DNA of 64,000 nt from Nitratireductor sp. XY-223 (lineage in GTDB: Bacteria; Pseudomonadota; Alphaproteobacteria; Rhizobiales; Rhizobiaceae): NCBI RefSeq assembly GCF_004959855.1, contig NZ_SPNT01000003.1:62001-126000 (forward strand), written 5' to 3'. Shown one piece after another: positions 1 through 64,000 of the stretch. Each line of letters opens with the position of its first letter. Within the stretch, counting starts at the first letter, position 1. The notes beneath the pieces are model-generated. The model had not been told where the DNA came from and did not search any database. It saw nothing but the letters and a program-made list of their open reading frames with translations. The translations under genes and the position numbers were made by a program.

Positions 1-150
1 CTGCGCCTTTGCGCGTTTGAGCTGGAAGGCAGTGGGCGGCGCGCTCGCGCTGGAGAACTCGACGGATTGGACGGTTTGAGCAACCGCCGCGCAAGCACCT
101 AACGTGAAAATTGCAGTAAATGCCGCAATTATTGCGGAATGTGTCAACAT
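1..150 (-). CDS. N-terminus of a secreted protein (truncated by window edge), possibly dienelactone-hydrolase-like
   Basis: Reverse-strand ATG at 148-150; reads MLTHSAIIAAFTAIFTLGACAAVAQTVQSVEFSSASAPPTAFQLKRAKAQ, a signal-peptide-like start, open to the window edge. Confidence 0.5.
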   Translation of the reverse strand, partial: MLTHSAIIAAFTAIFTLGACAAVAQTVQSVEFSSASAPPTAFQLKRAKAQ

Positions 151-285
151 AGTTGAGCCTCCGTGCCGAAATATCGGGGAAGTTGTCCTGATGAGCGGCG
201 ATTTTAACTGCGGATGACAGGTTGTTCCTTGAGAAAACCTGCAGAAATCGGCCCGGCCGTCGATTATGATTGTTGCCATTATTGA

Positions 286-1899
286 ATGAAGGCCAATGCG
301 ATGACACAGACCGCTTTTCGGTTCCATGACGTCGAAATCGACTTGCATCGCGGCGAACTTCTGAGGGCAGGGGAGCCTTGCTCGGTTGAACCGCAGGTTT
401 TCCACCTGATCGTCCATCTTGTTGCCAATCGTGACCGCATTGTCAGCGTGGACGAACTCCTCGATGTCGTGTGGAACGGTCGCATCGTTTCAGATGCCAC
501 CGTTCTCAGCCGCATAAGTGCGGCCCGCTCGGCCATCGGTGACAACGGCCGCGAGCAGCGGCTGATAAGGACCATCCGCAAGCGGGGATTTCGCTTCGTC
601 GGACCCGTCGAGCCGGTTTCCGCCGACGAGTTTAAGACCGCGGGTGGTCCGGCGGATCGTATTCACCGCCTCCAGGCCGATCAGATTGTTGACCGCGCGT
701 CCGAACCCCCGGGTATCGCCTCTGTTGCGGTTCTTTCATTCGAACCCAGCGCCGGCGACGCCGATTTGCACTACCTGGCAGCCGGTTTGGCGGCCGAGGT
801 CGCGACCGAGTTGGCGAGGAATGGGAGCATGTTCGTCATTGCGCCGGCTGCGACGGCTGGTGTGATCGGACAACAGGTCGAAGTGCGCACCATGGCCGGA
901 TTGCTCGGCGTTCGTTATGTGCTCAGGGGATATGTTGCAAAAATCAATCAGCAGATCAGGCTCAACCTCCAGCTTCACGATGCGATTGATCTGCGCCTTG
1001 TTTGGGCTGAGCGGTTTCAGGGATTGCTTCGCGATTTGTTCGAATTCCTCGATTCGACCGTTTTCAAGATTGTTCAAAGATTGTCGGCGGAGCTTCCGCA
1101 AATCGAGCGCCAACGCGCGCTGCGCCTGCCCGAGGATCAGTTGCAGGCCTATGAATACGTTCTTCGCGGAGACTATCACCATGCCCGAATGACCCGAGAC
1201 GGGAACAATCGGGCGATTACAATGTATCAAAGGGCGATCGGGCTCGATCAGACTTTTGCACCCGCCTATGCGGGACTTGCCTGGGCGCAGAACCACGAGG
1301 GAAACCAGGGTTGGTCGGAAGATCGGGAAACGGCAATCGGGGAAGCGTTCGAGACGGCGCGCAAGGCGCTGACGCTGGATCGGAGATTGGCCAGGGCCCA
1401 CTCGGTCATGGGTGATATCCAGTTGTGGCGCCGCCAGCACCGAGACTCCGTCTCATCCGGCTTCAAGGCGGTGGAATGCGACCCCAGCCATGCCGACTCC
1501 AGGATGGTTTACGCCTATTGTCTCTCGATGAATGGAGAGGTCGACAAGGCACTGAAGCAATCACGCCTTGCACTGCGGCACAATCCGCTTCGGGCCAATC
1601 GAATCTACTACTCGGCACTCGGCCACGCCTGCTTCAACAACAAGGACTATTCCGGTGCACGCAAGGCGGCGGTGGAGGGCATTCGGCGTGACGCCAGGCA
1701 TCGCGGTCTCAGACTGCTGCATGCGGCGGCCCTTGCCAAACTCGGCGAGTTTGATGGCGCCAAAAGGGAAGCAACCGCCGTTCTCGCCCTTGATCCGGAC
1801 CTTCGCTGCAGTGCCCTGTCAAACATCTGGCCATATCGGTCAAAGGAGAGGATCGAGGAATTTGCGGAGATGCTTGCCGATTGCGGTCTTCCGCCGTGA
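286..1899 (+). CDS. CadC/OmpR-type winged-helix transcriptional regulator with TolB-like and TPR-like C-terminal region
   Basis: N-terminal wHTH (FRFHDVEIDLHRGELLRAGEPCSVEPQVFHLIVHLVANRDRIVSVDELLDVVW...RKRGFRFVG); repeat-rich C-terminus. Start may be ATG at 301. Confidence 0.85.
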   Translation: MKANAMTQTAFRFHDVEIDLHRGELLRAGEPCSVEPQVFHLIVHLVANRDRIVSVDELLDVVWNGRIVSDATVLSRISAARSAIGDNGREQRLIRTIRKRGFRFVGPVEPVSADEFKTAGGPADRIHRLQADQIVDRASEPPGIASVAVLSFEPSAGDADLHYLAAGLAAEVATELARNGSMFVIAPAATAGVIGQQVEVRTMAGLLGVRYVLRGYVAKINQQIRLNLQLHDAIDLRLVWAERFQGLLRDLFEFLDSTVFKIVQRLSAELPQIERQRALRLPEDQLQAYEYVLRGDYHHARMTRDGNNRAITMYQRAIGLDQTFAPAYAGLAWAQNHEGNQGWSEDRETAIGEAFETARKALTLDRRLARAHSVMGDIQLWRRQHRDSVSSGFKAVECDPSHADSRMVYAYCLSMNGEVDKALKQSRLALRHNPLRANRIYYSALGHACFNNKDYSGARKAAVEGIRRDARHRGLRLLHAAALAKLGEFDGAKREATAVLALDPDLRCSALSNIWPYRSKERIEEFAEMLADCGLPP

Positions 1900-1958
1900 T
1901 GGAGGCTGCTTGCGTCCGGACTTCGGCCAGGAACGAACCGGGCGGTCAATCGCATCCG

Positions 1959-2465
1959 TCAGTAGGGTTGAGGACAGGCGCCATGCATAATGCTCAACAG
2001 CTCAAATCGCCGTGCCGCCTCGGCCAAACCATGGGCGCGCAGGTAGCGCGCCTGGACCCAGTAGGCTTCGCTCTCCAGCAATCCGGAACATGACGTTGAG
2101 GCCGGCCGATCATTGGCAGCCTGTGCGGCGTGGACAATTTCATGAACCAGGTAACTACGGCCGAGAGCGGTGGTGAGGTCGATTGTTGGGCTGAGCAGTA
2201 TCTGCCCGCTGTCCGGCAGATACGCGGCAAGCGGCTCTTCGCCATGTGCGTAGGCTTTTGCAAACATCGACCTCAGCACGGCTGTTGTCGTTACCTGCAC
2301 GGGCGGGCACGCTGCGGGTCCCCGATAGCCCGTTTCCTTCGAAACAAAGGCTGCGAGTTCCGACACGACGGCGCAGCTTGCAGCCAGTGCATTCGGTCGT
2401 GGAATGGCCGCAAGCAAACACCCAACCGCGACTATGGCCGCGCTTGTCCTTGTCAATTTCATCAT
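1959..2465 (-). CDS. Secreted hypothetical protein with HEIVH zinc-protease-like motif (DUF6647-like)
   Basis: Signal peptide; SYLVHEIVHAAQ motif. Confidence 0.6.
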   Translation of the reverse strand: MMKLTRTSAAIVAVGCLLAAIPRPNALAASCAVVSELAAFVSKETGYRGPAACPPVQVTTTAVLRSMFAKAYAHGEEPLAAYLPDSGQILLSPTIDLTTALGRSYLVHEIVHAAQAANDRPASTSCSGLLESEAYWVQARYLRAHGLAEAARRFELLSIMHGACPQPY

Positions 2466-2871
2466 GTGATTTGGGAATCGGCGTTGAACCGTGATGGCAG
2501 ACGGACTCAGCCGATCGGGAGTGCCGCCGGAGCCTCAGGCGGCAGTATTTGCGACACCGCTTCCGGTTTCGCACGCCAATGCATGATCATTCACCAAGTG
2601 TGCCAGCATAGATAAGCCTCCGTATCGAAACAGGAAGATTTCTTGAGTGGCATATTAAGCGGGGCAGGCAGGTGGTTCCTTGAGAAAACTTTGAGAAATC
2701 GGGGCTGCCGTTGGCAGGGGACACTTGTTATTGAATGGAGTCCGCTTTCCGGACATTGTCCCGCACAAACGCACATGCGGCAAACGGCGGCTAGCCAGCC
2801 GCCGCGGTAGCCGCTCTGTTGATCCGGGTTCGACGTCCGATTGGCGGAACGGTGCCCCCGGCAGCGCGGCT

Positions 2872-3666
2872 TTACGCCGCCTCGGCGTTTTTCTCTATCT
2901 GGTGCTGGTCCTCGATCAGCCCGATCTTCCAGTAGGCGCTGATATACATCTTGCGCTTGTCGAGGCCCCGTTCCTTGATCAGGTAGCTGCGCAGTCCCGC
3001 AACGGCACCGGATTCGCCGGCAACGAACACCCCCGGCTGTCCTGTCGGCCAGTCGAGTGTCCTGAAAAACTCCAGCTGCTGCGCGCTGCTGACATGCGGA
3101 TCCTCATGCACGAGCCAGTGGATCATGATGCCGGGCGGCGCGCTGACCGGCTGGATATCGTCGTCGCTGGTGATCTCGAATACCGCGTGGCCGACCGCGT
3201 CCTGCGGCAGCGCTTCGAGCGCCGCCGCCGCAGCGGGAATGGCGGCCATGTCGGCGCCGAACAGAAACCAGTCCGATTCGCGATCCGGTGCCTTGATGGG
3301 GCCGGGTCCGGCAACACCGATGATGTCGCCGGGCCCGGCGCGCAATGCCCAGTCGCAGGCCGGTCCGCCGCCCTCGTGGACAACGAAATCGATGTCGAGT
3401 TCCAGGGCATCCGGGCGATGGTGGCGGACCGTATAGGTGCGCCGGGTGATGGCCTTCGAGCCGCTTTGGACCTGCCGGCCGAATTCCTCGGAGGACTGAC
3501 CGGCCTCCGGAAGGAAGAGCTTGATATGCGCGCTCTCCTGTTCGCCCGGAAAGTCGGCAAGGTCACTGCCGCCAAGCGTGACCCTTTGCATGTTCGGCGT
3601 CATCCGCACGGAGCGGGCGACGTGGAGGAGGCGCGTTTTTCGACGCGGGTTATCCGTTTTCTTCAA
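2872..3666 (-). CDS. Siderophore-interacting protein (FAD-binding 9 family)
   Basis: RRTYTVRHHRPDALELDIDFVVHEGGGPACDWALRAGPGDIIGVAGPGP and C-terminal GESGAVAGLRSYLIKERGLDKRKMYISAYWKIG are typical of SIP proteins. Confidence 0.85.
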   Translation of the reverse strand: MKKTDNPRRKTRLLHVARSVRMTPNMQRVTLGGSDLADFPGEQESAHIKLFLPEAGQSSEEFGRQVQSGSKAITRRTYTVRHHRPDALELDIDFVVHEGGGPACDWALRAGPGDIIGVAGPGPIKAPDRESDWFLFGADMAAIPAAAAALEALPQDAVGHAVFEITSDDDIQPVSAPPGIMIHWLVHEDPHVSSAQQLEFFRTLDWPTGQPGVFVAGESGAVAGLRSYLIKERGLDKRKMYISAYWKIGLIEDQHQIEKNAEAA

Positions 3667-3717
3667 TGGTTCTGTATCCCCGTTTCGGATTTCAAATCCG
3701 GTTTTGTTTCGAAAAGA

Positions 3718-3732
3718 TGATTATTCAAGTCA
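3718..3732. promoter_or_regulatory. IRO-box-like site TGA-N9-TCA (candidate RirA site)
   Basis: TGATTATTCAAGTCA, 52 bp upstream of the siderophore-interacting protein gene. Confidence 0.5.
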
Positions 3733-3799
3733 TATTATAGCGTTGACCTCGGCTCCGTCCAGACGTCGGTTCCATTCGCGCTTCCCGCGCTGGCCATCG

Positions 3800-5887
3800 C
3801 TAGGCCCGGTCCGTTACCTTCAGGGCGAAGGCGTACTCGAAAGCGACCTCCTCGAGCCGTCGGAAACGGCCGGACGCGCCGGCATGACCGGCATCCATGT
3901 TTGTCTTCAGAAGAACCGGCGCATCGCCGGTCTTGACCGCACGCAGCCGCGCCACCCATTTGGCCGGCTCCCAGTAGGTCACGCGCGGGTCGGTCAGCCC
4001 GGCCAGCGCCAGGATGGGCGGGTAATCCTGCACGCGAACATTGTCGTAGGGCGAGTAGGACGCAATGGTGTCGTAATCCTCCTTCGAGGCGATCGGATTG
4101 CCCCATTCCGGCCACTCGGGCGGTGTCAGCGGCAACGTGTCGTCGAGCATGGTGGTCAGCACGTCGACAAACGGCACGGCGGCGATGATCGCACCGAACC
4201 GGTCCGGCGCCATGTTGGCGACGGCACCCATCAGCATGCCGCCCGCCGAGCCGCCTTCGGCGACGATCCGGTCGGCGGAGGTGAATTTCTCCGCAGCAAG
4301 GAACTCCGCCGCCGCGATGAAATCGCGGAAGGTGTTGGTCTTCTTCAGATGCTTGCCGTCCTCGTACCAGGCAAATCCCTTGTCCTTGCCGCCGCGCACA
4401 TGGGCAATCGCATAGACAAAGCCGCGATCGACCAGCGACAGGCAATTGGTGTTGAACGAGGCGGGGATCGTCGCGCCGTAGGATCCGTAGCCGTAAAGCA
4501 GGCAGGGCGCCGATCCGTCGAGGGCCGTGTCCTTGCGGTAAAGCAGGCTCACCGGCACCCCTGTTCCGTCATGCGACGGCGCCATCACCCGCCGCGTGAC
4601 ATAGTCGTCCGCATCGTGTCCGGAAGGCACCTCCTGGGTTTTCAGGAGCACGCGCTCGCGGGTGCGCATGTTGTAGTCGAACTGCTGCGACGGCGTGGTC
4701 ATCGACGAATAGGAGAAGCGGATGACTTCAGTGTCATATTCGTAGGATCCCTGCAGGCCCAGCGAATAGGCTTCCTCGTCGAATGCGATGGCGTGCTCGT
4801 CGCCGCTGTCGCGCGCGCGGATGACGATCCTCGGAAGCCCGTTCTCGCGTTCCAGCCACACCAGGTGGTTGGCAAACACCATGTGGCTGAGGATCAGCCG
4901 GCCCGGCTGGTGGCCGACCACGTCGCGCCAGTTCTCCCGTCCGGGCGCGTCGACGGGTGTCTCGACGATTTTGAAGTCCTTGGCCCCGTCTGCATTGGTT
5001 AGGATGAAGAAGACGTCGCCGCCTTCATGCATGTCGTATTCGACCCCGGGCTGCCGAGGCGCCACGATGGCGGGCGTCGCCTGCGGGTCGCTTGCCGGCA
5101 GGATGCGGTACTCCGAGGTCTGGTGATCGTGGATATTGATGAAAATGAAATCGTTCAGCTTGCTGCCGCCGACACTGACGAAGAAGCCCGGGTCCGTTTC
5201 CTCATACACGAGGCGGTCTTTGGCCTGGGTGTCGCCGATGCCGTGGTAATAGACCTTTGAGGGCCGATGGTTCTCGTCAAGCAGCGTGTAGAAGAATCCG
5301 TCCGAACCGGGCGACCAGGCGCCGCCGCCCCCGGTGTTTTCCAGCCTGTCGTCGAGGTCGCCGGCGGCGTCGACATCGCGGACCTTGAGCGTGAAGAACT
5401 CCGAACCCTTGTCGTCATACCCCCAGATCATGCGCGTGTGATCGGGTGAGTGATTGGCGGCGGAAATCCTGAAATAGGCTTTGTCGGCGGCCTCCACGTC
5501 ACCGTCGAGGAGCAGTTCCTGGTCGCCGCCGCCGCGCGGCACCCGGAAGAAGCGCGGCTGTTCGCCGCCGGTGACGAAGGACATGCCGTAGGCGAACGGC
5601 CCGTCCGGAGAAGGGACCGAGGAATCGTCCTCCTTGATGCGTCCGCGCATTTCCGAAAACAGCGTCTTCTGGAGGCCCTCCGTGTCGGCCATCGCCTGTT
5701 TCTGGTAGGCGTTCTCGGCTTCCAGGTAGGCCCTTATTCCCGCGTCGAGCACGGAGGGATCCTGAAAGACCTGCTGCCAGTTGTCCGCCCGCAGCCAGGC
5801 ATAGTCATCCGTGCGCGAGACACCGTGGCGGGTATCCGTGGCGGGGCGCTTTTCCGCGACCGGGGCGGGCGGCAGATCCTTGAACAT
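3800..5887 (-). CDS. ptrB: Oligopeptidase B / S9 family prolyl oligopeptidase
   Basis: 695 aa; YGYGSYGATIPASFN, AHVRGGKDKGFAWYEDGK, AEGGSAGGMLMGAVANMAPDRF (GGSAGG nucleophile elbow). Confidence 0.9.
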   Translation of the reverse strand: MFKDLPPAPVAEKRPATDTRHGVSRTDDYAWLRADNWQQVFQDPSVLDAGIRAYLEAENAYQKQAMADTEGLQKTLFSEMRGRIKEDDSSVPSPDGPFAYGMSFVTGGEQPRFFRVPRGGGDQELLLDGDVEAADKAYFRISAANHSPDHTRMIWGYDDKGSEFFTLKVRDVDAAGDLDDRLENTGGGGAWSPGSDGFFYTLLDENHRPSKVYYHGIGDTQAKDRLVYEETDPGFFVSVGGSKLNDFIFINIHDHQTSEYRILPASDPQATPAIVAPRQPGVEYDMHEGGDVFFILTNADGAKDFKIVETPVDAPGRENWRDVVGHQPGRLILSHMVFANHLVWLERENGLPRIVIRARDSGDEHAIAFDEEAYSLGLQGSYEYDTEVIRFSYSSMTTPSQQFDYNMRTRERVLLKTQEVPSGHDADDYVTRRVMAPSHDGTGVPVSLLYRKDTALDGSAPCLLYGYGSYGATIPASFNTNCLSLVDRGFVYAIAHVRGGKDKGFAWYEDGKHLKKTNTFRDFIAAAEFLAAEKFTSADRIVAEGGSAGGMLMGAVANMAPDRFGAIIAAVPFVDVLTTMLDDTLPLTPPEWPEWGNPIASKEDYDTIASYSPYDNVRVQDYPPILALAGLTDPRVTYWEPAKWVARLRAVKTGDAPVLLKTNMDAGHAGASGRFRRLEEVAFEYAFALKVTDRA

Positions 5888-6059
5888 GGAGCTTCCTTCT
5901 GTTCCGAATATCTGGTCTTATCACGCAGATAAAGGGCCGGCGTGGCCACTTCAAGATGCGTATGAACGGCACATGAATTTCCGCGTCAGAAGCCGTTCAC
6001 GGTCGCCGTGCGAATGTGCAGCCATCGAAACGCAACCGCCGCCTTGAGGGGATCGGATC

Positions 6060-6422
6060 ATGACCATTGCACGCACATTCTTCGCATCGATCGTCGTTGC
6101 CGCCACGCTTTGCGCACCGGCGGCCCACGCATCGACCTTCGCGGCCTGGGAAGTCGCCAACGTCGACTGGGATGACGTCCTCAACGTCAGGGCCTGGCCG
6201 TCCTCGAATTCGGCGATCCGCGCCGGTTATCCGAACGGAACGCCGTTGTCGATGACCGGCCGGTGCATGAACGGGGTCGACCTCAAGGACATCACCACCC
6301 TGCCGAATGACGTGCAGGCCCAGATGGTCCGTTACACCTGGTGCGAGGTCTGGCACGATCCGTCGAACACCGGCGACTGGCAGACCGGCTGGGTCTACGG
6401 CCGCTACATCCGGCCGCAATAG
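6060..6422 (+). CDS. Secreted SH3-like domain protein (hypothetical)
   Basis: Signal peptide; DDVLNVRAWPSSNSAIRAGYPNGT resembles a bacterial SH3 repeat. Confidence 0.6.
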   Translation: MTIARTFFASIVVAATLCAPAAHASTFAAWEVANVDWDDVLNVRAWPSSNSAIRAGYPNGTPLSMTGRCMNGVDLKDITTLPNDVQAQMVRYTWCEVWHDPSNTGDWQTGWVYGRYIRPQ

Positions 6423-6428
6423 ACCGCG

Positions 6429-6848
6429 TCATTCGTCGGCGCTTTCCTCCTTGAAGGTGAGCGCCGTCCCGTTCATGCAGTAACGAAGGCCCGTCGGTTG
6501 CGGCCCGTCGTTGAAGACGTGCCCAAGATGGGCGTCGCAATCGGCGCAGCGTATCTCCGTGCGCGTCATGAACCACGAACGATCCGAGTGTTCGGTCACC
6601 GCGTCCTGGTCGACGGGCGAATGGTAGCTCGGCCAACCGGTGCCGGAATCGAACTTGGTGTCGGAGTGAAACAGCGGCCGCTCGCAGCACACACAGTGAT
6701 AAACACCGGTGTCCTTGCTGTCCCAGTAGGGACCGGTGAAGGCGCGTTCGGTGCCGCCCTTGCGGGTGACATGGTACTGCTCCGGCGACAATTGGGCCCG
6801 CCATTCCGCGTCTGATTTTTCGACCGTTTTCTTTTTCGTGTCGGACAT
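6429..6848 (-). CDS. msrB: Peptide-methionine (R)-S-oxide reductase
   Basis: [28 protein letters not shown]...[22 protein letters not shown] at 6848 preceded by GGAGGT. Confidence 0.95.
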
Positions 6849-7039
6849 GTCGGTACCTCCTTTCAGCCTTTGTGTAGTGTCGCTGTGCCGGCTTCGCAAC
6901 AATCGGCCGTTCAAATCGCGGTAAATCCCGCGTGCGGGGCCGATTCGGGTGGAAATCGGCCTTTGTGATCTTGCCGTTGATGCAGTGCATCATTAAATTC
7001 GGGCAAATTCTTGCAGGGAAACTCCATCCGGGAGAGAGA

Positions 7040-9406
7040 ATGGACGCCTACATGCCCAGCACGACACTGTTTGTCCTGCTGTTACCGTTCATTGCGGCTC
7101 TATTCGCTCCCGCGCTTACCCGGCTATTCAGGCACAATGCGGCATGGCTGCTTGCCATCGTGCCGGTCGTCATATTCTGGCATTTCGCCACCTTCCTTCC
7201 GGAAGTTTCGAACGGCGAGGTCGTCACCGGCGGCTATCAGTGGATACCGGCATTCCGGGTCAATTTTTCCTGGCTGGTCGACGGCCTTTCACTGACATTC
7301 GCGCTTCTCATCAGCGGCATCGGCATCCTCATCGTGCTCTACAGCGGCGGCTACCTGAAGGGACACGAACATCTCGGTCGGTTCTTTTCCTTCATCCTGA
7401 TGTTCATGGGCTCGATGCTCGGCCTGGTCATGTCGGACAGCTTCCTGATGTTCTTCGTGTTCTGGGAACTGACCTCGATCACCTCCTTCCTGCTGATCGG
7501 CTTCGACCACAAGCGGGAGGCCTCGCGCCGCGCTGCGCTCCAGGCCCTGGTGGTCACCGGCGGCGGCGGGCTGTTCCTGCTGGCGGGGCTGCTTCTGATC
7601 TGGAACGTAACCGGCATATCCGAAATGTCGCTGCTGTTGCGTTCGCACGGAGTCCTCGCGGACAGCCCGTTCTACGTGGCCATATTCATCCTCGTCCTCG
7701 GCGGCGCGTTCACCAAATCGGCCCAGTTTCCGCTGCATTTCTGGCTGCCGAACGCCATGGAGGCGCCGACGCCGGTATCGGCGTACCTGCATTCGGCCAC
7801 CATGGTCAAAGCCGGCGTCTACCTGCTGATGCGGCTTAACCCCGTGCTTGGCGGAACCGCCGCCTGGGAGACCGTATTGCCGATCTTTGGCGGTGCGACG
7901 CTGATCGTCGGAACGCTGCTCGCGGTCCGGCAGACCGATCTGAAGCTGATGCTCGCCTATACGACCGTTTCGTCGCTCGGCCTGCTCGTGATGCTGACCG
8001 GGTTCGGCAATGAAAAGGCGGTCGAGGCGGCGGTGCTGTATCTGGTGGCACACTCCATGTTCAAGGGCGCGCTCTTCATGGTCGCCGGCGGCATCGATCA
8101 CGAGGCCGGCTCGCGCGACATCACCAGGCTCGGCGGCCTGATGTCGGCGATGCCCATCACCTTTGCGGCCGCTTTCGCATCGGCATTTTCCATGGCCGGG
8201 CTGCCGCCGTTCTTCGGGTTCCTTGCCAAGGAGGAGATCTATGCCGGGCTGTGGCAGCCGGGGGCGTGGCCGCTGTTCCTCACCCTGGTTGCCATTGTCG
8301 GCAACGGACTGATGTTCGTCATCGGATTTGCCGTCGCGCTGAAGCCGTTCCTCGGCGAGAAGCCGCAAGGGCTCCGCGATGCGCATGACGGGCCCGTGCT
8401 GCTGTGGCTCGGGCCGGCGGTACTGGCCGTTGCAAGCCTGTTGACCGCGCTGTTCTCCGGCCTGACACACCGGCTGATCTCGATCCCGATGGCAACGGCC
8501 GTCGAGGGCGAACCGGTCTCGGTCTATATCTCGCTCATTCCGCATATCGGCATGCCGCTGCTGCTGTCCGGCATCACCATCGCTTTCGGCATCGTCGCCT
8601 ATCGCAATCTGGAGCGCATGCGGGCCGCGATGGCGGCGGCGCTTGCCGCAATCGGGTGGGGTCCCGACAGGGGCTTTGACCAGTTCATCCGTGGCACGGT
8701 CCGGCTGTCGTTTGCCGTGACCCGGGTCATCCAGACCGGGCGCATGGAATTCTACATGAAGGTGACGTTCCTGTTGCTGATCGTCGCCATTCTCGTGCCG
8801 ATGGTGCTCTTCGACGAACTGCCGGCCATGCCGCGCTGGCCGCAGGATATCTCCTTGTACGAGGCGAGCATCATGGCGATCGCCGCTGTCGGGCTGATCG
8901 CCGTCCTCTATGCCAGGGACCGCCTGACGGCGATCGTTTCGCTGGGCATCCAGGGCTTCGCCGTGGCGCTTCTCTTCATGCTCTTCGGGGCGCCGGACCT
9001 GTCGTTCACCCAGTTCATGGTCGAGACGCTGTCCGTCGTGATCCTGGCGCTGGCGATGACCAGGCTGCGGCTGACGCCGACGGACCACCGCCCGGTCGGC
9101 AAACTTGTCGGCGACATGGCCATCTCGATAGCCGGTGCAGGCGCTTTCCTGCTGCTGCTGCTCAAGGTGATCCAGCTGCCCTTCGACCTGACGCTTCCCG
9201 AATTCTTCACCCAGTACTCGCTGTCGATCGCCCACGGCAGGAACATCGTCAATGTCATCCTTGTCGATTTCCGCGGAACGGACACCTGGGGCGAGATCGC
9301 CGTTGTCATGGTTGCGGGCCTGGCAATTCTGTCGCTGATCCGCATCAGCGTGCGATCGTCGGCAAGGATCGCAGCCAACGACCCGACAGAAGAGGAGCGG
9401 CGGTAG
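7040..9406 (+). CDS. mrpA: Mrp/Pha-type cation:H+ antiporter subunit A
   Basis: NuoL-like core ([34 protein letters not shown]) plus MrpB-like C-terminal region; SD GGGAGAGAG before ATG 7040. Confidence 0.93.
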
Positions 9407-9408
9407 TC

Positions 9409-9828
9409 ATGCGCACACTGATTTTCCGGACCGTCGCACCCTATCTGAGCAGCCTCATGGTGTTGTTTTCGGTATTTGTCCTGTTGCGCGGCCACAATGA
9501 ACCCGGCGGCGGCTTCATAGGCGGGCTGATCGCCGCCTCGGCCTTTGCCATATACGGCATTGCCTGCGGGGTGTCCCCGGTGCGGCGTGCACTCTATTTC
9601 CACCCGATGGGGATTTCAGGCGCCGGACTTCTGATGGCGTCCGTCGCCGGCCTGCTCTCGGTCTTTTCCGGCGTGCCGTTCATGACCGGCCTGTGGCTTT
9701 ACGTGCCGATCTTCAGGGAGGAGCTGGCCCTGTCGACGGTGCTGCTCTTCGACGTCGGTGTCTATTTTGTGGTGGTCGGCGCCATAACCTCCATCGCGCT
9801 TGCGCTGGAAGAAAGGGAGGGGGATTGA
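9409..9828 (+). CDS. mrpB: Mrp antiporter subunit B
   Basis: [26 protein letters not shown]; second gene of the operon. Confidence 0.92.
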
Positions 9829-10205
9829 TGGAAGTTCCCATGGCCTTTCTGGTGGCCATCTTTTTTGCTGTGTCGATCTACCTGTTTCTGTCGAAGCACA
9901 TCATCCGGATTCTGCTGGGCGCCGCCATTTTGAGCAATGCCGTCAACCTGCTGATATTCACGTCGGGACGGCTGACCCGCGAGATCCCGCCGATTTTGTC
10001 CGCCGACGGCCCTGTGGAAGGCGTCCTGACCGCCAATCCGCTGCCGCAGGCGCTGATCCTGACGGCGATCGTCATCGCCTTTTCGTTTTTCGCATTTCTG
10101 CTGGTGCTCGCTTACCGCGCCTATCAGGAACTTGATACGGACGACACCGAGGAAATGCGGTTCGCCGAGCCTGAAGAGCAGAAGCTTCCGCCGCTGGGAT
10201 ACTGA
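9828..10205 (+). CDS. mrpC: Mrp antiporter subunit C (NuoK-like)
   Basis: TGATG overlap with mrp[45 protein letters not shown]. Confidence 0.92.
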   Translation: MEVPMAFLVAIFFAVSIYLFLSKHIIRILLGAAILSNAVNLLIFTSGRLTREIPPILSADGPVEGVLTANPLPQALILTAIVIAFSFFAFLLVLAYRAYQELDTDDTEEMRFAEPEEQKLPPLGY

Positions 10206-10210
10206 CAAGA

Positions 10211-11782
10211 ATGGCAACGTCCGACAAAGAACCCGTCGATTTGTCCGTGGCCATGGTCACCGATCCCGCGCCGCTGGCCGATTGGCTGGTCATTGCGCCG
10301 CTGGTGTTCGGCATGATCGTCGGCTCACTGCTGCTGATGGTGCGCAAGGACACGCGCCTGCAGCCCTACATCGCGATACCGGGGCTTGTCGTGCTGGTGG
10401 TCATCGCAGCGGCCCTGCTCGCGCATGTCGTCATCAGCGGGCCGGTGACCATGACAATGGGGCGCTGGCTGCCGCCCTTCGGCATTTCGTTCACGGTCGA
10501 CATCCTCGGAGCGCTGCTGACGCTCACAGCCGCAATTGCGGCGCTCGCCGGCGGGATTTACGGTGCCGGCGATGTCAACAACAGCGGCCGGCGATACGGT
10601 TTTTATCCGTTCCTTTTTCTGATGATGGTCGGCGTCAGCGGCGCCTTCCTGACTGGCGACATCTTCAATCTCTACGTCTGGTTCGAGGTGCTTCTCATTG
10701 CCTCGTTCGGGCTTCTGATCCTCGGTTCGGAACGCGGTCAGATCGACGGCGCAACCAAATACGCCTTTCTCAACCTGGTCGCGACCACCTTCTTTCTGAT
10801 CGCCACCGGTTACCTCTACGGAATATTCGGCACCCTCAACATGGCCGATATCGCCATCAAGGCAAAAACCATGGAGGAGAAGGCGCCGCTGGTAACGCTG
10901 CTCAGCCTTTACTTCCTGGCGTTCGGCATGAAGGCCGCGGCCTTCCCGGTCAATTTCTGGCTGCCGGCCTCCTATCACACGCCGCGGGTCGTGGTATCGG
11001 CGCTGTTTGCCGGCCTTCTGACCAAGGTCGGTGTCTATGCATTCATGCGCGTTGCATTCGTGCTGTTTCCGGCCGAGCGGGACATCCTCGGCTGGGTCAT
11101 CGCCTCGATCGCCGCCGTGACAATGATCCTTGGCGCCATGGGCGCGCTTGCACAGACGGATTTCAGGAGGCTTCTCGGCTATCTTGTTATTTCGGGGATC
11201 GGCATCATGTTCGCGGGCATCGCGCTCGCCAGTCCCGACGGCGTCTCCGCAACCATATTCTACGCGGTGCATTCGATGATCGTCATGACCGCGCTTTATC
11301 TTGCTTCGGGACTTGCCGCCCGGGCCAGCGGCGGATTTTCAATTGCCGGCTCCGGTGGCATCTACACGACGCACCCGTTCCTGGCGGCCGTGACGCTGAT
11401 CCTGTTCTTCGCGGTTTCCGGCCTTCCGCCGTTTTCCGGCCTGTGGCCGAAAGTGATCCTGGTGAAGGCGTCGCTGGATGTCGGTGCCTGGTGGCTAGCC
11501 GGGGCGGTGTTGCTGTCCGGTTTCCTGACGACGATTGCCGTCGGACGGGTCTGGGTCCTGTCCTATTGGCGCCCCGCACCGGCCGGGACAGGGGATGAGC
11601 AGGACGCGGAAAATCTCAACCCGCTCATCGACTACGCGCCGCTCGTATTGCTGACCGCCATTGTCGTCGCGCTCGGCGTGTTCCCGCAGCAGGTCCTTGA
11701 ACTGTCGCAGACCGGAACAGAGCAACTGCTGAATCCAATCGACTATATCCGTTCGGTATTTCCGTCGGGAGGCGAGCAATGA
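10211..11782 (+). CDS. mrpD: Mrp antiporter subunit D
   Basis: 523 aa NuoN/L-like; FPVNFWLPASYHTPRVVVSALFAGLLTKVGVYAFMR. Confidence 0.92.
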   Translation: MATSDKEPVDLSVAMVTDPAPLADWLVIAPLVFGMIVGSLLLMVRKDTRLQPYIAIPGLVVLVVIAAALLAHVVISGPVTMTMGRWLPPFGISFTVDILGALLTLTAAIAALAGGIYGAGDVNNSGRRYGFYPFLFLMMVGVSGAFLTGDIFNLYVWFEVLLIASFGLLILGSERGQIDGATKYAFLNLVATTFFLIATGYLYGIFGTLNMADIAIKAKTMEEKAPLVTLLSLYFLAFGMKAAAFPVNFWLPASYHTPRVVVSALFAGLLTKVGVYAFMRVAFVLFPAERDILGWVIASIAAVTMILGAMGALAQTDFRRLLGYLVISGIGIMFAGIALASPDGVSATIFYAVHSMIVMTALYLASGLAARASGGFSIAGSGGIYTTHPFLAAVTLILFFAVSGLPPFSGLWPKVILVKASLDVGAWWLAGAVLLSGFLTTIAVGRVWVLSYWRPAPAGTGDEQDAENLNPLIDYAPLVLLTAIVVALGVFPQQVLELSQTGTEQLLNPIDYIRSVFPSGGEQ

Positions 11783-12252
11783 GATTGTTTTTGATCAACG
11801 TGCTGCTGGCGCTGGTCTGGGCGGCGGTCACCGGATTTTACAGCTTCCTCAATCTTGCCTTCGGTTTCCTGCTCGGCGCGGCCGTGCTTTATCTCATCCG
11901 AGAGCAGGTCGGTTCCGTCGGCTATTTCTCGCGTGCCGGGCGCATCGTCAGGCTGATTCTCCTGTTCCTCTACGAGCTCGTCATGTCGGCAATCCGCGTG
12001 GCGATCACCGTCCTGAGCCCGAACATGAACATCAAGCCGGGGATCTTCGCCTACCGGCTCAAGGTCGACCGGGATTTCGAGATCACGCTGCTTGCGAACA
12101 TGATCACCCTCACGCCCGGTACGCTCTCGGTGGACGTTTCCGACGACAAGAAGTTTCTTTACGTTCACGCGATTGACTGCTCTGACCCGGACGCGACCCG
12201 AAAGGGGATCGCGGACGGCTTCGAGCGCAGGATCCTGGAGGCATTCCGATGA
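11779..12252 (+). CDS. mrpE: Mrp antiporter subunit E
   Basis: [32 protein letters not shown]; overlaps mrpD by 4 nt. Confidence 0.92.
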
Positions 12253-12587
12253 CGGACGCAGCGACACTCGTTGACTGGGCCGTGCAGCTTTCCCTTGCCC
12301 TGCTGTGTCTTTCCTTTGCGGTTACCGTCTATCGCGTAATCCGCGGCCCGACCCTTCCGGATCGCATCCTGGCGCTGGATATGCTGGTGGCCACCGCCAT
12401 CGGGTTTATCGCCGTGATCGGCATCAAGACCGGCTACACGCTTTATGTCGACATCGCGATTGCCCTGGGGCTCGTCGGCTTTCTGGCGACGGTCGCGTTT
12501 TCGCGGTTCATCCTGGCGCGCGGGCCCGTGCAGGGGGACGACGGCGGTGTGGAGACCGCCCGGGAAGGGAACAGCGCCAATGAGTAG
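12249..12587 (+). CDS. mrpF: Mrp antiporter subunit F
   Basis: [35 protein letters not shown]; overlaps mrpE by 4 nt. Confidence 0.92.
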
Positions 12588-12936
12588 TTTTGTCGCGATA
12601 CTGATTGCGTTGATGATCGTCATCGGATCCGGCTTCACCCTGGTGGCTGCCTTGGGACTTCTGCGGTTTCCCGATGTCTACACGCGCATGCACGCAGCCT
12701 CGAAAGCCGGAACGCTTGGATCCGGCGTCGTCCTCATCGCCCTCGGCATCGAGGCCGGCGACACCGGCACGCTGACGCGTGCGCTGGCGGGCGTTTGCTT
12801 CTTCCTCCTGACGGCGCCGATCTCCGCGCACCTTCTCGCGAAGGCCTCCTACGCCGTCGGCTATCCTTTGAGTGACCAGTCCGTGGTCGACGAAATGCCG
12901 AAGTCCGGAGACGGCGCGAATAGTGAGTCCCGGTAA
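12580..12936 (+). CDS. mrpG: Mrp antiporter subunit G
   Basis: [33 protein letters not shown]. Confidence 0.92.
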
Positions 12937-13189
12937 TACTGCACAAATTCAACAGGCAGCGTAAACTGCCGGGTTAGACTTGTTTTTCGTGAGTTTTAGT
13001 AGGCAAAAAGCAACCGAAAGGAAAAAAGGGTCTAATTACTCAAACTTTTTAGTTTAAAATGTAATTGATTAATGATATCAGCGCTTCGGGTGACAAAAAA
13101 AAGAGTGTCGAATAGACGCCTACAGGCAACACCAAAACAGGATGGGATTTTGGTACGATGACAACTTGAAATCATTTGAGGCGCGAAAA

Positions 13190-13612
13190 ATGAGTGAAGC
13201 AATCGAAAATACCAGAGACGACTTGCTTGCCGAACTGACTGCAGAAGTTGTTGCAGCATATGTCAGCAACAATGTGGTCCAGACCAGCGATCTTCCGGGA
13301 CTGATCGCAAATGTACACTCCGCTCTGGGATCAACGACCGCCGCAGAAGCGGCTCCCGCGGAAAAACCCAAGCCCGCTGTCCCCATCCGCAAATCCGTTC
13401 AGCACGACTACATCATCTGCCTTGAGGACGGGATGAAGTTCAAGTCGCTGAAGCGGCATCTGATGACCTATCACGGTTTGACGCCGGAAGAGTACCGGGA
13501 GAAATGGGGCCTGCCTGCCGATTACCCCATGGTGGCGCCGGCCTATGCCGAAGCGCGCTCCCGATTGGCGAAGGAAATGGGCCTCGGCCAGAAACGCAAG
13601 AACAGCGAATAG
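13190..13612 (+). CDS. mucR: MucR/Ros family zinc-finger transcriptional regulator
   Basis: [63 protein letters not shown]. Confidence 0.93.
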
Positions 13613-13659
13613 GCGACAGGACCGTTTCGAGGCCCGGCGTTACCTGTAGGGCAGAACAA

Positions 13660-13695
13660 AAAACGGGCACTGGGGTGCAGTGCCCGTTTTGGATT
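13660..13695 (+). terminator. Rho-independent terminator after mucR
   Basis: Perfect 13-bp stem AAAACGGGCACTG-gggtg-CAGTGCCCGTTTT. Confidence 0.85.
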
Positions 13696-13732
13696 CCGGG
13701 GCCGCTCTTGAACGGCGCCAACTCGCTCTAGA

Positions 13733-14116
13733 CTACAGAATACCCTGGATAATGATCATCACGATAACGCTGCCGATCAGGTACCCGCCATCGGTCAGGC
13801 GCGCATAGGCGCTGTTCTTTCGGAACATGCCGCCCGAATAGGCCAGGACGGCGAACGCGATGGTGCCGAGAAGGACGGTGAACAGCGCATTGGCGGCAGC
13901 GGTGACGCCGACGAACCAACTCAGCAGGAGCAGTCCCACGATCTGGCTCACCATGGCGCCGACGGGCATTTCACTCGCCGTGCCCATTTCGACGCCGACG
14001 CCTTCGGCCCATTTCGGTCCGAAGAGCATTGGCGAATACCACAGCCAGCCGAGCAGAAACGATACGACCGCGCCGATGACAACGGCAATCCAGTTTACGT
14101 TGCCTGCGATCTCTTC
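13733..14116 (-). CDS. DUF1761-family membrane protein
   Basis: MEEIAGNVNWIAVVIGAVVSFLLGWLWYSPMLFGPKWAEGVG; ORF track starts at 14158 but ATG at 14116 keeps the upstream palindrome outside the gene. Confidence 0.75.
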   Translation of the reverse strand, partial: EEIAGNVNWIAVVIGAVVSFLLGWLWYSPMLFGPKWAEGVGVEMGTASEMPVGAMVSQIVGLLLLSWFVGVTAAANALFTVLLGTIAFAVLAYSGGMFRKNSAYARLTDGGYLIGSVIVMIIIQGIL

Positions 14117-14152
14117 CATGACATTGATTCCCCGTATTGTTTCTAGAACGGC

Positions 14153-14180
14153 CTTCAATTAACACAATTGTTAATTGAAG
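14153..14180. promoter_or_regulatory. Perfect 12-bp-arm AT-rich palindrome, probable regulator operator
   Basis: CTTCAATTAACA-CAAT-TGTTAATTGAAG, directly upstream of the DUF1761 gene. Confidence 0.7.
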
Positions 14181-14244
14181 TACAATCCGGGCCGTGACCG
14201 CCGATATAGGGGAAACTTCAGTCGGTTGGACTGGTACGGCGGCG

Positions 14245-14685
14245 TTACGGGACCGCGGAGCGCTCCAGCGATGCCTTGGCTTCGCTCTTGATTCGCGCGA
14301 CCAGGGACCTCAGGCCGTTTGCGCGCTGCGGCGTCAGGTGCTCGATGAGTCCGAGTTTCGAAAACAGGGCGCCTTCGTCGAATGCGATGATCTCGGACGC
14401 CTTTTTTCCCGAGCAGGCCGCGAGCATGATCGCCACGAGACCGCGAACGATATGCGCATCCGAATCACCGATAAAGAACAGCACGGGATCCTGCGGATCC
14501 GAGGCGTCGATCCTGTAGACCAGCCACACCTGGCTGACGCAGCCCTGTACCTTGCTGGCTTCGGTCTTGTCCGATTCCGGCATGTGTTCGAGCGTCCGGC
14601 CGAGTTCGATCACATAGCGATAGCGGTCCTCCCAATCGTCGAGGAACTCGAAATCGTCGATGATCTGCTGCAACGAAGCCATGTG
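14245..14685 (-). CDS. sufE: SufE-like Fe-S cluster assembly protein
   Basis: LQQIIDDFEFLDDWEDRYRYVIELGR...KVQGCVSQVWL. Confidence 0.92.
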   Translation of the reverse strand, partial: HMASLQQIIDDFEFLDDWEDRYRYVIELGRTLEHMPESDKTEASKVQGCVSQVWLVYRIDASDPQDPVLFFIGDSDAHIVRGLVAIMLAACSGKKASEIIAFDEGALFSKLGLIEHLTPQRANGLRSLVARIKSEAKASLERSAVP

Positions 14686-14829
14686 CTGATTCAATCCGTC
14701 TCGTCAAACCGCGTACCGTGAATCCGCCGCCGTTCGGGCCGCGCGGCGAATTCAACTTCGCATATAGGCAAATTGGCGGGACAAAGCACGAAAAAAGAAC
14801 CTGCCGGCCGATCCCGACAGTATGTTGCT

Positions 14830-15174
14830 CTAGTCGCGCGCAGCCGCGATAAGGGCCGCTTCGCTGCGCAGCAACTGGGCTATTTCGTCGTCTTCGAACC
14901 TGGCGGCCAGCAGTTCTTCCGCGCCGGCCCTGCACAGTTCGGGATCGCGTTGGCATATCCGCTGGATTTTGGCCGCGAGTTCGCGCAGTTCGGCGGCGGA
15001 CCGCGCCGAGCGATCGCCGACCGGAACCGCATTGTCGCTTGCGTTGCCCGGCAGAAACAGCAGCACGACGCCGAACCAGAACAGAGTTTTGACCATAAAC
15101 CGCATTCGAAACCCCGGATCGCTCTGCCGGATCCTCCCGCCGCGATCCTCGAACCGGCCGCCGCATTGCGACAT
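14830..15174 (-). CDS. DUF5330-like exported protein
   Basis: VKTLFWFGVVLLFLPGNASDN; conserved short rhizobial protein type. Confidence 0.6.
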   Translation of the reverse strand: MSQCGGRFEDRGGRIRQSDPGFRMRFMVKTLFWFGVVLLFLPGNASDNAVPVGDRSARSAAELRELAAKIQRICQRDPELCRAGAEELLAARFEDDEIAQLLRSEAALIAAARD

Positions 15175-15373
15175 CTGAACCCATATTGATGAAGATTGTG
15201 TTTCAGCGGCCGGTTACGGGGCGTTAACCACAATCATCAAAGGTGGGTCCCCCAGACGCCAAGTGACCGGAAATTCCTTTGTTTTGGCGCGTTCGCCCGT
15301 CCGTTTTATCCATTCCTTAAGCAGCATTTGTCATTTTGAGCCTGCCAGAACAACAAGCGTATTGAGTACAAAA

Positions 15374-17221
15374 GTGGCCATCAGGGTGAAGCATTTTTTA
15401 TCATCGGGACTCGGAACGGCCGGCAACCGCCGGGTGGCCAATTGGGTGCACCGCGATATCGTCGATGAAGGCGAGCGGCACATCCAGTCGCGGCTGATTG
15501 CCCTGCTGCTGATATCCGGCATCATCCTGGCGTCCGTATTCCCGTTCACGCTCATTCCCTCGTTCGGTGCCCGCGCGATCGCCGCGCCCGTTCTGGCTCT
15601 TTCGGCGGCTTCCCTGGCATTGTCCGGAATGCTTATGCAGACCGGTCGCCGGCAGGGCATCGAGATTGTCACCCTGGCGCTCGGTGCGACGGCCCTGACG
15701 GCCGTCGCCGTCGCGACTGGCGGATTCGCCTCGGCCGTGTTGCCGCTGGTGCTGCTTTTTCCCGCCGAGGCATACCGCATACGGCAGGACCGCAGTTCCC
15801 TGCAGGCTGGATTTGGCGCCGGTGCCGCGGTGCTGGTCGCCATCGCTGCAGCACAGGTCTTCCTTCCTCTTGCCGGATCGCCGCGAGACAGCGGGGCCGA
15901 TATCGCTTCGGTCGCGGTGGTCGTGGCGCTTGGCATCTACGGTCTGCTGTTCGCCTACGGGTTGAGGCGTCGTCGGGCGGGCGTCTCGAAGCCGGTGGAT
16001 ACGGGCGGCAAGGACCGTGACGACCTGCTCCGCAGGCTTCCCGGTCTTGTCACACTTCACAACACACGTGGAGATGTGGTGTCGGTTGCCGGAGCCGGTG
16101 CGGCTGAGATGCTGGAGCAGGTCGGCGATGTCATCGGCCGCGGCCTGATCGAGCATATGCACGTCTCCGACCGCATAAGGTTCCTGCAGGCGGTGGATGA
16201 TCTGCGCACCGGGTGTGCGGTGAAATCCATCACGGTTCGCCTGCGCAAGGGCGCCGACAATTCGAAGCAGGACCAGTTCCTGCACCTGTCGATGCAGCTC
16301 GTTGCGGATCACAGGGACGGAAGCTTCCAGGGATTTCTCGCCCAGGCTTCCGACATCAGCGAACATTTCAGGCTGCAGCGGGCCTACGCCAGGAAGGCAG
16401 AGGAAGCCGAAGCGGCAAACGAGGCAAAGACCCGTTTTCTCGCTGCAGTCAGTCATGAGCTTCGCACGCCGCTCAACGCGATCTTGGGATTTTCCGATTT
16501 TCTTTCGGGTGAATATCTGGGCGACAGCCTGAGCAACGAACAGCGCGAATATGTCGGCCTGATCAGCGAATCCGGAAAGCATTTGCTGTCCGTCATCAAT
16601 TCGATGCTCGACCTGAGCAAGATCGAGGCCGGCCGGTACGAGCTGAATCTCGAGACGTTCAACGTCAAGGAGGCCGTCGATACCTGCGAGGCGATGCTTG
16701 CACAGCAGGCGCAGGAAAAGGGTGTCGTCCTGAACGCGCGTGTCGCCAAGGGCCGCCGCAAGATCACCGCGTGCCGCCGGGCACTGCAGCAGATCCTGAT
16801 CAACCTGATGGCCAATGCCATCAAGTTCACCGACCAGGGGGGCGTGGTCACCGTTGATGCCTCCGAAAAGGAAGGCTGGGTGGAATTGTCGGTGTCCGAC
16901 ACCGGAATCGGCATCGCGCAGGAAGACCTGCACAGGATCGGCGCGCCGTTCGTTCAGGTCGAGAACCACTACGACCGCCAGTATGAAGGCACGGGTCTCG
17001 GCCTCAGCCTGGTGAAAGGCCTTGTCGCCCTGCATGGCGGACAATTCGCGATCGACAGTGTTGTCGACACCGGCACCACCGTGACGGTCAAGCTTCCCGT
17101 TGGCGGACCTGAGCGCCCGGACGGCGCGACCCAGGACAACGCCGTTGAATTCCCGCCGCGTCTGACAGGCAGTGAGAACAAGACAATGGAGACTATGCAT
17201 GACCAGGCGAAAACGGCCTGA
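15374..17221 (+). CDS. Membrane PAS-domain sensor histidine kinase
   Basis: H box FLAAVSHELRTPLNAILGFSDFL, N box NLMANAIKFTDQGG, G boxes DTGIGI/GTGLGLSLVKGL. GTG start at 15374 inferred; ORF is open from 15263. Confidence 0.85.
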   Translation: MAIRVKHFLSSGLGTAGNRRVANWVHRDIVDEGERHIQSRLIALLLISGIILASVFPFTLIPSFGARAIAAPVLALSAASLALSGMLMQTGRRQGIEIVTLALGATALTAVAVATGGFASAVLPLVLLFPAEAYRIRQDRSSLQAGFGAGAAVLVAIAAAQVFLPLAGSPRDSGADIASVAVVVALGIYGLLFAYGLRRRRAGVSKPVDTGGKDRDDLLRRLPGLVTLHNTRGDVVSVAGAGAAEMLEQVGDVIGRGLIEHMHVSDRIRFLQAVDDLRTGCAVKSITVRLRKGADNSKQDQFLHLSMQLVADHRDGSFQGFLAQASDISEHFRLQRAYARKAEEAEAANEAKTRFLAAVSHELRTPLNAILGFSDFLSGEYLGDSLSNEQREYVGLISESGKHLLSVINSMLDLSKIEAGRYELNLETFNVKEAVDTCEAMLAQQAQEKGVVLNARVAKGRRKITACRRALQQILINLMANAIKFTDQGGVVTVDASEKEGWVELSVSDTGIGIAQEDLHRIGAPFVQVENHYDRQYEGTGLGLSLVKGLVALHGGQFAIDSVVDTGTTVTVKLPVGGPERPDGATQDNAVEFPPRLTGSENKTMETMHDQAKTA

Positions 17222-18014
17222 GGCGAAACGGCGCTTCCGGGCTCTTTCAGGCCTGGTGCGATCCTTCGGCGATCTGATCGGCCGGCATCCGTCGATCGCC
17301 GGCGGTATTACCGTATTCGCGGTCGCGTTCACCTTTGTTTCCGTCAATGCGCTGATCTATCAGCCCGGCAAGCATCCGGCGCCGCTCTACGATACGCGCG
17401 GCGTCACCCATAAACCGTACCCGCTGGACATGAAGAAGGTGCCGGTCCCTTCGAGCCGGGTCACCACGTTCCGCATCGAGCACAGCGATCCGCAAAGCAC
17501 GGCCAGCATTCCGCCGAGGCAGACCGTGCAGCCGCAGGCCATCGTCTACGACCTTCAGCTCGCCATGCGCCGTGGCGGGTTCTATGGCGGGGCGGTCGAC
17601 GGCGTTTACGGTCCGCAGACGCAGGACGCGATCCTTGCCTACCAGATCAGCGCCGGCCTGGAGCCGACCGGAACGGTTTCGGACGTGCTGCTTGTTCATG
17701 TACGGCTGGCCGGTGAGGATCCGGTGGCTGTGCCGCAACCGAAACCGGGCGGCAAGGCTCCCGCGGCAGACGCCGCTTCGCCCGCGCCCGCACCGGCGCC
17801 GCGTGCGGCCGGGGAGGACCAGGTTGCCGACCTCATCAGGGATATCCAGAGAGGGCTGAGCAACATCGCCTATGCGGATGTCCAGGTTGACGGCGTGATC
17901 GGCAAGCAGACGACGACTGCGATCGCCGATTTTCAGCGCCACTACAGGCTGCCCGTCACGGGTCAGCCGGACAAGCTGGTGCTCCAGAAACTGCGCGAGA
18001 TCGGCGCGCTCTGA
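17199..18014 (+). CDS. Peptidoglycan-binding-domain membrane protein
   Basis: One TM segment and two PG_binding_1-like repeats (LAMRRGGFYGGAVDGVYGPQTQDAILAYQ; IQRGLSNIAYADVQVDGVIGKQTTTAIADFQ); start overlaps the kinase gene. Confidence 0.8.
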   Translation: MTRRKRPEAKRRFRALSGLVRSFGDLIGRHPSIAGGITVFAVAFTFVSVNALIYQPGKHPAPLYDTRGVTHKPYPLDMKKVPVPSSRVTTFRIEHSDPQSTASIPPRQTVQPQAIVYDLQLAMRRGGFYGGAVDGVYGPQTQDAILAYQISAGLEPTGTVSDVLLVHVRLAGEDPVAVPQPKPGGKAPAADAASPAPAPAPRAAGEDQVADLIRDIQRGLSNIAYADVQVDGVIGKQTTTAIADFQRHYRLPVTGQPDKLVLQKLREIGAL

Positions 18015-18098
18015 TTGTCGTCCGGTCTTGATCCGGGCGTGGTAGGTGCCGCAAATACCCCAGGAACGGCTTGAATTGACTGCGGATGGCTCCGGAAA

Positions 18099-18440
18099 AT
18101 GCGCCTGACGACGGAAATGTGGGTAAAAGCCCTGTTGCGCAGGGTCTTCGGCGACGGCGGCTTCGCCGCGGTCGAACGGACCGGCTCGGCCGAGGCCGGC
18201 GCGATTTTCATTCGCGTTCGCGGCAGGGAAGGGGACCAGTCACTGCTCTCTCCCGCGCCCCAGAGCCTGTTCGACACGGCAAAGCCGTCGGACCGGACAT
18301 TCGAGATACGCCTGGCGGCCTGCGACGGCGACGCGGTCGACGCGGTGCTGGAGCGTGAACGGAATTTCGATCCGGATCTGTGGGTGGTGGAGATCGAAAC
18401 CGACGACCCCGAGCGCTACCTTTCAGTCATGCCCGCTTGA
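18099..18440 (+). CDS. DUF1491 family protein
   Basis: MRLTTEMWVKALLRRVFGDGGFAAVERTGSAEAGAIFIRV...RERNFDPDLWVVEIE. Confidence 0.75.
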   Translation: MRLTTEMWVKALLRRVFGDGGFAAVERTGSAEAGAIFIRVRGREGDQSLLSPAPQSLFDTAKPSDRTFEIRLAACDGDAVDAVLERERNFDPDLWVVEIETDDPERYLSVMPA

Positions 18441-19458
18441 CGTCCTTTGTCTCGGCGGCCGGCTGTGGGACGCCGCGATCGTTGGATGCCGGGCGCTCTT
18501 CGCGCGATTGTGTCTGGGGCTGATAGTGCACCCGCTGTTCCGATGCGGCCAGAGGATTTGCGCGCACCCACGCCATGACACGCTCCATACTGTCCTTGCG
18601 GTCCGTCGCCTCGACGAGAAGCGAGGCCTGCTGGGTGCCGTCAACTTCGCGCCGGAGCTGCGGAAATATGGCCACCAGCACACGCCTGATGTCTTCATCG
18701 GCCATGTTGAGCGCGCGTAGTGCCATCGCCAATTGCCGTCCCGACAGGTCGAGCATGATCCGCTCCGCCAGCGAGGGCTGTGCGCAGAGCGCGCGCGACA
18801 GCATTTGCGAGAATCGGACCGGCAGACAAGCCTCGGCGGCCTGGATCAATTTGCGCAGGTCCGGACGGCCCGTCTGGATTTCTGCGCCGGAATGCTGCTG
18901 CCCGGTGTTGATCCGCCTCAGCGCAAGGTCCTTGATGCGGTTGCGCAGCACATCCTCGTTGTATCGCCTTGCAGCTTCCCGCGATGCCATGAGGCCGGTG
19001 GCCGCGCCGTCCTTGGCCGCATGCCGCAGGCGCAGCGATCGTGACACCGCAGCATCGTCGAGGGATGACAGCGCCGAGATCAGCAGCGGCGACAGGGTCT
19101 CCCGGCGTGAAATGGCGCGCGCATGGACAATGTCGTTGCGGGCCAGGATCTGCAACAGCAGCTGATCGTTGAGACAGGGACTGATGGCCAGGAAGGGCGC
19201 CGAGATCCGGATCGGCTGGTCCGCGACCTTGAGAACGACGTCCTGCGGCAGGTGCCGGATCTTTGACAGGGCGGCCGCGGCCGTTCGGCGGGTATCCTCG
19301 CGCGTCAGCTCGAACAATCCGGCAAACAGGTTGGAGAATTGCCGCAGGTCCTGCGACGTCGGGTGTTTCAGCGCCTCGAATCCGGAAATGGCCGCAAGCA
19401 GTGCTGCGTCCTTACGACCGGCTCTGCCGGCTCTTTCCAGGTCGCGAAAACGATCCAA
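18427..19458 (-). CDS. DUF2336 domain-containing protein
   Basis: Helical repeat protein; DLTREDTRRTAAAALSKIRHLPQDVVLKVADQPIRISAPFLAISPCLNDQLLLQIL is DUF2336-like. Confidence 0.7.
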   Translation of the reverse strand: MDRFRDLERAGRAGRKDAALLAAISGFEALKHPTSQDLRQFSNLFAGLFELTREDTRRTAAAALSKIRHLPQDVVLKVADQPIRISAPFLAISPCLNDQLLLQILARNDIVHARAISRRETLSPLLISALSSLDDAAVSRSLRLRHAAKDGAATGLMASREAARRYNEDVLRNRIKDLALRRINTGQQHSGAEIQTGRPDLRKLIQAAEACLPVRFSQMLSRALCAQPSLAERIMLDLSGRQLAMALRALNMADEDIRRVLVAIFPQLRREVDGTQQASLLVEATDRKDSMERVMAWVRANPLAASEQRVHYQPQTQSREERPASNDRGVPQPAAETKDVKRA

Positions 19459-19708
19459 GATACTCCACCCACGCTACGCAAGACTTCATATAAACTAAAA
19501 GTAAAGCCAAATAATTAGCAGACTATTAACTATCAGCGGTTTCTAATCCAAGTGTTCGCAATCGGGTGTTCTTCCGCTAGATGCGGCATACCCGGCGCGC
19601 TTGTAATGCGCAGATATCAGTATGGAGTTGTGCAAGGTGTCCATTGTTAGGAGAGGGGACGGCTAAGTGCGCAACGCACCGTTCCCGTCGAGGGAAACGG
19701 TGAAACCG

Positions 19709-19882
19709 ATGGCTGACATTATCCAACTCAGTTCGCGATCCACGGCACGACGGCCGCGCCGATTGCCGAATAATGCCCGCCGTGAGGGCGCAACGGTCCT
19801 GATGTTTACGGGCGTGCGGTACGAACAAAAACACGGCAGGAAACAAATCGTTGCCGACCGCAAGCGCGGCGGAAAGGCCTGA
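19709..19882 (+). CDS. Small basic conserved hypothetical protein
   Basis: MADIIQLSSRSTARRPRRLPNNARREGATVLMFTGVRYEQKHGRKQIVADRKRGGKA; alternative GTG start at 19667 with AGGAGAGGGG upstream. Confidence 0.55.
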   Translation: MADIIQLSSRSTARRPRRLPNNARREGATVLMFTGVRYEQKHGRKQIVADRKRGGKA

Positions 19883-19921
19883 TCCGGCCGCACAATCCCC
19901 GGCGAGCCCGTTCGGACATAC

Positions 19922-20467
19922 CTAGGCCGCGTCGGCGCTCTGGCACACGGCGCTGCTCAAAAACTCCCGGATAATCAGTTCCCAGCTCGAGTCGGGCGTG
20001 ACGGTTCGAAGCACCAGGTAGCCCGTCGTGCCGGGAAACTCTATGAGCACGGATTCCGCCAGCGTCTCCGGCAGGCTCTTGCGATAGCCGATCATCTGCA
20101 GAGGCGTGACGATGGCGATGTCCAGTTTCTTGTCCATCGCCGTGCGGTCGTTCATGCTGTAGATCTCGTTTGCGCCCGGATCGAAGATGGCAAGAGACCA
20201 GTAGTATGAAAAACCCGAAGCGGTGATCCGTGCCGGTTTTTCCGTAATGTCGAAACGGCACACCGCGGTGCGGACGAACGGGTTCGCCGAGGTCAGCCCG
20301 CCGGGTTTGTCGATCGGCAGTATGTGGAAGAATTCCGTCGGGCCGAGGGCGTTGATTTTCGTCCACGCGTCGCGCTCCGCATAGGCGGGGATCGCCAGGA
20401 TGATGACGATGTGCAGGAGTGCAGCGCCGGCGATGCCGGAAAGCAATATGTAAGCCAGCCTACCCAT
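19922..20467 (-). CDS. DUF1254-type membrane protein
   Basis: Overlaps the DUF1214-type gene; the two families are commonly paired. Confidence 0.6.
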   Translation of the reverse strand: MGRLAYILLSGIAGAALLHIVIILAIPAYAERDAWTKINALGPTEFFHILPIDKPGGLTSANPFVRTAVCRFDITEKPARITASGFSYYWSLAIFDPGANEIYSMNDRTAMDKKLDIAIVTPLQMIGYRKSLPETLAESVLIEFPGTTGYLVLRTVTPDSSWELIIREFLSSAVCQSADAA

Positions 20468-21050
20468 CGCGGCACGTTCCGCGGATGATTTCGGGCATCT
20501 GCAGATCGATAAGACGCGAACTGCCGGCAGTCGGCGTATCGAACAGTGTCAGAACCAGTTTGAAGGGTTGGTATCGGCGACCCGTGGAAATCCAGTTGCC
20601 GGTCTTTGGGTTGCCACTGACATTGATGGCAAAGGCGCCGTTCTGGTTCTTTGCCACATTTTGCGAGTGAAACGCCGAAGGAAAGGCGGGGTCGACCTCC
20701 AGCAGCGCATCGTTGGCGTCGGTCGCGTGGAGGGTCCAGAACCGAGCAGGCGGCGTCTGGCCGGCGATCACGTAGTCACACTCGACGACCAGCCGCGCGC
20801 CGCTGCTGTCGTTGCCGGCAAAAAACACCAGGCCTTCGGCATCGCCGAGGAGCAGCTGGCCGGCGCGGGCGCGGTGGGCCTTGGCATAGGGATCGGCCTG
20901 CTCGGTCTGCGCCAGGGGCCAGGCGGTCCACGGTCCGATCGCGATCGAACCGAAACCGATCGTCGCCTTGAGCGCGTAGACCGCGCTGATCATGGCGCCG
21001 CCGAAGGCAATGATGAAAATGGCAGCGATGGTGGCGGGGACGCGGAACAA
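20460..21050 (-). CDS. DUF1214-type protein
   Basis: ATDANDALLEVDPAFPSAFHSQNVAKNQNGAFAINVSGNPKTGNWISTGRRYQPFKLVLTLFDTP. Confidence 0.65.
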   Translation of the reverse strand: MFRVPATIAAIFIIAFGGAMISAVYALKATIGFGSIAIGPWTAWPLAQTEQADPYAKAHRARAGQLLLGDAEGLVFFAGNDSSGARLVVECDYVIAGQTPPARFWTLHATDANDALLEVDPAFPSAFHSQNVAKNQNGAFAINVSGNPKTGNWISTGRRYQPFKLVLTLFDTPTAGSSRLIDLQMPEIIRGTCRDG

Positions 21051-21131
21051 CGACGTTTGGCCTCAAGGTCGAATGAACGGTTCCCCTGACATAGCAGTTG
21101 CCCGCGGAATTCGCCAAACCGGAATTGAAGC

Positions 21132-23306
21132 CTACTCGACCGCGGCTGGCTGCTCGTCCGGTTTGAAGGCCACGGAACGCTGCGATTGCGTGTTCACCGG
21201 CGGTGCGTTCGCAAAATCCTCGGCCAGTTCGCGCAGCAGCGACGTGGCTTGCTTGGACAGGACACGGGGCCGGATGATCGGCTCTCCGCTGTCGTCGGTG
21301 AGCTCGCTCCGCGTTGCCAGCTTCTCGCTTCCGTCTTCCTCAAGCTCCGGGTCCTCGATGCCGGGTATCGGTTTCAGTTCAATGCCTTGATGGGCATATG
21401 TCATGAACTGCTTGAAGGTCATGGCCGGCAGCGACCCGCCGGTCATGCGCGCCGTCGGCTGAAAATTGTCCTTGCCGAACCAGACAGCCGCGGTGAAGTT
21501 GCCGGTGAAACCCACGAACCAGCCATCGCGGTAGGCCTGCGTGGTGCCGGTCTTGCCGCCGGTCTTGATTCCCTCGAGCTTGGCCCGGCGGCCCGTTCCC
21601 CACTCGGGAATCTGGGTGAGAATCGTGTTCATCGAGCGGATCGTCTCTTCATCGAGCAGCCGCTTGCGCTCCGGCACATCGCGCCGCTGGTCGAAAAGAA
21701 CCTTCCCGGAATAGTTCATGATCTGCGTGATGCCGTGACGGTTCGGCGCCATGCCGCCCGCCGCAAACACCGAATAGGCCGTCGCCTGATCGAGGACCGT
21801 CACTTCGGATGTTCCGAGCGGCATGGTCTTGTCCAGCGCGACGTTGCTTTCCACGCCCAGCCGTTTGGCCATTTCGGCGATCTTCTCGGTGCCGAGATGA
21901 TCGCGCGCAAGGCGGACCGGTATCGTGTTCACGGACTTGACCAGCGCAGTCGTCAGGTCGATCCGGCCCTTGTATCCGCGGCCGTAGTTGCGCGGCGACC
22001 ATCCCCGCCAGGTGATGGGTGCGTCGCGGATGGTCGTTTCCGGCGTGAAGCCGTTTTCCATGGCTGTCGTATAGACGAATACCTTGAACGATGACCCCGG
22101 CTGCCGCAGCGCCTTGGTCGCCCGGTTGAACTGGCTTTCGCCGTAGTCCCGCCCGCCGACCATGGCCCGTACGGCACCGCCGTTCTCGATCAGGATGATG
22201 GCGCCCTGGTCGACATCGTAGCGCTTGCCGTATTGGCGCAGCCCCGCCTCGAGCGCTTCCTCGGCCGCCCGTTGCAGGTTCTCGTCGATGGTCGTGCGCA
22301 CGATCAGCGAATGATCGTGATAGCGCGCTGCGATGCGCCTGACTTCCTCGAAGGCCCAGTCAAGGAAATAGTCCGGCGATTCCCTGTCTCCACGGTCGAC
22401 AATGTCGGCCGGCTTGCGCCGCGCGCCGATGACCTGTCCCTCGGTCATCAGCCCGCCCTGGACGAGGTTTGTAAGCACTTCGTTGGCGCGTCCGCGCGCC
22501 GCCGGCAGGTTGATGTGCGGCGCGTAACGGGCGGGCGCCTTGAACAGCCCGGCCAGCATGGCCGACTCCGCCAGCGTCACGTCGGTGATTTCCTTGCCGA
22601 AATAGAACTGTGCGGCGGCCGCGATGCCGAAGGTGCCGCCGCCCATATAGGCCCTGTCCAGGTAGAGCCGCAGGATCTCGTTCTTCGACAGATTGGCCTC
22701 CAGCCACAGGGCAAGGAAGGCCTCCTTGATCTTGCGCTCGATGGTGCGCTCGTTGGTCAAAAACAGGTTTTTCGCCAGTTGCTGGGTGATGGTCGAACCG
22801 CCCTGGACGACCGAATTGGCCCGCACGTTTTCCGTCATGGCGCGCGTCAGGCCAAAGAGATCAATGCCGAAATGCTCGAAGAATCGGCGGTCTTCCGTCG
22901 CCAGCACCGATTTGATCAGATGGTCCGGCAGCGCGTCGATCGGCACCGAATCCTCATGGATGATGCCCCTGTGGCCGATCTCGTTGCCGTAACGGTCGAG
23001 GAAAGTGACGGCGAAATCGTCCTGTTCGCGCCAGTTGCCGTAGGTTTCCTCGAAGGCGGGCAGCGCCAGCGCCAGCAGCAGCACGGCGCCGGCCGTTCCC
23101 AGCGTCATCGACTCCCCGAGCACCTCGAAAAACCACCTTTTGTAGCCTTTTGCGTGGTACCGGCGGAAGAAGATGTTGATGTCTTCCCACTTCTCGCCGA
23201 GCCCGGAGCCGGCCGACCAGAGCACCGAATCGATCCATGAATCGAGCCGCAGGAAGAGATGCCGGCGTTTCCTCGGTCGCTGATCCTGGCTGAAAGGGTC
23301 CTGCAA
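21132..23306 (-). CDS. Penicillin-binding protein 1A-type bifunctional transglycosylase/transpeptidase
   Basis: [81 protein letters not shown]. Confidence 0.92.
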
Positions 23307-23482
23307 CTTGGTTATCCCGTCTGTTGACTGGCGGTGCGGCGACGTTCACAACGCACCGGTCCGCCCAAGGTCCTTACTGGCCGCGCACCCTCTTGTCTTG
23401 TGCCTATATTAGAACATGTGGGCAAGGGGTGCAGCAAAAAGTAACAGACATTGTTACCGTCGCGCTAAAGAACGGAGTGCCG

Positions 23483-23941
23483 ATGACGCGCGATCCTTTC
23501 TGGAAAACGACCAGCCTCGAGGAAATGTCCGACGAGCAGTGGGAAAGCCTGTGCGACGGCTGTGGACGCTGTTGTCTCAACAAGCTTGAAGACTGGGACA
23601 CCGGCGAAATCGCCTGGACCAATGTCGCCTGCAAGCTGCTCGACGCCGATTCGTGCCGCTGCACGGACTACGAGAACCGCCAGGACAAGGTGCCCGAGTG
23701 CATCAGCCTCACGCCGAAATCGGTACGGGCGCTCACCTGGCTGCCGCCGACCTGCGGCTACAAGCTGATCGCCGAGGGCAGGGATCTCTACTGGTGGCAT
23801 CCGCTTGTCTCTGGCGACCCGGAAACGGTTCATATTGCCGGCGTTTCGGTGCGCGGGCGCACGGTCCCGGAAGCCGGCATGGAGGCGGAGGACTTCGAGG
23901 AACACATCGTCGACTGGCCGTTCGAGCCGGTGGACGGCTGA
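23483..23941 (+). CDS. YcgN/UPF0260-type cysteine-cluster protein
   Basis: [45 protein letters not shown]...[26 protein letters not shown]. Confidence 0.9.
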
Positions 23942-24140
23942 CACGGCGCCCATGGGCGCCGGCAACGAACATGAACCGTCCGTTCATTTTTAGTTCAGAC
24001 ACGGTCCTGTACACATTAACGACAAGTTTAATCAGTTGGCCCGCGCCATGGACGAAAAGGCGGGGCCGCATATAAGGTGTGCCGGGTTTTTCCGGTCATT
24101 CCAGGGGTTAACGGCCAAGCGGCCGTCTTGAAGGTCGAAG

Positions 24141-24395
24141 ATGAACGGTTATAAGAAGATACTGCTGGTCACGCTGATGGCCCTGCCGTTTGCGGCGCTG
24201 GAAGCAGGCGATGCCGCCGCTCAGAGCGCCGACTGTTCGGCCGCGGTCCAGCGCGTGCTGGCACAGACCAACGGTCAGTTGCTGTCGGTCAAGGTCGCCA
24301 AGAACGGCGGACAGCCCGTCTGCAAGATCACCGTGCTTGCCCCCGATGCGAGCGGCAAGAGACGGCGCAAGATGACCGTCAATGCCAGGCCGTAG
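24141..24395 (+). CDS. feuN: Small periplasmic protein, candidate FeuN modulator of the adjacent two-component system
   Basis: 84 aa with signal peptide, directly upstream of a response regulator/kinase pair, matching the size and position remembered for S. meliloti FeuN. Confidence 0.6.
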   Translation: MNGYKKILLVTLMALPFAALEAGDAAAQSADCSAAVQRVLAQTNGQLLSVKVAKNGGQPVCKITVLAPDASGKRRRKMTVNARP

Positions 24396-24426
24396 CCGGC
24401 CAGGGTGAATCGGAGGCGGGCAGAGC

Positions 24427-25098
24427 ATGCGAATACTTGTTGTCGAGGATGACCGGGATCTCAACCGCCAGCTCAGCGAGGCGCTGGAAGAGGCCGGATA
24501 CGTGGTCGACAAGGCCTTCGACGGTTCGGAAGGCCACTTTCTCGGCGATACCGAGCCCTACGATACGGTCATACTCGATATCGGGCTTCCGGAAATGGAC
24601 GGGATAACGGTGCTCGAGGAATGGCGTGCGGCCGGCCGGTCCATGCCGGTGCTCATCCTCACGGCGCGCGACCGCTGGAGCGACAAGGTGGCCGGAATAG
24701 ACGCCGGCGCCGATGATTATGTCGCCAAGCCTTTCCACGTTGAAGAGGTGCTCGCCCGGGTGCGGGCGCTTATCCGCCGCGCCGCCGGGCATTCATCATC
24801 CGAGATCGCTTGCGGACCGCTGCGCCTCGACACGCGCGGCGCCAAGGCGACCGTTGACGGCAAGGCACTCAAGCTGACGTCCCACGAATTCCGCCTGCTG
24901 TCCTACCTGGTGCATCACGAGGGCAAGGTGGTGTCGCGCACCGAGCTCGTCGAGCACATGTACGACCAGGACTTCGATCGCGATTCCAACACGATCGAGG
25001 TGTTTGTCGGGCGGCTGCGCAAGAAGCTTGGCACCGATATGATCGAAACCGTGCGCGGGCTTGGATACCGGATTCAGGCTCCAGGCGATGGCAGCTGA
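24427..25098 (+). CDS. feuP: OmpR/PhoP-type response regulator, FeuP-like
   Basis: Receiver (VVEDDRDLNRQL...ILDIGLPEMDG...LTARDRWSDKVAGIDAGADDYVAKPFH) and winged helix. Confidence 0.75.
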   Translation: MRILVVEDDRDLNRQLSEALEEAGYVVDKAFDGSEGHFLGDTEPYDTVILDIGLPEMDGITVLEEWRAAGRSMPVLILTARDRWSDKVAGIDAGADDYVAKPFHVEEVLARVRALIRRAAGHSSSEIACGPLRLDTRGAKATVDGKALKLTSHEFRLLSYLVHHEGKVVSRTELVEHMYDQDFDRDSNTIEVFVGRLRKKLGTDMIETVRGLGYRIQAPGDGS

Positions 25099-26494
25099 AA
25101 AACGGCAGCCGCGTTCGCTCGCGGCGCGTGTTCTTGTTATCGCAACAGGCTGGGCGGTCATCGCGCTCATCGTAATCGGCATCCTCATCCTGACGCTCTA
25201 CCGCAACGGCACAGAACGCGGGTTCCGAGACCTGTTGCGCGCCCAGCTTTACAATGTCATCAATTCGGTTTCGCTCGGCGAGAACGGGCGGCTCGAGGGA
25301 ACGCCGCAACTGGGCGACCTGCGCTTCAGCCAGCCGGGCAGCGGCTGGTACTGGATCGTCGATATTGTCGGCGACAACCCCCCGGACAAGCTTGCCTCGG
25401 TCTCCCTCGGTGACCGCACCATCGCGATCGCCAGCCCTGAATCCGCGCCCTTCAACGAGCGTTACGAACGCATCTATGCAGCGCTCGACAGCACCGGACA
25501 GGAGGAACTGGTGGCCGAGACCGAGGTGCTCCTCGGCGACAACGGTGAAATCGCGCGCTTTCGCGTCGCCGGAGCCATGGCCGACCTCAACGCCGATGTG
25601 TCCGCCTTCTCGCGGCAGCTCATTCTCTTTCTCGTCGTTTTCGGCCTCGGCAGCCTGTTGGTGAACGCCATTGCCATTCTGTTCGGCTTGCGCCCGCTCG
25701 ACCGGATTCGCCGGTCCCTCGAGGAGATCCGTGCCGGCAAGACCGAATCGCTCGAGGGCAGTTTCCCGCGCGAGATCGCCCCGCTGACAGGCGAGGTCAA
25801 CGCGCTGATCGAGAACAACAGGCGAATCATCGAGCGGGCGCGCATGCAGGTCGGCAACCTGGCCCACTCGCTGAAGACCCCGATCGCCGTTCTGCTCAAT
25901 GAAAGCCGCGCGATGGAACCGGATCAGGCGCGGCTCGTCCACGAGCAGGCGACGGCGATGCAGAACCAGGTCCAGCACTATCTCGATCGCGCGCGTATCG
26001 CTGCCCAGCAGAATTCGGTTCTGGTGCGAACGGACACGCAAAAGACAATGCAGCGCCTGATGCGGGTGATGGAGCGGCTCAACCCGGACATGGAATTCGA
26101 GCTGATCATGCCGGACGATCCGCCCGATCTCGCCATGGAGCAGCACGACGTCGAGGAGATCCTCGGAAACATGCTTGAAAATGCCGGCAAATGGGCCACC
26201 GGGCGCGTTCGCATCCGGGTCGAATCGGAAGAACCGGTGCCCGCCGCGGCGGGGTCGGAAACGCGCGTGGCGCTCGCTGTTACGGTCGAGGATGACGGGC
26301 CCGGCATGCCGGACGACCAGCTCGCCGAGGCGATGAAACGCGGACGCCGGATGGATGAGAGCAAACCCGGAACGGGACTGGGACTTTCGATCATCAAGGA
26401 GATTTCGGAGGAGTACAAGGGGTCGGTCGAACTCGGCCGCAGCGATCTTGGCGGCCTGAGCGTGACGGTTTATTTGCCGGTTGCGGTTCGTTAA
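25088..26494 (+). CDS. feuQ: Sensor histidine kinase, FeuQ-like
   Basis: LAHSLKTPIAVLLNESR, VEEILGNMLENAGKWA, DDGPGMPD, GTGLGLSIIKEISEEYKGSVEL (PhoQ-like). Confidence 0.75.
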   Translation: MAAEKRQPRSLAARVLVIATGWAVIALIVIGILILTLYRNGTERGFRDLLRAQLYNVINSVSLGENGRLEGTPQLGDLRFSQPGSGWYWIVDIVGDNPPDKLASVSLGDRTIAIASPESAPFNERYERIYAALDSTGQEELVAETEVLLGDNGEIARFRVAGAMADLNADVSAFSRQLILFLVVFGLGSLLVNAIAILFGLRPLDRIRRSLEEIRAGKTESLEGSFPREIAPLTGEVNALIENNRRIIERARMQVGNLAHSLKTPIAVLLNESRAMEPDQARLVHEQATAMQNQVQHYLDRARIAAQQNSVLVRTDTQKTMQRLMRVMERLNPDMEFELIMPDDPPDLAMEQHDVEEILGNMLENAGKWATGRVRIRVESEEPVPAAAGSETRVALAVTVEDDGPGMPDDQLAEAMKRGRRMDESKPGTGLGLSIIKEISEEYKGSVELGRSDLGGLSVTVYLPVAVR

Positions 26495-26583
26495 TCTTTG
26501 CGTCCCATCATGTCAGCCAAAACACTGCCACAATGACGCCCTATGTCGACTTCAAATCTAGGTACACGGATAAAGGCGGGACC

Positions 26584-27012
26584 ATGAGATTCGGCTACCT
26601 GATATCGTCGTTTGTGCTGGCGCTGGCGGTTGCCGGCTGCTCGAACACGGGCGGGCAGTCGAGTTTTCTCAACTCGTTCGTCCCGCAATCGACCGGTAAA
26701 TCTTCCGTGATCGATGCGCTGAACGGCGGCATTATTGACCCGTCCGTTTCGGCACAGCTGAGCTCGGAGGACCGCATGAAGGCCCTCGAGGCCGAATATC
26801 GTGCGCTGGAAATTGCTCCGAGCGGACAGATCGTCGCATGGCAAGGCGCGCAAAGCGGCGTTTCCGGCGAGGTTTTCGCCGCGCAGCCCTATGAAGTGGG
26901 GTCCCAGAACTGCCGGCAATACGTGCACAAGGTGGTGCAGGACGGTGTGACCACGACCGCGCGCGGAACGGCCTGCCGCTCCGAGGACGGCAACTGGACG
27001 CCGCTTGTTTGA
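26584..27012 (+). CDS. Surface-antigen-like lipoprotein (17 kDa antigen/RT0821 type)
   Basis: Lipobox VAGCSN; WQGAQSGVSGEVFAAQPYEVGSQNCRQYVHKV. Confidence 0.65.
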   Translation: MRFGYLISSFVLALAVAGCSNTGGQSSFLNSFVPQSTGKSSVIDALNGGIIDPSVSAQLSSEDRMKALEAEYRALEIAPSGQIVAWQGAQSGVSGEVFAAQPYEVGSQNCRQYVHKVVQDGVTTTARGTACRSEDGNWTPLV

Positions 27013-27106
27013 AGCCCATAATTACAATAATTAAAGGTTGAACACCCGGCAGCCGGAAAATCGTCCGGTTCGGGGCATTTGAACAGGGTCTGACGCCTGA
27101 GCAATC

Positions 27107-28249
27107 ATGATGTTTTGGGTCTTGGCCGCCATCCTGACGGTGGCCGCCACCATTAGCCTGCTGGTGCCGCTGGCACGCAGCGCGAGCCGGCAGGACGGGA
27201 CAAATGAGCATGACGCGGAGGTCTATTACGACCAGCTGCGCGAGATCGATCGCGATATCGAATCCGGACTGATTGCCCAGGAGGAAGCAGAGTATGCCCG
27301 CGCCGAAGTCGGGCGGCGGCTGCTCAAGGCCTCCAAAACGGACTCACGGCAATCGCGGGCCCGCTCGCCTCTTTCAACGGCCGCACGCTACGTTGTGATC
27401 ATCTTCCTGCCGCTGATGGCGGTGGTCGGTTACCTTGCCGTCGGCAAGCCCGGTATGCCGGCGCAGCCGCTCGCAGGGCGTATCGAGGCGGAGCCCGACG
27501 ACGGCAACGACATCACCACCCTGGTGGCGCAGGCTGAAACCCATCTCGCCAGCAACCCGGAAGATGGCCGCGGCTGGGACGTCCTGGCCCCCATCTATCT
27601 CAACCTCGGGCGTGTTGCGGACGCCGAGACGGCCTACCGGAACGCGATCCGCCTGCTTGGTTCGACCGCGCCCCGCCAGGCCGGTCTGGGACGGGCGCTG
27701 ATTACGCAGAGCGGCGGCATCGTGACGGCCGAGGCCCAGGCCGCGTTCCAGGCCGCCGAGGAACTGGAGCCCGGCAACCCGTTGTCCTCATTCTTCCTGG
27801 CGCTCGGTCTTGCGCAGGAAGGCAGATTTGCCGAAGCCAAGCTGGCTTTCGAAAGGCTTGCCGCCAATTCCCCGCCCGACGCGCCCTGGATGCCGCAGGT
27901 GAGGGCGCATCTGCAGGGCATCGACGCGAACCTGGCGGTCGCGGGCGAGGCGGCTCCCGGTCCGGATGAAGAGGACGTGGCGGCGGCCATGGAGATGAGC
28001 TCCGAGGAGCGCTCGGAAATGATCGGCGGCATGGTCGCCGGCCTCGATGCGCGCCTGCGGGACAATCCCGATGATCTTGACGGATGGCTGCGGCTGGTTC
28101 GCTCCTACATGGTGCTTGGAGAGCCGGAAAAGGCCGGCGATGCGCTCGGCCGGGCGCTGGAGAATTTCGAGGACGGCAGCGCGGGCCGGCTGGCACTTAC
28201 CAGGGCGGCCGAGCAGTTCGGGTTGATACCGCAGAAGGTGGAACAATGA
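27107..28249 (+). CDS. ccmI: Cytochrome c maturation protein CcmI/CycH
   Basis: N-terminal membrane anchor, [37 protein letters not shown] region; start of ccmIEFH cluster. Confidence 0.92.
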
Positions 28250-28689
28250 CTCGCAAACAAAAACGGCTGGCGGTCATCGCCGGCGGCGTCGGCGTCATAG
28301 GCGTCGCCGTTCTGCTGGTGCTTTTCGCCCTGCAGGAGCAGATCGTCTATTTTCACTCGCCGACCGACATCGCCGAAAAACAGGTCAGCCCCGGCACCCG
28401 CATCCGGCTCGGCGGTCTTGTCGCCGAAAACTCGGTGACGCGCGGCCAGGGAACGGAAGTTGCGTTCGCCGTGACCGACACGGCAAACACTGTCAATATC
28501 ACCTATAACGGCATCCTGCCGGACCTTTTCCGGGAGGGGCAGGGGGTCGTCGTCGAGGGTGCGTTCCAGCCCGGCAATACCCGGTTCGTCGCAGATACCG
28601 TCCTCGCCAAGCACGACGAAACCTATATGCCGAAGGAAGTCGCCGACAGCCTGAAGGAGCAGGGTGTCTGGCAGGGCGATGGGGAGTAG
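28246..28689 (+). CDS. ccmE: Heme chaperone CcmE/CycJ
   Basis: [30 protein letters not shown]...[14 protein letters not shown] (heme-binding H..Y). Confidence 0.95.
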
Positions 28690-28698
28690 GACCGCACG

Positions 28699-30681
28699 AT
28701 GATCGTCGAACTCGGCCACTACGCGCTTGTCATGGCACTCGCCGTCGCGCTGCTGCAATCGGTGCTGCCCGTCATCGGTTCGGTCCGCCAGGATGCCGGG
28801 CTGATGGCGATGGCGCCTGCGGCCGCCGTCACCTCTTTCTTTCTGGTGCTATTGGCTTTTGCCGCGCTGACGGCTTCCTATGTCACGTCCGATTTCTCGG
28901 TGCAGAATGTCTGGGAAAACTCGCATTCGCTGAAGCCGATGATCTACAAGATCTCCGGCGTGTGGGGGAACCACGAGGGCTCAATGCTGCTGTGGATCCT
29001 GATCCTGGTCTTCTTCAGCGCGCTCGTTGCCTTTTTCGGCGGCAATCTCCCGGCCGCACTGAAAGCCAATGCCCTGGCCGTGCAGGCGTGGATCACCTCG
29101 GCCTTTCTGCTGTTCGTGCTTCTGACGTCGAATCCGTTCCAGCGTCTCACCCCGGCGCCGATCGAGGGACGGGACCTTAACCCGATCCTTCAGGACGTCG
29201 GGCTCGCCATCCATCCGCCGTTGCTCTATCTCGGCTATGTCGGCTTCTCCATCTGCTTCTCATTCGCGGTGGCGGCGCTGATAGACGGGCGCATCGACGC
29301 GGCCTGGGCCCGCTGGGTGCGGCCCTGGACGCTGGCTGCTTGGACGGCGCTGACGGCCGGAATAGCCATGGGCTCCTACTGGGCCTACTACGAGCTGGGC
29401 TGGGGCGGCTGGTGGTTCTGGGACCCGGTCGAGAATGCCTCATTCATGCCCTGGCTTGCCGGCACCGCGCTGCTGCACTCCGCGCTCGTTATGGAAAAGC
29501 GCGAGGCGCTGAAAATCTGGACTGTGCTTCTCGCCATCATCACCTTCTCGCTGTCACTGCTCGGTACGTTCCTGGTGCGCTCCGGCGTTCTGACCTCGGT
29601 CCACGCCTTCGCCACCGACCCGACCCGCGGCGTATTCATCCTCGGCATCCTGGTGATTTTCATCGGCGGCGCGTTCACACTGTTTGCATTGCGCGCGCAG
29701 TCGCTCAAGCACGGAGGGCTCTTTGCTCCGGTTTCGCGCGAGGGCGCGCTCGTCCTCAACAACCTGTTCCTGACGACGGCGACGCTGACGGTCCTGGTCG
29801 GGACGCTCTATCCGCTCGTCCTCGAAGCGCTGACCGGCTCCAAGATCTCGGTCGGTCCGCCGTTCTTCAACCTGACCTTCGGCCCTTTGATGGTGCCGCT
29901 GCTGCTGGCGGTTCCCTTCGGGCCGCTGCTTGCCTGGAAGCGCGGCGACCTTCTTGCCGTGTGCCAGCGGCTCTATGCGGCCGCCGGCATATCGCTGCTG
30001 GTGGCGCTGGCGGTGGTCTATTTCTCGACCGGCGCACCGGTGATGGCGGCCCTCGGCATCGCCATCGGCGCCTGGCTCATCTGCGGCAGCCTGACGGATC
30101 TCGCCTACCGCGCCGGCGCCGGCCGTGCCGGCCTGCCGGTCATGTGGCAGCGTTTGAAGGGACTGCCGCGTTCGGCATTCGGCACGGCGCTTGCCCATTT
30201 CGGACTGGGCGTTTCCGTCATCGGGATCGTCGCCGTCACTGCCTTCTCGACTGAACAGGTGATGACCTTGAAACCGGGCGAGCAGGCGGTCAGCGGGCCG
30301 TTTGCGCTGGAGTTCGAGGGGCTGCGTCCCAACACCGGCCCCAACTACACCGAACTGCAGGGCCGCTTCGCCGTGTCCCGCGACGGCGCGCAATTTGCAA
30401 CGATCACCGCCGCAAAGCGCGTCTACACGGCGCGGCGCATGCCGACGACGGAGGCCGGAATCCTGACGATCGGGCCAAGCCAGCTTTACGTGGCGCTCGG
30501 CGACGAAACGCCGGACGGCACGGTGGTGCGGATCTGGTGGAAGCCGTGGGTGACTTTCATCTGGTTCGGGACCGTGTTCATGTCCGTCGGCGGGATTGTG
30601 TCGCTTCTTGACCGCCGCCTCAGGGTGGGTGCGCCGGCGGCGAGCAAGGCGCGCGCCGCCACCGCGGGGCAGGCGACATGA
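28699..30681 (+). CDS. ccmF: Heme lyase CcmF/CycK
   Basis: WGGWWFWDPVENASFMPWLAGTALLHS, WGNHEGSMLLW, LTSVHAFATDP. Confidence 0.95.
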   Translation: MIVELGHYALVMALAVALLQSVLPVIGSVRQDAGLMAMAPAAAVTSFFLVLLAFAALTASYVTSDFSVQNVWENSHSLKPMIYKISGVWGNHEGSMLLWILILVFFSALVAFFGGNLPAALKANALAVQAWITSAFLLFVLLTSNPFQRLTPAPIEGRDLNPILQDVGLAIHPPLLYLGYVGFSICFSFAVAALIDGRIDAAWARWVRPWTLAAWTALTAGIAMGSYWAYYELGWGGWWFWDPVENASFMPWLAGTALLHSALVMEKREALKIWTVLLAIITFSLSLLGTFLVRSGVLTSVHAFATDPTRGVFILGILVIFIGGAFTLFALRAQSLKHGGLFAPVSREGALVLNNLFLTTATLTVLVGTLYPLVLEALTGSKISVGPPFFNLTFGPLMVPLLLAVPFGPLLAWKRGDLLAVCQRLYAAAGISLLVALAVVYFSTGAPVMAALGIAIGAWLICGSLTDLAYRAGAGRAGLPVMWQRLKGLPRSAFGTALAHFGLGVSVIGIVAVTAFSTEQVMTLKPGEQAVSGPFALEFEGLRPNTGPNYTELQGRFAVSRDGAQFATITAAKRVYTARRMPTTEAGILTIGPSQLYVALGDETPDGTVVRIWWKPWVTFIWFGTVFMSVGGIVSLLDRRLRVGAPAASKARAATAGQAT

Positions 30682-31160
30682 AGCACCCGGCCGTCCTCAT
30701 TCTCGCTGTTCTGCTTGCGATACCGGCCCTCGTGCTGCCATCCGGCGCTGTGACGCCGGACGAGGTGCTCGACGACCCGGTGCTGGAACAGCGCGCCCGC
30801 GACATCTCCGCCGGTCTGCGCTGCCTTGTTTGCCAGAACCAGTCGATCGACGATTCCGACGCGGATCTCGCCAAGGATCTCCGGGTCCTGGTGCGGCAGC
30901 GGCTTATGGAGGGCGACAGCGACCAGGAAGTTGTCGGCTACGTGGTGTCGCGTTACGGCGAGTTCGTTCTGCTGAAGCCCCGTTTCTCGGCGCGGACGCT
31001 CGTCCTGTGGGCGACCCCGGCCGTCATACTCCTGGGCGGGCTTTTGTATCTTGTGGTCAGCGCGCGCCGGCGCAGGCCGGTCTCGGATGCCGTGCCCCTG
31101 ACGGAAGCCGAACAAGCCGATCTCCGGAAAGTTTTAAGTTCGCGTGATCACGATAGCTGA
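30678..31160 (+). CDS. ccmH: Cytochrome c biogenesis protein CcmH/CycL
   Basis: LRCLVCQNQSIDDSDADLAKDLRVLVRQRLMEGDSDQEVVGYVVSRYGEFVLLKP. Confidence 0.95.
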   Translation: MKHPAVLILAVLLAIPALVLPSGAVTPDEVLDDPVLEQRARDISAGLRCLVCQNQSIDDSDADLAKDLRVLVRQRLMEGDSDQEVVGYVVSRYGEFVLLKPRFSARTLVLWATPAVILLGGLLYLVVSARRRRPVSDAVPLTEAEQADLRKVLSSRDHDS

Positions 31161-31204
31161 TAGTCTCGCGCCCGGATTTCAGCGCATTGACCGGGAGCAG
31201 GGAC

Positions 31205-32443
<1,239 letters not shown>

Positions 32444-32590
32444 GCGGCAAATCAGGATACAATCCGCCCTTCGCGCGGGAGAATTCCGAAGATTACAAAT
32501 TTGTCATATTTTGGATAGGCGACCGTAAGGTACGCCTCACTATCTCTTTTCATAGAGAGGGGACTGAACCGTCAGTCAAAGGACCTTTTT

Positions 32591-34129
32591 ATGTCTAAGA
32601 GAATTTACCGCGTGACCTCCCGCCACGGTTTGCTGACCACAACAGCCGTTCTCGGCCTGGCCGCGGCGATGATGGCAAGCGGCATTCCGGCTAGAGTTCA
32701 GTCGGCATACGCCGATGCCGTAAGAGTGCAGGCTCCCGATGAGCCCGGCTTCGCAGATGTGGTCGAGGCCGTCACCCCGGCGGTCGTATCCGTTCGGGTC
32801 AAGTCCGACATCAAACCCGTTTCATCCAACAGCTTCAACTTCGGCGCGCCGGGCATGGAAAACCTGCCCGAGGACCATCCCATGCGCCGGTTCTTCCGCG
32901 AATTCGGCCAGGGCAGCCCGTTCGGTGACCGTTTCGGCGAGCGTGGCGACCAGGATCGTCCCGAGCAGCGCATGCCGCGCGCCCGCCCGGTATCGCAGGG
33001 GTCCGGTTTCTTCATTTCCGACGACGGATTCGTGGTCACCAACGCCCACGTGGTCGACAATGGGTCAGAGTTTGCCGTCGTCATGCATGACGGCACCGAG
33101 CTCGATGCCGAGCTGATCGGCAAGGACGCCCGCACCGATCTGGCTGTGCTCAAGGTCGACAGCGATCAGACCTTCACCTATGTCAGCTTCGATGATGACG
33201 ACAAGACGCGCATCGGTGACTGGGTGGTTGCCGTCGGCAACCCGTTCGGTCTCGGCGGCACCGTCACGGCCGGCATCGTATCGGCACGTGGCCGCGACAT
33301 CGGCGCCGGGCCCTATGATGATTTCATCCAGGTCGACGCGGCGGTGAACCGCGGCAACTCGGGTGGGCCGACCTTCAACCTCGAAGGCGAGGTCATCGGC
33401 GTCAATACGGCCATTTTCTCGCCCTCCGGCGGCAATGTCGGCATTGCTTTCGCGATCCCCGCATCGCTGGCAAGCGAGGTCGTTGCCGACCTGATGGACA
33501 AGGGCACGGTCGAGCGCGGCTGGCTTGGCGTGCAGATCCAGCCGGTTTCGGCCGACATCGCCGAATCGCTCGGTCTGAGTGAGGCGAAGGGCGCCCTGGT
33601 CACGGAACCGCAACCGGACTCGCCGGCACTGGAAGCCGGCCTGAAATCCGGTGATGTGGTTACGGCGGTCGACGGTGAACTGGTCGAAAGCCCGCGCGAT
33701 CTTGCCCGCAAGATTGCCGGTATCTCGCCCGGCGAAGATGCCGAAATCACCGTCTGGCGCGAAGGCGACACACGCACGCTGAAGGTCGAGATCGGCACCC
33801 TCAAGGAGCCCAAGAGGGCAGCGGCCCTTGCCGGCCCGCAGCAGAACGACACCGGTGAATCCCTTGAGGAGTTCGGTTTGACCGTAAAGCCGGCCGATGA
33901 TGGCAACGGTCTGATGATCACCAAGGTCGAGCCGGGCAGCACTGCCGCCGACCGCGGAATGCGCGAGGGCGACATCATTGTCGCCGTCAACAATACGGAT
34001 GTTCAGTCCGCCGATGACGTGGCCAAGGCAGTGGACGCTGCCACCGAGGCCGGTCGCAAGGCGGTTCTGTTTCAGCTGAGCAACCAGGACAGCAGCCGGT
34101 TTGTAGCTTTGCCGGTGTCTGTCGGTTGA
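32591..34129 (+). CDS. degP: Do/DegP family serine endopeptidase with two PDZ domains
   Basis: NAHVVDN, DARTDLAVLKVD, NRGNSGGPTFNLEGEVIGVNTAI; two PDZ domains. Confidence 0.95.
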   Translation: MSKRIYRVTSRHGLLTTTAVLGLAAAMMASGIPARVQSAYADAVRVQAPDEPGFADVVEAVTPAVVSVRVKSDIKPVSSNSFNFGAPGMENLPEDHPMRRFFREFGQGSPFGDRFGERGDQDRPEQRMPRARPVSQGSGFFISDDGFVVTNAHVVDNGSEFAVVMHDGTELDAELIGKDARTDLAVLKVDSDQTFTYVSFDDDDKTRIGDWVVAVGNPFGLGGTVTAGIVSARGRDIGAGPYDDFIQVDAAVNRGNSGGPTFNLEGEVIGVNTAIFSPSGGNVGIAFAIPASLASEVVADLMDKGTVERGWLGVQIQPVSADIAESLGLSEAKGALVTEPQPDSPALEAGLKSGDVVTAVDGELVESPRDLARKIAGISPGEDAEITVWREGDTRTLKVEIGTLKEPKRAAALAGPQQNDTGESLEEFGLTVKPADDGNGLMITKVEPGSTAADRGMREGDIIVAVNNTDVQSADDVAKAVDAATEAGRKAVLFQLSNQDSSRFVALPVSVG

Positions 34130-34183
34130 ACAGATCGGGTGGGCGGTCATTAATGTCGCCCCCGGCCAACCGCCCGATTCTGT

Positions 34184-34219
34184 GGACAGCGGGTCTCCCA
34201 TCGACCCGCTGTCCTTTTA
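34184..34219 (+). terminator. Rho-independent terminator after degP
   Basis: Perfect 12-bp stem GGACAGCGGGTC-tcccatc-GACCCGCTGTCC followed by TTTTATTT. Confidence 0.9.
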
Positions 34220-34307
34220 TTTGACGATGCTTGAGAGAACTGAAGCCAACCAGAACTGATGTCTTATGGTTTGTTTTTCCCCAGAATATTCGCCTAATAT
34301 ACCGGAT

Positions 34308-34985
34308 ATGAAGATTCTGGTTATTGAAGATGACCTTGAAGCCGCGGCTTACCTGGTGAAGGCTTTCAACGAGGCCGGCATCGTCACCGATCATGCCAGC
34401 GACGGCGACCTCGGTTATTACCTGGCGACGGAAAACAACTACGACGTCATGGTGATCGACCGCATGCTGCCCAAGCGCGACGGACTGTCGATCGTCAGCG
34501 AGCTCCGGGAAAAATCGATCGACACGCCGGTGCTGATCCTGTCGGCGCTCGGCCAGGTGGACGACCGGGTGACCGGCCTTCGTGCCGGCGGCGACGATTA
34601 TCTGCCCAAACCCTATTCCTTTTCGGAGCTGCTGGCGCGCGTCGAAGTGCTTGGACGGCGCAAGGGCATGCGCGACAACGACACCGTTTACCGGGTCGGC
34701 GATCTCGAGCTCGACCGGCTTGCCCACGAGGTGCACCGCGCCGGACAGAAGATCAACCTGCAGCCGCGCGAGTTCAGGCTGCTCGAATACCTGATGAAGC
34801 ACGCCGGGCAGGTGGTGACACGCACCATGCTGCTCGAGAATGTCTGGGATTACCACTTCGATCCCCAGACCAACGTCATCGACGTTCACATCTCCCGCCT
34901 GAGATCCAAGATCGAAAAGGGGTTCGACAAGGCGTTGCTGAGAACGGTCCGGGGTGCGGGTTACATCCTCAAAGCCGACGGTTAG
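34308..34985 (+). CDS. OmpR-type response regulator
   Basis: MKILVIEDDLEAAAYLVKAFNEAGI...VIDRMLPKRDGL...GGDDYLPKPYSFSELLARVE. Confidence 0.92.
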   Translation: MKILVIEDDLEAAAYLVKAFNEAGIVTDHASDGDLGYYLATENNYDVMVIDRMLPKRDGLSIVSELREKSIDTPVLILSALGQVDDRVTGLRAGGDDYLPKPYSFSELLARVEVLGRRKGMRDNDTVYRVGDLELDRLAHEVHRAGQKINLQPREFRLLEYLMKHAGQVVTRTMLLENVWDYHFDPQTNVIDVHISRLRSKIEKGFDKALLRTVRGAGYILKADG

Positions 34986-34992
34986 GCCGGCC

Positions 34993-36396
34993 ATGAGCCG
35001 TTTCAGAGCCCTGTTACGAACCACGGCGGTGCGCATGTCCGCGCTCTATCTGGGCCTTTTCGCCATTTGCGCCGTGGCGCTCGTCTTTTATGTCACCGAC
35101 CTGACCTCGAACCTGCTCACCTACCAGACGAAGCAGGTCGTTCAGGACGAGCTGAAGGTCCTCGGCAATTTCTACAGGCGCGGCGGCGTCTCCATGCTGA
35201 TCGGCCATATCGACCGGCGCTCGCGGGAGCCGGGCGCCAATCTCTACACCATCGCCGCGCCGAACGGCGAGATCCTCGCCGGCAATGTCGAGAGCCTGCA
35301 GACCGGCGTCCTCGAGATCGAGGGCTGGACCGAGCGACCGTTTTCCTACCGCCGCTTCTACCAACCGGAGGGCACGCCCGGCCATGCGGCCCTGGCCGAG
35401 GTGATCTTCCTGCCCAACGGCATGCGGGTGCTGGTCGGCCGGGATCTGGGCGAGCCGACGAAATTCCGCTCGATGGTGCAAAGGTCGCTCGCCATGGCGC
35501 TCGGCATCATGGTGATCGGCGCCCTGATCATCTGGTTTGTTATCGGCCGCGGCGCCCTGCAGCGCATCGACCGGGTCTCCCAGGCCAGCCAGAAGATCAT
35601 GGCCGGCGATCTGAGCCAGCGGCTTCCGGTGAGTGGATCGCATGACGAGTTCGATCGGCTGTCCGAAGCGCTCAATGCCATGCTCGGCCGCATCGACAAG
35701 CTGAACGTCGGGCTGCGCCAGGTATCCGACAACATCGCGCACGACCTCAAGACCCCGCTCACCCGGCTCCGCAACAGGGCCGAGGCCGCGCTGGCCGGCA
35801 AGGAGGACGCGGACGCATACCGCGCGGCGATGGAGGAAATGATCGAGGAATCGGATCAGCTGATCCGCACGTTCAATGCCTTGCTCATGATCTCCCGCGT
35901 GGAAGCCGGCGCCGCGGTGGCCGAGCTGAGCGAGGTGGATCTCACCCAGATCGCACACGATGCAGAAGAACTCTACGAGCCGGTCGCCGAGGAGGCGGGC
36001 GTTCGCCTGGTCACCGAAATCGGGGACGGCATAAAGGTAACCGGCAACCGTGAGCTGATCGGCCAGGCGCTCACCAACCTGATCGACAACGCGATCAAAT
36101 ACTGCACGGACGGCAAGGGCCCGCCCGAGGTGGAACTGCGGCTTGGCCGCGAGGACGAAACCGTCGTCCTTTCCGTGCTCGACAACGGGCCGGGCATACC
36201 GGAAAACATGCGCGACGACGTCGTGAAGCGGTTTGTACGGCTCGACGAAAGCCGCACGAAACCCGGCACCGGACTTGGCCTCAGCCTCGTCGAAGCGATC
36301 ATGGGGCTGCATGGCGGCCGCCTGGAGCTTGTCAATTGCGATCGGAGCGAGCAATGTGGATTGTGCGCCCGGATGGTGTTTGACAGGCGGAGTTAG
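34993..36396 (+). CDS. HAMP sensor histidine kinase
   Basis: DNIAHDLKTPLTRLRNRAEAAL, NLIDNAIKYC, DNGPGIPE, GTGLGLSLVEAIMGLHGG. Confidence 0.92.
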   Translation: MSRFRALLRTTAVRMSALYLGLFAICAVALVFYVTDLTSNLLTYQTKQVVQDELKVLGNFYRRGGVSMLIGHIDRRSREPGANLYTIAAPNGEILAGNVESLQTGVLEIEGWTERPFSYRRFYQPEGTPGHAALAEVIFLPNGMRVLVGRDLGEPTKFRSMVQRSLAMALGIMVIGALIIWFVIGRGALQRIDRVSQASQKIMAGDLSQRLPVSGSHDEFDRLSEALNAMLGRIDKLNVGLRQVSDNIAHDLKTPLTRLRNRAEAALAGKEDADAYRAAMEEMIEESDQLIRTFNALLMISRVEAGAAVAELSEVDLTQIAHDAEELYEPVAEEAGVRLVTEIGDGIKVTGNRELIGQALTNLIDNAIKYCTDGKGPPEVELRLGREDETVVLSVLDNGPGIPENMRDDVVKRFVRLDESRTKPGTGLGLSLVEAIMGLHGGRLELVNCDRSEQCGLCARMVFDRRS

Positions 36397-36399
36397 GAT

Positions 36400-39360
36400 T
36401 TGATCAGCACAGGAGCGGCGGATGCCGCGACCGTTGCCGAATACGGCCGGCCGATAAAGGCCGTATCGCCAGAAGCTTCCCAGGAATTCTTGATTGACCT
36501 TCGCAATTTGGCGGCGGATCAGGCTGATTTAGAAGAATTTTTGGACACGCAGTCGCCACAGAGGGAGCTTCTCCTCGGTGCGGCAGCCCTGTCACCCTAT
36601 CTGCGCGATATCGCGCTGGCCCACCCCGAATGCATCCTGCCGACCTTCGTCACCAAGCCGGAGGTCCTGCTCGACGGACTGGTGGAAAGCGCCATGAACG
36701 CGTGGCGCGAGAACTCGGCGGAAGCCGATCTGATGCGCCGGTTGCGCGATCTGAAGCGGCGGCTGGCCTTTTCACTGGCGCTCTACGATCTCGGCCGCAT
36801 GCTGGAAACACGCACAATCACCGCCTGGCTCAGCGCCTTTGCCCGCGCCAGCGTGTCCGCAACGGTCAACCATCTGCTGCACACGGCGCATGACGCCGGC
36901 AAGCTCGTTCTGAAGGATGCGGACAATCCCAGCCGCGGATCCGGTCTCGCGGTCATCGGCATGGGCAAACTCGGCTCAAGCGAACTGAACTACTCGTCGG
37001 ATATCGACCTGGTGGTGATCTACGATCCGCAGGCCGCCATCGTCAATGACCGCAACGAGGCAACCGATGTCTTTTCGCGCCTGGTGCGGCGACTGATCCA
37101 CATATTGCAGGAGCGGACGGGCGACGGCTATGTCTTCCGCACCGACCTGCGCCTGCGCCCGGATCCGGGCTCGACCCCGCTGGCGCTGCCCTACGAGGCG
37201 GCGCTGCATTACTACGAGGGCAGGGGCCAGAACTGGGAGCGCGCGGCCTATATCAAGGCCGACGTCGCGGCCGGCGACTTGCAGACCGGAAGCGCCTTTT
37301 GCCGCGACCTGACGCCGTTCATCTTTCGCAAATACCTGGATTACGTCGCCATTGCCGACATCCACTCGATCAAGCGGCAGATCCACGCCCACAAGGGCTT
37401 CGGCGAAATCTCCGTCTATGGCCACAATGTCAAACTCGGCCGTGGCGGCATCCGCGAGATCGAGTTCTTCGTGCAGACCCAGCAACTGATTGCCGGCGGG
37501 CGCATGCCGGCGCTGCGCACCAGGCCGACCGAGGCGACGCTTGCGGCGCTGGCCGAAGCGGGATGGATCGACCGCGAGACGGAGGCGTCGCTGAGGGATG
37601 CCTACTGGTTCCTGCGCGACGTCGAGCACCGGATCCAGATGCGCCGCGACGAGCAAAGCCACGTCCTGCCCGACAATGATGAAGAGCTGGAGCCGATCGC
37701 GCTCATGATGGGCTTTGACGACACGGACGGCTTCGCCGCGCAGCTGCGGGCGACCCTGAAACTCGTCGAGAAGCACTACGCCAGGCTCTTCGAACACGAA
37801 AAGGGCCTGACGGCCGGCAACGGCAACCTGGTCTTCACGGGTGACGACGATGACCCCGGAACCATCGAAACGCTCTCCCGCATGGGCTTTCAGCGGCCCT
37901 CCGACATGTCCCGCGTCATCCGCACCTGGCACTACGGCCGCTACCGCGCCACCCAGACCGCCGCCGCCCGCAAGCGCCTCACCGACCTGATGCCGGAACT
38001 GTTGCAGATTTTCGCCGACACGGGGCGCCCCGACGAAACCCTGTTGAAATTCGACGCCTTCCTGTCCGGCCTGCCAGCCGGCATCCAGCTGTTTTCGCTG
38101 CTCGGAACCAATTCCGGGTTGATGTCGCTGCTCGTCAGCATCCTCGGCTCCGCGCCGAAACTCGCTTCCGTGATCAGCCGCAAACCGCATGTTTTCGACG
38201 GCATGCTGGATCCGACACTGCTTGCCGAACTGCCGACACGGGAAGTCCTTTCCGAACGCCTTGAAGCGTTCCTGGACGGCGATTTCGTCTATGAGGAGGT
38301 TCTGGACCGGCTGCGCATTTTCGCCGCCGAACAGAAGTTCCTGATCGGCGTGCGGCTCCTGACCGGCGCGATCAATGGCGAACGCGCCGGGCGCGCGTTC
38401 TCGCACCTGGCGGATCTGACGCTGAAGGCCGCGATTGCCGCGGTCCGCACCGAGATGGAGGCCGCCCACGGCCGGGTCGATGGCGGCACGCTGGCCGTGG
38501 TCGGCCTCGGAAAGCTCGGCAGCCTGGAAATGACGGCCGAATCCGACATCGACATGATCCTGCTTTATTCGCACGATCCCGAATGCATGGAATCGGACGG
38601 CAAGAAGCCGATCGATCCGGTCCGCTACTACACCCGGTTCACGCAGCGGCTCGTCGCCGCGCTGTCCGCACCGACAGCGGAAGGCGTCCTTTACGAGGTG
38701 GATCTGCGGCTGCGGCCCTCCGGAAACAAGGGGCCCGTGGCAACGCATATCAGGGCGTTCCGCAAGTATCAGCGCGAGGAAGCGTGGACGTGGGAGCACA
38801 TGGCGCTGACCCGCGCCCGCATCGTTGCCGGCGACCCTGATATCGCCGCCGATGCAGAGGCCGTTTTCGCCGACGTCCTGTCCCGCTCTCGCGACATTGA
38901 GAAAACCGCCGCGGACATCGAGGAGATGCGCAAGCGCATCGAAGACGAGAAACCCGCCAAGAATATCTGGGACCTGAAGCTCATTCCCGGCGGGCTGATC
39001 GATATCGAGTTCATCGCCCAGTTCCTGCGCCTGCATGCCGCGCGTCTGGAGCGGGACGGTCCGTCGCCCGGGACGCGCACCAAATCGCTTCTGGAAAACC
39101 TGGCGCCGTCGATGATCGGCGAGGATTCGGCGGCGACTCTGATGGATGCGCTGAAGCTGTACACCCAGATATCCCAGGTCATTCGCCTTTGCCTCGAAGA
39201 GCGCTTCGATCCGGAGAGCGCGCCGCTTGCCTTTCGCGAACTGATGCTGCGCGGCGTCGACTTTCCCGATATCGGCATGCTCGAGGCGCATCTGAAGGAA
39301 ACGTCGGGAGACGTGCGGGCGATCTTCGAGAAGACCATCTGCCACAGGCAACTGCTCTAG
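36400..39360 (+). CDS. glnE: Bifunctional glutamine-synthetase adenylyltransferase/deadenylyltransferase
   Basis: 986 aa; GSSELNYSSDIDLVVIYD and GSLEMTAESDIDMILLYSHD nucleotidyltransferase motifs; GRGGIREIEFFVQTQQLI. Confidence 0.96.
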   Translation: MISTGAADAATVAEYGRPIKAVSPEASQEFLIDLRNLAADQADLEEFLDTQSPQRELLLGAAALSPYLRDIALAHPECILPTFVTKPEVLLDGLVESAMNAWRENSAEADLMRRLRDLKRRLAFSLALYDLGRMLETRTITAWLSAFARASVSATVNHLLHTAHDAGKLVLKDADNPSRGSGLAVIGMGKLGSSELNYSSDIDLVVIYDPQAAIVNDRNEATDVFSRLVRRLIHILQERTGDGYVFRTDLRLRPDPGSTPLALPYEAALHYYEGRGQNWERAAYIKADVAAGDLQTGSAFCRDLTPFIFRKYLDYVAIADIHSIKRQIHAHKGFGEISVYGHNVKLGRGGIREIEFFVQTQQLIAGGRMPALRTRPTEATLAALAEAGWIDRETEASLRDAYWFLRDVEHRIQMRRDEQSHVLPDNDEELEPIALMMGFDDTDGFAAQLRATLKLVEKHYARLFEHEKGLTAGNGNLVFTGDDDDPGTIETLSRMGFQRPSDMSRVIRTWHYGRYRATQTAAARKRLTDLMPELLQIFADTGRPDETLLKFDAFLSGLPAGIQLFSLLGTNSGLMSLLVSILGSAPKLASVISRKPHVFDGMLDPTLLAELPTREVLSERLEAFLDGDFVYEEVLDRLRIFAAEQKFLIGVRLLTGAINGERAGRAFSHLADLTLKAAIAAVRTEMEAAHGRVDGGTLAVVGLGKLGSLEMTAESDIDMILLYSHDPECMESDGKKPIDPVRYYTRFTQRLVAALSAPTAEGVLYEVDLRLRPSGNKGPVATHIRAFRKYQREEAWTWEHMALTRARIVAGDPDIAADAEAVFADVLSRSRDIEKTAADIEEMRKRIEDEKPAKNIWDLKLIPGGLIDIEFIAQFLRLHAARLERDGPSPGTRTKSLLENLAPSMIGEDSAATLMDALKLYTQISQVIRLCLEERFDPESAPLAFRELMLRGVDFPDIGMLEAHLKETSGDVRAIFEKTICHRQLL

Positions 39361-39361
39361 A

Positions 39362-41692
39362 TTAGCGGAACTTCCTGTGCGGGTTGAACGGCAGGCGCAG
39401 GGATACGATCGTTCCGACATCCGGCGTCGAGCGGATCTTCATGGCGCCGCCGTGCAGAGCGACCAGCGCCTTGGAGATCGCCAGCCCCAGCCCGGATCCG
39501 CCGCGGCTCTTGGAGAACTGGTTCTGGACCTGTTCGAAGGGCTGGCCGATCCGCTTGAGCGATTTCTTCGGAATGCCGATCCCCGTGTCCTCGATGGTCA
39601 GTGTCACGGCGTCGGAATACTTGCGGGCGCGCACCGAGATGTGCCCGCCGTCCTCGGTGAATTTCGTCGCATTGGACAGAAGGTTCAAGAGTACCTGCTT
39701 GATCGCCCGCCGGTCCGCATGCAGCGTCAGGCCGGCGGATATCTTCGAATCCAGCGAAATGGACTTGGCTTTCGCCTGAACCGCGACGAGGCGCAGCGTC
39801 TCTTCGATCAGCGGCGCGATGTCGATCCGCTCGCACGCCAGTTGCAGCCGTCCCGCTTCGATCTTGGACATGTCGAGAATGTCGTTGATGAGGCCGAGCA
39901 GGTGTTTGCCGCTGTTGTTGATGTCGTTGGCATATTCCTCGTACTTCTCCGAGCCGAGCGGTCCGAACATGCGGTTCTGGAGGATTTCCGAAAACCCGAT
40001 AATGGCGTTCAGCGGCGTGCGTAGTTCATGCGACATGTTTGCCAGAAACTCGGATTTGGCCTTGTTGGCGGCCTCCGCGCGGTCCTTTTCAGCCAGGAAC
40101 TTGGCATTCAGCTCGCTGAGTTCGACGGCCTTTTCCTCGAGCCGGCCCTGCGAGGCCGACAGGTCGCCGATGCTTGCCATGAGCCTTCGCTCAGAGTCGC
40201 GCAGCCGGTCCTGGTGGCGCTTGAGCTGCGTGATGTCGGTACCGACCGAAACCGAACCGCCCTCGCGGGTGGCGCGCTCATTGATCTGCAGCCATCGCCC
40301 GTCCGCAAGCTGCACCTCCAGGCTCTTTGCGTCGCTGTAGCCGTCGGAAGCCGCAACGGACTTTTTGACGACCGGCCGTCTCGTCGCCGCAAGCACCTCG
40401 GACTTGGCGGTGCCCGGGCGCACGGCGTCGTCGGGAAGTCCGTAGATGCGCTGGTATTTCGAGTTGCACATGACAAGACGGTCGTCGCGATCCCACAGGA
40501 CAAAGGATTCCGACGTGCTTTCCACGGCGTCGAACAGTCTCTGGTCGGCTTCCACCGAACGCTGGGCAAGCCGCTGCTGTTCCGTGACATCCATGGCGAT
40601 GCCGATCAGGTGCATCGGCTCGTCCGCGTTGTGTGTGATCTGGCCGCGCGCTCTTAGGAGGATGTAGTGGCCGTCCGCGTGGCGCATGCGGAACGTGTGG
40701 TCGATCTGGGTGACCTGTCCGCGCGCGATGGACCGGGCCACCTCGTAAAGGCTCTTGTCGTCCGGATGCATCAACTGCGTCACGTCCCGGTAGGAAAGCA
40801 CGCAGTCGCGCGGCGCCCGGCCGAGGATTTCGTACATCGAGCGCGACCAGTAGAGACGGCCCAGATCCAGGTCCCAGTCCCAGAGCCCGCAGCGGCCGCG
40901 CGACAGGGCCGTGTCGACCCGGTGGTGCGCCTCGAGATAGATCGCGTCGGCATCACGGGCGCGCGAGGCCTGGGTGAAATAGGCATAGAGGATGACGAGC
41001 AGGATGCTCGATGTCGCGGCGAACAGGGTCACGTTGAGCGAGACTTCCTGTTTCCAGGGCTCCAGGATGCGCGCCGCCGGCGTCAGTGCGGTCACCGCGC
41101 CGACGCCGCCCGGCAGGTTTGCCTGCGCGGCGTAATAGGTCCGTTTCCCGTATCTGATCTTGTGGACGCCGGCCCGCACGCCGAACAGGCGCAACGGCGA
41201 TGACGACGGTAAAACCTGCTCCAGGCTCTGTCCGACAAAGCGGTTTCCGCTGGATGTCGCCGCAAAGATGCGGCCGTCCGCGTTCGACATCATCAAAAAC
41301 CGGCCGTCCGTGATCAGCGTGGCCGGCACCGCATCGCTGATTGTCAGCTCGACGTTCCAGCGGTGCATGGATTTGAAGGATTCAGTCTCGGCCGCGAGCG
41401 CCGCCGCACCGGCAAGGGCCGTCAGCGCGGTTGCCTGCTTCGCGTTGCTCTCGAGCTGGCCGCGCTCGTTGAGCAGATCCGTCATGCGCGCCGCGGCGAT
41501 GACGATCAGGAATAAAACGATAAGGACCGGTATCGAGCGCTTGAGGACCGGTTCCGCCTTGACGAGCCTGCTGTAGGCCGGCTTTGCAAACAGTTTCGCA
41601 TGCCCGGCCAGTTCCGAACGCCAGTCCGGGCCGTCCCGTAGACTGGATAGACTCTCCCCGTCAGTAGCGCCCGCACGCCGCGCTTCTGCCAT
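39362..41692 (-). CDS. Multi-PAS sensor histidine kinase, PleC/PdhS-like
   Basis: Two TM segments, PAS repeats, FLANMSHELRTPLNAIIGFSEILQNRMFGPLGSEKYEEYANDI, GGSGLGLAISKALVALHGG; convergent with glnE. Confidence 0.85.
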   Translation of the reverse strand: MAEARRAGATDGESLSSLRDGPDWRSELAGHAKLFAKPAYSRLVKAEPVLKRSIPVLIVLFLIVIAAARMTDLLNERGQLESNAKQATALTALAGAAALAAETESFKSMHRWNVELTISDAVPATLITDGRFLMMSNADGRIFAATSSGNRFVGQSLEQVLPSSSPLRLFGVRAGVHKIRYGKRTYYAAQANLPGGVGAVTALTPAARILEPWKQEVSLNVTLFAATSSILLVILYAYFTQASRARDADAIYLEAHHRVDTALSRGRCGLWDWDLDLGRLYWSRSMYEILGRAPRDCVLSYRDVTQLMHPDDKSLYEVARSIARGQVTQIDHTFRMRHADGHYILLRARGQITHNADEPMHLIGIAMDVTEQQRLAQRSVEADQRLFDAVESTSESFVLWDRDDRLVMCNSKYQRIYGLPDDAVRPGTAKSEVLAATRRPVVKKSVAASDGYSDAKSLEVQLADGRWLQINERATREGGSVSVGTDITQLKRHQDRLRDSERRLMASIGDLSASQGRLEEKAVELSELNAKFLAEKDRAEAANKAKSEFLANMSHELRTPLNAIIGFSEILQNRMFGPLGSEKYEEYANDINNSGKHLLGLINDILDMSKIEAGRLQLACERIDIAPLIEETLRLVAVQAKAKSISLDSKISAGLTLHADRRAIKQVLLNLLSNATKFTEDGGHISVRARKYSDAVTLTIEDTGIGIPKKSLKRIGQPFEQVQNQFSKSRGGSGLGLAISKALVALHGGAMKIRSTPDVGTIVSLRLPFNPHRKFR

Positions 41693-41786
41693 GTGTCCCA
41701 CCTTATAATTTTTAAGTGATTCGGCCGCCGCATGTCCGAACCTGCCCTAATGAATCAAAGGTGATTCGCCTTGTCCAGCCCTGTTG

Positions 41787-41802
41787 TTAATTCTTTTTTA
41801 AC
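41787..41802. promoter_or_regulatory. Perfect CtrA-box-like sequence TTAA-N7-TTAAC
   Basis: TTAATTCTTTTTTAAC about 95 bp upstream of the PleC-like kinase start. Confidence 0.5.
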
Positions 41803-41906
41803 TCTTTAAAAACGCAGCATAATTTTGATTGTTGCGGGCGCTTCCGCCGTTTTGCAATGCGAAAGAACCGCGTCAGGAAAGCAAATCACCCGATTGATTT
41901 TCCGGC

Positions 41907-44546
41907 TTATTGACCGAGCGTCCTGTCGGTGATGTCCCGCACATCGGGGGAAAGGGACGATTGCTGCGCGATCGTGGCAAGCGCAGCCCGGGCTTTTTCC
42001 TGGCGCACCGGTTCGAGCGATTTCCAGGAACGCATGGCCGTCAGGATACGCGCCGCGACCTGTGGATTGCGCTGATCGAGATCGATGATCTGTTCGGCGA
42101 GGAACTCGTATGCGGCGCCGTCGGGCAGATTGAAACCCGTCGGGTTGCCCGCGGCGAAACTGCCGATCAACGCCCGGACTCGGTTCGGGTTCTCGATCGA
42201 AAAGTGCCGGGTGCCCATCAGCCGCATGACGCGCTCGAGGGTGTCGGGGCCGGGGATCGTCGCCTGGATCATCAGCCACTTGTCGATGACGAGCGGATTG
42301 TCGCGGAAGCGCAGTTCGAATTCCGCCAGCGCTGTCTCGGCGCCCGCCGATCCGGGGAAGCGGTGAACCAGGATGCCGAGAACGCCGCTCATGATCGTCA
42401 TGTTGTCGGCAGAGCGGATGATCGGCAACAGCGCGTCGGGCGGCAGAGCCACATGTGTCAGGTAGCCGAGGCCGGCGAGATAGAGGGCACGCCGACCGGC
42501 GTTGTCCGCATCCGGGCTGTAGCGGCCGCCGGGCATGATGTTCTCGATGATGCCCTCGAATGTCTCGCGGCCGCGCGATGCGATGCCGTCGATGACGGAT
42601 TTGCGCGCCGCAAAGATCGCATCGGGATCGATTCCGGTGCCGATTTCACGGGCAATGTCGGCCTCGCCCGGAAGGCTGATCGCCTGGCCGCGCAGCGCAG
42701 GCTCAAGGGCATCGTCATTTGCCGTGGACAACAGGCTGTCGATCAGGGCATCGCCGCAGCCGACGGACTGGCCGTCGCGTATCGCGCCGGTCGCTGCGAT
42801 CAGTTCCCGCATCGCCAGTTCGCTGAGCGCCTGCCATCGCGAGTACGGATCGGTCTCGAACCGGGCGAGATGCGCGAGATCCGATGACGATTGCTCGTAC
42901 CGGATGTTGATCGGGGCCGAGAAGCTCCGGTTCAGGGAGAGCGATGGCCGCGCGCCGATATCCTCGAAGACAACGCAGTGGCTGCGTTCCCTGACGTGCA
43001 TAACATCGCCGCTGACATCGATGCCGGCGACGCTGTGCGCCGCGATCTCCTTGCCGTCCGGATCGAAAAGCCCGAAACGCAGCGGGATATGCATTTGTTT
43101 TTTCCCGTCCTCACCGGGCGTCGGCGGAACCGATTGTTCGATATCGACGGTGAGCTTCTTGGCCGATGCGTCGAAGCGCGACGCAATGGATAAAACGGGC
43201 GTTCCGGCCTGGTGGTACCAGACGGAAAACTGGGAAAGATCGGTTCCGTTGGCATCCTCGAAACAGGCCAGGAAATCCTCGATCGTCGCCGCATCCCCGT
43301 CGTGGCGGGTGAAATAGAGATCAAGCCCCCGTTTGAAGTCTTCGGCACCGAGGATGGTGGCCAGCATGCGCACCACCTCGGAGCCTTTTTCATAGACCGT
43401 CGCCGTATAGAAATTGTTGATCTCGCTGTATCGCACCGGCCGCACCGGGTGGGCGAGGGGGCCGCTGTCCTCCGGAAACTGATGTGCCTTCAGCAGGCGG
43501 ACCTCGGCGATGCGTTTGACCGGCCGAGACCGCATGTCCGCCGAGAACTCGTGGTCGCGATAGACCGTCAGGCCTTCCTTGAGACAGAGCTGGAACCAGT
43601 CGCGGCAGGTGATGCGGTTTCCGGTCCAGTTGTGAAAATACTCGTGCGCGATGATCGCTTCGATATTGGCGTAGTCCGTATCGGTCGCCGTGTCCGCGTC
43701 GGCCAGCACGTATTTATCGTTGAAGATGTTGAGGCCCTTGTTCTCCATGGCGCCCATGTTGAAGTCGGACACGGCGACGATCATGAAGACACTGAGATCG
43801 TATTCCCGGCCGAACCGTTCCTCGTCCCATGTCATGGCGCGCTTGAGCGCGTCCATTGCGTAGGCTGCACGGTCTTCCTTACCGTGCTCGACATAGATTT
43901 CCAGTTTGACCGGCTTGCCCGACGCGGTGGTGAAGTCGTCCCGGACCACGGCCAGGTCGCCGGCGACCAGTGCAAAAAGATAGCTCGGCTTGGGATGCGG
44001 ATCCTGCCAGACGGCATAGTGCCATCCTTCGCCAAGCGCGCCGCTTTCCTTCGGGTTGCCGTTGGACAGGAGCAGCGGCGCGTCTTTCTTCGGTGCCTCG
44101 ATCCGCGTCGTGTAGGTCGCCAGCACGTCCGGCCGGTCGAGGAAATAGGTGATGCGGCGAAAGCCCTCAGCCTCGCACTGGGTGCAATAGACGCCGTTGG
44201 ACCGGTAAAGGCCCATCAGCTTGGTGTTTTCCGCCGGCGCGACCTCCGTGACGATCTCCAGCGTAAAGAACTCCGTTGCCGGAAGGTCCCGGATCTCGAG
44301 CCTGGATGGCGAGGCATCGAACCTGCCGCTGTCGGCGGTCCGCCCGTCGATCTTGAGATCCACGAATGTCAGTTCGTCGCCGTCGAGGACGAGCGGCGCA
44401 TCGCCGCCGGAGCGCCTCCGCAGCGCGATACGGCTGGTGACCACCGTCCTTGACGCATCGAGCCGGAACGTCAGGTCGACGGTCTCGATCTCGAAATCCG
44501 TCGGTTTGTAGTCTTCGAGACGAACTTCCTGTCCGGTTCTGGTCAT
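41907..44546 (-). CDS. pepN: Aminopeptidase N (M1 family)
   Basis: MGAMENKGLNIFND, IIAHEYFHNWTGNRITCRDWFQLCLKEGLTVYRDHEFSADM. Confidence 0.96.
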   Translation of the reverse strand: MTRTGQEVRLEDYKPTDFEIETVDLTFRLDASRTVVTSRIALRRRSGGDAPLVLDGDELTFVDLKIDGRTADSGRFDASPSRLEIRDLPATEFFTLEIVTEVAPAENTKLMGLYRSNGVYCTQCEAEGFRRITYFLDRPDVLATYTTRIEAPKKDAPLLLSNGNPKESGALGEGWHYAVWQDPHPKPSYLFALVAGDLAVVRDDFTTASGKPVKLEIYVEHGKEDRAAYAMDALKRAMTWDEERFGREYDLSVFMIVAVSDFNMGAMENKGLNIFNDKYVLADADTATDTDYANIEAIIAHEYFHNWTGNRITCRDWFQLCLKEGLTVYRDHEFSADMRSRPVKRIAEVRLLKAHQFPEDSGPLAHPVRPVRYSEINNFYTATVYEKGSEVVRMLATILGAEDFKRGLDLYFTRHDGDAATIEDFLACFEDANGTDLSQFSVWYHQAGTPVLSIASRFDASAKKLTVDIEQSVPPTPGEDGKKQMHIPLRFGLFDPDGKEIAAHSVAGIDVSGDVMHVRERSHCVVFEDIGARPSLSLNRSFSAPINIRYEQSSSDLAHLARFETDPYSRWQALSELAMRELIAATGAIRDGQSVGCGDALIDSLLSTANDDALEPALRGQAISLPGEADIAREIGTGIDPDAIFAARKSVIDGIASRGRETFEGIIENIMPGGRYSPDADNAGRRALYLAGLGYLTHVALPPDALLPIIRSADNMTIMSGVLGILVHRFPGSAGAETALAEFELRFRDNPLVIDKWLMIQATIPGPDTLERVMRLMGTRHFSIENPNRVRALIGSFAAGNPTGFNLPDGAAYEFLAEQIIDLDQRNPQVAARILTAMRSWKSLEPVRQEKARAALATIAQQSSLSPDVRDITDRTLGQ

Positions 44547-44736
44547 AATCCCTGTTCCGTTCCGCTGGGCGTGCTCGTTGCTGTAGTCTCCAACGGGTTG
44601 TGCCGTCAACACAATCCCGAAGGGCAAGCGACGATTGAAATCGGTGCTTGTGGTGACAATGCGCCGGCCACGCCCTATAAAGGGATCAGGACGCGGTTCC
44701 TGTTCCATTCCGGTTCTCCAACGCACAGGTTTGTCG

Positions 44737-47046
44737 ATGAATATTGTGACTCCGAAATTCGGCGTCGGGGCCTCCGCGCTTCGAAAAGAAGATGATGCCC
44801 TGGTCCGAGGCAAGGGCCGTTTTTCAGACGATTTCAACAGGCCGGACCAGCTATACGGCTACGTGCTGCGTTCCCCCTACGCGGCGGCAAATTTCAAGAT
44901 CGCATCGGTCGCGGACGCCGCGGCCTCGGAGGGCGTGCACCTGGTCATGACCGCCAGGGATGTCTCGCACCTCGGCAGCATCCACTGTTTCACGCCCGTA
45001 AAGCAGCCCGACGGAACCAAATGCGAGCTGCGCGAGACGCCGATCCTGTGCGACGGCCAGGTCCGTTATGTCGGCGACGCGGTCGCCTTTGTCGTCGCCG
45101 AGAGCACGAAACAGGCGCAGGACGCCGCCGAACTGATCGAAATCGAATGGGACGATGTCGAAGCCGTTGCTGACATGGAGGCGGCGCTCGGCGACGACGC
45201 ACCGCTGCTTTGGCCGGAACTCGGATCCAACCGGGTCTATCTCTACGAGCAGGGCGACGAAGGCGAAACGGCCGCGGCTTTCGAGAAAGCCCATCACGTT
45301 ACGGAAATCTCCTTCGTCAACAACCGGCTTGTGTCCAACTTCATGGAGCCGCGCGCGGCGCTGGCCGAGTGGAACCCGCAGGACGAAAGCTTCGAGCTGA
45401 TCATGGGATCGCAAGGCGTCCACGGCATTCGCAACACGCTCGCAAACCATGTCTTCGACATGGACCAGGAGAAGATCCGGGTGATTTCCGGCGATGTGGG
45501 CGGCGGCTTCGGAACGCGCGTTCACAACTACCGCGAATATCCGCTCGTCATGGAGGCCGCGCGCCGGCTGGACCGCCCGGTCAAGACGCTGGCCGACCGG
45601 TCCGAGCATTTCATGGCGGATGCGCACGGGCGCGACAATCTCGTCAATGCGAAGATGGCCCTGGATGAAGACGGCCGTTTCCTGGCGCTCAGCATCGATG
45701 TAAGGGCCAATATGGGCGCCTATCTCAGCGGTTTCGGGCCGAGCATCCCGCTGTTCGGCGCCATGATGGCCACCGGTGTCTACGATATTCGCAAGCACCA
45801 CATGCGCATCCAGGGCGTCTATACGAACACGACGCCCGTGGACGCCTATCGCGGCGCCGGCCGTCCGGAAGCGGCGCTGCTGCTGGAGCGGCTCGTCGAT
45901 GCCTGCGCGCGCGAGACCGGCATCGATCCGGCCGAATTGCGCCGTCGCAATTTCATCCGGCCCGAGCAGTTTCCTTACACCACCGTTTCCGGCCGCAAAT
46001 ACGATGTCGGCGAATACCAGGGACACCTGGACATGGCCCTTGAACGGGCCGGGTACGCGGATTTCGAGGCACGCGCAGAGGAGGCGCGCAAGCGCGGCAA
46101 GATCCGCGGTCTGGGTCTTTCCGTCTATATCGAGGCCTGCGCCTTCACCGGATCCGAGCCGGCACATCTGCAGCTCAACGACGACGGGACGGTCACACTT
46201 TTCATCGGCACCCAGACGAACGGGCAGGGCCATGCGACCGCCTACAGCCAGTTCATCGCCGACCGTATCGGCATCGACTTCGACAAGATCATCGTCAGAC
46301 AGGGCGACACCAACGATCTGTCGAAAGGCGGTGGAACGGGCGGCTCGCGCTCGGTGCCGCTCGGCGGTGTGTCGGTCGACCGCGCGGGCGAAATGCTCGC
46401 CAGGCAGATGCGGCAGATCGCGTCCGACCAGCTTGAAGCGGCGGTCGAGGACATCGAACTGGTGAATGGAGAGGCGCGCGTCGTCGGGACGGACCAGAAG
46501 ATCAGCTACGAGGGGCTCGCCGAGGCCGCCGAAGACAAGGAGCAGTTGAAGGCGGTCGCAGACATCAAGCAGGACGAGGCGACCTATCCCAACGGCACAC
46601 ACATCTGCGAGATCGAGATCGACCCGGATACGGGAAAGGCGGAGATCGTTGCCTACAATATCGTCGACGATTTCGGCGTGGTGGTGAACCCGGTCCTGCT
46701 GATGGGGCAGATCCACGGCGGCGCCGTCCAGGGCATCGGCCAGTGCCTTCTCGAAGGAGCGGAATACAGCGACGACGGGCAGTTGCTGACGGCGAGTTTC
46801 ATGGACTATGCCATGCCGCGCGCCGACAACATGCCGTCCTTCAGCTTCGAAACGCGCAATGTGCCGTCGACGACCAATGCCATGGGTATCAAGGGTGCCG
46901 GCGAGGCCGCCACGATCGGCGCCTGCCCGGCGGTGCTTAATTCCGTGATCGATGCGCTCGACCGCGCCTACGGCATACGCCACATCGAAATGCCGACGAC
47001 CCCGCACCGCATCTGGTCGGCGATCCAGGAGGCAAAGGGCGCGTGA
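44737..47046 (+). CDS. Xanthine dehydrogenase/CoxL-family molybdopterin-binding subunit (form II)
   Basis: AYRGAGRPEAALLLERL (form II motif), IGTQTNGQGHATAYSQF, GIKGAGEAATIGACPAVLNSVIDAL (catalytic Glu). Confidence 0.9.
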   Translation: MNIVTPKFGVGASALRKEDDALVRGKGRFSDDFNRPDQLYGYVLRSPYAAANFKIASVADAAASEGVHLVMTARDVSHLGSIHCFTPVKQPDGTKCELRETPILCDGQVRYVGDAVAFVVAESTKQAQDAAELIEIEWDDVEAVADMEAALGDDAPLLWPELGSNRVYLYEQGDEGETAAAFEKAHHVTEISFVNNRLVSNFMEPRAALAEWNPQDESFELIMGSQGVHGIRNTLANHVFDMDQEKIRVISGDVGGGFGTRVHNYREYPLVMEAARRLDRPVKTLADRSEHFMADAHGRDNLVNAKMALDEDGRFLALSIDVRANMGAYLSGFGPSIPLFGAMMATGVYDIRKHHMRIQGVYTNTTPVDAYRGAGRPEAALLLERLVDACARETGIDPAELRRRNFIRPEQFPYTTVSGRKYDVGEYQGHLDMALERAGYADFEARAEEARKRGKIRGLGLSVYIEACAFTGSEPAHLQLNDDGTVTLFIGTQTNGQGHATAYSQFIADRIGIDFDKIIVRQGDTNDLSKGGGTGGSRSVPLGGVSVDRAGEMLARQMRQIASDQLEAAVEDIELVNGEARVVGTDQKISYEGLAEAAEDKEQLKAVADIKQDEATYPNGTHICEIEIDPDTGKAEIVAYNIVDDFGVVVNPVLLMGQIHGGAVQGIGQCLLEGAEYSDDGQLLTASFMDYAMPRADNMPSFSFETRNVPSTTNAMGIKGAGEAATIGACPAVLNSVIDALDRAYGIRHIEMPTTPHRIWSAIQEAKGA

Positions 47047-48029
47047 GCGCCGTGCGTTCCGACAAAGAAAGAACCATGGGCGAAGCATCGCTGGACGACG
47101 GACAGACGAGCGCGCTGACCGGCATCGTGCTCAAGCTGACATCGGTCGTTTTCTTCGTTGCCATGGCGACATGCATCAAGGCGGCCGGAGACGGTGTCCC
47201 GGCCGGGCAGATTGTCTTCTTCCGCTCGTCGATGGCGATGATCCCGGTGTTCCTGTATCTCGCCTGGCGCCGGCAGCTTCACACCGCATTCCGCACCAGG
47301 AATCCGATGGGTCATCTGTGGCGCGGTCTTGTCGGCGTCTCCGCGATGGCTTGCGGCTTTTACGGCCTCACGCAATTGCCGCTTCCCGATGCGATCGCGC
47401 TCGGCTATGCGCGGCCGCTGCTGATGGTGGTGCTGGCGTCGCTGGTGCTCGGTGAAACGATCCGGGTCTACCGGTGGTCGGCCGTCGCGGTCGGCCTGGT
47501 CGGCGTCCTCGTCATCTCATGGCCGTTGCTGACGCTTTTCGACGGCGGGTTCTGGCAGAGCGGCCAGACGCGCGGCGTTGTCGCCGTGCTCACCTCCGCG
47601 TTCCTCGTGGCTTTTGCAATGATCCTCGTGCGGCGCCTGATCACCACCGAAAAGACGCCCACCATCGTTCTTTATTTCTCGCTTTCGGCGACCGTGCTCT
47701 CACTGGCGACCATACCCTTCGGGTGGGTGCCGCTGGATACGCCGGCGCTTATCTTGCTGGTAAGCGCGGGGGTACTTGGCGGCCTCGGCCAGATTTTCCT
47801 GACGCAAAGCTACCGCCATGCGGACGTCTCGACCATCGCGCCGTTCGAATACACATCCATCGTTTTCGGCATCGTCGCCGGCTATTTCCTGTTCGGCAAC
47901 GTGCCGCAATGGTCGATGATCATCGGAACTGCGATCGTCATCGCGGCAGGGCTGTACATCATCGTGCGCGAACACCGGCTGGGCGTCGAACAGAAGGCGG
48001 CGCGCCGGTTCACCACGCCGCAGGGCTGA
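47043..48029 (+). CDS. DMT superfamily (EamA) transporter
   Basis: Ten-TM EamA-like repeat protein; GTG start overlaps the preceding stop. Confidence 0.85.
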   Translation: MSAVRSDKERTMGEASLDDGQTSALTGIVLKLTSVVFFVAMATCIKAAGDGVPAGQIVFFRSSMAMIPVFLYLAWRRQLHTAFRTRNPMGHLWRGLVGVSAMACGFYGLTQLPLPDAIALGYARPLLMVVLASLVLGETIRVYRWSAVAVGLVGVLVISWPLLTLFDGGFWQSGQTRGVVAVLTSAFLVAFAMILVRRLITTEKTPTIVLYFSLSATVLSLATIPFGWVPLDTPALILLVSAGVLGGLGQIFLTQSYRHADVSTIAPFEYTSIVFGIVAGYFLFGNVPQWSMIIGTAIVIAAGLYIIVREHRLGVEQKAARRFTTPQG

Positions 48030-48044
48030 CCTGGTTTCATATGC

Positions 48045-49307
48045 TTATTCGGCGGCCGTTTCCGTCTCATCGCCCAGTTCGACACGCGGATCGAGCTCGT
48101 AGGTCTGCGGCGTCTGGGCGCGGTCCAGCGGGATCGCCTGGAACTCGACGCGCTCCTCTTCCGATGCCTGCGGGCGGCGGAAGCTGCGGAAATAGGCGTA
48201 GCCGCCATAAAGCGCGAAGGATGCTCCCATCACGGTAAACAGCGCCTGGTTGCCGAAATTGTCCATCAGCAGGCCCGAGATCGGCGGTCCGAACATCGTG
48301 CCGCCGCCATAGACGATCAGCAGGCCGCTTGACGTCGAGACGAATTCGTCGGCTTGCGCATAGTCATTGGCGTGGGCGACGACGAGTGAATAGATCGGAT
48401 ACATCACCGCGCCCAGCAGCAGGACGAAGACCAGGAACAGGTAGATATTGGACGTTCCGACCAGCAGGTTGAGCACACAAGCCGCCACGCCGATGACGCC
48501 GGCCAGGGCCATCACATAGCGCCGGTCGATGCGGTCCGACATGCGGCCGAGCGGGAACTGGAACAGCGCGCCGCCGATCATCGCGACCGCCAGCATTGTC
48601 GCGCCGGTCGCGGTCGAGAGCCCGTTGAGCTGCGCGAAGACCGGAGCGAGGTTGTTCCACGCGCCGGTGATCACGCCCGCCAGTGCGGCGCCGACGACGG
48701 CCGCCGGCGATTTTCGATAGAGCGCGAAGATGTTGACGGAAACCTGCGTCAACGGCTGCGGCGACTGGGCGTTGGACAGCCCCGTCGGCATCAGTGCGAG
48801 TGCGAAGACGATGGCGCAGACCATGAACAGCGACGCCGTCAGCGGGTTGCCCAGCGGCACCATGAACTGTCCCAGCATTACGGCGATCATCGCAATGACC
48901 ATGTAGACCGAAAACACCGTGCCGCGCGTCTCGTTGGTGACCCGTTCATTGAGCCAGCTCTCGATCACCATGTAGCCGCCGGCGATGGAAAAGCCCGTCA
49001 GGCCGCGGAAGAGGATCCAGGCGGCCGGGTGGACGATGAGCGCGTGCATGAGCAGCGAAATCGACATCAGCGCTGCCAGAACGGCAAAGACCCGGACATG
49101 GCCGACACGCAGCACGAGGCGCGGCACCGCCAGGCAGCCTGCCGTGAACGCGATGGCATAACCGGTTGCGATCATTGAGATTTCGAAAGTCGACCAGCCC
49201 TCCTGCACGGCCCTCAATGGTATGAGGTAACCGGAGAGCCCGACGCCGAGCAGCATGAAGAATGCCGACAGGAGAAGGCTTGCAATCGGAACAATGCTGC
49301 TCGTCAT
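48045..49307 (-). CDS. MFS transporter (YcaD-like)
   Basis: SGYLIPLRAVQEGWSTFEISMIATGYAIAFTAGCLAVPRLVLRVGHVRVFA...QFPLGRMSDRIDRR. Confidence 0.85.
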   Translation of the reverse strand: MTSSIVPIASLLLSAFFMLLGVGLSGYLIPLRAVQEGWSTFEISMIATGYAIAFTAGCLAVPRLVLRVGHVRVFAVLAALMSISLLMHALIVHPAAWILFRGLTGFSIAGGYMVIESWLNERVTNETRGTVFSVYMVIAMIAVMLGQFMVPLGNPLTASLFMVCAIVFALALMPTGLSNAQSPQPLTQVSVNIFALYRKSPAAVVGAALAGVITGAWNNLAPVFAQLNGLSTATGATMLAVAMIGGALFQFPLGRMSDRIDRRYVMALAGVIGVAACVLNLLVGTSNIYLFLVFVLLLGAVMYPIYSLVVAHANDYAQADEFVSTSSGLLIVYGGGTMFGPPISGLLMDNFGNQALFTVMGASFALYGGYAYFRSFRRPQASEEERVEFQAIPLDRAQTPQTYELDPRVELGDETETAAE

Positions 49308-49548
49308 AACATCAACTTTCCCGTACGCGGTCTTGGTCAGGAAGCGCTCAAATGCCCGATCGGGCTGTCCGTGTCGGAAATGCGCCACCCATTCCTCGAA
49401 ATCTGCCGGAAAGTTGCGAAAAACGCGCCCTTATTCGCGACATGGATCTCAAAAAGCAATGGGCCGCACGGCAAGGCCGAACACCCGGAAAATCATGTTG
49501 GATTGCCGTCAGGCCGCCTGCCGCAAAAGCGCTGGGGCAGACACGCGA

Positions 49549-50427
49549 TTAGCCGGAAAACCGGTCCAAACGATCGCGCACGGACAGGAAATCCTGCCAG
49601 GACAGTTTCTTCGCCGCCGGGTTGCGCAACAGATAGGCCGGATGCAGCGTTGGCAGGGCCGGGATCGCCGTGTCGCTATTAGGATGATATTCAGACCAGG
49701 TTCCGCGCAGCGACAGGATACCGCGCGTGGTGCCGAGCAGCGCCTTGGTCGAGACATTGCCGAGGAACACGACGACCTTGGGACCGACCAGTTCGACGTG
49801 ACGCTCGATGAAGGGGCGGCACAGTTCGATCTCAAGCGGCGTCGGCGACCGGTTGCCCGGTGGGCGCCAGGGGATCATGTTTGTGATGTAGCAGCGGGTC
49901 CGGTCCAGTTCGATTGCCTTGAGCATCTTGTCCAGCAGTTGGCCGGCCCTGCCGACGAACGGCAGGCCCTGGCGATCCTCGTCGCGACCCGGTGCTTCGC
50001 CGATGAACATGACGTCCGATTGCGGGTTGCCGTCGGCGAAGACGGTGCTGCGCGCGCCGAACCTGAGATTGCAGCCGTTGAACGATGCCAGGGCCTCGCG
50101 CAGGGCGTCGATCGACTGGGCGTTGCGGGCGGTTTCCCGGGCATCGGTGATCGCGGCTTCGTCCGGAACGGTCGCCTCGGGCTGTTGCGGCGAGGGGGGC
50201 TGTGCCGGCACCGGCTTCTCGGTGGCACTGGCCGCTGGCGGCCGCCGGGCTTCCTGGTTGGAGGGCTTTTTGGCGGCCGCTGCAGTTCGGGCACGGGATT
50301 CCTCGAAACGGTCGACTGTGCTTTCCTCGACCGCACTGTCAACGCCCGCTTCGGCATAAAAATGCAAAAGGGCCGCCAGTTCGTCGGCCGTCGGCGCCCG
50401 TGCCGATTTTTCGTCTCCGCCTGTCAT
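49549..50427 (-). CDS. Family-4-like uracil-DNA glycosylase with N-terminal extension, apparently lacking two Fe-S cysteines
   Basis: [64 protein letters not shown]. Confidence 0.88.
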
Positions 50428-50531
50428 GGACGGATTGTAAGGCGTCGCGACAGTGAATTGAAGCGCCGGCGGTGGATATCCCCTGCGGCTCCGGGTCTGC
50501 CGCGACAAATTGCGCGCAACACCGATTACTA

Positions 50532-50547
50532 TTGACGTTTACGTCAA
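50532..50547. promoter_or_regulatory. Perfect palindromic operator TTGACGTTTACGTCAA (MerR/LiuR-like) upstream of ETF-QO
   Basis: TTGACGT-TT-ACGTCAA, 120 bp upstream of ETF-QO start. Confidence 0.6.
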
Positions 50548-50666
50548 AGTAAATCATGGAAATCCCGGCAGAATGATTCTAAATGATTGCACTGCGGTAC
50601 CCGAAACGCTATTGGCCAGTGTCGGAACGGCCTCTGGGCAACCCGATACTGCGGAGGAAATGAAGT

Positions 50667-52334
50667 ATGAGCGACGAACTCGAATTGCCTGAGCGCGAGG
50701 GCATGGAATTCGATGTGGTCATCGTCGGAGCAGGTCCGGCGGGGCTCGCGGCGGCCATCCGCCTCAAGCAGCTCAATGAGGAGCTTTCAGTCGTCGTGCT
50801 GGAAAAAGGCGCCGAGGTCGGCGCGCATATCCTGTCCGGCGCGGTGGTCGATCCGGTCGGCGTCGATCAGCTGCTGCCCGACTGGCGCGACGATCCCGAG
50901 CATCCGTTCAAGACGCCGGTCACCCAGGACCATTTCCTGGTTCTCGGTCCGTCAGGCTCGCTGACCCTGCCGAATTTCATGATGCCGCCGCTGATGAACA
51001 ACCACGGCAACTACATCGTGTCGCTCGGCAATGTGTGCCGCTGGCTGGCCGCCAAGGCGGAGGAACTCGGGGTCGAGATCTATCCGGGATTTGCGGCGAC
51101 GGAAGTGCTCTACAATGATGACGGAGCGGTGATCGGCGTGGCGACGGGCGATATGGGCGTCGGTCGCGACGGCAAGCCCGGGCCTAACTTTGCGCGGGGC
51201 ATGGAGCTCATGGGCAAATACGTTCTGATCGGCGAGGGTGTCCGCGGATCGCTCGCCAAGCAGCTCATCGCGCATTTCGCACTGGACAAGGACAGCGAGC
51301 CGCAGAAATTCGGCATCGGCATCAAGGAGCTGTGGGAAGTCGATCCGTCGAAGCACAAGCAGGGCCTTGTGCAGCACTCCTTCGGCTGGCCGCTCGACGG
51401 AAAGACCGGCGGGGGATCGTTCCTCTATCATCTCGAGGACAACCAGGTCGCTGTCGGCTTCGTCCTGCACCTCAACTACAAGAACCCGTATCTGTCTCCC
51501 TTCGAGGAATTCCAGCGCTTCAAGACCCACCCGGCCATCGCCCCGACTTTCGAGGGCGGAAAGCGCATCGCCTATGGTGCGCGTGCAATCACCGAGGGCG
51601 GATACCAGTCCGTTCCAAAGCTGACTTTCCCTGGCGGCGCGCTGATCGGCTGCTCGGCCGGATTTGTGAACGTGCCGCGTATCAAGGGCTCCCACAATGC
51701 GATGCTGTCCGGCATGCAGGCTGCGGAACAGGTAGCGTCAGCCATCGCCGCGGGACGCTCCGGCGACGAACTCAGCGGTTATGACGAAGGCTGGCGCAAC
51801 AGCGAAATCGGCAAGGACCTGAAAAAGGTCCGCAATGTCAAGCCGCTGTGGTCGCGCCTTGGCACCGCCGGCGGCGTCATGCTGGGTGGTTTCGACATGT
51901 GGTGCAACACTTTGTTCGGCTTTTCCATCTTCGGCACGATGAAGCATGGCAAGCCCGACTACGCATCGCTCGAGCCGGCATCGAAACACAAGAAGATCGA
52001 CTATCCAAAGCCGGACGGCAAACTGACATTCGACCGGCTCTCGTCGGTTTTCCTGTCGAACACCAATCACGAGGAAGACGAGCCCGTCCATCTTCAACTG
52101 CAGGACGCCCCGCTCCAGAGGAGCTCGGAATACGATGTCTATGCAGGTCCGTCGACGCGCTATTGTCCGGCCGGCGTATACGAATGGGTGGCGGAGGACG
52201 GCCGCGAGCCGCAATTCGTCATCAACGCGCAGAACTGCGTGCACTGCAAGACCTGCGATATCAAGGATCCGAACCAGAACATCAACTGGGTGCCGCCGCA
52301 GGGCGGCGAGGGTCCGGTCTATCCGAACATGTAG
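50667..52334 (+). CDS. Electron-transfer flavoprotein:ubiquinone oxidoreductase
   Basis: FDVVIVGAGPAGLAAAIRLKQ; C-terminal YCPAGVYEW...INAQNCVHCKTCDIKDPNQNINWVPPQGGEGPVYPNM. Confidence 0.97.
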   Translation: MSDELELPEREGMEFDVVIVGAGPAGLAAAIRLKQLNEELSVVVLEKGAEVGAHILSGAVVDPVGVDQLLPDWRDDPEHPFKTPVTQDHFLVLGPSGSLTLPNFMMPPLMNNHGNYIVSLGNVCRWLAAKAEELGVEIYPGFAATEVLYNDDGAVIGVATGDMGVGRDGKPGPNFARGMELMGKYVLIGEGVRGSLAKQLIAHFALDKDSEPQKFGIGIKELWEVDPSKHKQGLVQHSFGWPLDGKTGGGSFLYHLEDNQVAVGFVLHLNYKNPYLSPFEEFQRFKTHPAIAPTFEGGKRIAYGARAITEGGYQSVPKLTFPGGALIGCSAGFVNVPRIKGSHNAMLSGMQAAEQVASAIAAGRSGDELSGYDEGWRNSEIGKDLKKVRNVKPLWSRLGTAGGVMLGGFDMWCNTLFGFSIFGTMKHGKPDYASLEPASKHKKIDYPKPDGKLTFDRLSSVFLSNTNHEEDEPVHLQLQDAPLQRSSEYDVYAGPSTRYCPAGVYEWVAEDGREPQFVINAQNCVHCKTCDIKDPNQNINWVPPQGGEGPVYPNM

Positions 52335-52454
52335 CCGCGGGTCCGCTTTCGCGCTCTCAAGGCGCGGTGGTTGTATAGCGCGAGAAATGTGCTCGTAATC
52401 CGGCCGGTAAACTGCTTTGATGCGGAACCGTTGCGGCCGGATTCGGAGGACAAT

Positions 52455-53723
52455 ATGGGTATATCGCGCTTCGCGCTCCTGATGGTGGTGTTCATCGACA
52501 TCATGGGGCAGGGCCTGATGTACCCCCTGATCACCGCGATCCTGTTCAGCACCAGTCGGGAGTTTCTCCCGCACGACATGCCGGAGGCGGCGCGCGAAGT
52601 GCGCTACGGCATAGTCATCGGGCTGTTCTTCATCTCCTGGTTTTTCGGCGCGGCTTTCATCTCCAAGCTGTCCGACTATATCGGCCGCAAGTACGGGATG
52701 CTTATCTGCCTGACCGGAATGCTGACCGGCTACGTGCTGACCATCCTGGCGTTGATGACGTCCAGCTTCATCCTCCTCGTCGCCGGCCGCATTGTCGCCG
52801 GCTTCACGGCGGGCAACCAGCCGATCGCCCAGGCCGCGCTTATCGACATGGCGAAGGACACGGATGAAAAGAACCGGTTTATGGGCTACATCGCCGCCGC
52901 CGCTGCCGCCGGCCTGATGGGCGGGCCGATCATCGTCGGCGTGCTGGGCAGCAAAGAGGTGCTCGGTGACTTCGCCTCGCTGGAGCTTCCGACCTACTTT
53001 GCCGCGTTCATCGTGCTTGTGAATCTTTTGCTGATCCAGTTTTTCTTCAAGGAGACGCTCAAAAAGCGGCGCAAGGTCGATTTCGGCCTCTCCGAGGTGT
53101 TCCTGACCTTGTGGCGGGTCGCCAAACATCCGGTCGTTGCCCGGGTCGGCGGTGTCTTCTTTTTCGCGGTCCTCGGCCTCAACTGCTTCTTCATTTTCCT
53201 CGACAACTACGTGGTCGCGAAGTTCAGTTTCGGGACCTTCTCGTCAAGTGCGATCATCGTCGCGGCCGGCGGTGCGATGGCCTTCAGCAGCACCTTTCTG
53301 TTGGCGCCTGTCCTTGCCCGTTTCAGTCAGATCAGGACCATTGCGGTGACCGTGATCATCATGGCCGTGTTCCTGGCGCTGTTCATGGTCAATCCGTTCC
53401 CGGATCTGTCCTTCCTGCTGGTGCTGCCGATCCTCGCCGCCTTCGCGATCACCTATCCGACCCTGCTGCTGATGTTTTCGGAAACCGTCGACGAGACGCA
53501 GCAGGGCTGGGTCATGGGCGTGTCGATCGCGCTTTTCACACTGGGATCGGGATCGATTTCACTGGTCGGCGGGCTGACCATGGCGGAAAACCGCGATCTT
53601 CCCTTCATGATCGGACTTGGCGCCTTTGCGGTCGCATTAATCCTGGTCGCCACCGCCTGGCGCTCCGACAAGGTGCTCCGGCTCGATCCGAAGAACCGCG
53701 AAGCGGAGCCGGCCGAGGCCTGA
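52455..53723 (+). CDS. MFS transporter (TetA-like)
   Basis: KLSDYIGRKYGMLICLTGMLTGYVLT...LLVAGRIVAGFTAGNQPIAQAALIDMAKD. Confidence 0.88.
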   Translation: MGISRFALLMVVFIDIMGQGLMYPLITAILFSTSREFLPHDMPEAAREVRYGIVIGLFFISWFFGAAFISKLSDYIGRKYGMLICLTGMLTGYVLTILALMTSSFILLVAGRIVAGFTAGNQPIAQAALIDMAKDTDEKNRFMGYIAAAAAAGLMGGPIIVGVLGSKEVLGDFASLELPTYFAAFIVLVNLLLIQFFFKETLKKRRKVDFGLSEVFLTLWRVAKHPVVARVGGVFFFAVLGLNCFFIFLDNYVVAKFSFGTFSSSAIIVAAGGAMAFSSTFLLAPVLARFSQIRTIAVTVIIMAVFLALFMVNPFPDLSFLLVLPILAAFAITYPTLLLMFSETVDETQQGWVMGVSIALFTLGSGSISLVGGLTMAENRDLPFMIGLGAFAVALILVATAWRSDKVLRLDPKNREAEPAEA

Positions 53724-53725
53724 TT

Positions 53726-55231
53726 CTACTGAAAGGCGGGCTCGAAGAAGCTGCGCAGTTTGCGCGAATGCAGCCGCTCGGGGGGCATCGCCGCAAGCTT
53801 CTCGAGCGCGAGGATGCCGATCTTCAGATGCTGGTTGACCTGCGTCCGGTAGAAATCCGTCGCCATGCCCGGCAGCTTCAGTTCACCGTGCAGCGGCTTG
53901 TCCGAGACGCACAGCAGCGTGCCGTACGGAACGCGGAACCGGAAGCCGTTGGCGGCGATGGTGGCCGATTCCATATCGAGCGCGATGGCGCGTGACTGCG
54001 ACAGGCGATGCACCGGACCGCTCTGGTCGCGCAGCTCCCAGTTCCGGTTGTCGATGGTCGCCACCGTTCCGGTGCGCATGATGCGCTTGAGGTCGTAGCC
54101 GTCCAGCCCGGTGACTTCGGCGACCGCCTCCTGCATCGCCACCTGGACCTCGGCAAGCGCCGGGATCGGGACCCAGACCGGCAGGTCGTCGTCCAGCACA
54201 TGGTCCTCGCGCACATAGGCGTGCGCCAGCACGTAGTCGCCGAGTTGCTGGCTGTTGCGCAGGCCGGCGCAGTGCCCGAGCATCAGCCAGGAATGCGGGC
54301 GCAGCACCGCGACATGGTCGGTGATGGTCTTGGCATTGGACGGTCCGACGCCGATATTGATCATGGTGATGCCGGCGTGGTTGTCCCGCTTGAGATGATA
54401 GGCCGGCATTTGCGGCATCCGTGCCGGGCCGACATCCGGCCGCGGCGCGATGTCGCCGGCGCATGTGATGGCGTTGCCCGGCTCGACGAACGCGTCGTAG
54501 CCGCCGCCGCCGTCGGCCATCAGGGTCTTGGCGAAGGCGCAGAATTCCTCGACATAGAACTGGTAGTTTGTAAACAGCACGAAATTCTGGAAATGCTCGG
54601 CGCGTGTCGCCGTGTAGTGCGACAGCCGCGCCAGCGAGTAGTCGATGCGCTGGGCCGTGAAGGCGGCAAGCGGCAGCGGGCCTCCGGGATCCGGATCGTA
54701 GGTGCCGTTGACGATTTCGTCGTCGGTCACGTTGAGATCCGGTGCGTCGAAAACGTCGCGAAGCGGCACGGAAATATTGTTTGCGAAGGAGGCGTCGACA
54801 TTGGCATCCTCGCCGAGCGCGAAGTGCAGCGGGATGGGGGTCGCCGATTCCTCGACGATGACTTGCAGATCATGGTTCTTGATCAGCAATTCCAGTTGCT
54901 GCTCGAGATAGGACTTGAAGAGGCCGGGCCGGGTGATGGTCGCCGTGTAAGTGCCCGGCGACGTCACGTGACCGAAGGAAAGGCGGCTGTCGACATGGGT
55001 GAAGCTCGATGTCGAGACACGCACCTGCGGGTAAAAGGCGCGATAGCGGGCGCCTTCGACCGCGTCACCGCTTCCGAAGGACTGAAAGTGATCACGCAGG
55101 AAAGCCGTGTTGCGCTGGTAGATCGCCTGCAGGGCGGCAACGGCCTCCTTGGCGCTTGAGAATGATTCGGGGTTGATCGCCGGCGGCGTTACGACGGCCG
55201 ATTTGTTCTTTTGGCTGATTCGTGTGTCCAT
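53726..55231 (-). CDS. amn: AMP nucleosidase
   Basis: MINIGVGPSNAKTITDHVAVLRPHSWLMLGHCAGLRNSQQLGDYVLAHAYVREDHVLDDDLPVWVPIPALAEVQ. Confidence 0.95.
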   Translation of the reverse strand: MDTRISQKNKSAVVTPPAINPESFSSAKEAVAALQAIYQRNTAFLRDHFQSFGSGDAVEGARYRAFYPQVRVSTSSFTHVDSRLSFGHVTSPGTYTATITRPGLFKSYLEQQLELLIKNHDLQVIVEESATPIPLHFALGEDANVDASFANNISVPLRDVFDAPDLNVTDDEIVNGTYDPDPGGPLPLAAFTAQRIDYSLARLSHYTATRAEHFQNFVLFTNYQFYVEEFCAFAKTLMADGGGGYDAFVEPGNAITCAGDIAPRPDVGPARMPQMPAYHLKRDNHAGITMINIGVGPSNAKTITDHVAVLRPHSWLMLGHCAGLRNSQQLGDYVLAHAYVREDHVLDDDLPVWVPIPALAEVQVAMQEAVAEVTGLDGYDLKRIMRTGTVATIDNRNWELRDQSGPVHRLSQSRAIALDMESATIAANGFRFRVPYGTLLCVSDKPLHGELKLPGMATDFYRTQVNQHLKIGILALEKLAAMPPERLHSRKLRSFFEPAFQ

Positions 55232-55338
55232 GCGCTAATATAGTCACCGCCGCGTGACATGAAAACGACCATGGACGGGTTCCGGCTCAAATTTGAATTT
55301 CAGGATTAATGGCCTGCCGTGCGGCGGTCGGGACGGTT

Positions 55339-55509
55339 TTATCGGTTTCGCTGCAGGCTGACGAATATGACCAGCCCCGCGCCTTTCATGCTCGCTCTGT
55401 CCGGCCCTGCCTGATGGGCCGCGAAACCCGCGACCGGGCCGATGAAGAACATGCTGACAAGGCCGATACGCAGCACTGTTGAAACCAGGTCAGAAGTCTT
55501 GGCGATCAT
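55339..55509 (-). CDS. Small (56 aa) putative membrane/secreted protein
   Basis: MIAKTSDLVSTVLRIGLVSMFFIGPVAGFAAHQAGPDRASMKGAGLVIFVSLQRNR; GGAG upstream of ATG; below the ORF-track cutoff. Confidence 0.45.
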   Translation of the reverse strand: MIAKTSDLVSTVLRIGLVSMFFIGPVAGFAAHQAGPDRASMKGAGLVIFVSLQRNR

Positions 55510-55524
55510 GATAGTCTCCGCGAT

Positions 55525-55704
55525 TCAGTATTCGGTTGCAGGGCCGCAGCCCGGTTCTTCCAGGCTGATGCAGGGCACGGCCTGTCCGGCGACCCAGGAA
55601 CGGCTGTGTCTGTCCTGTTTGCCCACCGCGAAAGCGACTGCGCCTGCCAGGATGGCAAAGGCCAGGCTGATCAGGATGAAACGGCGGGTCAGAACGGCGA
55701 TCAT
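55525..55704 (-). CDS. Small (59 aa) putative single-TM protein
   Basis: MIAVLTRRFILISLAFAILAGAVAFAVGKQDRHSRSWVAGQAVPCISLEEPGCGPATEY; AAGGAA upstream of ATG. Confidence 0.5.
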   Translation of the reverse strand: MIAVLTRRFILISLAFAILAGAVAFAVGKQDRHSRSWVAGQAVPCISLEEPGCGPATEY

Positions 55705-55930
55705 GGTGCATTCCTTGGGTTCACGGCATTTGATGATGCGATCATGCACGAGGCGCTCTGAACCGGTGCTGATGGGTGCGTTCATCGCCCGTTCACAAAA
55801 CCAGAAGCGGTGAATCCTGCGGGAAATGGGCGGAAGCGGCGTCGCCGCCGGGCCTCGAATCGGCCGGGCGCGGTTCAATTTGCGTCATGGCTGCCCTATG
55901 TCTGTTGCTGTCAGCAATCGGAGACGGAAT

Positions 55931-56638
55931 ATGGCAGAGCAGAATTCGCCAATTGAACTTTACTATTGGCCAACGCCCAACGGCTGGAAAATTACCATCA
56001 TGCTGGAGGAGCTTGGCGTCCCATACGTTGTCAAATATGTGAATATCGGAAAAGGGGAGCAGTTCGAGCCCGCATTTTTAAAGATAGCCCCGAACAACCG
56101 GATGCCCGCGATCGTCGATCCGGAGGGGCCGGACGGCGAGCCCATCTCGGTATTTGAATCCGGCGCCATCCTTCAATATCTCGGCCGGAAATTCGGCAAG
56201 TTCTACCCGAGCGACGAGCGTGATCGCGTCGCCGCCGACGAGTGGCTGTTCTGGCAGATGGGCGGGCTCGGTCCAATGGCCGGCCAGGCGCATCACTTCC
56301 GTCAATACGCGCCCGAGGAAGTGCCTTACGCGATCGATCGCTACACCAACGAGGTCAACCGACTGTACGGGGTCATGAATGAGCGGCTGGCGAGCCACGA
56401 GTATCTCGCGGGCGATTATTCGATCGCCGACATGGCGTGTATCGGCTGGGTCATCCCTTTCGAGCGGCAGGGCCAGACGCTTGAGGAGTTTCCGAACCTC
56501 AAACGCTGGTTCGATGTGATGATGGCGAAGCCCGCGGTTGAGCGGGCCCTGGAGGTCGGCAAGGAAGAACGGGCCAAACACAACATCGCCGACGACAAGG
56601 AGGCGCAAAAGGTCCTGTTCGGCCAGCGGGCGCGCTAG
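55931..56638 (+). CDS. Glutathione S-transferase family protein
   Basis: IELYYWPTPNGWKITIMLEELGVPYVVKYVNIGKGEQFEPAFLKIAPNNRMPAIVD (YfcG/Ure2-like). Confidence 0.92.
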   Translation: MAEQNSPIELYYWPTPNGWKITIMLEELGVPYVVKYVNIGKGEQFEPAFLKIAPNNRMPAIVDPEGPDGEPISVFESGAILQYLGRKFGKFYPSDERDRVAADEWLFWQMGGLGPMAGQAHHFRQYAPEEVPYAIDRYTNEVNRLYGVMNERLASHEYLAGDYSIADMACIGWVIPFERQGQTLEEFPNLKRWFDVMMAKPAVERALEVGKEERAKHNIADDKEAQKVLFGQRAR

Positions 56639-56654
56639 CGACTGCGTGGCGGCG

Positions 56655-57002
56655 CTATTTCCTCGTCCAGGTCTGGGCCTGGCAGATCAGGCCGCCCAGC
56701 ACGCAACCCTGCATCTTCATCTGCGATCCGGTGATCGAGGCCTTGCCCGTATAGGTCCTGTCGGTCTCCGGGTCGGTGATCTTGCCCCTGTAGCGTCCGC
56801 CGGCATTGGCCAGCGTTCCGATGGTGGCGCCCGCATAGGTGCCGGTTTTCAGCGTAACGCAGAAGTTTCCGCCGCCACAGGGCGCAATGGCGGCGGTCTC
56901 TCCCGATTGCGTGCGCCAATTGCCGACGATCGGGTCGGCCGCGAGCGCGGTGCCGCCCAACGAAGCCAGAATGAAAGCCGTAGCGGCGGTGTGTTTCAGC
57001 AT
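56655..57002 (-). CDS. DUF2147 family exported protein
   Basis: Signal peptide; DPIVGNWRTQSGETAAIAPCGGGNFCVTLKTG...GKITDPETDRTYTGKASITGSQMKMQGCVLGGLICQAQTW. Confidence 0.85.
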   Translation of the reverse strand: MLKHTAATAFILASLGGTALAADPIVGNWRTQSGETAAIAPCGGGNFCVTLKTGTYAGATIGTLANAGGRYRGKITDPETDRTYTGKASITGSQMKMQGCVLGGLICQAQTWTRK

Positions 57003-57039
57003 GTTCGCTCCGGGGATCGCTTGAAGAATGCCCTATTGC

Positions 57040-57055
57040 TTGACGTAAAGGTCAA
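57040..57055. promoter_or_regulatory. Near-palindromic operator TTGACGTAAAGGTCAA (same class as 50532-50547)
   Basis: 16-bp near-palindrome 38 bp upstream of the DUF2147 start. Confidence 0.55.
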
Positions 57056-57260
57056 CCGAAATCCAGTCCTTTTTGCGGTGACGGGCCGGTTTTCGGCTTC
57101 GAAGTCACAGGATTTTCGGCTGATCAATCGCTGCCGTGGTTAGCGATTGGTTGATATCGGATCGATTCATTTTGAATTAATTTGTCTTCAAAAGCCTGCG
57201 TTCCCCGCTTTTCGATGATTAATAAAAGTTCAATTTTACCAATGGTTTGAACTTTGTTTG

Positions 57261-57290
57261 CCGGCAGTTAAGCATGCCGTTTAACGCCGG
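57261..57290. repeat. Inverted repeat in long leader region
   Basis: CCGGCaGTTAA-gcatgccgt-TTAACGCCGG; 10-bp arms with one bulged A. Confidence 0.5.
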
Positions 57291-57406
57291 ATTCAACCCC
57301 GACGGTCAAACTCCACCCATCACGACGAAGCCGGAAAACCGGCAGCAAATAAGGCTCTTGGAAGCTTAACAGGGTAAAGACAACTTATTCGACGGGGACT
57401 TTGAAA

Positions 57407-57673
57407 ATGGCACGTTTTGAGATTCTGGATCAGCAGCTTGCGGCAATGGGCGGTGAGGCTGAAGCGGAGATCTTCTGCGAGATGGGACTGATGTATGCGG
57501 CCGGACGCGACTGCGCGATGGATTTCATCGCCGCGCACAAATGGCTCAACATTGCGGCGATCAAGGGATCGAACCGTGCCGCCGAGTTGCGGTCGGATCT
57601 CGCCAGGAGCATGACCAAGACCGACCTGGCCGAAGCGCTTCGCTCCGCGCGCGAATGGATGACCATGCACTGA
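57407..57673 (+). CDS. Small SEL1-like repeat protein
   Basis: MARFEILDQQLAAMGGEAEAEIFCEMGLMYAAGRDCAMDFIAAHKWLNIAAIKGSNRAAELRSDLARSM. Confidence 0.75.
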   Translation: MARFEILDQQLAAMGGEAEAEIFCEMGLMYAAGRDCAMDFIAAHKWLNIAAIKGSNRAAELRSDLARSMTKTDLAEALRSAREWMTMH

Positions 57674-57753
57674 TCGCGGCAGCGGTCGTAAAGGGCAGGG
57701 CGCACCAATCTCCGTGCGCTGCTCCGACGTGTTGACCTAATTGCATTATTCCG

Positions 57754-57773
57754 GCCGGGCAGGAATGCCCGGC
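57754..57773 (+). terminator. GC hairpin between SEL1-like gene and porin 1 (possible weak terminator or attenuator)
   Basis: GCCGGGCA-GGAA-TGCCCGGC followed by ATCGTTT. Confidence 0.45.
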
Positions 57774-57800
57774 ATCGTTTCCGGACCGACTTCCGGTTGA

Positions 57801-57827
57801 TGACCTCCAGAACATGACTGGAGGTCA
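57801..57827 (+). promoter_or_regulatory. Hairpin occluding the Shine-Dalgarno of porin 1
   Basis: TGACCTCCAG-aacatga-CTGGAGGTCA; perfect 10-bp stem, GGAGGT fully paired, ATG at 57831. Confidence 0.65.
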
Positions 57828-57973
57828 GAAATGAAAATCAAGAGCCTTCTTCTCGGCTCCGCTGCGGCAATGCTCGCAGTCTCCGGTGCTTCTGCGGCAG
57901 ACGCTATCGTCGCAGCTGAGCCGGAACCCGTCGAATATGTGCGCGTCTGTGACGCCTTCGGCGCTGGTTACTT
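57815..57973 (+). repeat. 159-bp perfect inverted repeat, porin 1 copy
   Basis: Identical to the reverse complement of 61125-61283, by manual base-by-base comparison. Confidence 0.9.
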
Positions 57974-59000
57974 CTACATCCCGGGCACGGAAACCTGCCT
58001 GAAGATCAGCGGTTTCGTCCGCATGAATGTAACCTATTCCAACAATGATGTCGGCGAGCAGACGTCAAGCGCAAGCAGCTGGGGTACTTCGGTACGCGGT
58101 CGCGTGAACTTCCAGGCCAAGGAAGACACCGAATATGGTGTTCTGCATGCCTATGTCCGTTTGCAGGGTGACAATTCCGGCGGCGGCGATGGTGCCGTGG
58201 TGGTCGACCAGGGTTACGCAGAACTGGGCGGCCTTGTCTTTGGTTACACGGAAAGCGTCTGGGTCAGCTCCAAGAACGGTGGTGCATCGGGTTTCGGTTC
58301 GCACTCTGACAACGGATTGAACTACGGTTACGGCCAGGCCAACCAGATCGGTTACAACTTCACCGGTGCTAACTGGTTCGCGGCCATTTCGGCACAGGAC
58401 GATGGTGACGCTTCAAGTGCAATGCCTGACATCGCGGGCCGTATCGGCGGCGTTTTCGCCGGTGCGACGATCTATGCCGCTGCCGGTTACGACCAGTCGG
58501 CTGAAAACTTCGGCGTCAAGCTCGGCCTCAACACCGACATCGGTCCGGCCGGCAATCTGATCGTTCAGGGTTTCTACGCTGACGGTCCGACGATCTTTGG
58601 TGCAAACACGACGCTTCCACTGACAGCAGCCACGAAGGGTACACGTACCGCCGAATGGTCTGTCCTGGCGTCTTATCAGCACCAGTTCACGCCGAACTTC
58701 AAGGGTTCGGTCGGTGGTCAGTATTCCGCTGACTACTACGCAACCGCCCTCAACAGCATTCTGAATGCTGCGCCGGGTACCGTAACGACGACGCAGACTG
58801 CCCTTGGAAGCGCTTCTTCCGGGATCGACTCCTGGGCTGTTGAAGGTGTTCTCGTCTGGAACCCGGTTGCAAACCTCGAAGTTCGCGGTGAGGTTCGCTA
58901 CACCACTTTCTCTGGTCTGGCAGCCGGACTTCCTGCAGGCAGCTACTTCGGCGTCGATGATCAGGTCGACACGCTGTTCCGTCTGCAGCGCAACTTCTAA
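57831..59000 (+). CDS. Outer-membrane porin, Omp2/RopA type (paralog 1)
   Basis: MKIKSLLLGSAAAMLAVSGASAADAIVAAEPEPVEYVRVCDAFGAGYFYIPGTETCLKISGFVRM...C-terminal FRLQRNF. Confidence 0.95.
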   Translation: MKIKSLLLGSAAAMLAVSGASAADAIVAAEPEPVEYVRVCDAFGAGYFYIPGTETCLKISGFVRMNVTYSNNDVGEQTSSASSWGTSVRGRVNFQAKEDTEYGVLHAYVRLQGDNSGGGDGAVVVDQGYAELGGLVFGYTESVWVSSKNGGASGFGSHSDNGLNYGYGQANQIGYNFTGANWFAAISAQDDGDASSAMPDIAGRIGGVFAGATIYAAAGYDQSAENFGVKLGLNTDIGPAGNLIVQGFYADGPTIFGANTTLPLTAATKGTRTAEWSVLASYQHQFTPNFKGSVGGQYSADYYATALNSILNAAPGTVTTTQTALGSASSGIDSWAVEGVLVWNPVANLEVRGEVRYTTFSGLAAGLPAGSYFGVDDQVDTLFRLQRNF

Positions 59001-59001
59001 G
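58974..59001 (+). repeat. 28-bp perfect inverted repeat at porin 3' ends (copy 1)
   Basis: CTGTTCCGTCTGCAGCGCAACTTCTAAG, same as reverse complement of 60148-60175. Confidence 0.85.
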
Positions 59002-59065
59002 CTGAACTGAATAAACCAAAGCAGTCGCCCGATAACGGGCGGCTGCAACTTAAAAGTTGCATACG

Positions 59066-59095
59066 CCTGGTAGTGTTTACTACCGGGTGTTTTGG
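59066..59095 (+). terminator. Probable terminator downstream of porin 1
   Basis: CCTGGTAGT-gttt-ACTACCGGG followed by TGTTTT. Confidence 0.6.
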
Positions 59096-59146
59096 CTTGC
59101 CTAGAGGAAACAACCTGTGTTAAGCAAAACCATACCCATACAACTT

Positions 59147-59171
59147 TACCAATTGACGCGTCTAAATGGTA
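59147..59171. other. Imperfect palindrome upstream of integrase (candidate recombinase core or operator site)
   Basis: TACCAATT-GACGCGTC-T-AAATGGTA; central 8 bp self-complementary, arms 7/8 complementary. Confidence 0.35.
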
Positions 59172-59203
59172 TTTCTTGATATTGTTTGTTCCGGTTGTAG
59201 GTC

Positions 59204-60049
59204 ATGCTTAAAAAAGAAGACAGTAATTTAGTAGAACTTTGGGAAGCTTACAGCGATTTACTATGGGAGGAAGGCAAGCATAAAGAAGCATGTCGTAGTT
59301 ATATTGACGAAATAAGCCGTTTTATGTTGTATAGCGGCAGGAGAAAATTCGACAACAACTTGCTGGATGATCTGACGATTCACTTCCGCCAGAAGGGCAA
59401 TCGCAACTCAACGATCAACCGCAAGTTTGCAAGTCTTTCCAAACTGCTGCGCAGGCATCACAGGAACGGCGGGCTCGCACAGCTTCCCGAATTCCGGAAA
59501 CTGCCGGAGCGAAACGCCCGGATCCGGTTTCTTTCAAGGGAAGAAGAGACCGATCTGTTCAGCCGGATCAACGCCATAGACAATTCCTACGCCCGGCTCA
59601 GTCTTTTCCTGGTCGAGACTGGTGCACGGGTTGGGGAGGCTCTGAAACTGAATTGGGGGGATATCGAGGGTGATTATATCACCTTCTGGGAGACCAAATC
59701 ATACCGGCCCCGGACCATCCCGATGACGATCCGCGCCAAGAAAGCCGTATCCGAACAACGCAGTGCATCGGGGCGTAAGCCGGGCCCTTTTCACGGGATT
59801 GCCTACGCAAAATATCGCAACGCCTGGCATGAGGCCAAGGATAGCACCCATATGCGCGATGATCGCCAGGTCGTACCACACGTGTTGCGGCACACCTGCG
59901 CATCACGCCTTGCCCAGTCGGGAGTCGATATCAAAAGGATCCAGGAATTCCTGGGGCATCGGACACTCAGCATGACGCTGCGCTATGCGCATCTATCACC
60001 GAAACATCTTGATGTTTGTGCTGAGGCCTTGAACAAGCTGCACCACTGA
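59204..60049 (+). CDS. Tyrosine-type site-specific recombinase/integrase
   Basis: 281 aa; TGARVGEALKLNWGDI, HVLRHTCASRLAQSGVDIKRIQEFLGHRTLSMTLRYAHLSP (R...HxxR...H...Y intact). Confidence 0.93.
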   Translation: MLKKEDSNLVELWEAYSDLLWEEGKHKEACRSYIDEISRFMLYSGRRKFDNNLLDDLTIHFRQKGNRNSTINRKFASLSKLLRRHHRNGGLAQLPEFRKLPERNARIRFLSREEETDLFSRINAIDNSYARLSLFLVETGARVGEALKLNWGDIEGDYITFWETKSYRPRTIPMTIRAKKAVSEQRSASGRKPGPFHGIAYAKYRNAWHEAKDSTHMRDDRQVVPHVLRHTCASRLAQSGVDIKRIQEFLGHRTLSMTLRYAHLSPKHLDVCAEALNKLHH

Positions 60050-60095
60050 CGACGGGGTTCCGTCGGTCACGGCGCGCCCGGTGAAGAAGGCAAAG

Positions 60096-60129
60096 AAAAA
60101 GCCCGGCAGCCAAGCTGCCGGGCTCTTTT
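60096..60129. terminator. Bidirectional terminator between integrase and porin 2
   Basis: AAAAA-GCCCGGCAGC-caa-GCTGCCGGGC-TCTTTT; perfect 10-bp stem. Confidence 0.9.
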
Positions 60130-60147
60130 GACGTGTATCTAAGCGAC

Positions 60148-60175
60148 CTTAGAAGTTGCGCTGCAGACGGAACAG
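60148..60175 (-). repeat. 28-bp perfect inverted repeat at porin 3' ends (copy 2)
   Basis: CTTAGAAGTTGCGCTGCAGACGGAACAG. Confidence 0.85.
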
Positions 60176-61267
60176 GCCCGTTGTAGCGTCGCCACCAACG
60201 TATGCGCCGGTGTCGGCAAGACCGCTGGAGAAGTCGGTGTAGCGAACTTCACCGCGAACTTCGAGGTTAGCAACCGGGTTCCAGACCAGAACACCTTCGA
60301 TTGCCCACGAGTCGATGCCGGAGTTGGCGCTAGCAATAGGAGCCGTGCCGGCAAGAGCGTTGAAGTAGTAATCAGAGGAGTACTGACCACCGACCGAACC
60401 CTTGAAGTTCGGAGCGAACTGGTGCTGGTACGAAGCAATGACTGACCACTCGGGCGTGTAGGTGCCGCCACCAGCAATACCGGTCGGCGATGCGTTGGCG
60501 CCGTAGCGGGTCGGACCGTCAGCGTAGAAACCCTGAACGATCACGTTACCAGCCGGACCGACGTCCATGTTCAAGCCGAGCTTGAGACCGAAGTTCTCAG
60601 CGGACTGGTCGTAACCGCCAGCACCATAGATCGTTGCACCGGCAAAGACACCGCCCACACGACCCGTGATATCAGGCATGTAAGTCGCACCGTCGCCATC
60701 GTCGTTGGCGGAGATCGCTGCGAACCAGTTGGAACCGGTCAGGTTGTAACCGATCTGGTTTGCCTGCGAGTAGCCGTAGTTCAGACCGTTGTCGGAGTGC
60801 GAACCGAAGCCCGATGCACCACCGTTCTTGGAGCTGACCCAGGTCGTTTCCGTGTAACCGAAGATCAGGCCGCCGAGTTCGGCGTATGCCTGGTCGACGA
60901 AGGTCGGCAGGTCGTAGGTGGCGGCGTTGTTCAGGTCAGCAGTGCTTGTATCGCCCTGGATACGGACATAAGCGTGCAGCACACCGTATTCGGTGTCTTC
61001 CTTGGCCTGGAAGTTCACACGACCACGTACGTTGGTGGTGTAGCTGTCGTTGTTGCTGTTGAAGTTGATGTCCATACGGACAAAACCGCTGATCTTCAGG
61101 CAGGTTTCCGTGCCCGGGATGTAAAAGTAACCAGCGCCGAAGGCGTCACAGACGCGCACATATTCGACGGGTTCCGGCTCAGCTGCGACGATAGCGTCTG
61201 CCGCAGAAGCACCGGAGACTGCGAGCATTGCCGCAGCGGAGCCGAGAAGAAGGCTCTTGATTTTCAT
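60149..61267 (-). CDS. Outer-membrane porin, Omp2/RopA type (paralog 2)
   Basis: First 65 residues identical to porin 1 through SGFVRM; ends GLFRLQRNF. Confidence 0.95.
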   Translation of the reverse strand: MKIKSLLLGSAAAMLAVSGASAADAIVAAEPEPVEYVRVCDAFGAGYFYIPGTETCLKISGFVRMDINFNSNNDSYTTNVRGRVNFQAKEDTEYGVLHAYVRIQGDTSTADLNNAATYDLPTFVDQAYAELGGLIFGYTETTWVSSKNGGASGFGSHSDNGLNYGYSQANQIGYNLTGSNWFAAISANDDGDGATYMPDITGRVGGVFAGATIYGAGGYDQSAENFGLKLGLNMDVGPAGNVIVQGFYADGPTRYGANASPTGIAGGGTYTPEWSVIASYQHQFAPNFKGSVGGQYSSDYYFNALAGTAPIASANSGIDSWAIEGVLVWNPVANLEVRGEVRYTDFSSGLADTGAYVGGDATTGLFRLQRNF

Positions 61268-61283
61268 TTCTGACCTCCAGTCA
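61125..61283 (-). repeat. 159-bp perfect inverted repeat, porin 2 copy
   Basis: Reverse complement identical to 57815-57973. Confidence 0.9.
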
Positions 61284-61702
61284 ATTTCCTTAAACGGTCT
61301 GGGCATTGGCTGCGAGGCAGCGTTCCCTGTCCCATCCCCAACTAAAAAGAAGATAAACGCCAATCCGTCCCTCTTCCGAGATTGAAGATACCGAACGGGT
61401 TGCGTGAAGCAACGGGGATTTTGGTTTCTGTTAGGGCTGTGGAAGAGGTTGGGGGGTAGCTGTTGCACAAAAGACACGATTTCGCTCACGCAGCCCCCCA
61501 AACCCTTTACAGCCGTTAATAAAATTCACGGAAATCCGACGGGAATCGGTGCGGAACTCCACCCGGACGGGCGTCGAAACGGCCGTAAATACCCATCAAG
61601 TGCGTTTTGATTCGGACTTGTGGACAATGTCGCACCGGTCCTGATTCCCCCGCTTCGGGCCGATTTCCTCGACTGACCTGGGATAAATGCGGGGAGGCTA
61701 TA

Positions 61703-61792
61703 TGGCGGAGAGGAAGGGATTCGAACCCTCGAGACGGTTCCCCGTCTACTCCCTTAGCAGGGGAGCGCCTTCGACCACTCGGCCACCTCTCC
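61703..61792 (-). tRNA. tRNA-Ser(GCT)
   Basis: Reverse strand GGAGAGGTGGCCGAGTGGTCGAAGGCGCTCCCCTGCTAAGGGAGTAGACGGGG...GGTTCGAATCCCTTCCTCTCCGCCA; class II with long variable arm, encoded CCA. Confidence 0.95.
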
Positions 61793-61847
61793 GGCACCGC
61801 CCGAATTAGCGATAGTTCCTTTGCGGTGCAAGGATTTTTCAATTCCC

Positions 61848-63626
61848 TCAGGTTTTTTTTGCGGCGGGCATGATCACGTCCACGTCGAAATCGCAGGCGG
61901 TGTCGCGCGCCAGCGCTTCCATCGCCTGGTGCTGACTCAAAAAGACCCGGCCGGTCAGCTGATCAAGGAAATGCGAGCGCTCCAGCCGGTCCATGACCGG
62001 CCCCTTGACCTCGCTGAGATGGAGGGTCACGCCGATGTCCCGGAGACGCGCGTTGATCGCCTCGAGCGATTCCAGCGCGCTCATGTCGATTTCGTTGACG
62101 GCCGGGCACATCAGCACGACATGCTTCAACTCCGGCTTCCGCGCCACCAGGTCGTAGATGCGGTCTTCCAGGAAACGCGCATTGGCGAAATATAGGCTTT
62201 CGTCGACGCGCAGCGTCAGCACCCGCCTGTCGGTGATGACATCATGGCGCAGGATGTTGCGGTAGTGCTCGGTTCCGGGCACGCGCCCGACAACGGCCGT
62301 GTGCGGCCGCGATGTCCGGTAAAGATGGATCAGCACGGAGATCAGCACGCCCGCCGTCACGCCGAGTTCGACGCCGGCGCCGAGTGTGATCAGCACGGTC
62401 GCGCCGACAGCCGCGAAATCCGCCTTCGAATAGTTCCATGCTTTTGAAAGGATGGAGAAATCGACAAGCGACAGCACGGCCACGATAATCGTCGCGCCCA
62501 GTGTCGCCTTGGGCAGGAAGAAGATCAGCGGCGTCAGGAAAAGGGCGGCAAATGCCAGTCCCGCGGCCGTATACGCACCGGCGGCCGGCGTCCGCGCACC
62601 GGCGTCGAAATTGACGACGGAGCGGGCGAATCCGCCGGTGACCGGGTAGCCGCCCGTGAAGGCCGCGCCGATATTGGCGGCGCCGAGACCGACGAGTTCC
62701 TGGTCGGGGTCGATTCGCTGCCGGCGCTTGGCTGCCAGGGTCTGGGCGACGGATACGGATTCGACAAAGCCGATCACCGAAATCAGCACGGCGGCAGCGG
62801 CGAGTTCGCTCCACAGCTCCAGGGAAAAGGAGGGTATTGTCAGCGGCGGCAGGCTTTGCGGCACCGCGCCCACCGTCGCGACGCCGCGGTCGGCCAGGTC
62901 GAAGGCCCAGACAACGAGCGTTGTCAGGGCGACCGCGGCCACAGGGCCGGCCTTGGCGATGACGTCCGCCAGGCGCGGTCCGAAGCCGATGCGCCTCAGC
63001 GCCGGCTTCAGGCCCTTGCGCACCCAGAAGAGAAAACCCGTCGCGGCAACGCCGATCGCCATGGTAAACCCGTTCGCCTCGGACAGGTGCCGGGCGATGG
63101 ATACCAGCAGTTCGAGCAGATTGTGACCGGATGCCTCGATGCCGAGGATGTGCTTCAACTGGTTTGCGGCGATGAGGATTCCGGTCGCGGAGATAAAGCC
63201 GGCGATCACTGGATGCGACAAAAAATTTGCAAGAAAGCCAAGCCTGAAAACGCCGAGCAGCAGCAGGAAGCCGCCGGACATCAGTGCGAGCGTGAGCGCG
63301 GCGGTAATGTACTGCGCGGATCCGGGCTCCGCGATCTGACCGACGGCCGCCGCCGTCATCAGCGACACGACCGCAACCGGCCCGACCGCCAAAGCCCGGC
63401 TGGTGCCGAAGATCGCATAGAGCACAATCGGCGCGATCGAGGCATAGAGGCCCGTCTGCGCCGGCAGCCCTGCGAGCAGCGCGTAGGCGAGCGACTGGGG
63501 AATCAGCATGATCGTGACGACGACGGCGGCAACCAGGTCGTCCGCCAGGGCGCTTCGGTCGTAGCCGCGCCCCCAGTCGAGGAGCGGAATGTATTGCCGG
63601 ACGCGCGATGCGCTGTTTCTCGCCAT
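61848..63626 (-). CDS. SulP/SLC26 family anion transporter with C-terminal STAS domain
   Basis: LIPQSLAYALLAGLPAQTGLYASIAPIVLYAIFGTSRALAVGPVAVVSLMTAAA; STAS PAVNEIDMSALESLEAINARLRDIGVTLHLSEVKGPV. Confidence 0.93.
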   Translation of the reverse strand: MARNSASRVRQYIPLLDWGRGYDRSALADDLVAAVVVTIMLIPQSLAYALLAGLPAQTGLYASIAPIVLYAIFGTSRALAVGPVAVVSLMTAAAVGQIAEPGSAQYITAALTLALMSGGFLLLLGVFRLGFLANFLSHPVIAGFISATGILIAANQLKHILGIEASGHNLLELLVSIARHLSEANGFTMAIGVAATGFLFWVRKGLKPALRRIGFGPRLADVIAKAGPVAAVALTTLVVWAFDLADRGVATVGAVPQSLPPLTIPSFSLELWSELAAAAVLISVIGFVESVSVAQTLAAKRRQRIDPDQELVGLGAANIGAAFTGGYPVTGGFARSVVNFDAGARTPAAGAYTAAGLAFAALFLTPLIFFLPKATLGATIIVAVLSLVDFSILSKAWNYSKADFAAVGATVLITLGAGVELGVTAGVLISVLIHLYRTSRPHTAVVGRVPGTEHYRNILRHDVITDRRVLTLRVDESLYFANARFLEDRIYDLVARKPELKHVVLMCPAVNEIDMSALESLEAINARLRDIGVTLHLSEVKGPVMDRLERSHFLDQLTGRVFLSQHQAMEALARDTACDFDVDVIMPAAKKT

Positions 63627-63709
63627 TTGTCTTTCCACGGTCGCAAGGCCGGGCCGCCGGCCGTCGCACGGCGGAGCCGGATAGAATTCGGATCGGTTTG
63701 TTCGGGCGT

Positions 63710-64000
63710 TCAGCCGACCATATCAGGCCTGGCCAGCCATTCCTTGCCGCGCAGCATGGCCCGCCAGTACATCGGCGGCAGGATCTTTTCCTTCAGGAAC
63801 CACGCGGCGCGGGTCGGTTTGCGGCCGTTGATCAGCCAGGTCGGCATGCTCGGCAGCAGCTTGCCGCCATAGCCGAATTCGGCGAGCACGATCTTGCCGC
63901 GCTCGACGGTCAGCGGGCAGGAGCCATAGCCGTCGTAATGGGCGACCGAGCGGGCGCGTCCCATGTCCTGCAACAGGTTGTTGGCGACCGTCGGTGCCTG
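63710..64000 (-). CDS. C-terminus of sulfide:quinone oxidoreductase-like FAD/NAD(P) oxidoreductase (truncated by window)
   Basis: QAPTVANNLLQDMGRARSVAHYDGYGSCPLTVERGKIVLAEFGYGGKLLPSMP...FLKEKILPPMYWRAMLRGKEWL; frame open to window edge. Confidence 0.7.
   Translation of the reverse strand, partial: QAPTVANNLLQDMGRARSVAHYDGYGSCPLTVERGKIVLAEFGYGGKLLPSMPTWLINGRKPTRAAWFLKEKILPPMYWRAMLRGKEWLARPDMVG

Follow-up and report, generated by a model that had tools for sequence, protein, structure and literature searches.

The inverted porin pair and the tyrosine recombinase enclosed by it in the window (the whole 64-kb stretch of DNA analyzed) probably constitute a dedicated, vertically inherited porin switch, run by the recombinase at the porin leaders. 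This reading draws on observed gene order, conservation, purifying selection, inversions between species, homogenization of porin 5′ ends, and cassette ends located at a leader 13-mer. That this recombinase performs the inversion or insertion reaction is inferred, there being no mutant or purified-protein data, and switching within one culture, like its effects on expression, remains untested and is not shown. Literature searches returned no earlier report of a porin-linked recombinase switch.

Within the window, the coordinates and the Porin_2 and Phage_integrase matches agree with the first-pass annotation, which had described inverted porins with an intact tyrosine recombinase between them (Table 1). 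The recombinase meets both marks of family membership, namely the PF00589 profile and the catalytic R-K-H-R-H/W-Y set. The full catalytic complement claimed for it was likewise borne out: R142, K165, H226, R229, H252, and Y261 are all present, and the same six residues are invariant in 101/101 relatives. The inverted homologous arms that had been described were also recovered but are not evenly alike, with ~98% identity from about −20 to +195 (~codon 65) and ~75% in the porin bodies. Inverted arms at 80–89% continue through the remaining porin gene lengths, and no homology between porin 1 and porin 2 was found upstream of −20 in the window. Porin 2 currently lies downstream of the leader type termed C, and porin 1 downstream of a leader carrying a 9-bp hairpin.

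Table 1. Features of the porin–recombinase locus (window coordinates).
Feature	Coordinates	Strand	Details
Porin 1 (recombinase-side porin)	57831-59000	+	389 aa; Pfam Porin_2 E=5e-60
Tyrosine recombinase, P2/HP1-integrase-like	59204-60049	+	281 aa; Phage_integrase PF00589 E=3.8e-24, over cut-off
Porin 2, behind C-type leader	60149-61267	-	372 aa; Porin_2 E=5e-62
Near-identical inverted repeat, left arm (porin 1 5′ end)	57810-58025	+	98% to 61073-61288
Near-identical inverted repeat, right arm	61073-61288	-	216 nt, matches left arm
Proposed recombination site, left copy TGACTGGAGGTCA	57815-57827	+	3 bp 5′ of porin 1 ATG
Proposed recombination site, right copy TGACTGGAGGTCA	61271-61283	-	Inverted copy, identical to left
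Perfect 9-bp inverted repeat GACCTCCAG-aacatga-CTGGAGGTC, porin 1 V leader	57802-57826	+	Read from sequence; would pair the ribosome-binding sequence; function untested
C-type leader motif CCCAGACCG (CCCAGACCC in relatives), 5′ of porin 2	61295-61303	-	
tRNA-Ser(GCT), conserved neighbor	61703-61792	-	

Better-characterized recombinase groups did not accommodate the protein. Its scores fell far below the cut-offs for XerD (81 versus 329.6 bits), XerC (72.6 versus 335), XerA (86.7 versus 220), and the integron integrase profile IntI (62 versus 265). Assignment as a prophage or ICE integrase was also rejected, the conserved unit consisting only of porin and recombinase, on chromosome or plasmid, without other phage or conjugation genes.

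Across 398 genomes of the family (Rhizobiaceae) representing 109 genera, relatives of the recombinase were identified in 137 genomes and 45 genera, nearly all of them single copy and open, and they were rare outside the family in the order sample. Single-recombinase loci carry a same-strand porin immediately 5′ of the recombinase in 96 of 99 cases, spanning 35 genera, and a second porin is almost always present in inverted orientation. The commonest layout is divergent (<porin porin> recombinase>), and the convergent layout, in which the porins enclose the recombinase, occurs in Sinorhizobium, in the genus to which the window belongs, and in a small number of further genera. Two genomes from the genus of the window (G003 and G007) possess one recombinase per porin. 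Where the recombinase is lacking, a genome usually has either one porin or porins in tandem. The adjacent porin sets of such genomes are mostly tandem (~22 tandem-only versus 5 with an inverted pair), a tally drawn from 130 genomes searched and not corrected for shared ancestry.

Among congeners the recombinase shows a dN/dS of ~0.08, and on this comparison of sequences it is under purifying selection. The recombinase tree groups genera almost as tightly as possible (37 label changes, minimum 36); on this tree the chromosomal recombinase is inherited vertically, and tRNA-Ser is often kept as its neighbor. A survey of related genomes had been proposed as a check on the first-pass annotation, and it found the recombinase with porins in 35 examined genera, including 76 inverted pairs. 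One part of the outcome named in advance as refuting, an integrase present only sporadically as a mobile remnant, is contradicted by porin linkage across genera and by vertical inheritance.

To describe the sequences upstream of the porins, we classed 71 inverted pairs, each of which combines one C leader (CCCAGACCC ~35 nt 5′ of the ATG) with one unrelated leader, termed V. The C leader precedes the non-recombinase porin in 53 classified entries and the recombinase-side porin in 14, and at least 8 changes of C/V state are needed on the recombinase tree. Inversions between related species were seen. At locus L108 of genus g52, the intergenic DNA aligned with that of six congeners at 81–88% when inverted versus ~61% in the same direction, and an inverted intergenic segment was also present in g47, g74, and the clearest pairs of g51. 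The invertible segment includes tRNA-Ser(GCT) in some divergent-type loci. In Sinorhizobium, comparison of K101 with S. meliloti Ak57 revealed a shared inner porin–recombinase–porin unit with inverted flanks, the breaks lying at the leaders. The recombinase of K101 matches its counterparts in G790 and G346 at 100% identity, which identifies genus code g46 as Sinorhizobium.

Measured against the features of an inverton, the locus has a linked recombinase and short inverted sites bounding the segment (57815 +, 61271 −), and both orientations are met between related species only. No single strain was seen with both orientations, three Sinorhizobium strains at 99.9% identity share one common orientation, and all 12 sampled Sinorhizobium species (12/12) are in the same orientation state. 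The earlier expectation that recombination flips the segment is supported by the inversions found between related species, with a refinement. Most likely the promoter and leader are exchanged relative to an entire porin body, breaking at or close to the leader 13-mer, and 3′ ends are not swapped inside the gene. As a rule for the V leader, sequestration of the ribosome-binding site was considered and rejected. The porin 1 leader window has a predicted RNA fold of −37 kcal/mol; anti-SD 5-mers occur in only 23/71 V leaders and in 0/71 C leaders, and the SD of the C leader is also predicted to be paired.

Porin 5′ ends bear a marked signature of sequence exchange. In the 76 recombinase-bearing inverted pairs, the first 150 nt have a median identity of 99.3%, versus 90.7% in 25 tandem and 80% in 4 inverted pairs without the recombinase (MWU p=8e-10), while the porin bodies are similarly diverged in all pair classes (75–78%). 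Third-position identity is 98% within a locus versus 88% between congeners, which implies that exchange is more recent than speciation.

The interval ends delimited in the first-pass annotation fall on two identical inverted 13-mers, TGACTGGAGGTCA, which contain the ribosome-binding sequence GGAGG. The pattern TG[AT]CTNNN[AG]GTCA occurs twice in the 64 kb, at both locus ends, against an expectation of 0.1. Each of 12 other recombinase-bearing genomes scanned for the exact 13-mer has two copies, both at the porin pair and on opposite strands; in the genome from which the window comes, a third copy lies close to a further porin. The extended site approximates TTYTGAC-TGGAG-GTCAGAA, in which 7-bp arms (TTCTGAC and GTCAGAA) flank TGGAG, and its right arm GTCAGAA is more conserved in genera with the recombinase (28/34 versus 11/32, p=0.0001). 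Codon conservation at the porin 5′ end is equal with and without the recombinase, giving no recombinase-specific site signal there, and no conserved motif was found across genera between the porin stop and the recombinase or just 3′ of the recombinase. The 13-mer leader also precedes porins of recombinase-less genomes and is common among family porins, so its conservation alone is no proof of a site; by its distribution in the sequences compared, the 13-mer is not recombinase-specific.

The most telling evidence for the site is instead the mobile form of the cassette. Porin–recombinase pairs reside on plasmids in S. meliloti, S. medicae, Ensifer, and Pseudorhizobium. The cassette on pSymA of S. 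meliloti R28 and the first cassette of Ak57 (chromosome) share 99.0% identity over 2.33 kb, and this identity ends on both sides at 13-mers (TGTCTGGAGGTCA / TGACTAGCAGTCA in pSymA, TGACTGGAGGTCA twice in Ak57), with no relationship in the 50 nt outside each end (46% and 56%). The right end of the pSymA cassette lies in non-porin DNA, and homologous recombination between porins therefore cannot make it. Cassettes of E. adhaerens and Pseudorhizobium terminate at the variants TGACTAGCAGTCA and TGACTGATGGTCA, and the Ak57 cassette has the C promoter on one side and the following porin on the other, the position that promoter capture would predict. When the empty site of the pSymA insertion (CTGATTTTGTCTAGCAGTCA) was sought by joining the flanks, no record spanned the join and no clean empty site emerged; the cassette is missing from S. 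medicae ml18 and ml49, whose homology stops before the junction.

Several rival explanations bear on these patterns. A passive insertion, or remnant prophage integrase left between the porins, could be entertained on account of the P2/HP1-integrase-like family of the recombinase and of the nearby tRNA-Ser, a usual prophage target. Such an origin is scarcely credible for a gene retained in 45 genera under purifying selection with invariant catalytic residues, nearly always porin-linked and without other phage genes in its module. RecA-dependent homologous recombination with gene conversion deserves more weight; it would account for both inversions and identical 5′ ends and would leave the recombinase a conserved neighbor with another job. 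Homologous arms of ~200 bp could also invert the segment, which is not excluded; some pairs (L112 and L080) are identical over the whole gene, and whole-gene conversion exists in L112. Conversion at Brucella omp2 has no described recombinase, and a phage-resistant Agrobacterium mutant had acquired a deletion that fused ropA1 with ropA2 (PMC10132094). Against this, homogenization is concentrated at the 5′ end, with bodies in recombinase-bearing pairs no more alike than in those without it; 3/4 recombinase-less inverted pairs are not homogenized, the exception being G133; third porins in the same loci and genomes are mostly not homogenized at the 5′ end; and cassettes that end at a 13-mer in non-porin DNA are left unexplained. 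We therefore regard this explanation as improbable, though still in play.

Somewhat less easily set aside, though we still think it unlikely, is the proposal that porin and recombinase are mainly a small mobile element targeting porin leaders, with inverted pairs as insertion products and switching as a by-product. The plasmid-borne cassettes that end at site-like sequences on accessory replicons, the extra cassette in S. meliloti Ak57, the double-recombinase loci noted above, and the tendency within genera for the second, inverted porin to be present or missing along with the recombinase would all fit such an element. Opposed to it are the vertical inheritance and mostly single copy of the chromosomal recombinase, the frequent retention of tRNA-Ser beside it, and the usual lack of a third site permitting excision, only 1/169 sites being located downstream of the recombinase. 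This proposal is partly compatible with a switch, and our confidence in the two overlaps. A broader possibility, on which we are evenly divided, is a self-mobilizing surface-gene cassette that has adopted the porin leader as its attachment site and that, across the family, both switches porins on the chromosome and travels horizontally. As part of that possibility, whenever the cassette inserted or inverted at the leader, a porin without a promoter of its own would automatically come to lie behind that of a resident porin.

Returning to the dedicated switch, its proposed mechanism can be outlined as follows. The tyrosine recombinase would recognize the porin translation leader (13-mer TGACTGGAGGTCA) and exchange strands there, and between inverted leaders this would invert the intervening DNA, swapping porin bodies between promoters. 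In the window, the unit comprising the porin 1 body, the recombinase, and the porin 2 body would flip between two fixed, unrelated upstream regions, whereas in the divergent loci of most genera a ~0.6–1 kb segment with both promoters would flip; in either layout, the porin behind the C-type leader (CCCAGACCC) and the one behind the alternative leader would change places. Sites in direct repeat may allow insertion or excision of a porin–recombinase cassette, whose incoming promoterless porin would then come to lie behind the resident promoter. That C is the strong or active promoter is inferred from conservation only, without expression data, and the benefit, escape from phages or other porin-recognizing agents, is likewise an inference. 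The first-pass suggestion that a dedicated recombinase points to programmed variation gains support from the survey, vertical inheritance, and inversions between species, with switching inside a culture still unshown. If the switch is real, a family-wide, recombinase-driven exchange of porins would give symbionts and their environmental relatives a ready way to evade phages and alter their surface, and the proposed recombination target would at the same time be a translation leader.

Several known systems resemble parts of this arrangement. In Campylobacter fetus sapA and Dichelobacter nodosus omp1, inversion serves one promoter to alternative surface-protein genes, and the C. fetus sapA inversion needs RecA. 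These systems, like the porin locus, break at conserved, inverted homologous 5′ ends, but they involve other protein families and phyla, whereas the porin loci each have their own tyrosine recombinase and a ribosome-binding leader as the proposed site. The tyrosine-recombinase invertons of fimB/fimE and Bacteroides Mpi use short inverted sites for promoter or gene inversion, features that the porin locus shares, although its recombinase is nearer in sequence to P2/HP1 integrases. In integrons, a tyrosine recombinase inserts a promoterless gene behind a resident promoter, much as is proposed for the porin cassettes; the porin cassettes, however, each encode a recombinase of their own, with a 13–19 bp porin leader as the site in place of attI/attC. 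In a survey of invertons, none of the 4 samples from Alphaproteobacteria had a reported inversion (PMC5903667).

Closer relatives supply the nearest porin precedents. Brucella omp2a and omp2b are related porin genes in opposite orientation, ~0.8 kb apart, with sequence exchange between them, and only omp2b has been shown to be expressed (PMC7050475). The first-pass annotation had invoked this pair, a useful parallel in that it is an inverted, related porin pair with sequence exchange like the window locus; the parallel is imperfect, because the Brucella exchange is gene conversion inside the genes, with no recombinase mentioned and no promoter inversion described (PMC7050475). Classification as an omp2-type conversion pair was accordingly rejected: the paralogs are inverted, but exchange is 5′-concentrated and a recombinase is linked. 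RopA1-type porins are major surface proteins. They are recorded as receptors for PhiM9, a phage of S. meliloti, and for at least 10 further phages, and in an OLIVR5-resistant Agrobacterium mutant, ropA1 and ropA2 had recombined, with a deletion fusing the pair (PMC10132094). Like the window pair, Sinorhizobium RopA1 and Agrobacterium ropA1–ropA2 are homologous porins, and their recombination accompanied phage resistance; the Agrobacterium event, however, was a fusion deletion, not a programmed inversion of the kind proposed here.

Comparison of three Sinorhizobium loci (L199, L230 and L140; strains K101, G790 and G346) revealed that their flanks are 97-99% identical and their recombinase proteins 100% identical. 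Despite this, the body of the porin carrying the C leader, the conserved leader type of one porin per pair, differs by ~11% between the strains. On sequence grounds, this suggests that the porin behind the main promoter, itself inferred from conservation only, was recently replaced. Upstream of the partner porin, the inverted copy not followed by a recombinase, TGTCCTTCAG and GGGGATGGGG are conserved in 23 and 21 of 31 genera, respectively, among recombinase-positive loci, and both are probably regulatory elements of the C leader.

The XY-223 genome itself harbors further porin copies. A third porin on contig C10 lacks the usual leader, and an inverted TGACTGGAGGTCA lies ~30 bp downstream of its stop codon, which may represent a leftover of a recombination event. 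On contig C5, a porin fragment of ~88 aa (L216) runs to the contig end, such that the assembly is interrupted within this additional copy.

Locus architecture also varied among relatives. Two loci, in genomes G007 and G003, contain two convergent recombinase genes, each behind its own porin. In Pseudorhizobium, the porin-recombinase cassette carried by plasmids 2 and 3 lies between the arms of a 60-bp inverted repeat that belongs to the DNA around it; the entire cassette therefore looks like an invertible on/off unit, as judged from this repeat. In some divergent loci, such as L080 and L108, the invertible segment between the porin 5′ ends contains tRNA-Ser(GCT), and the orientation of this tRNA gene would therefore flip with the proposed switch.

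Features of the porin loci discussed in the text
Locus	Feature	Position	Gene order
L060 (G007)	double-recombinase locus		porin> rec> <rec <porin
L061 (G003)	double-recombinase locus		porin> rec> <rec <porin
L080	tRNA-Ser(GCT)	5948-6038	
L108	tRNA-Ser(GCT)	5913-6003	
L206	bracketed cassette, plasmid 2	3541-5990	
L213	bracketed cassette, plasmid 3		
L215	third porin	C10:18651-19845
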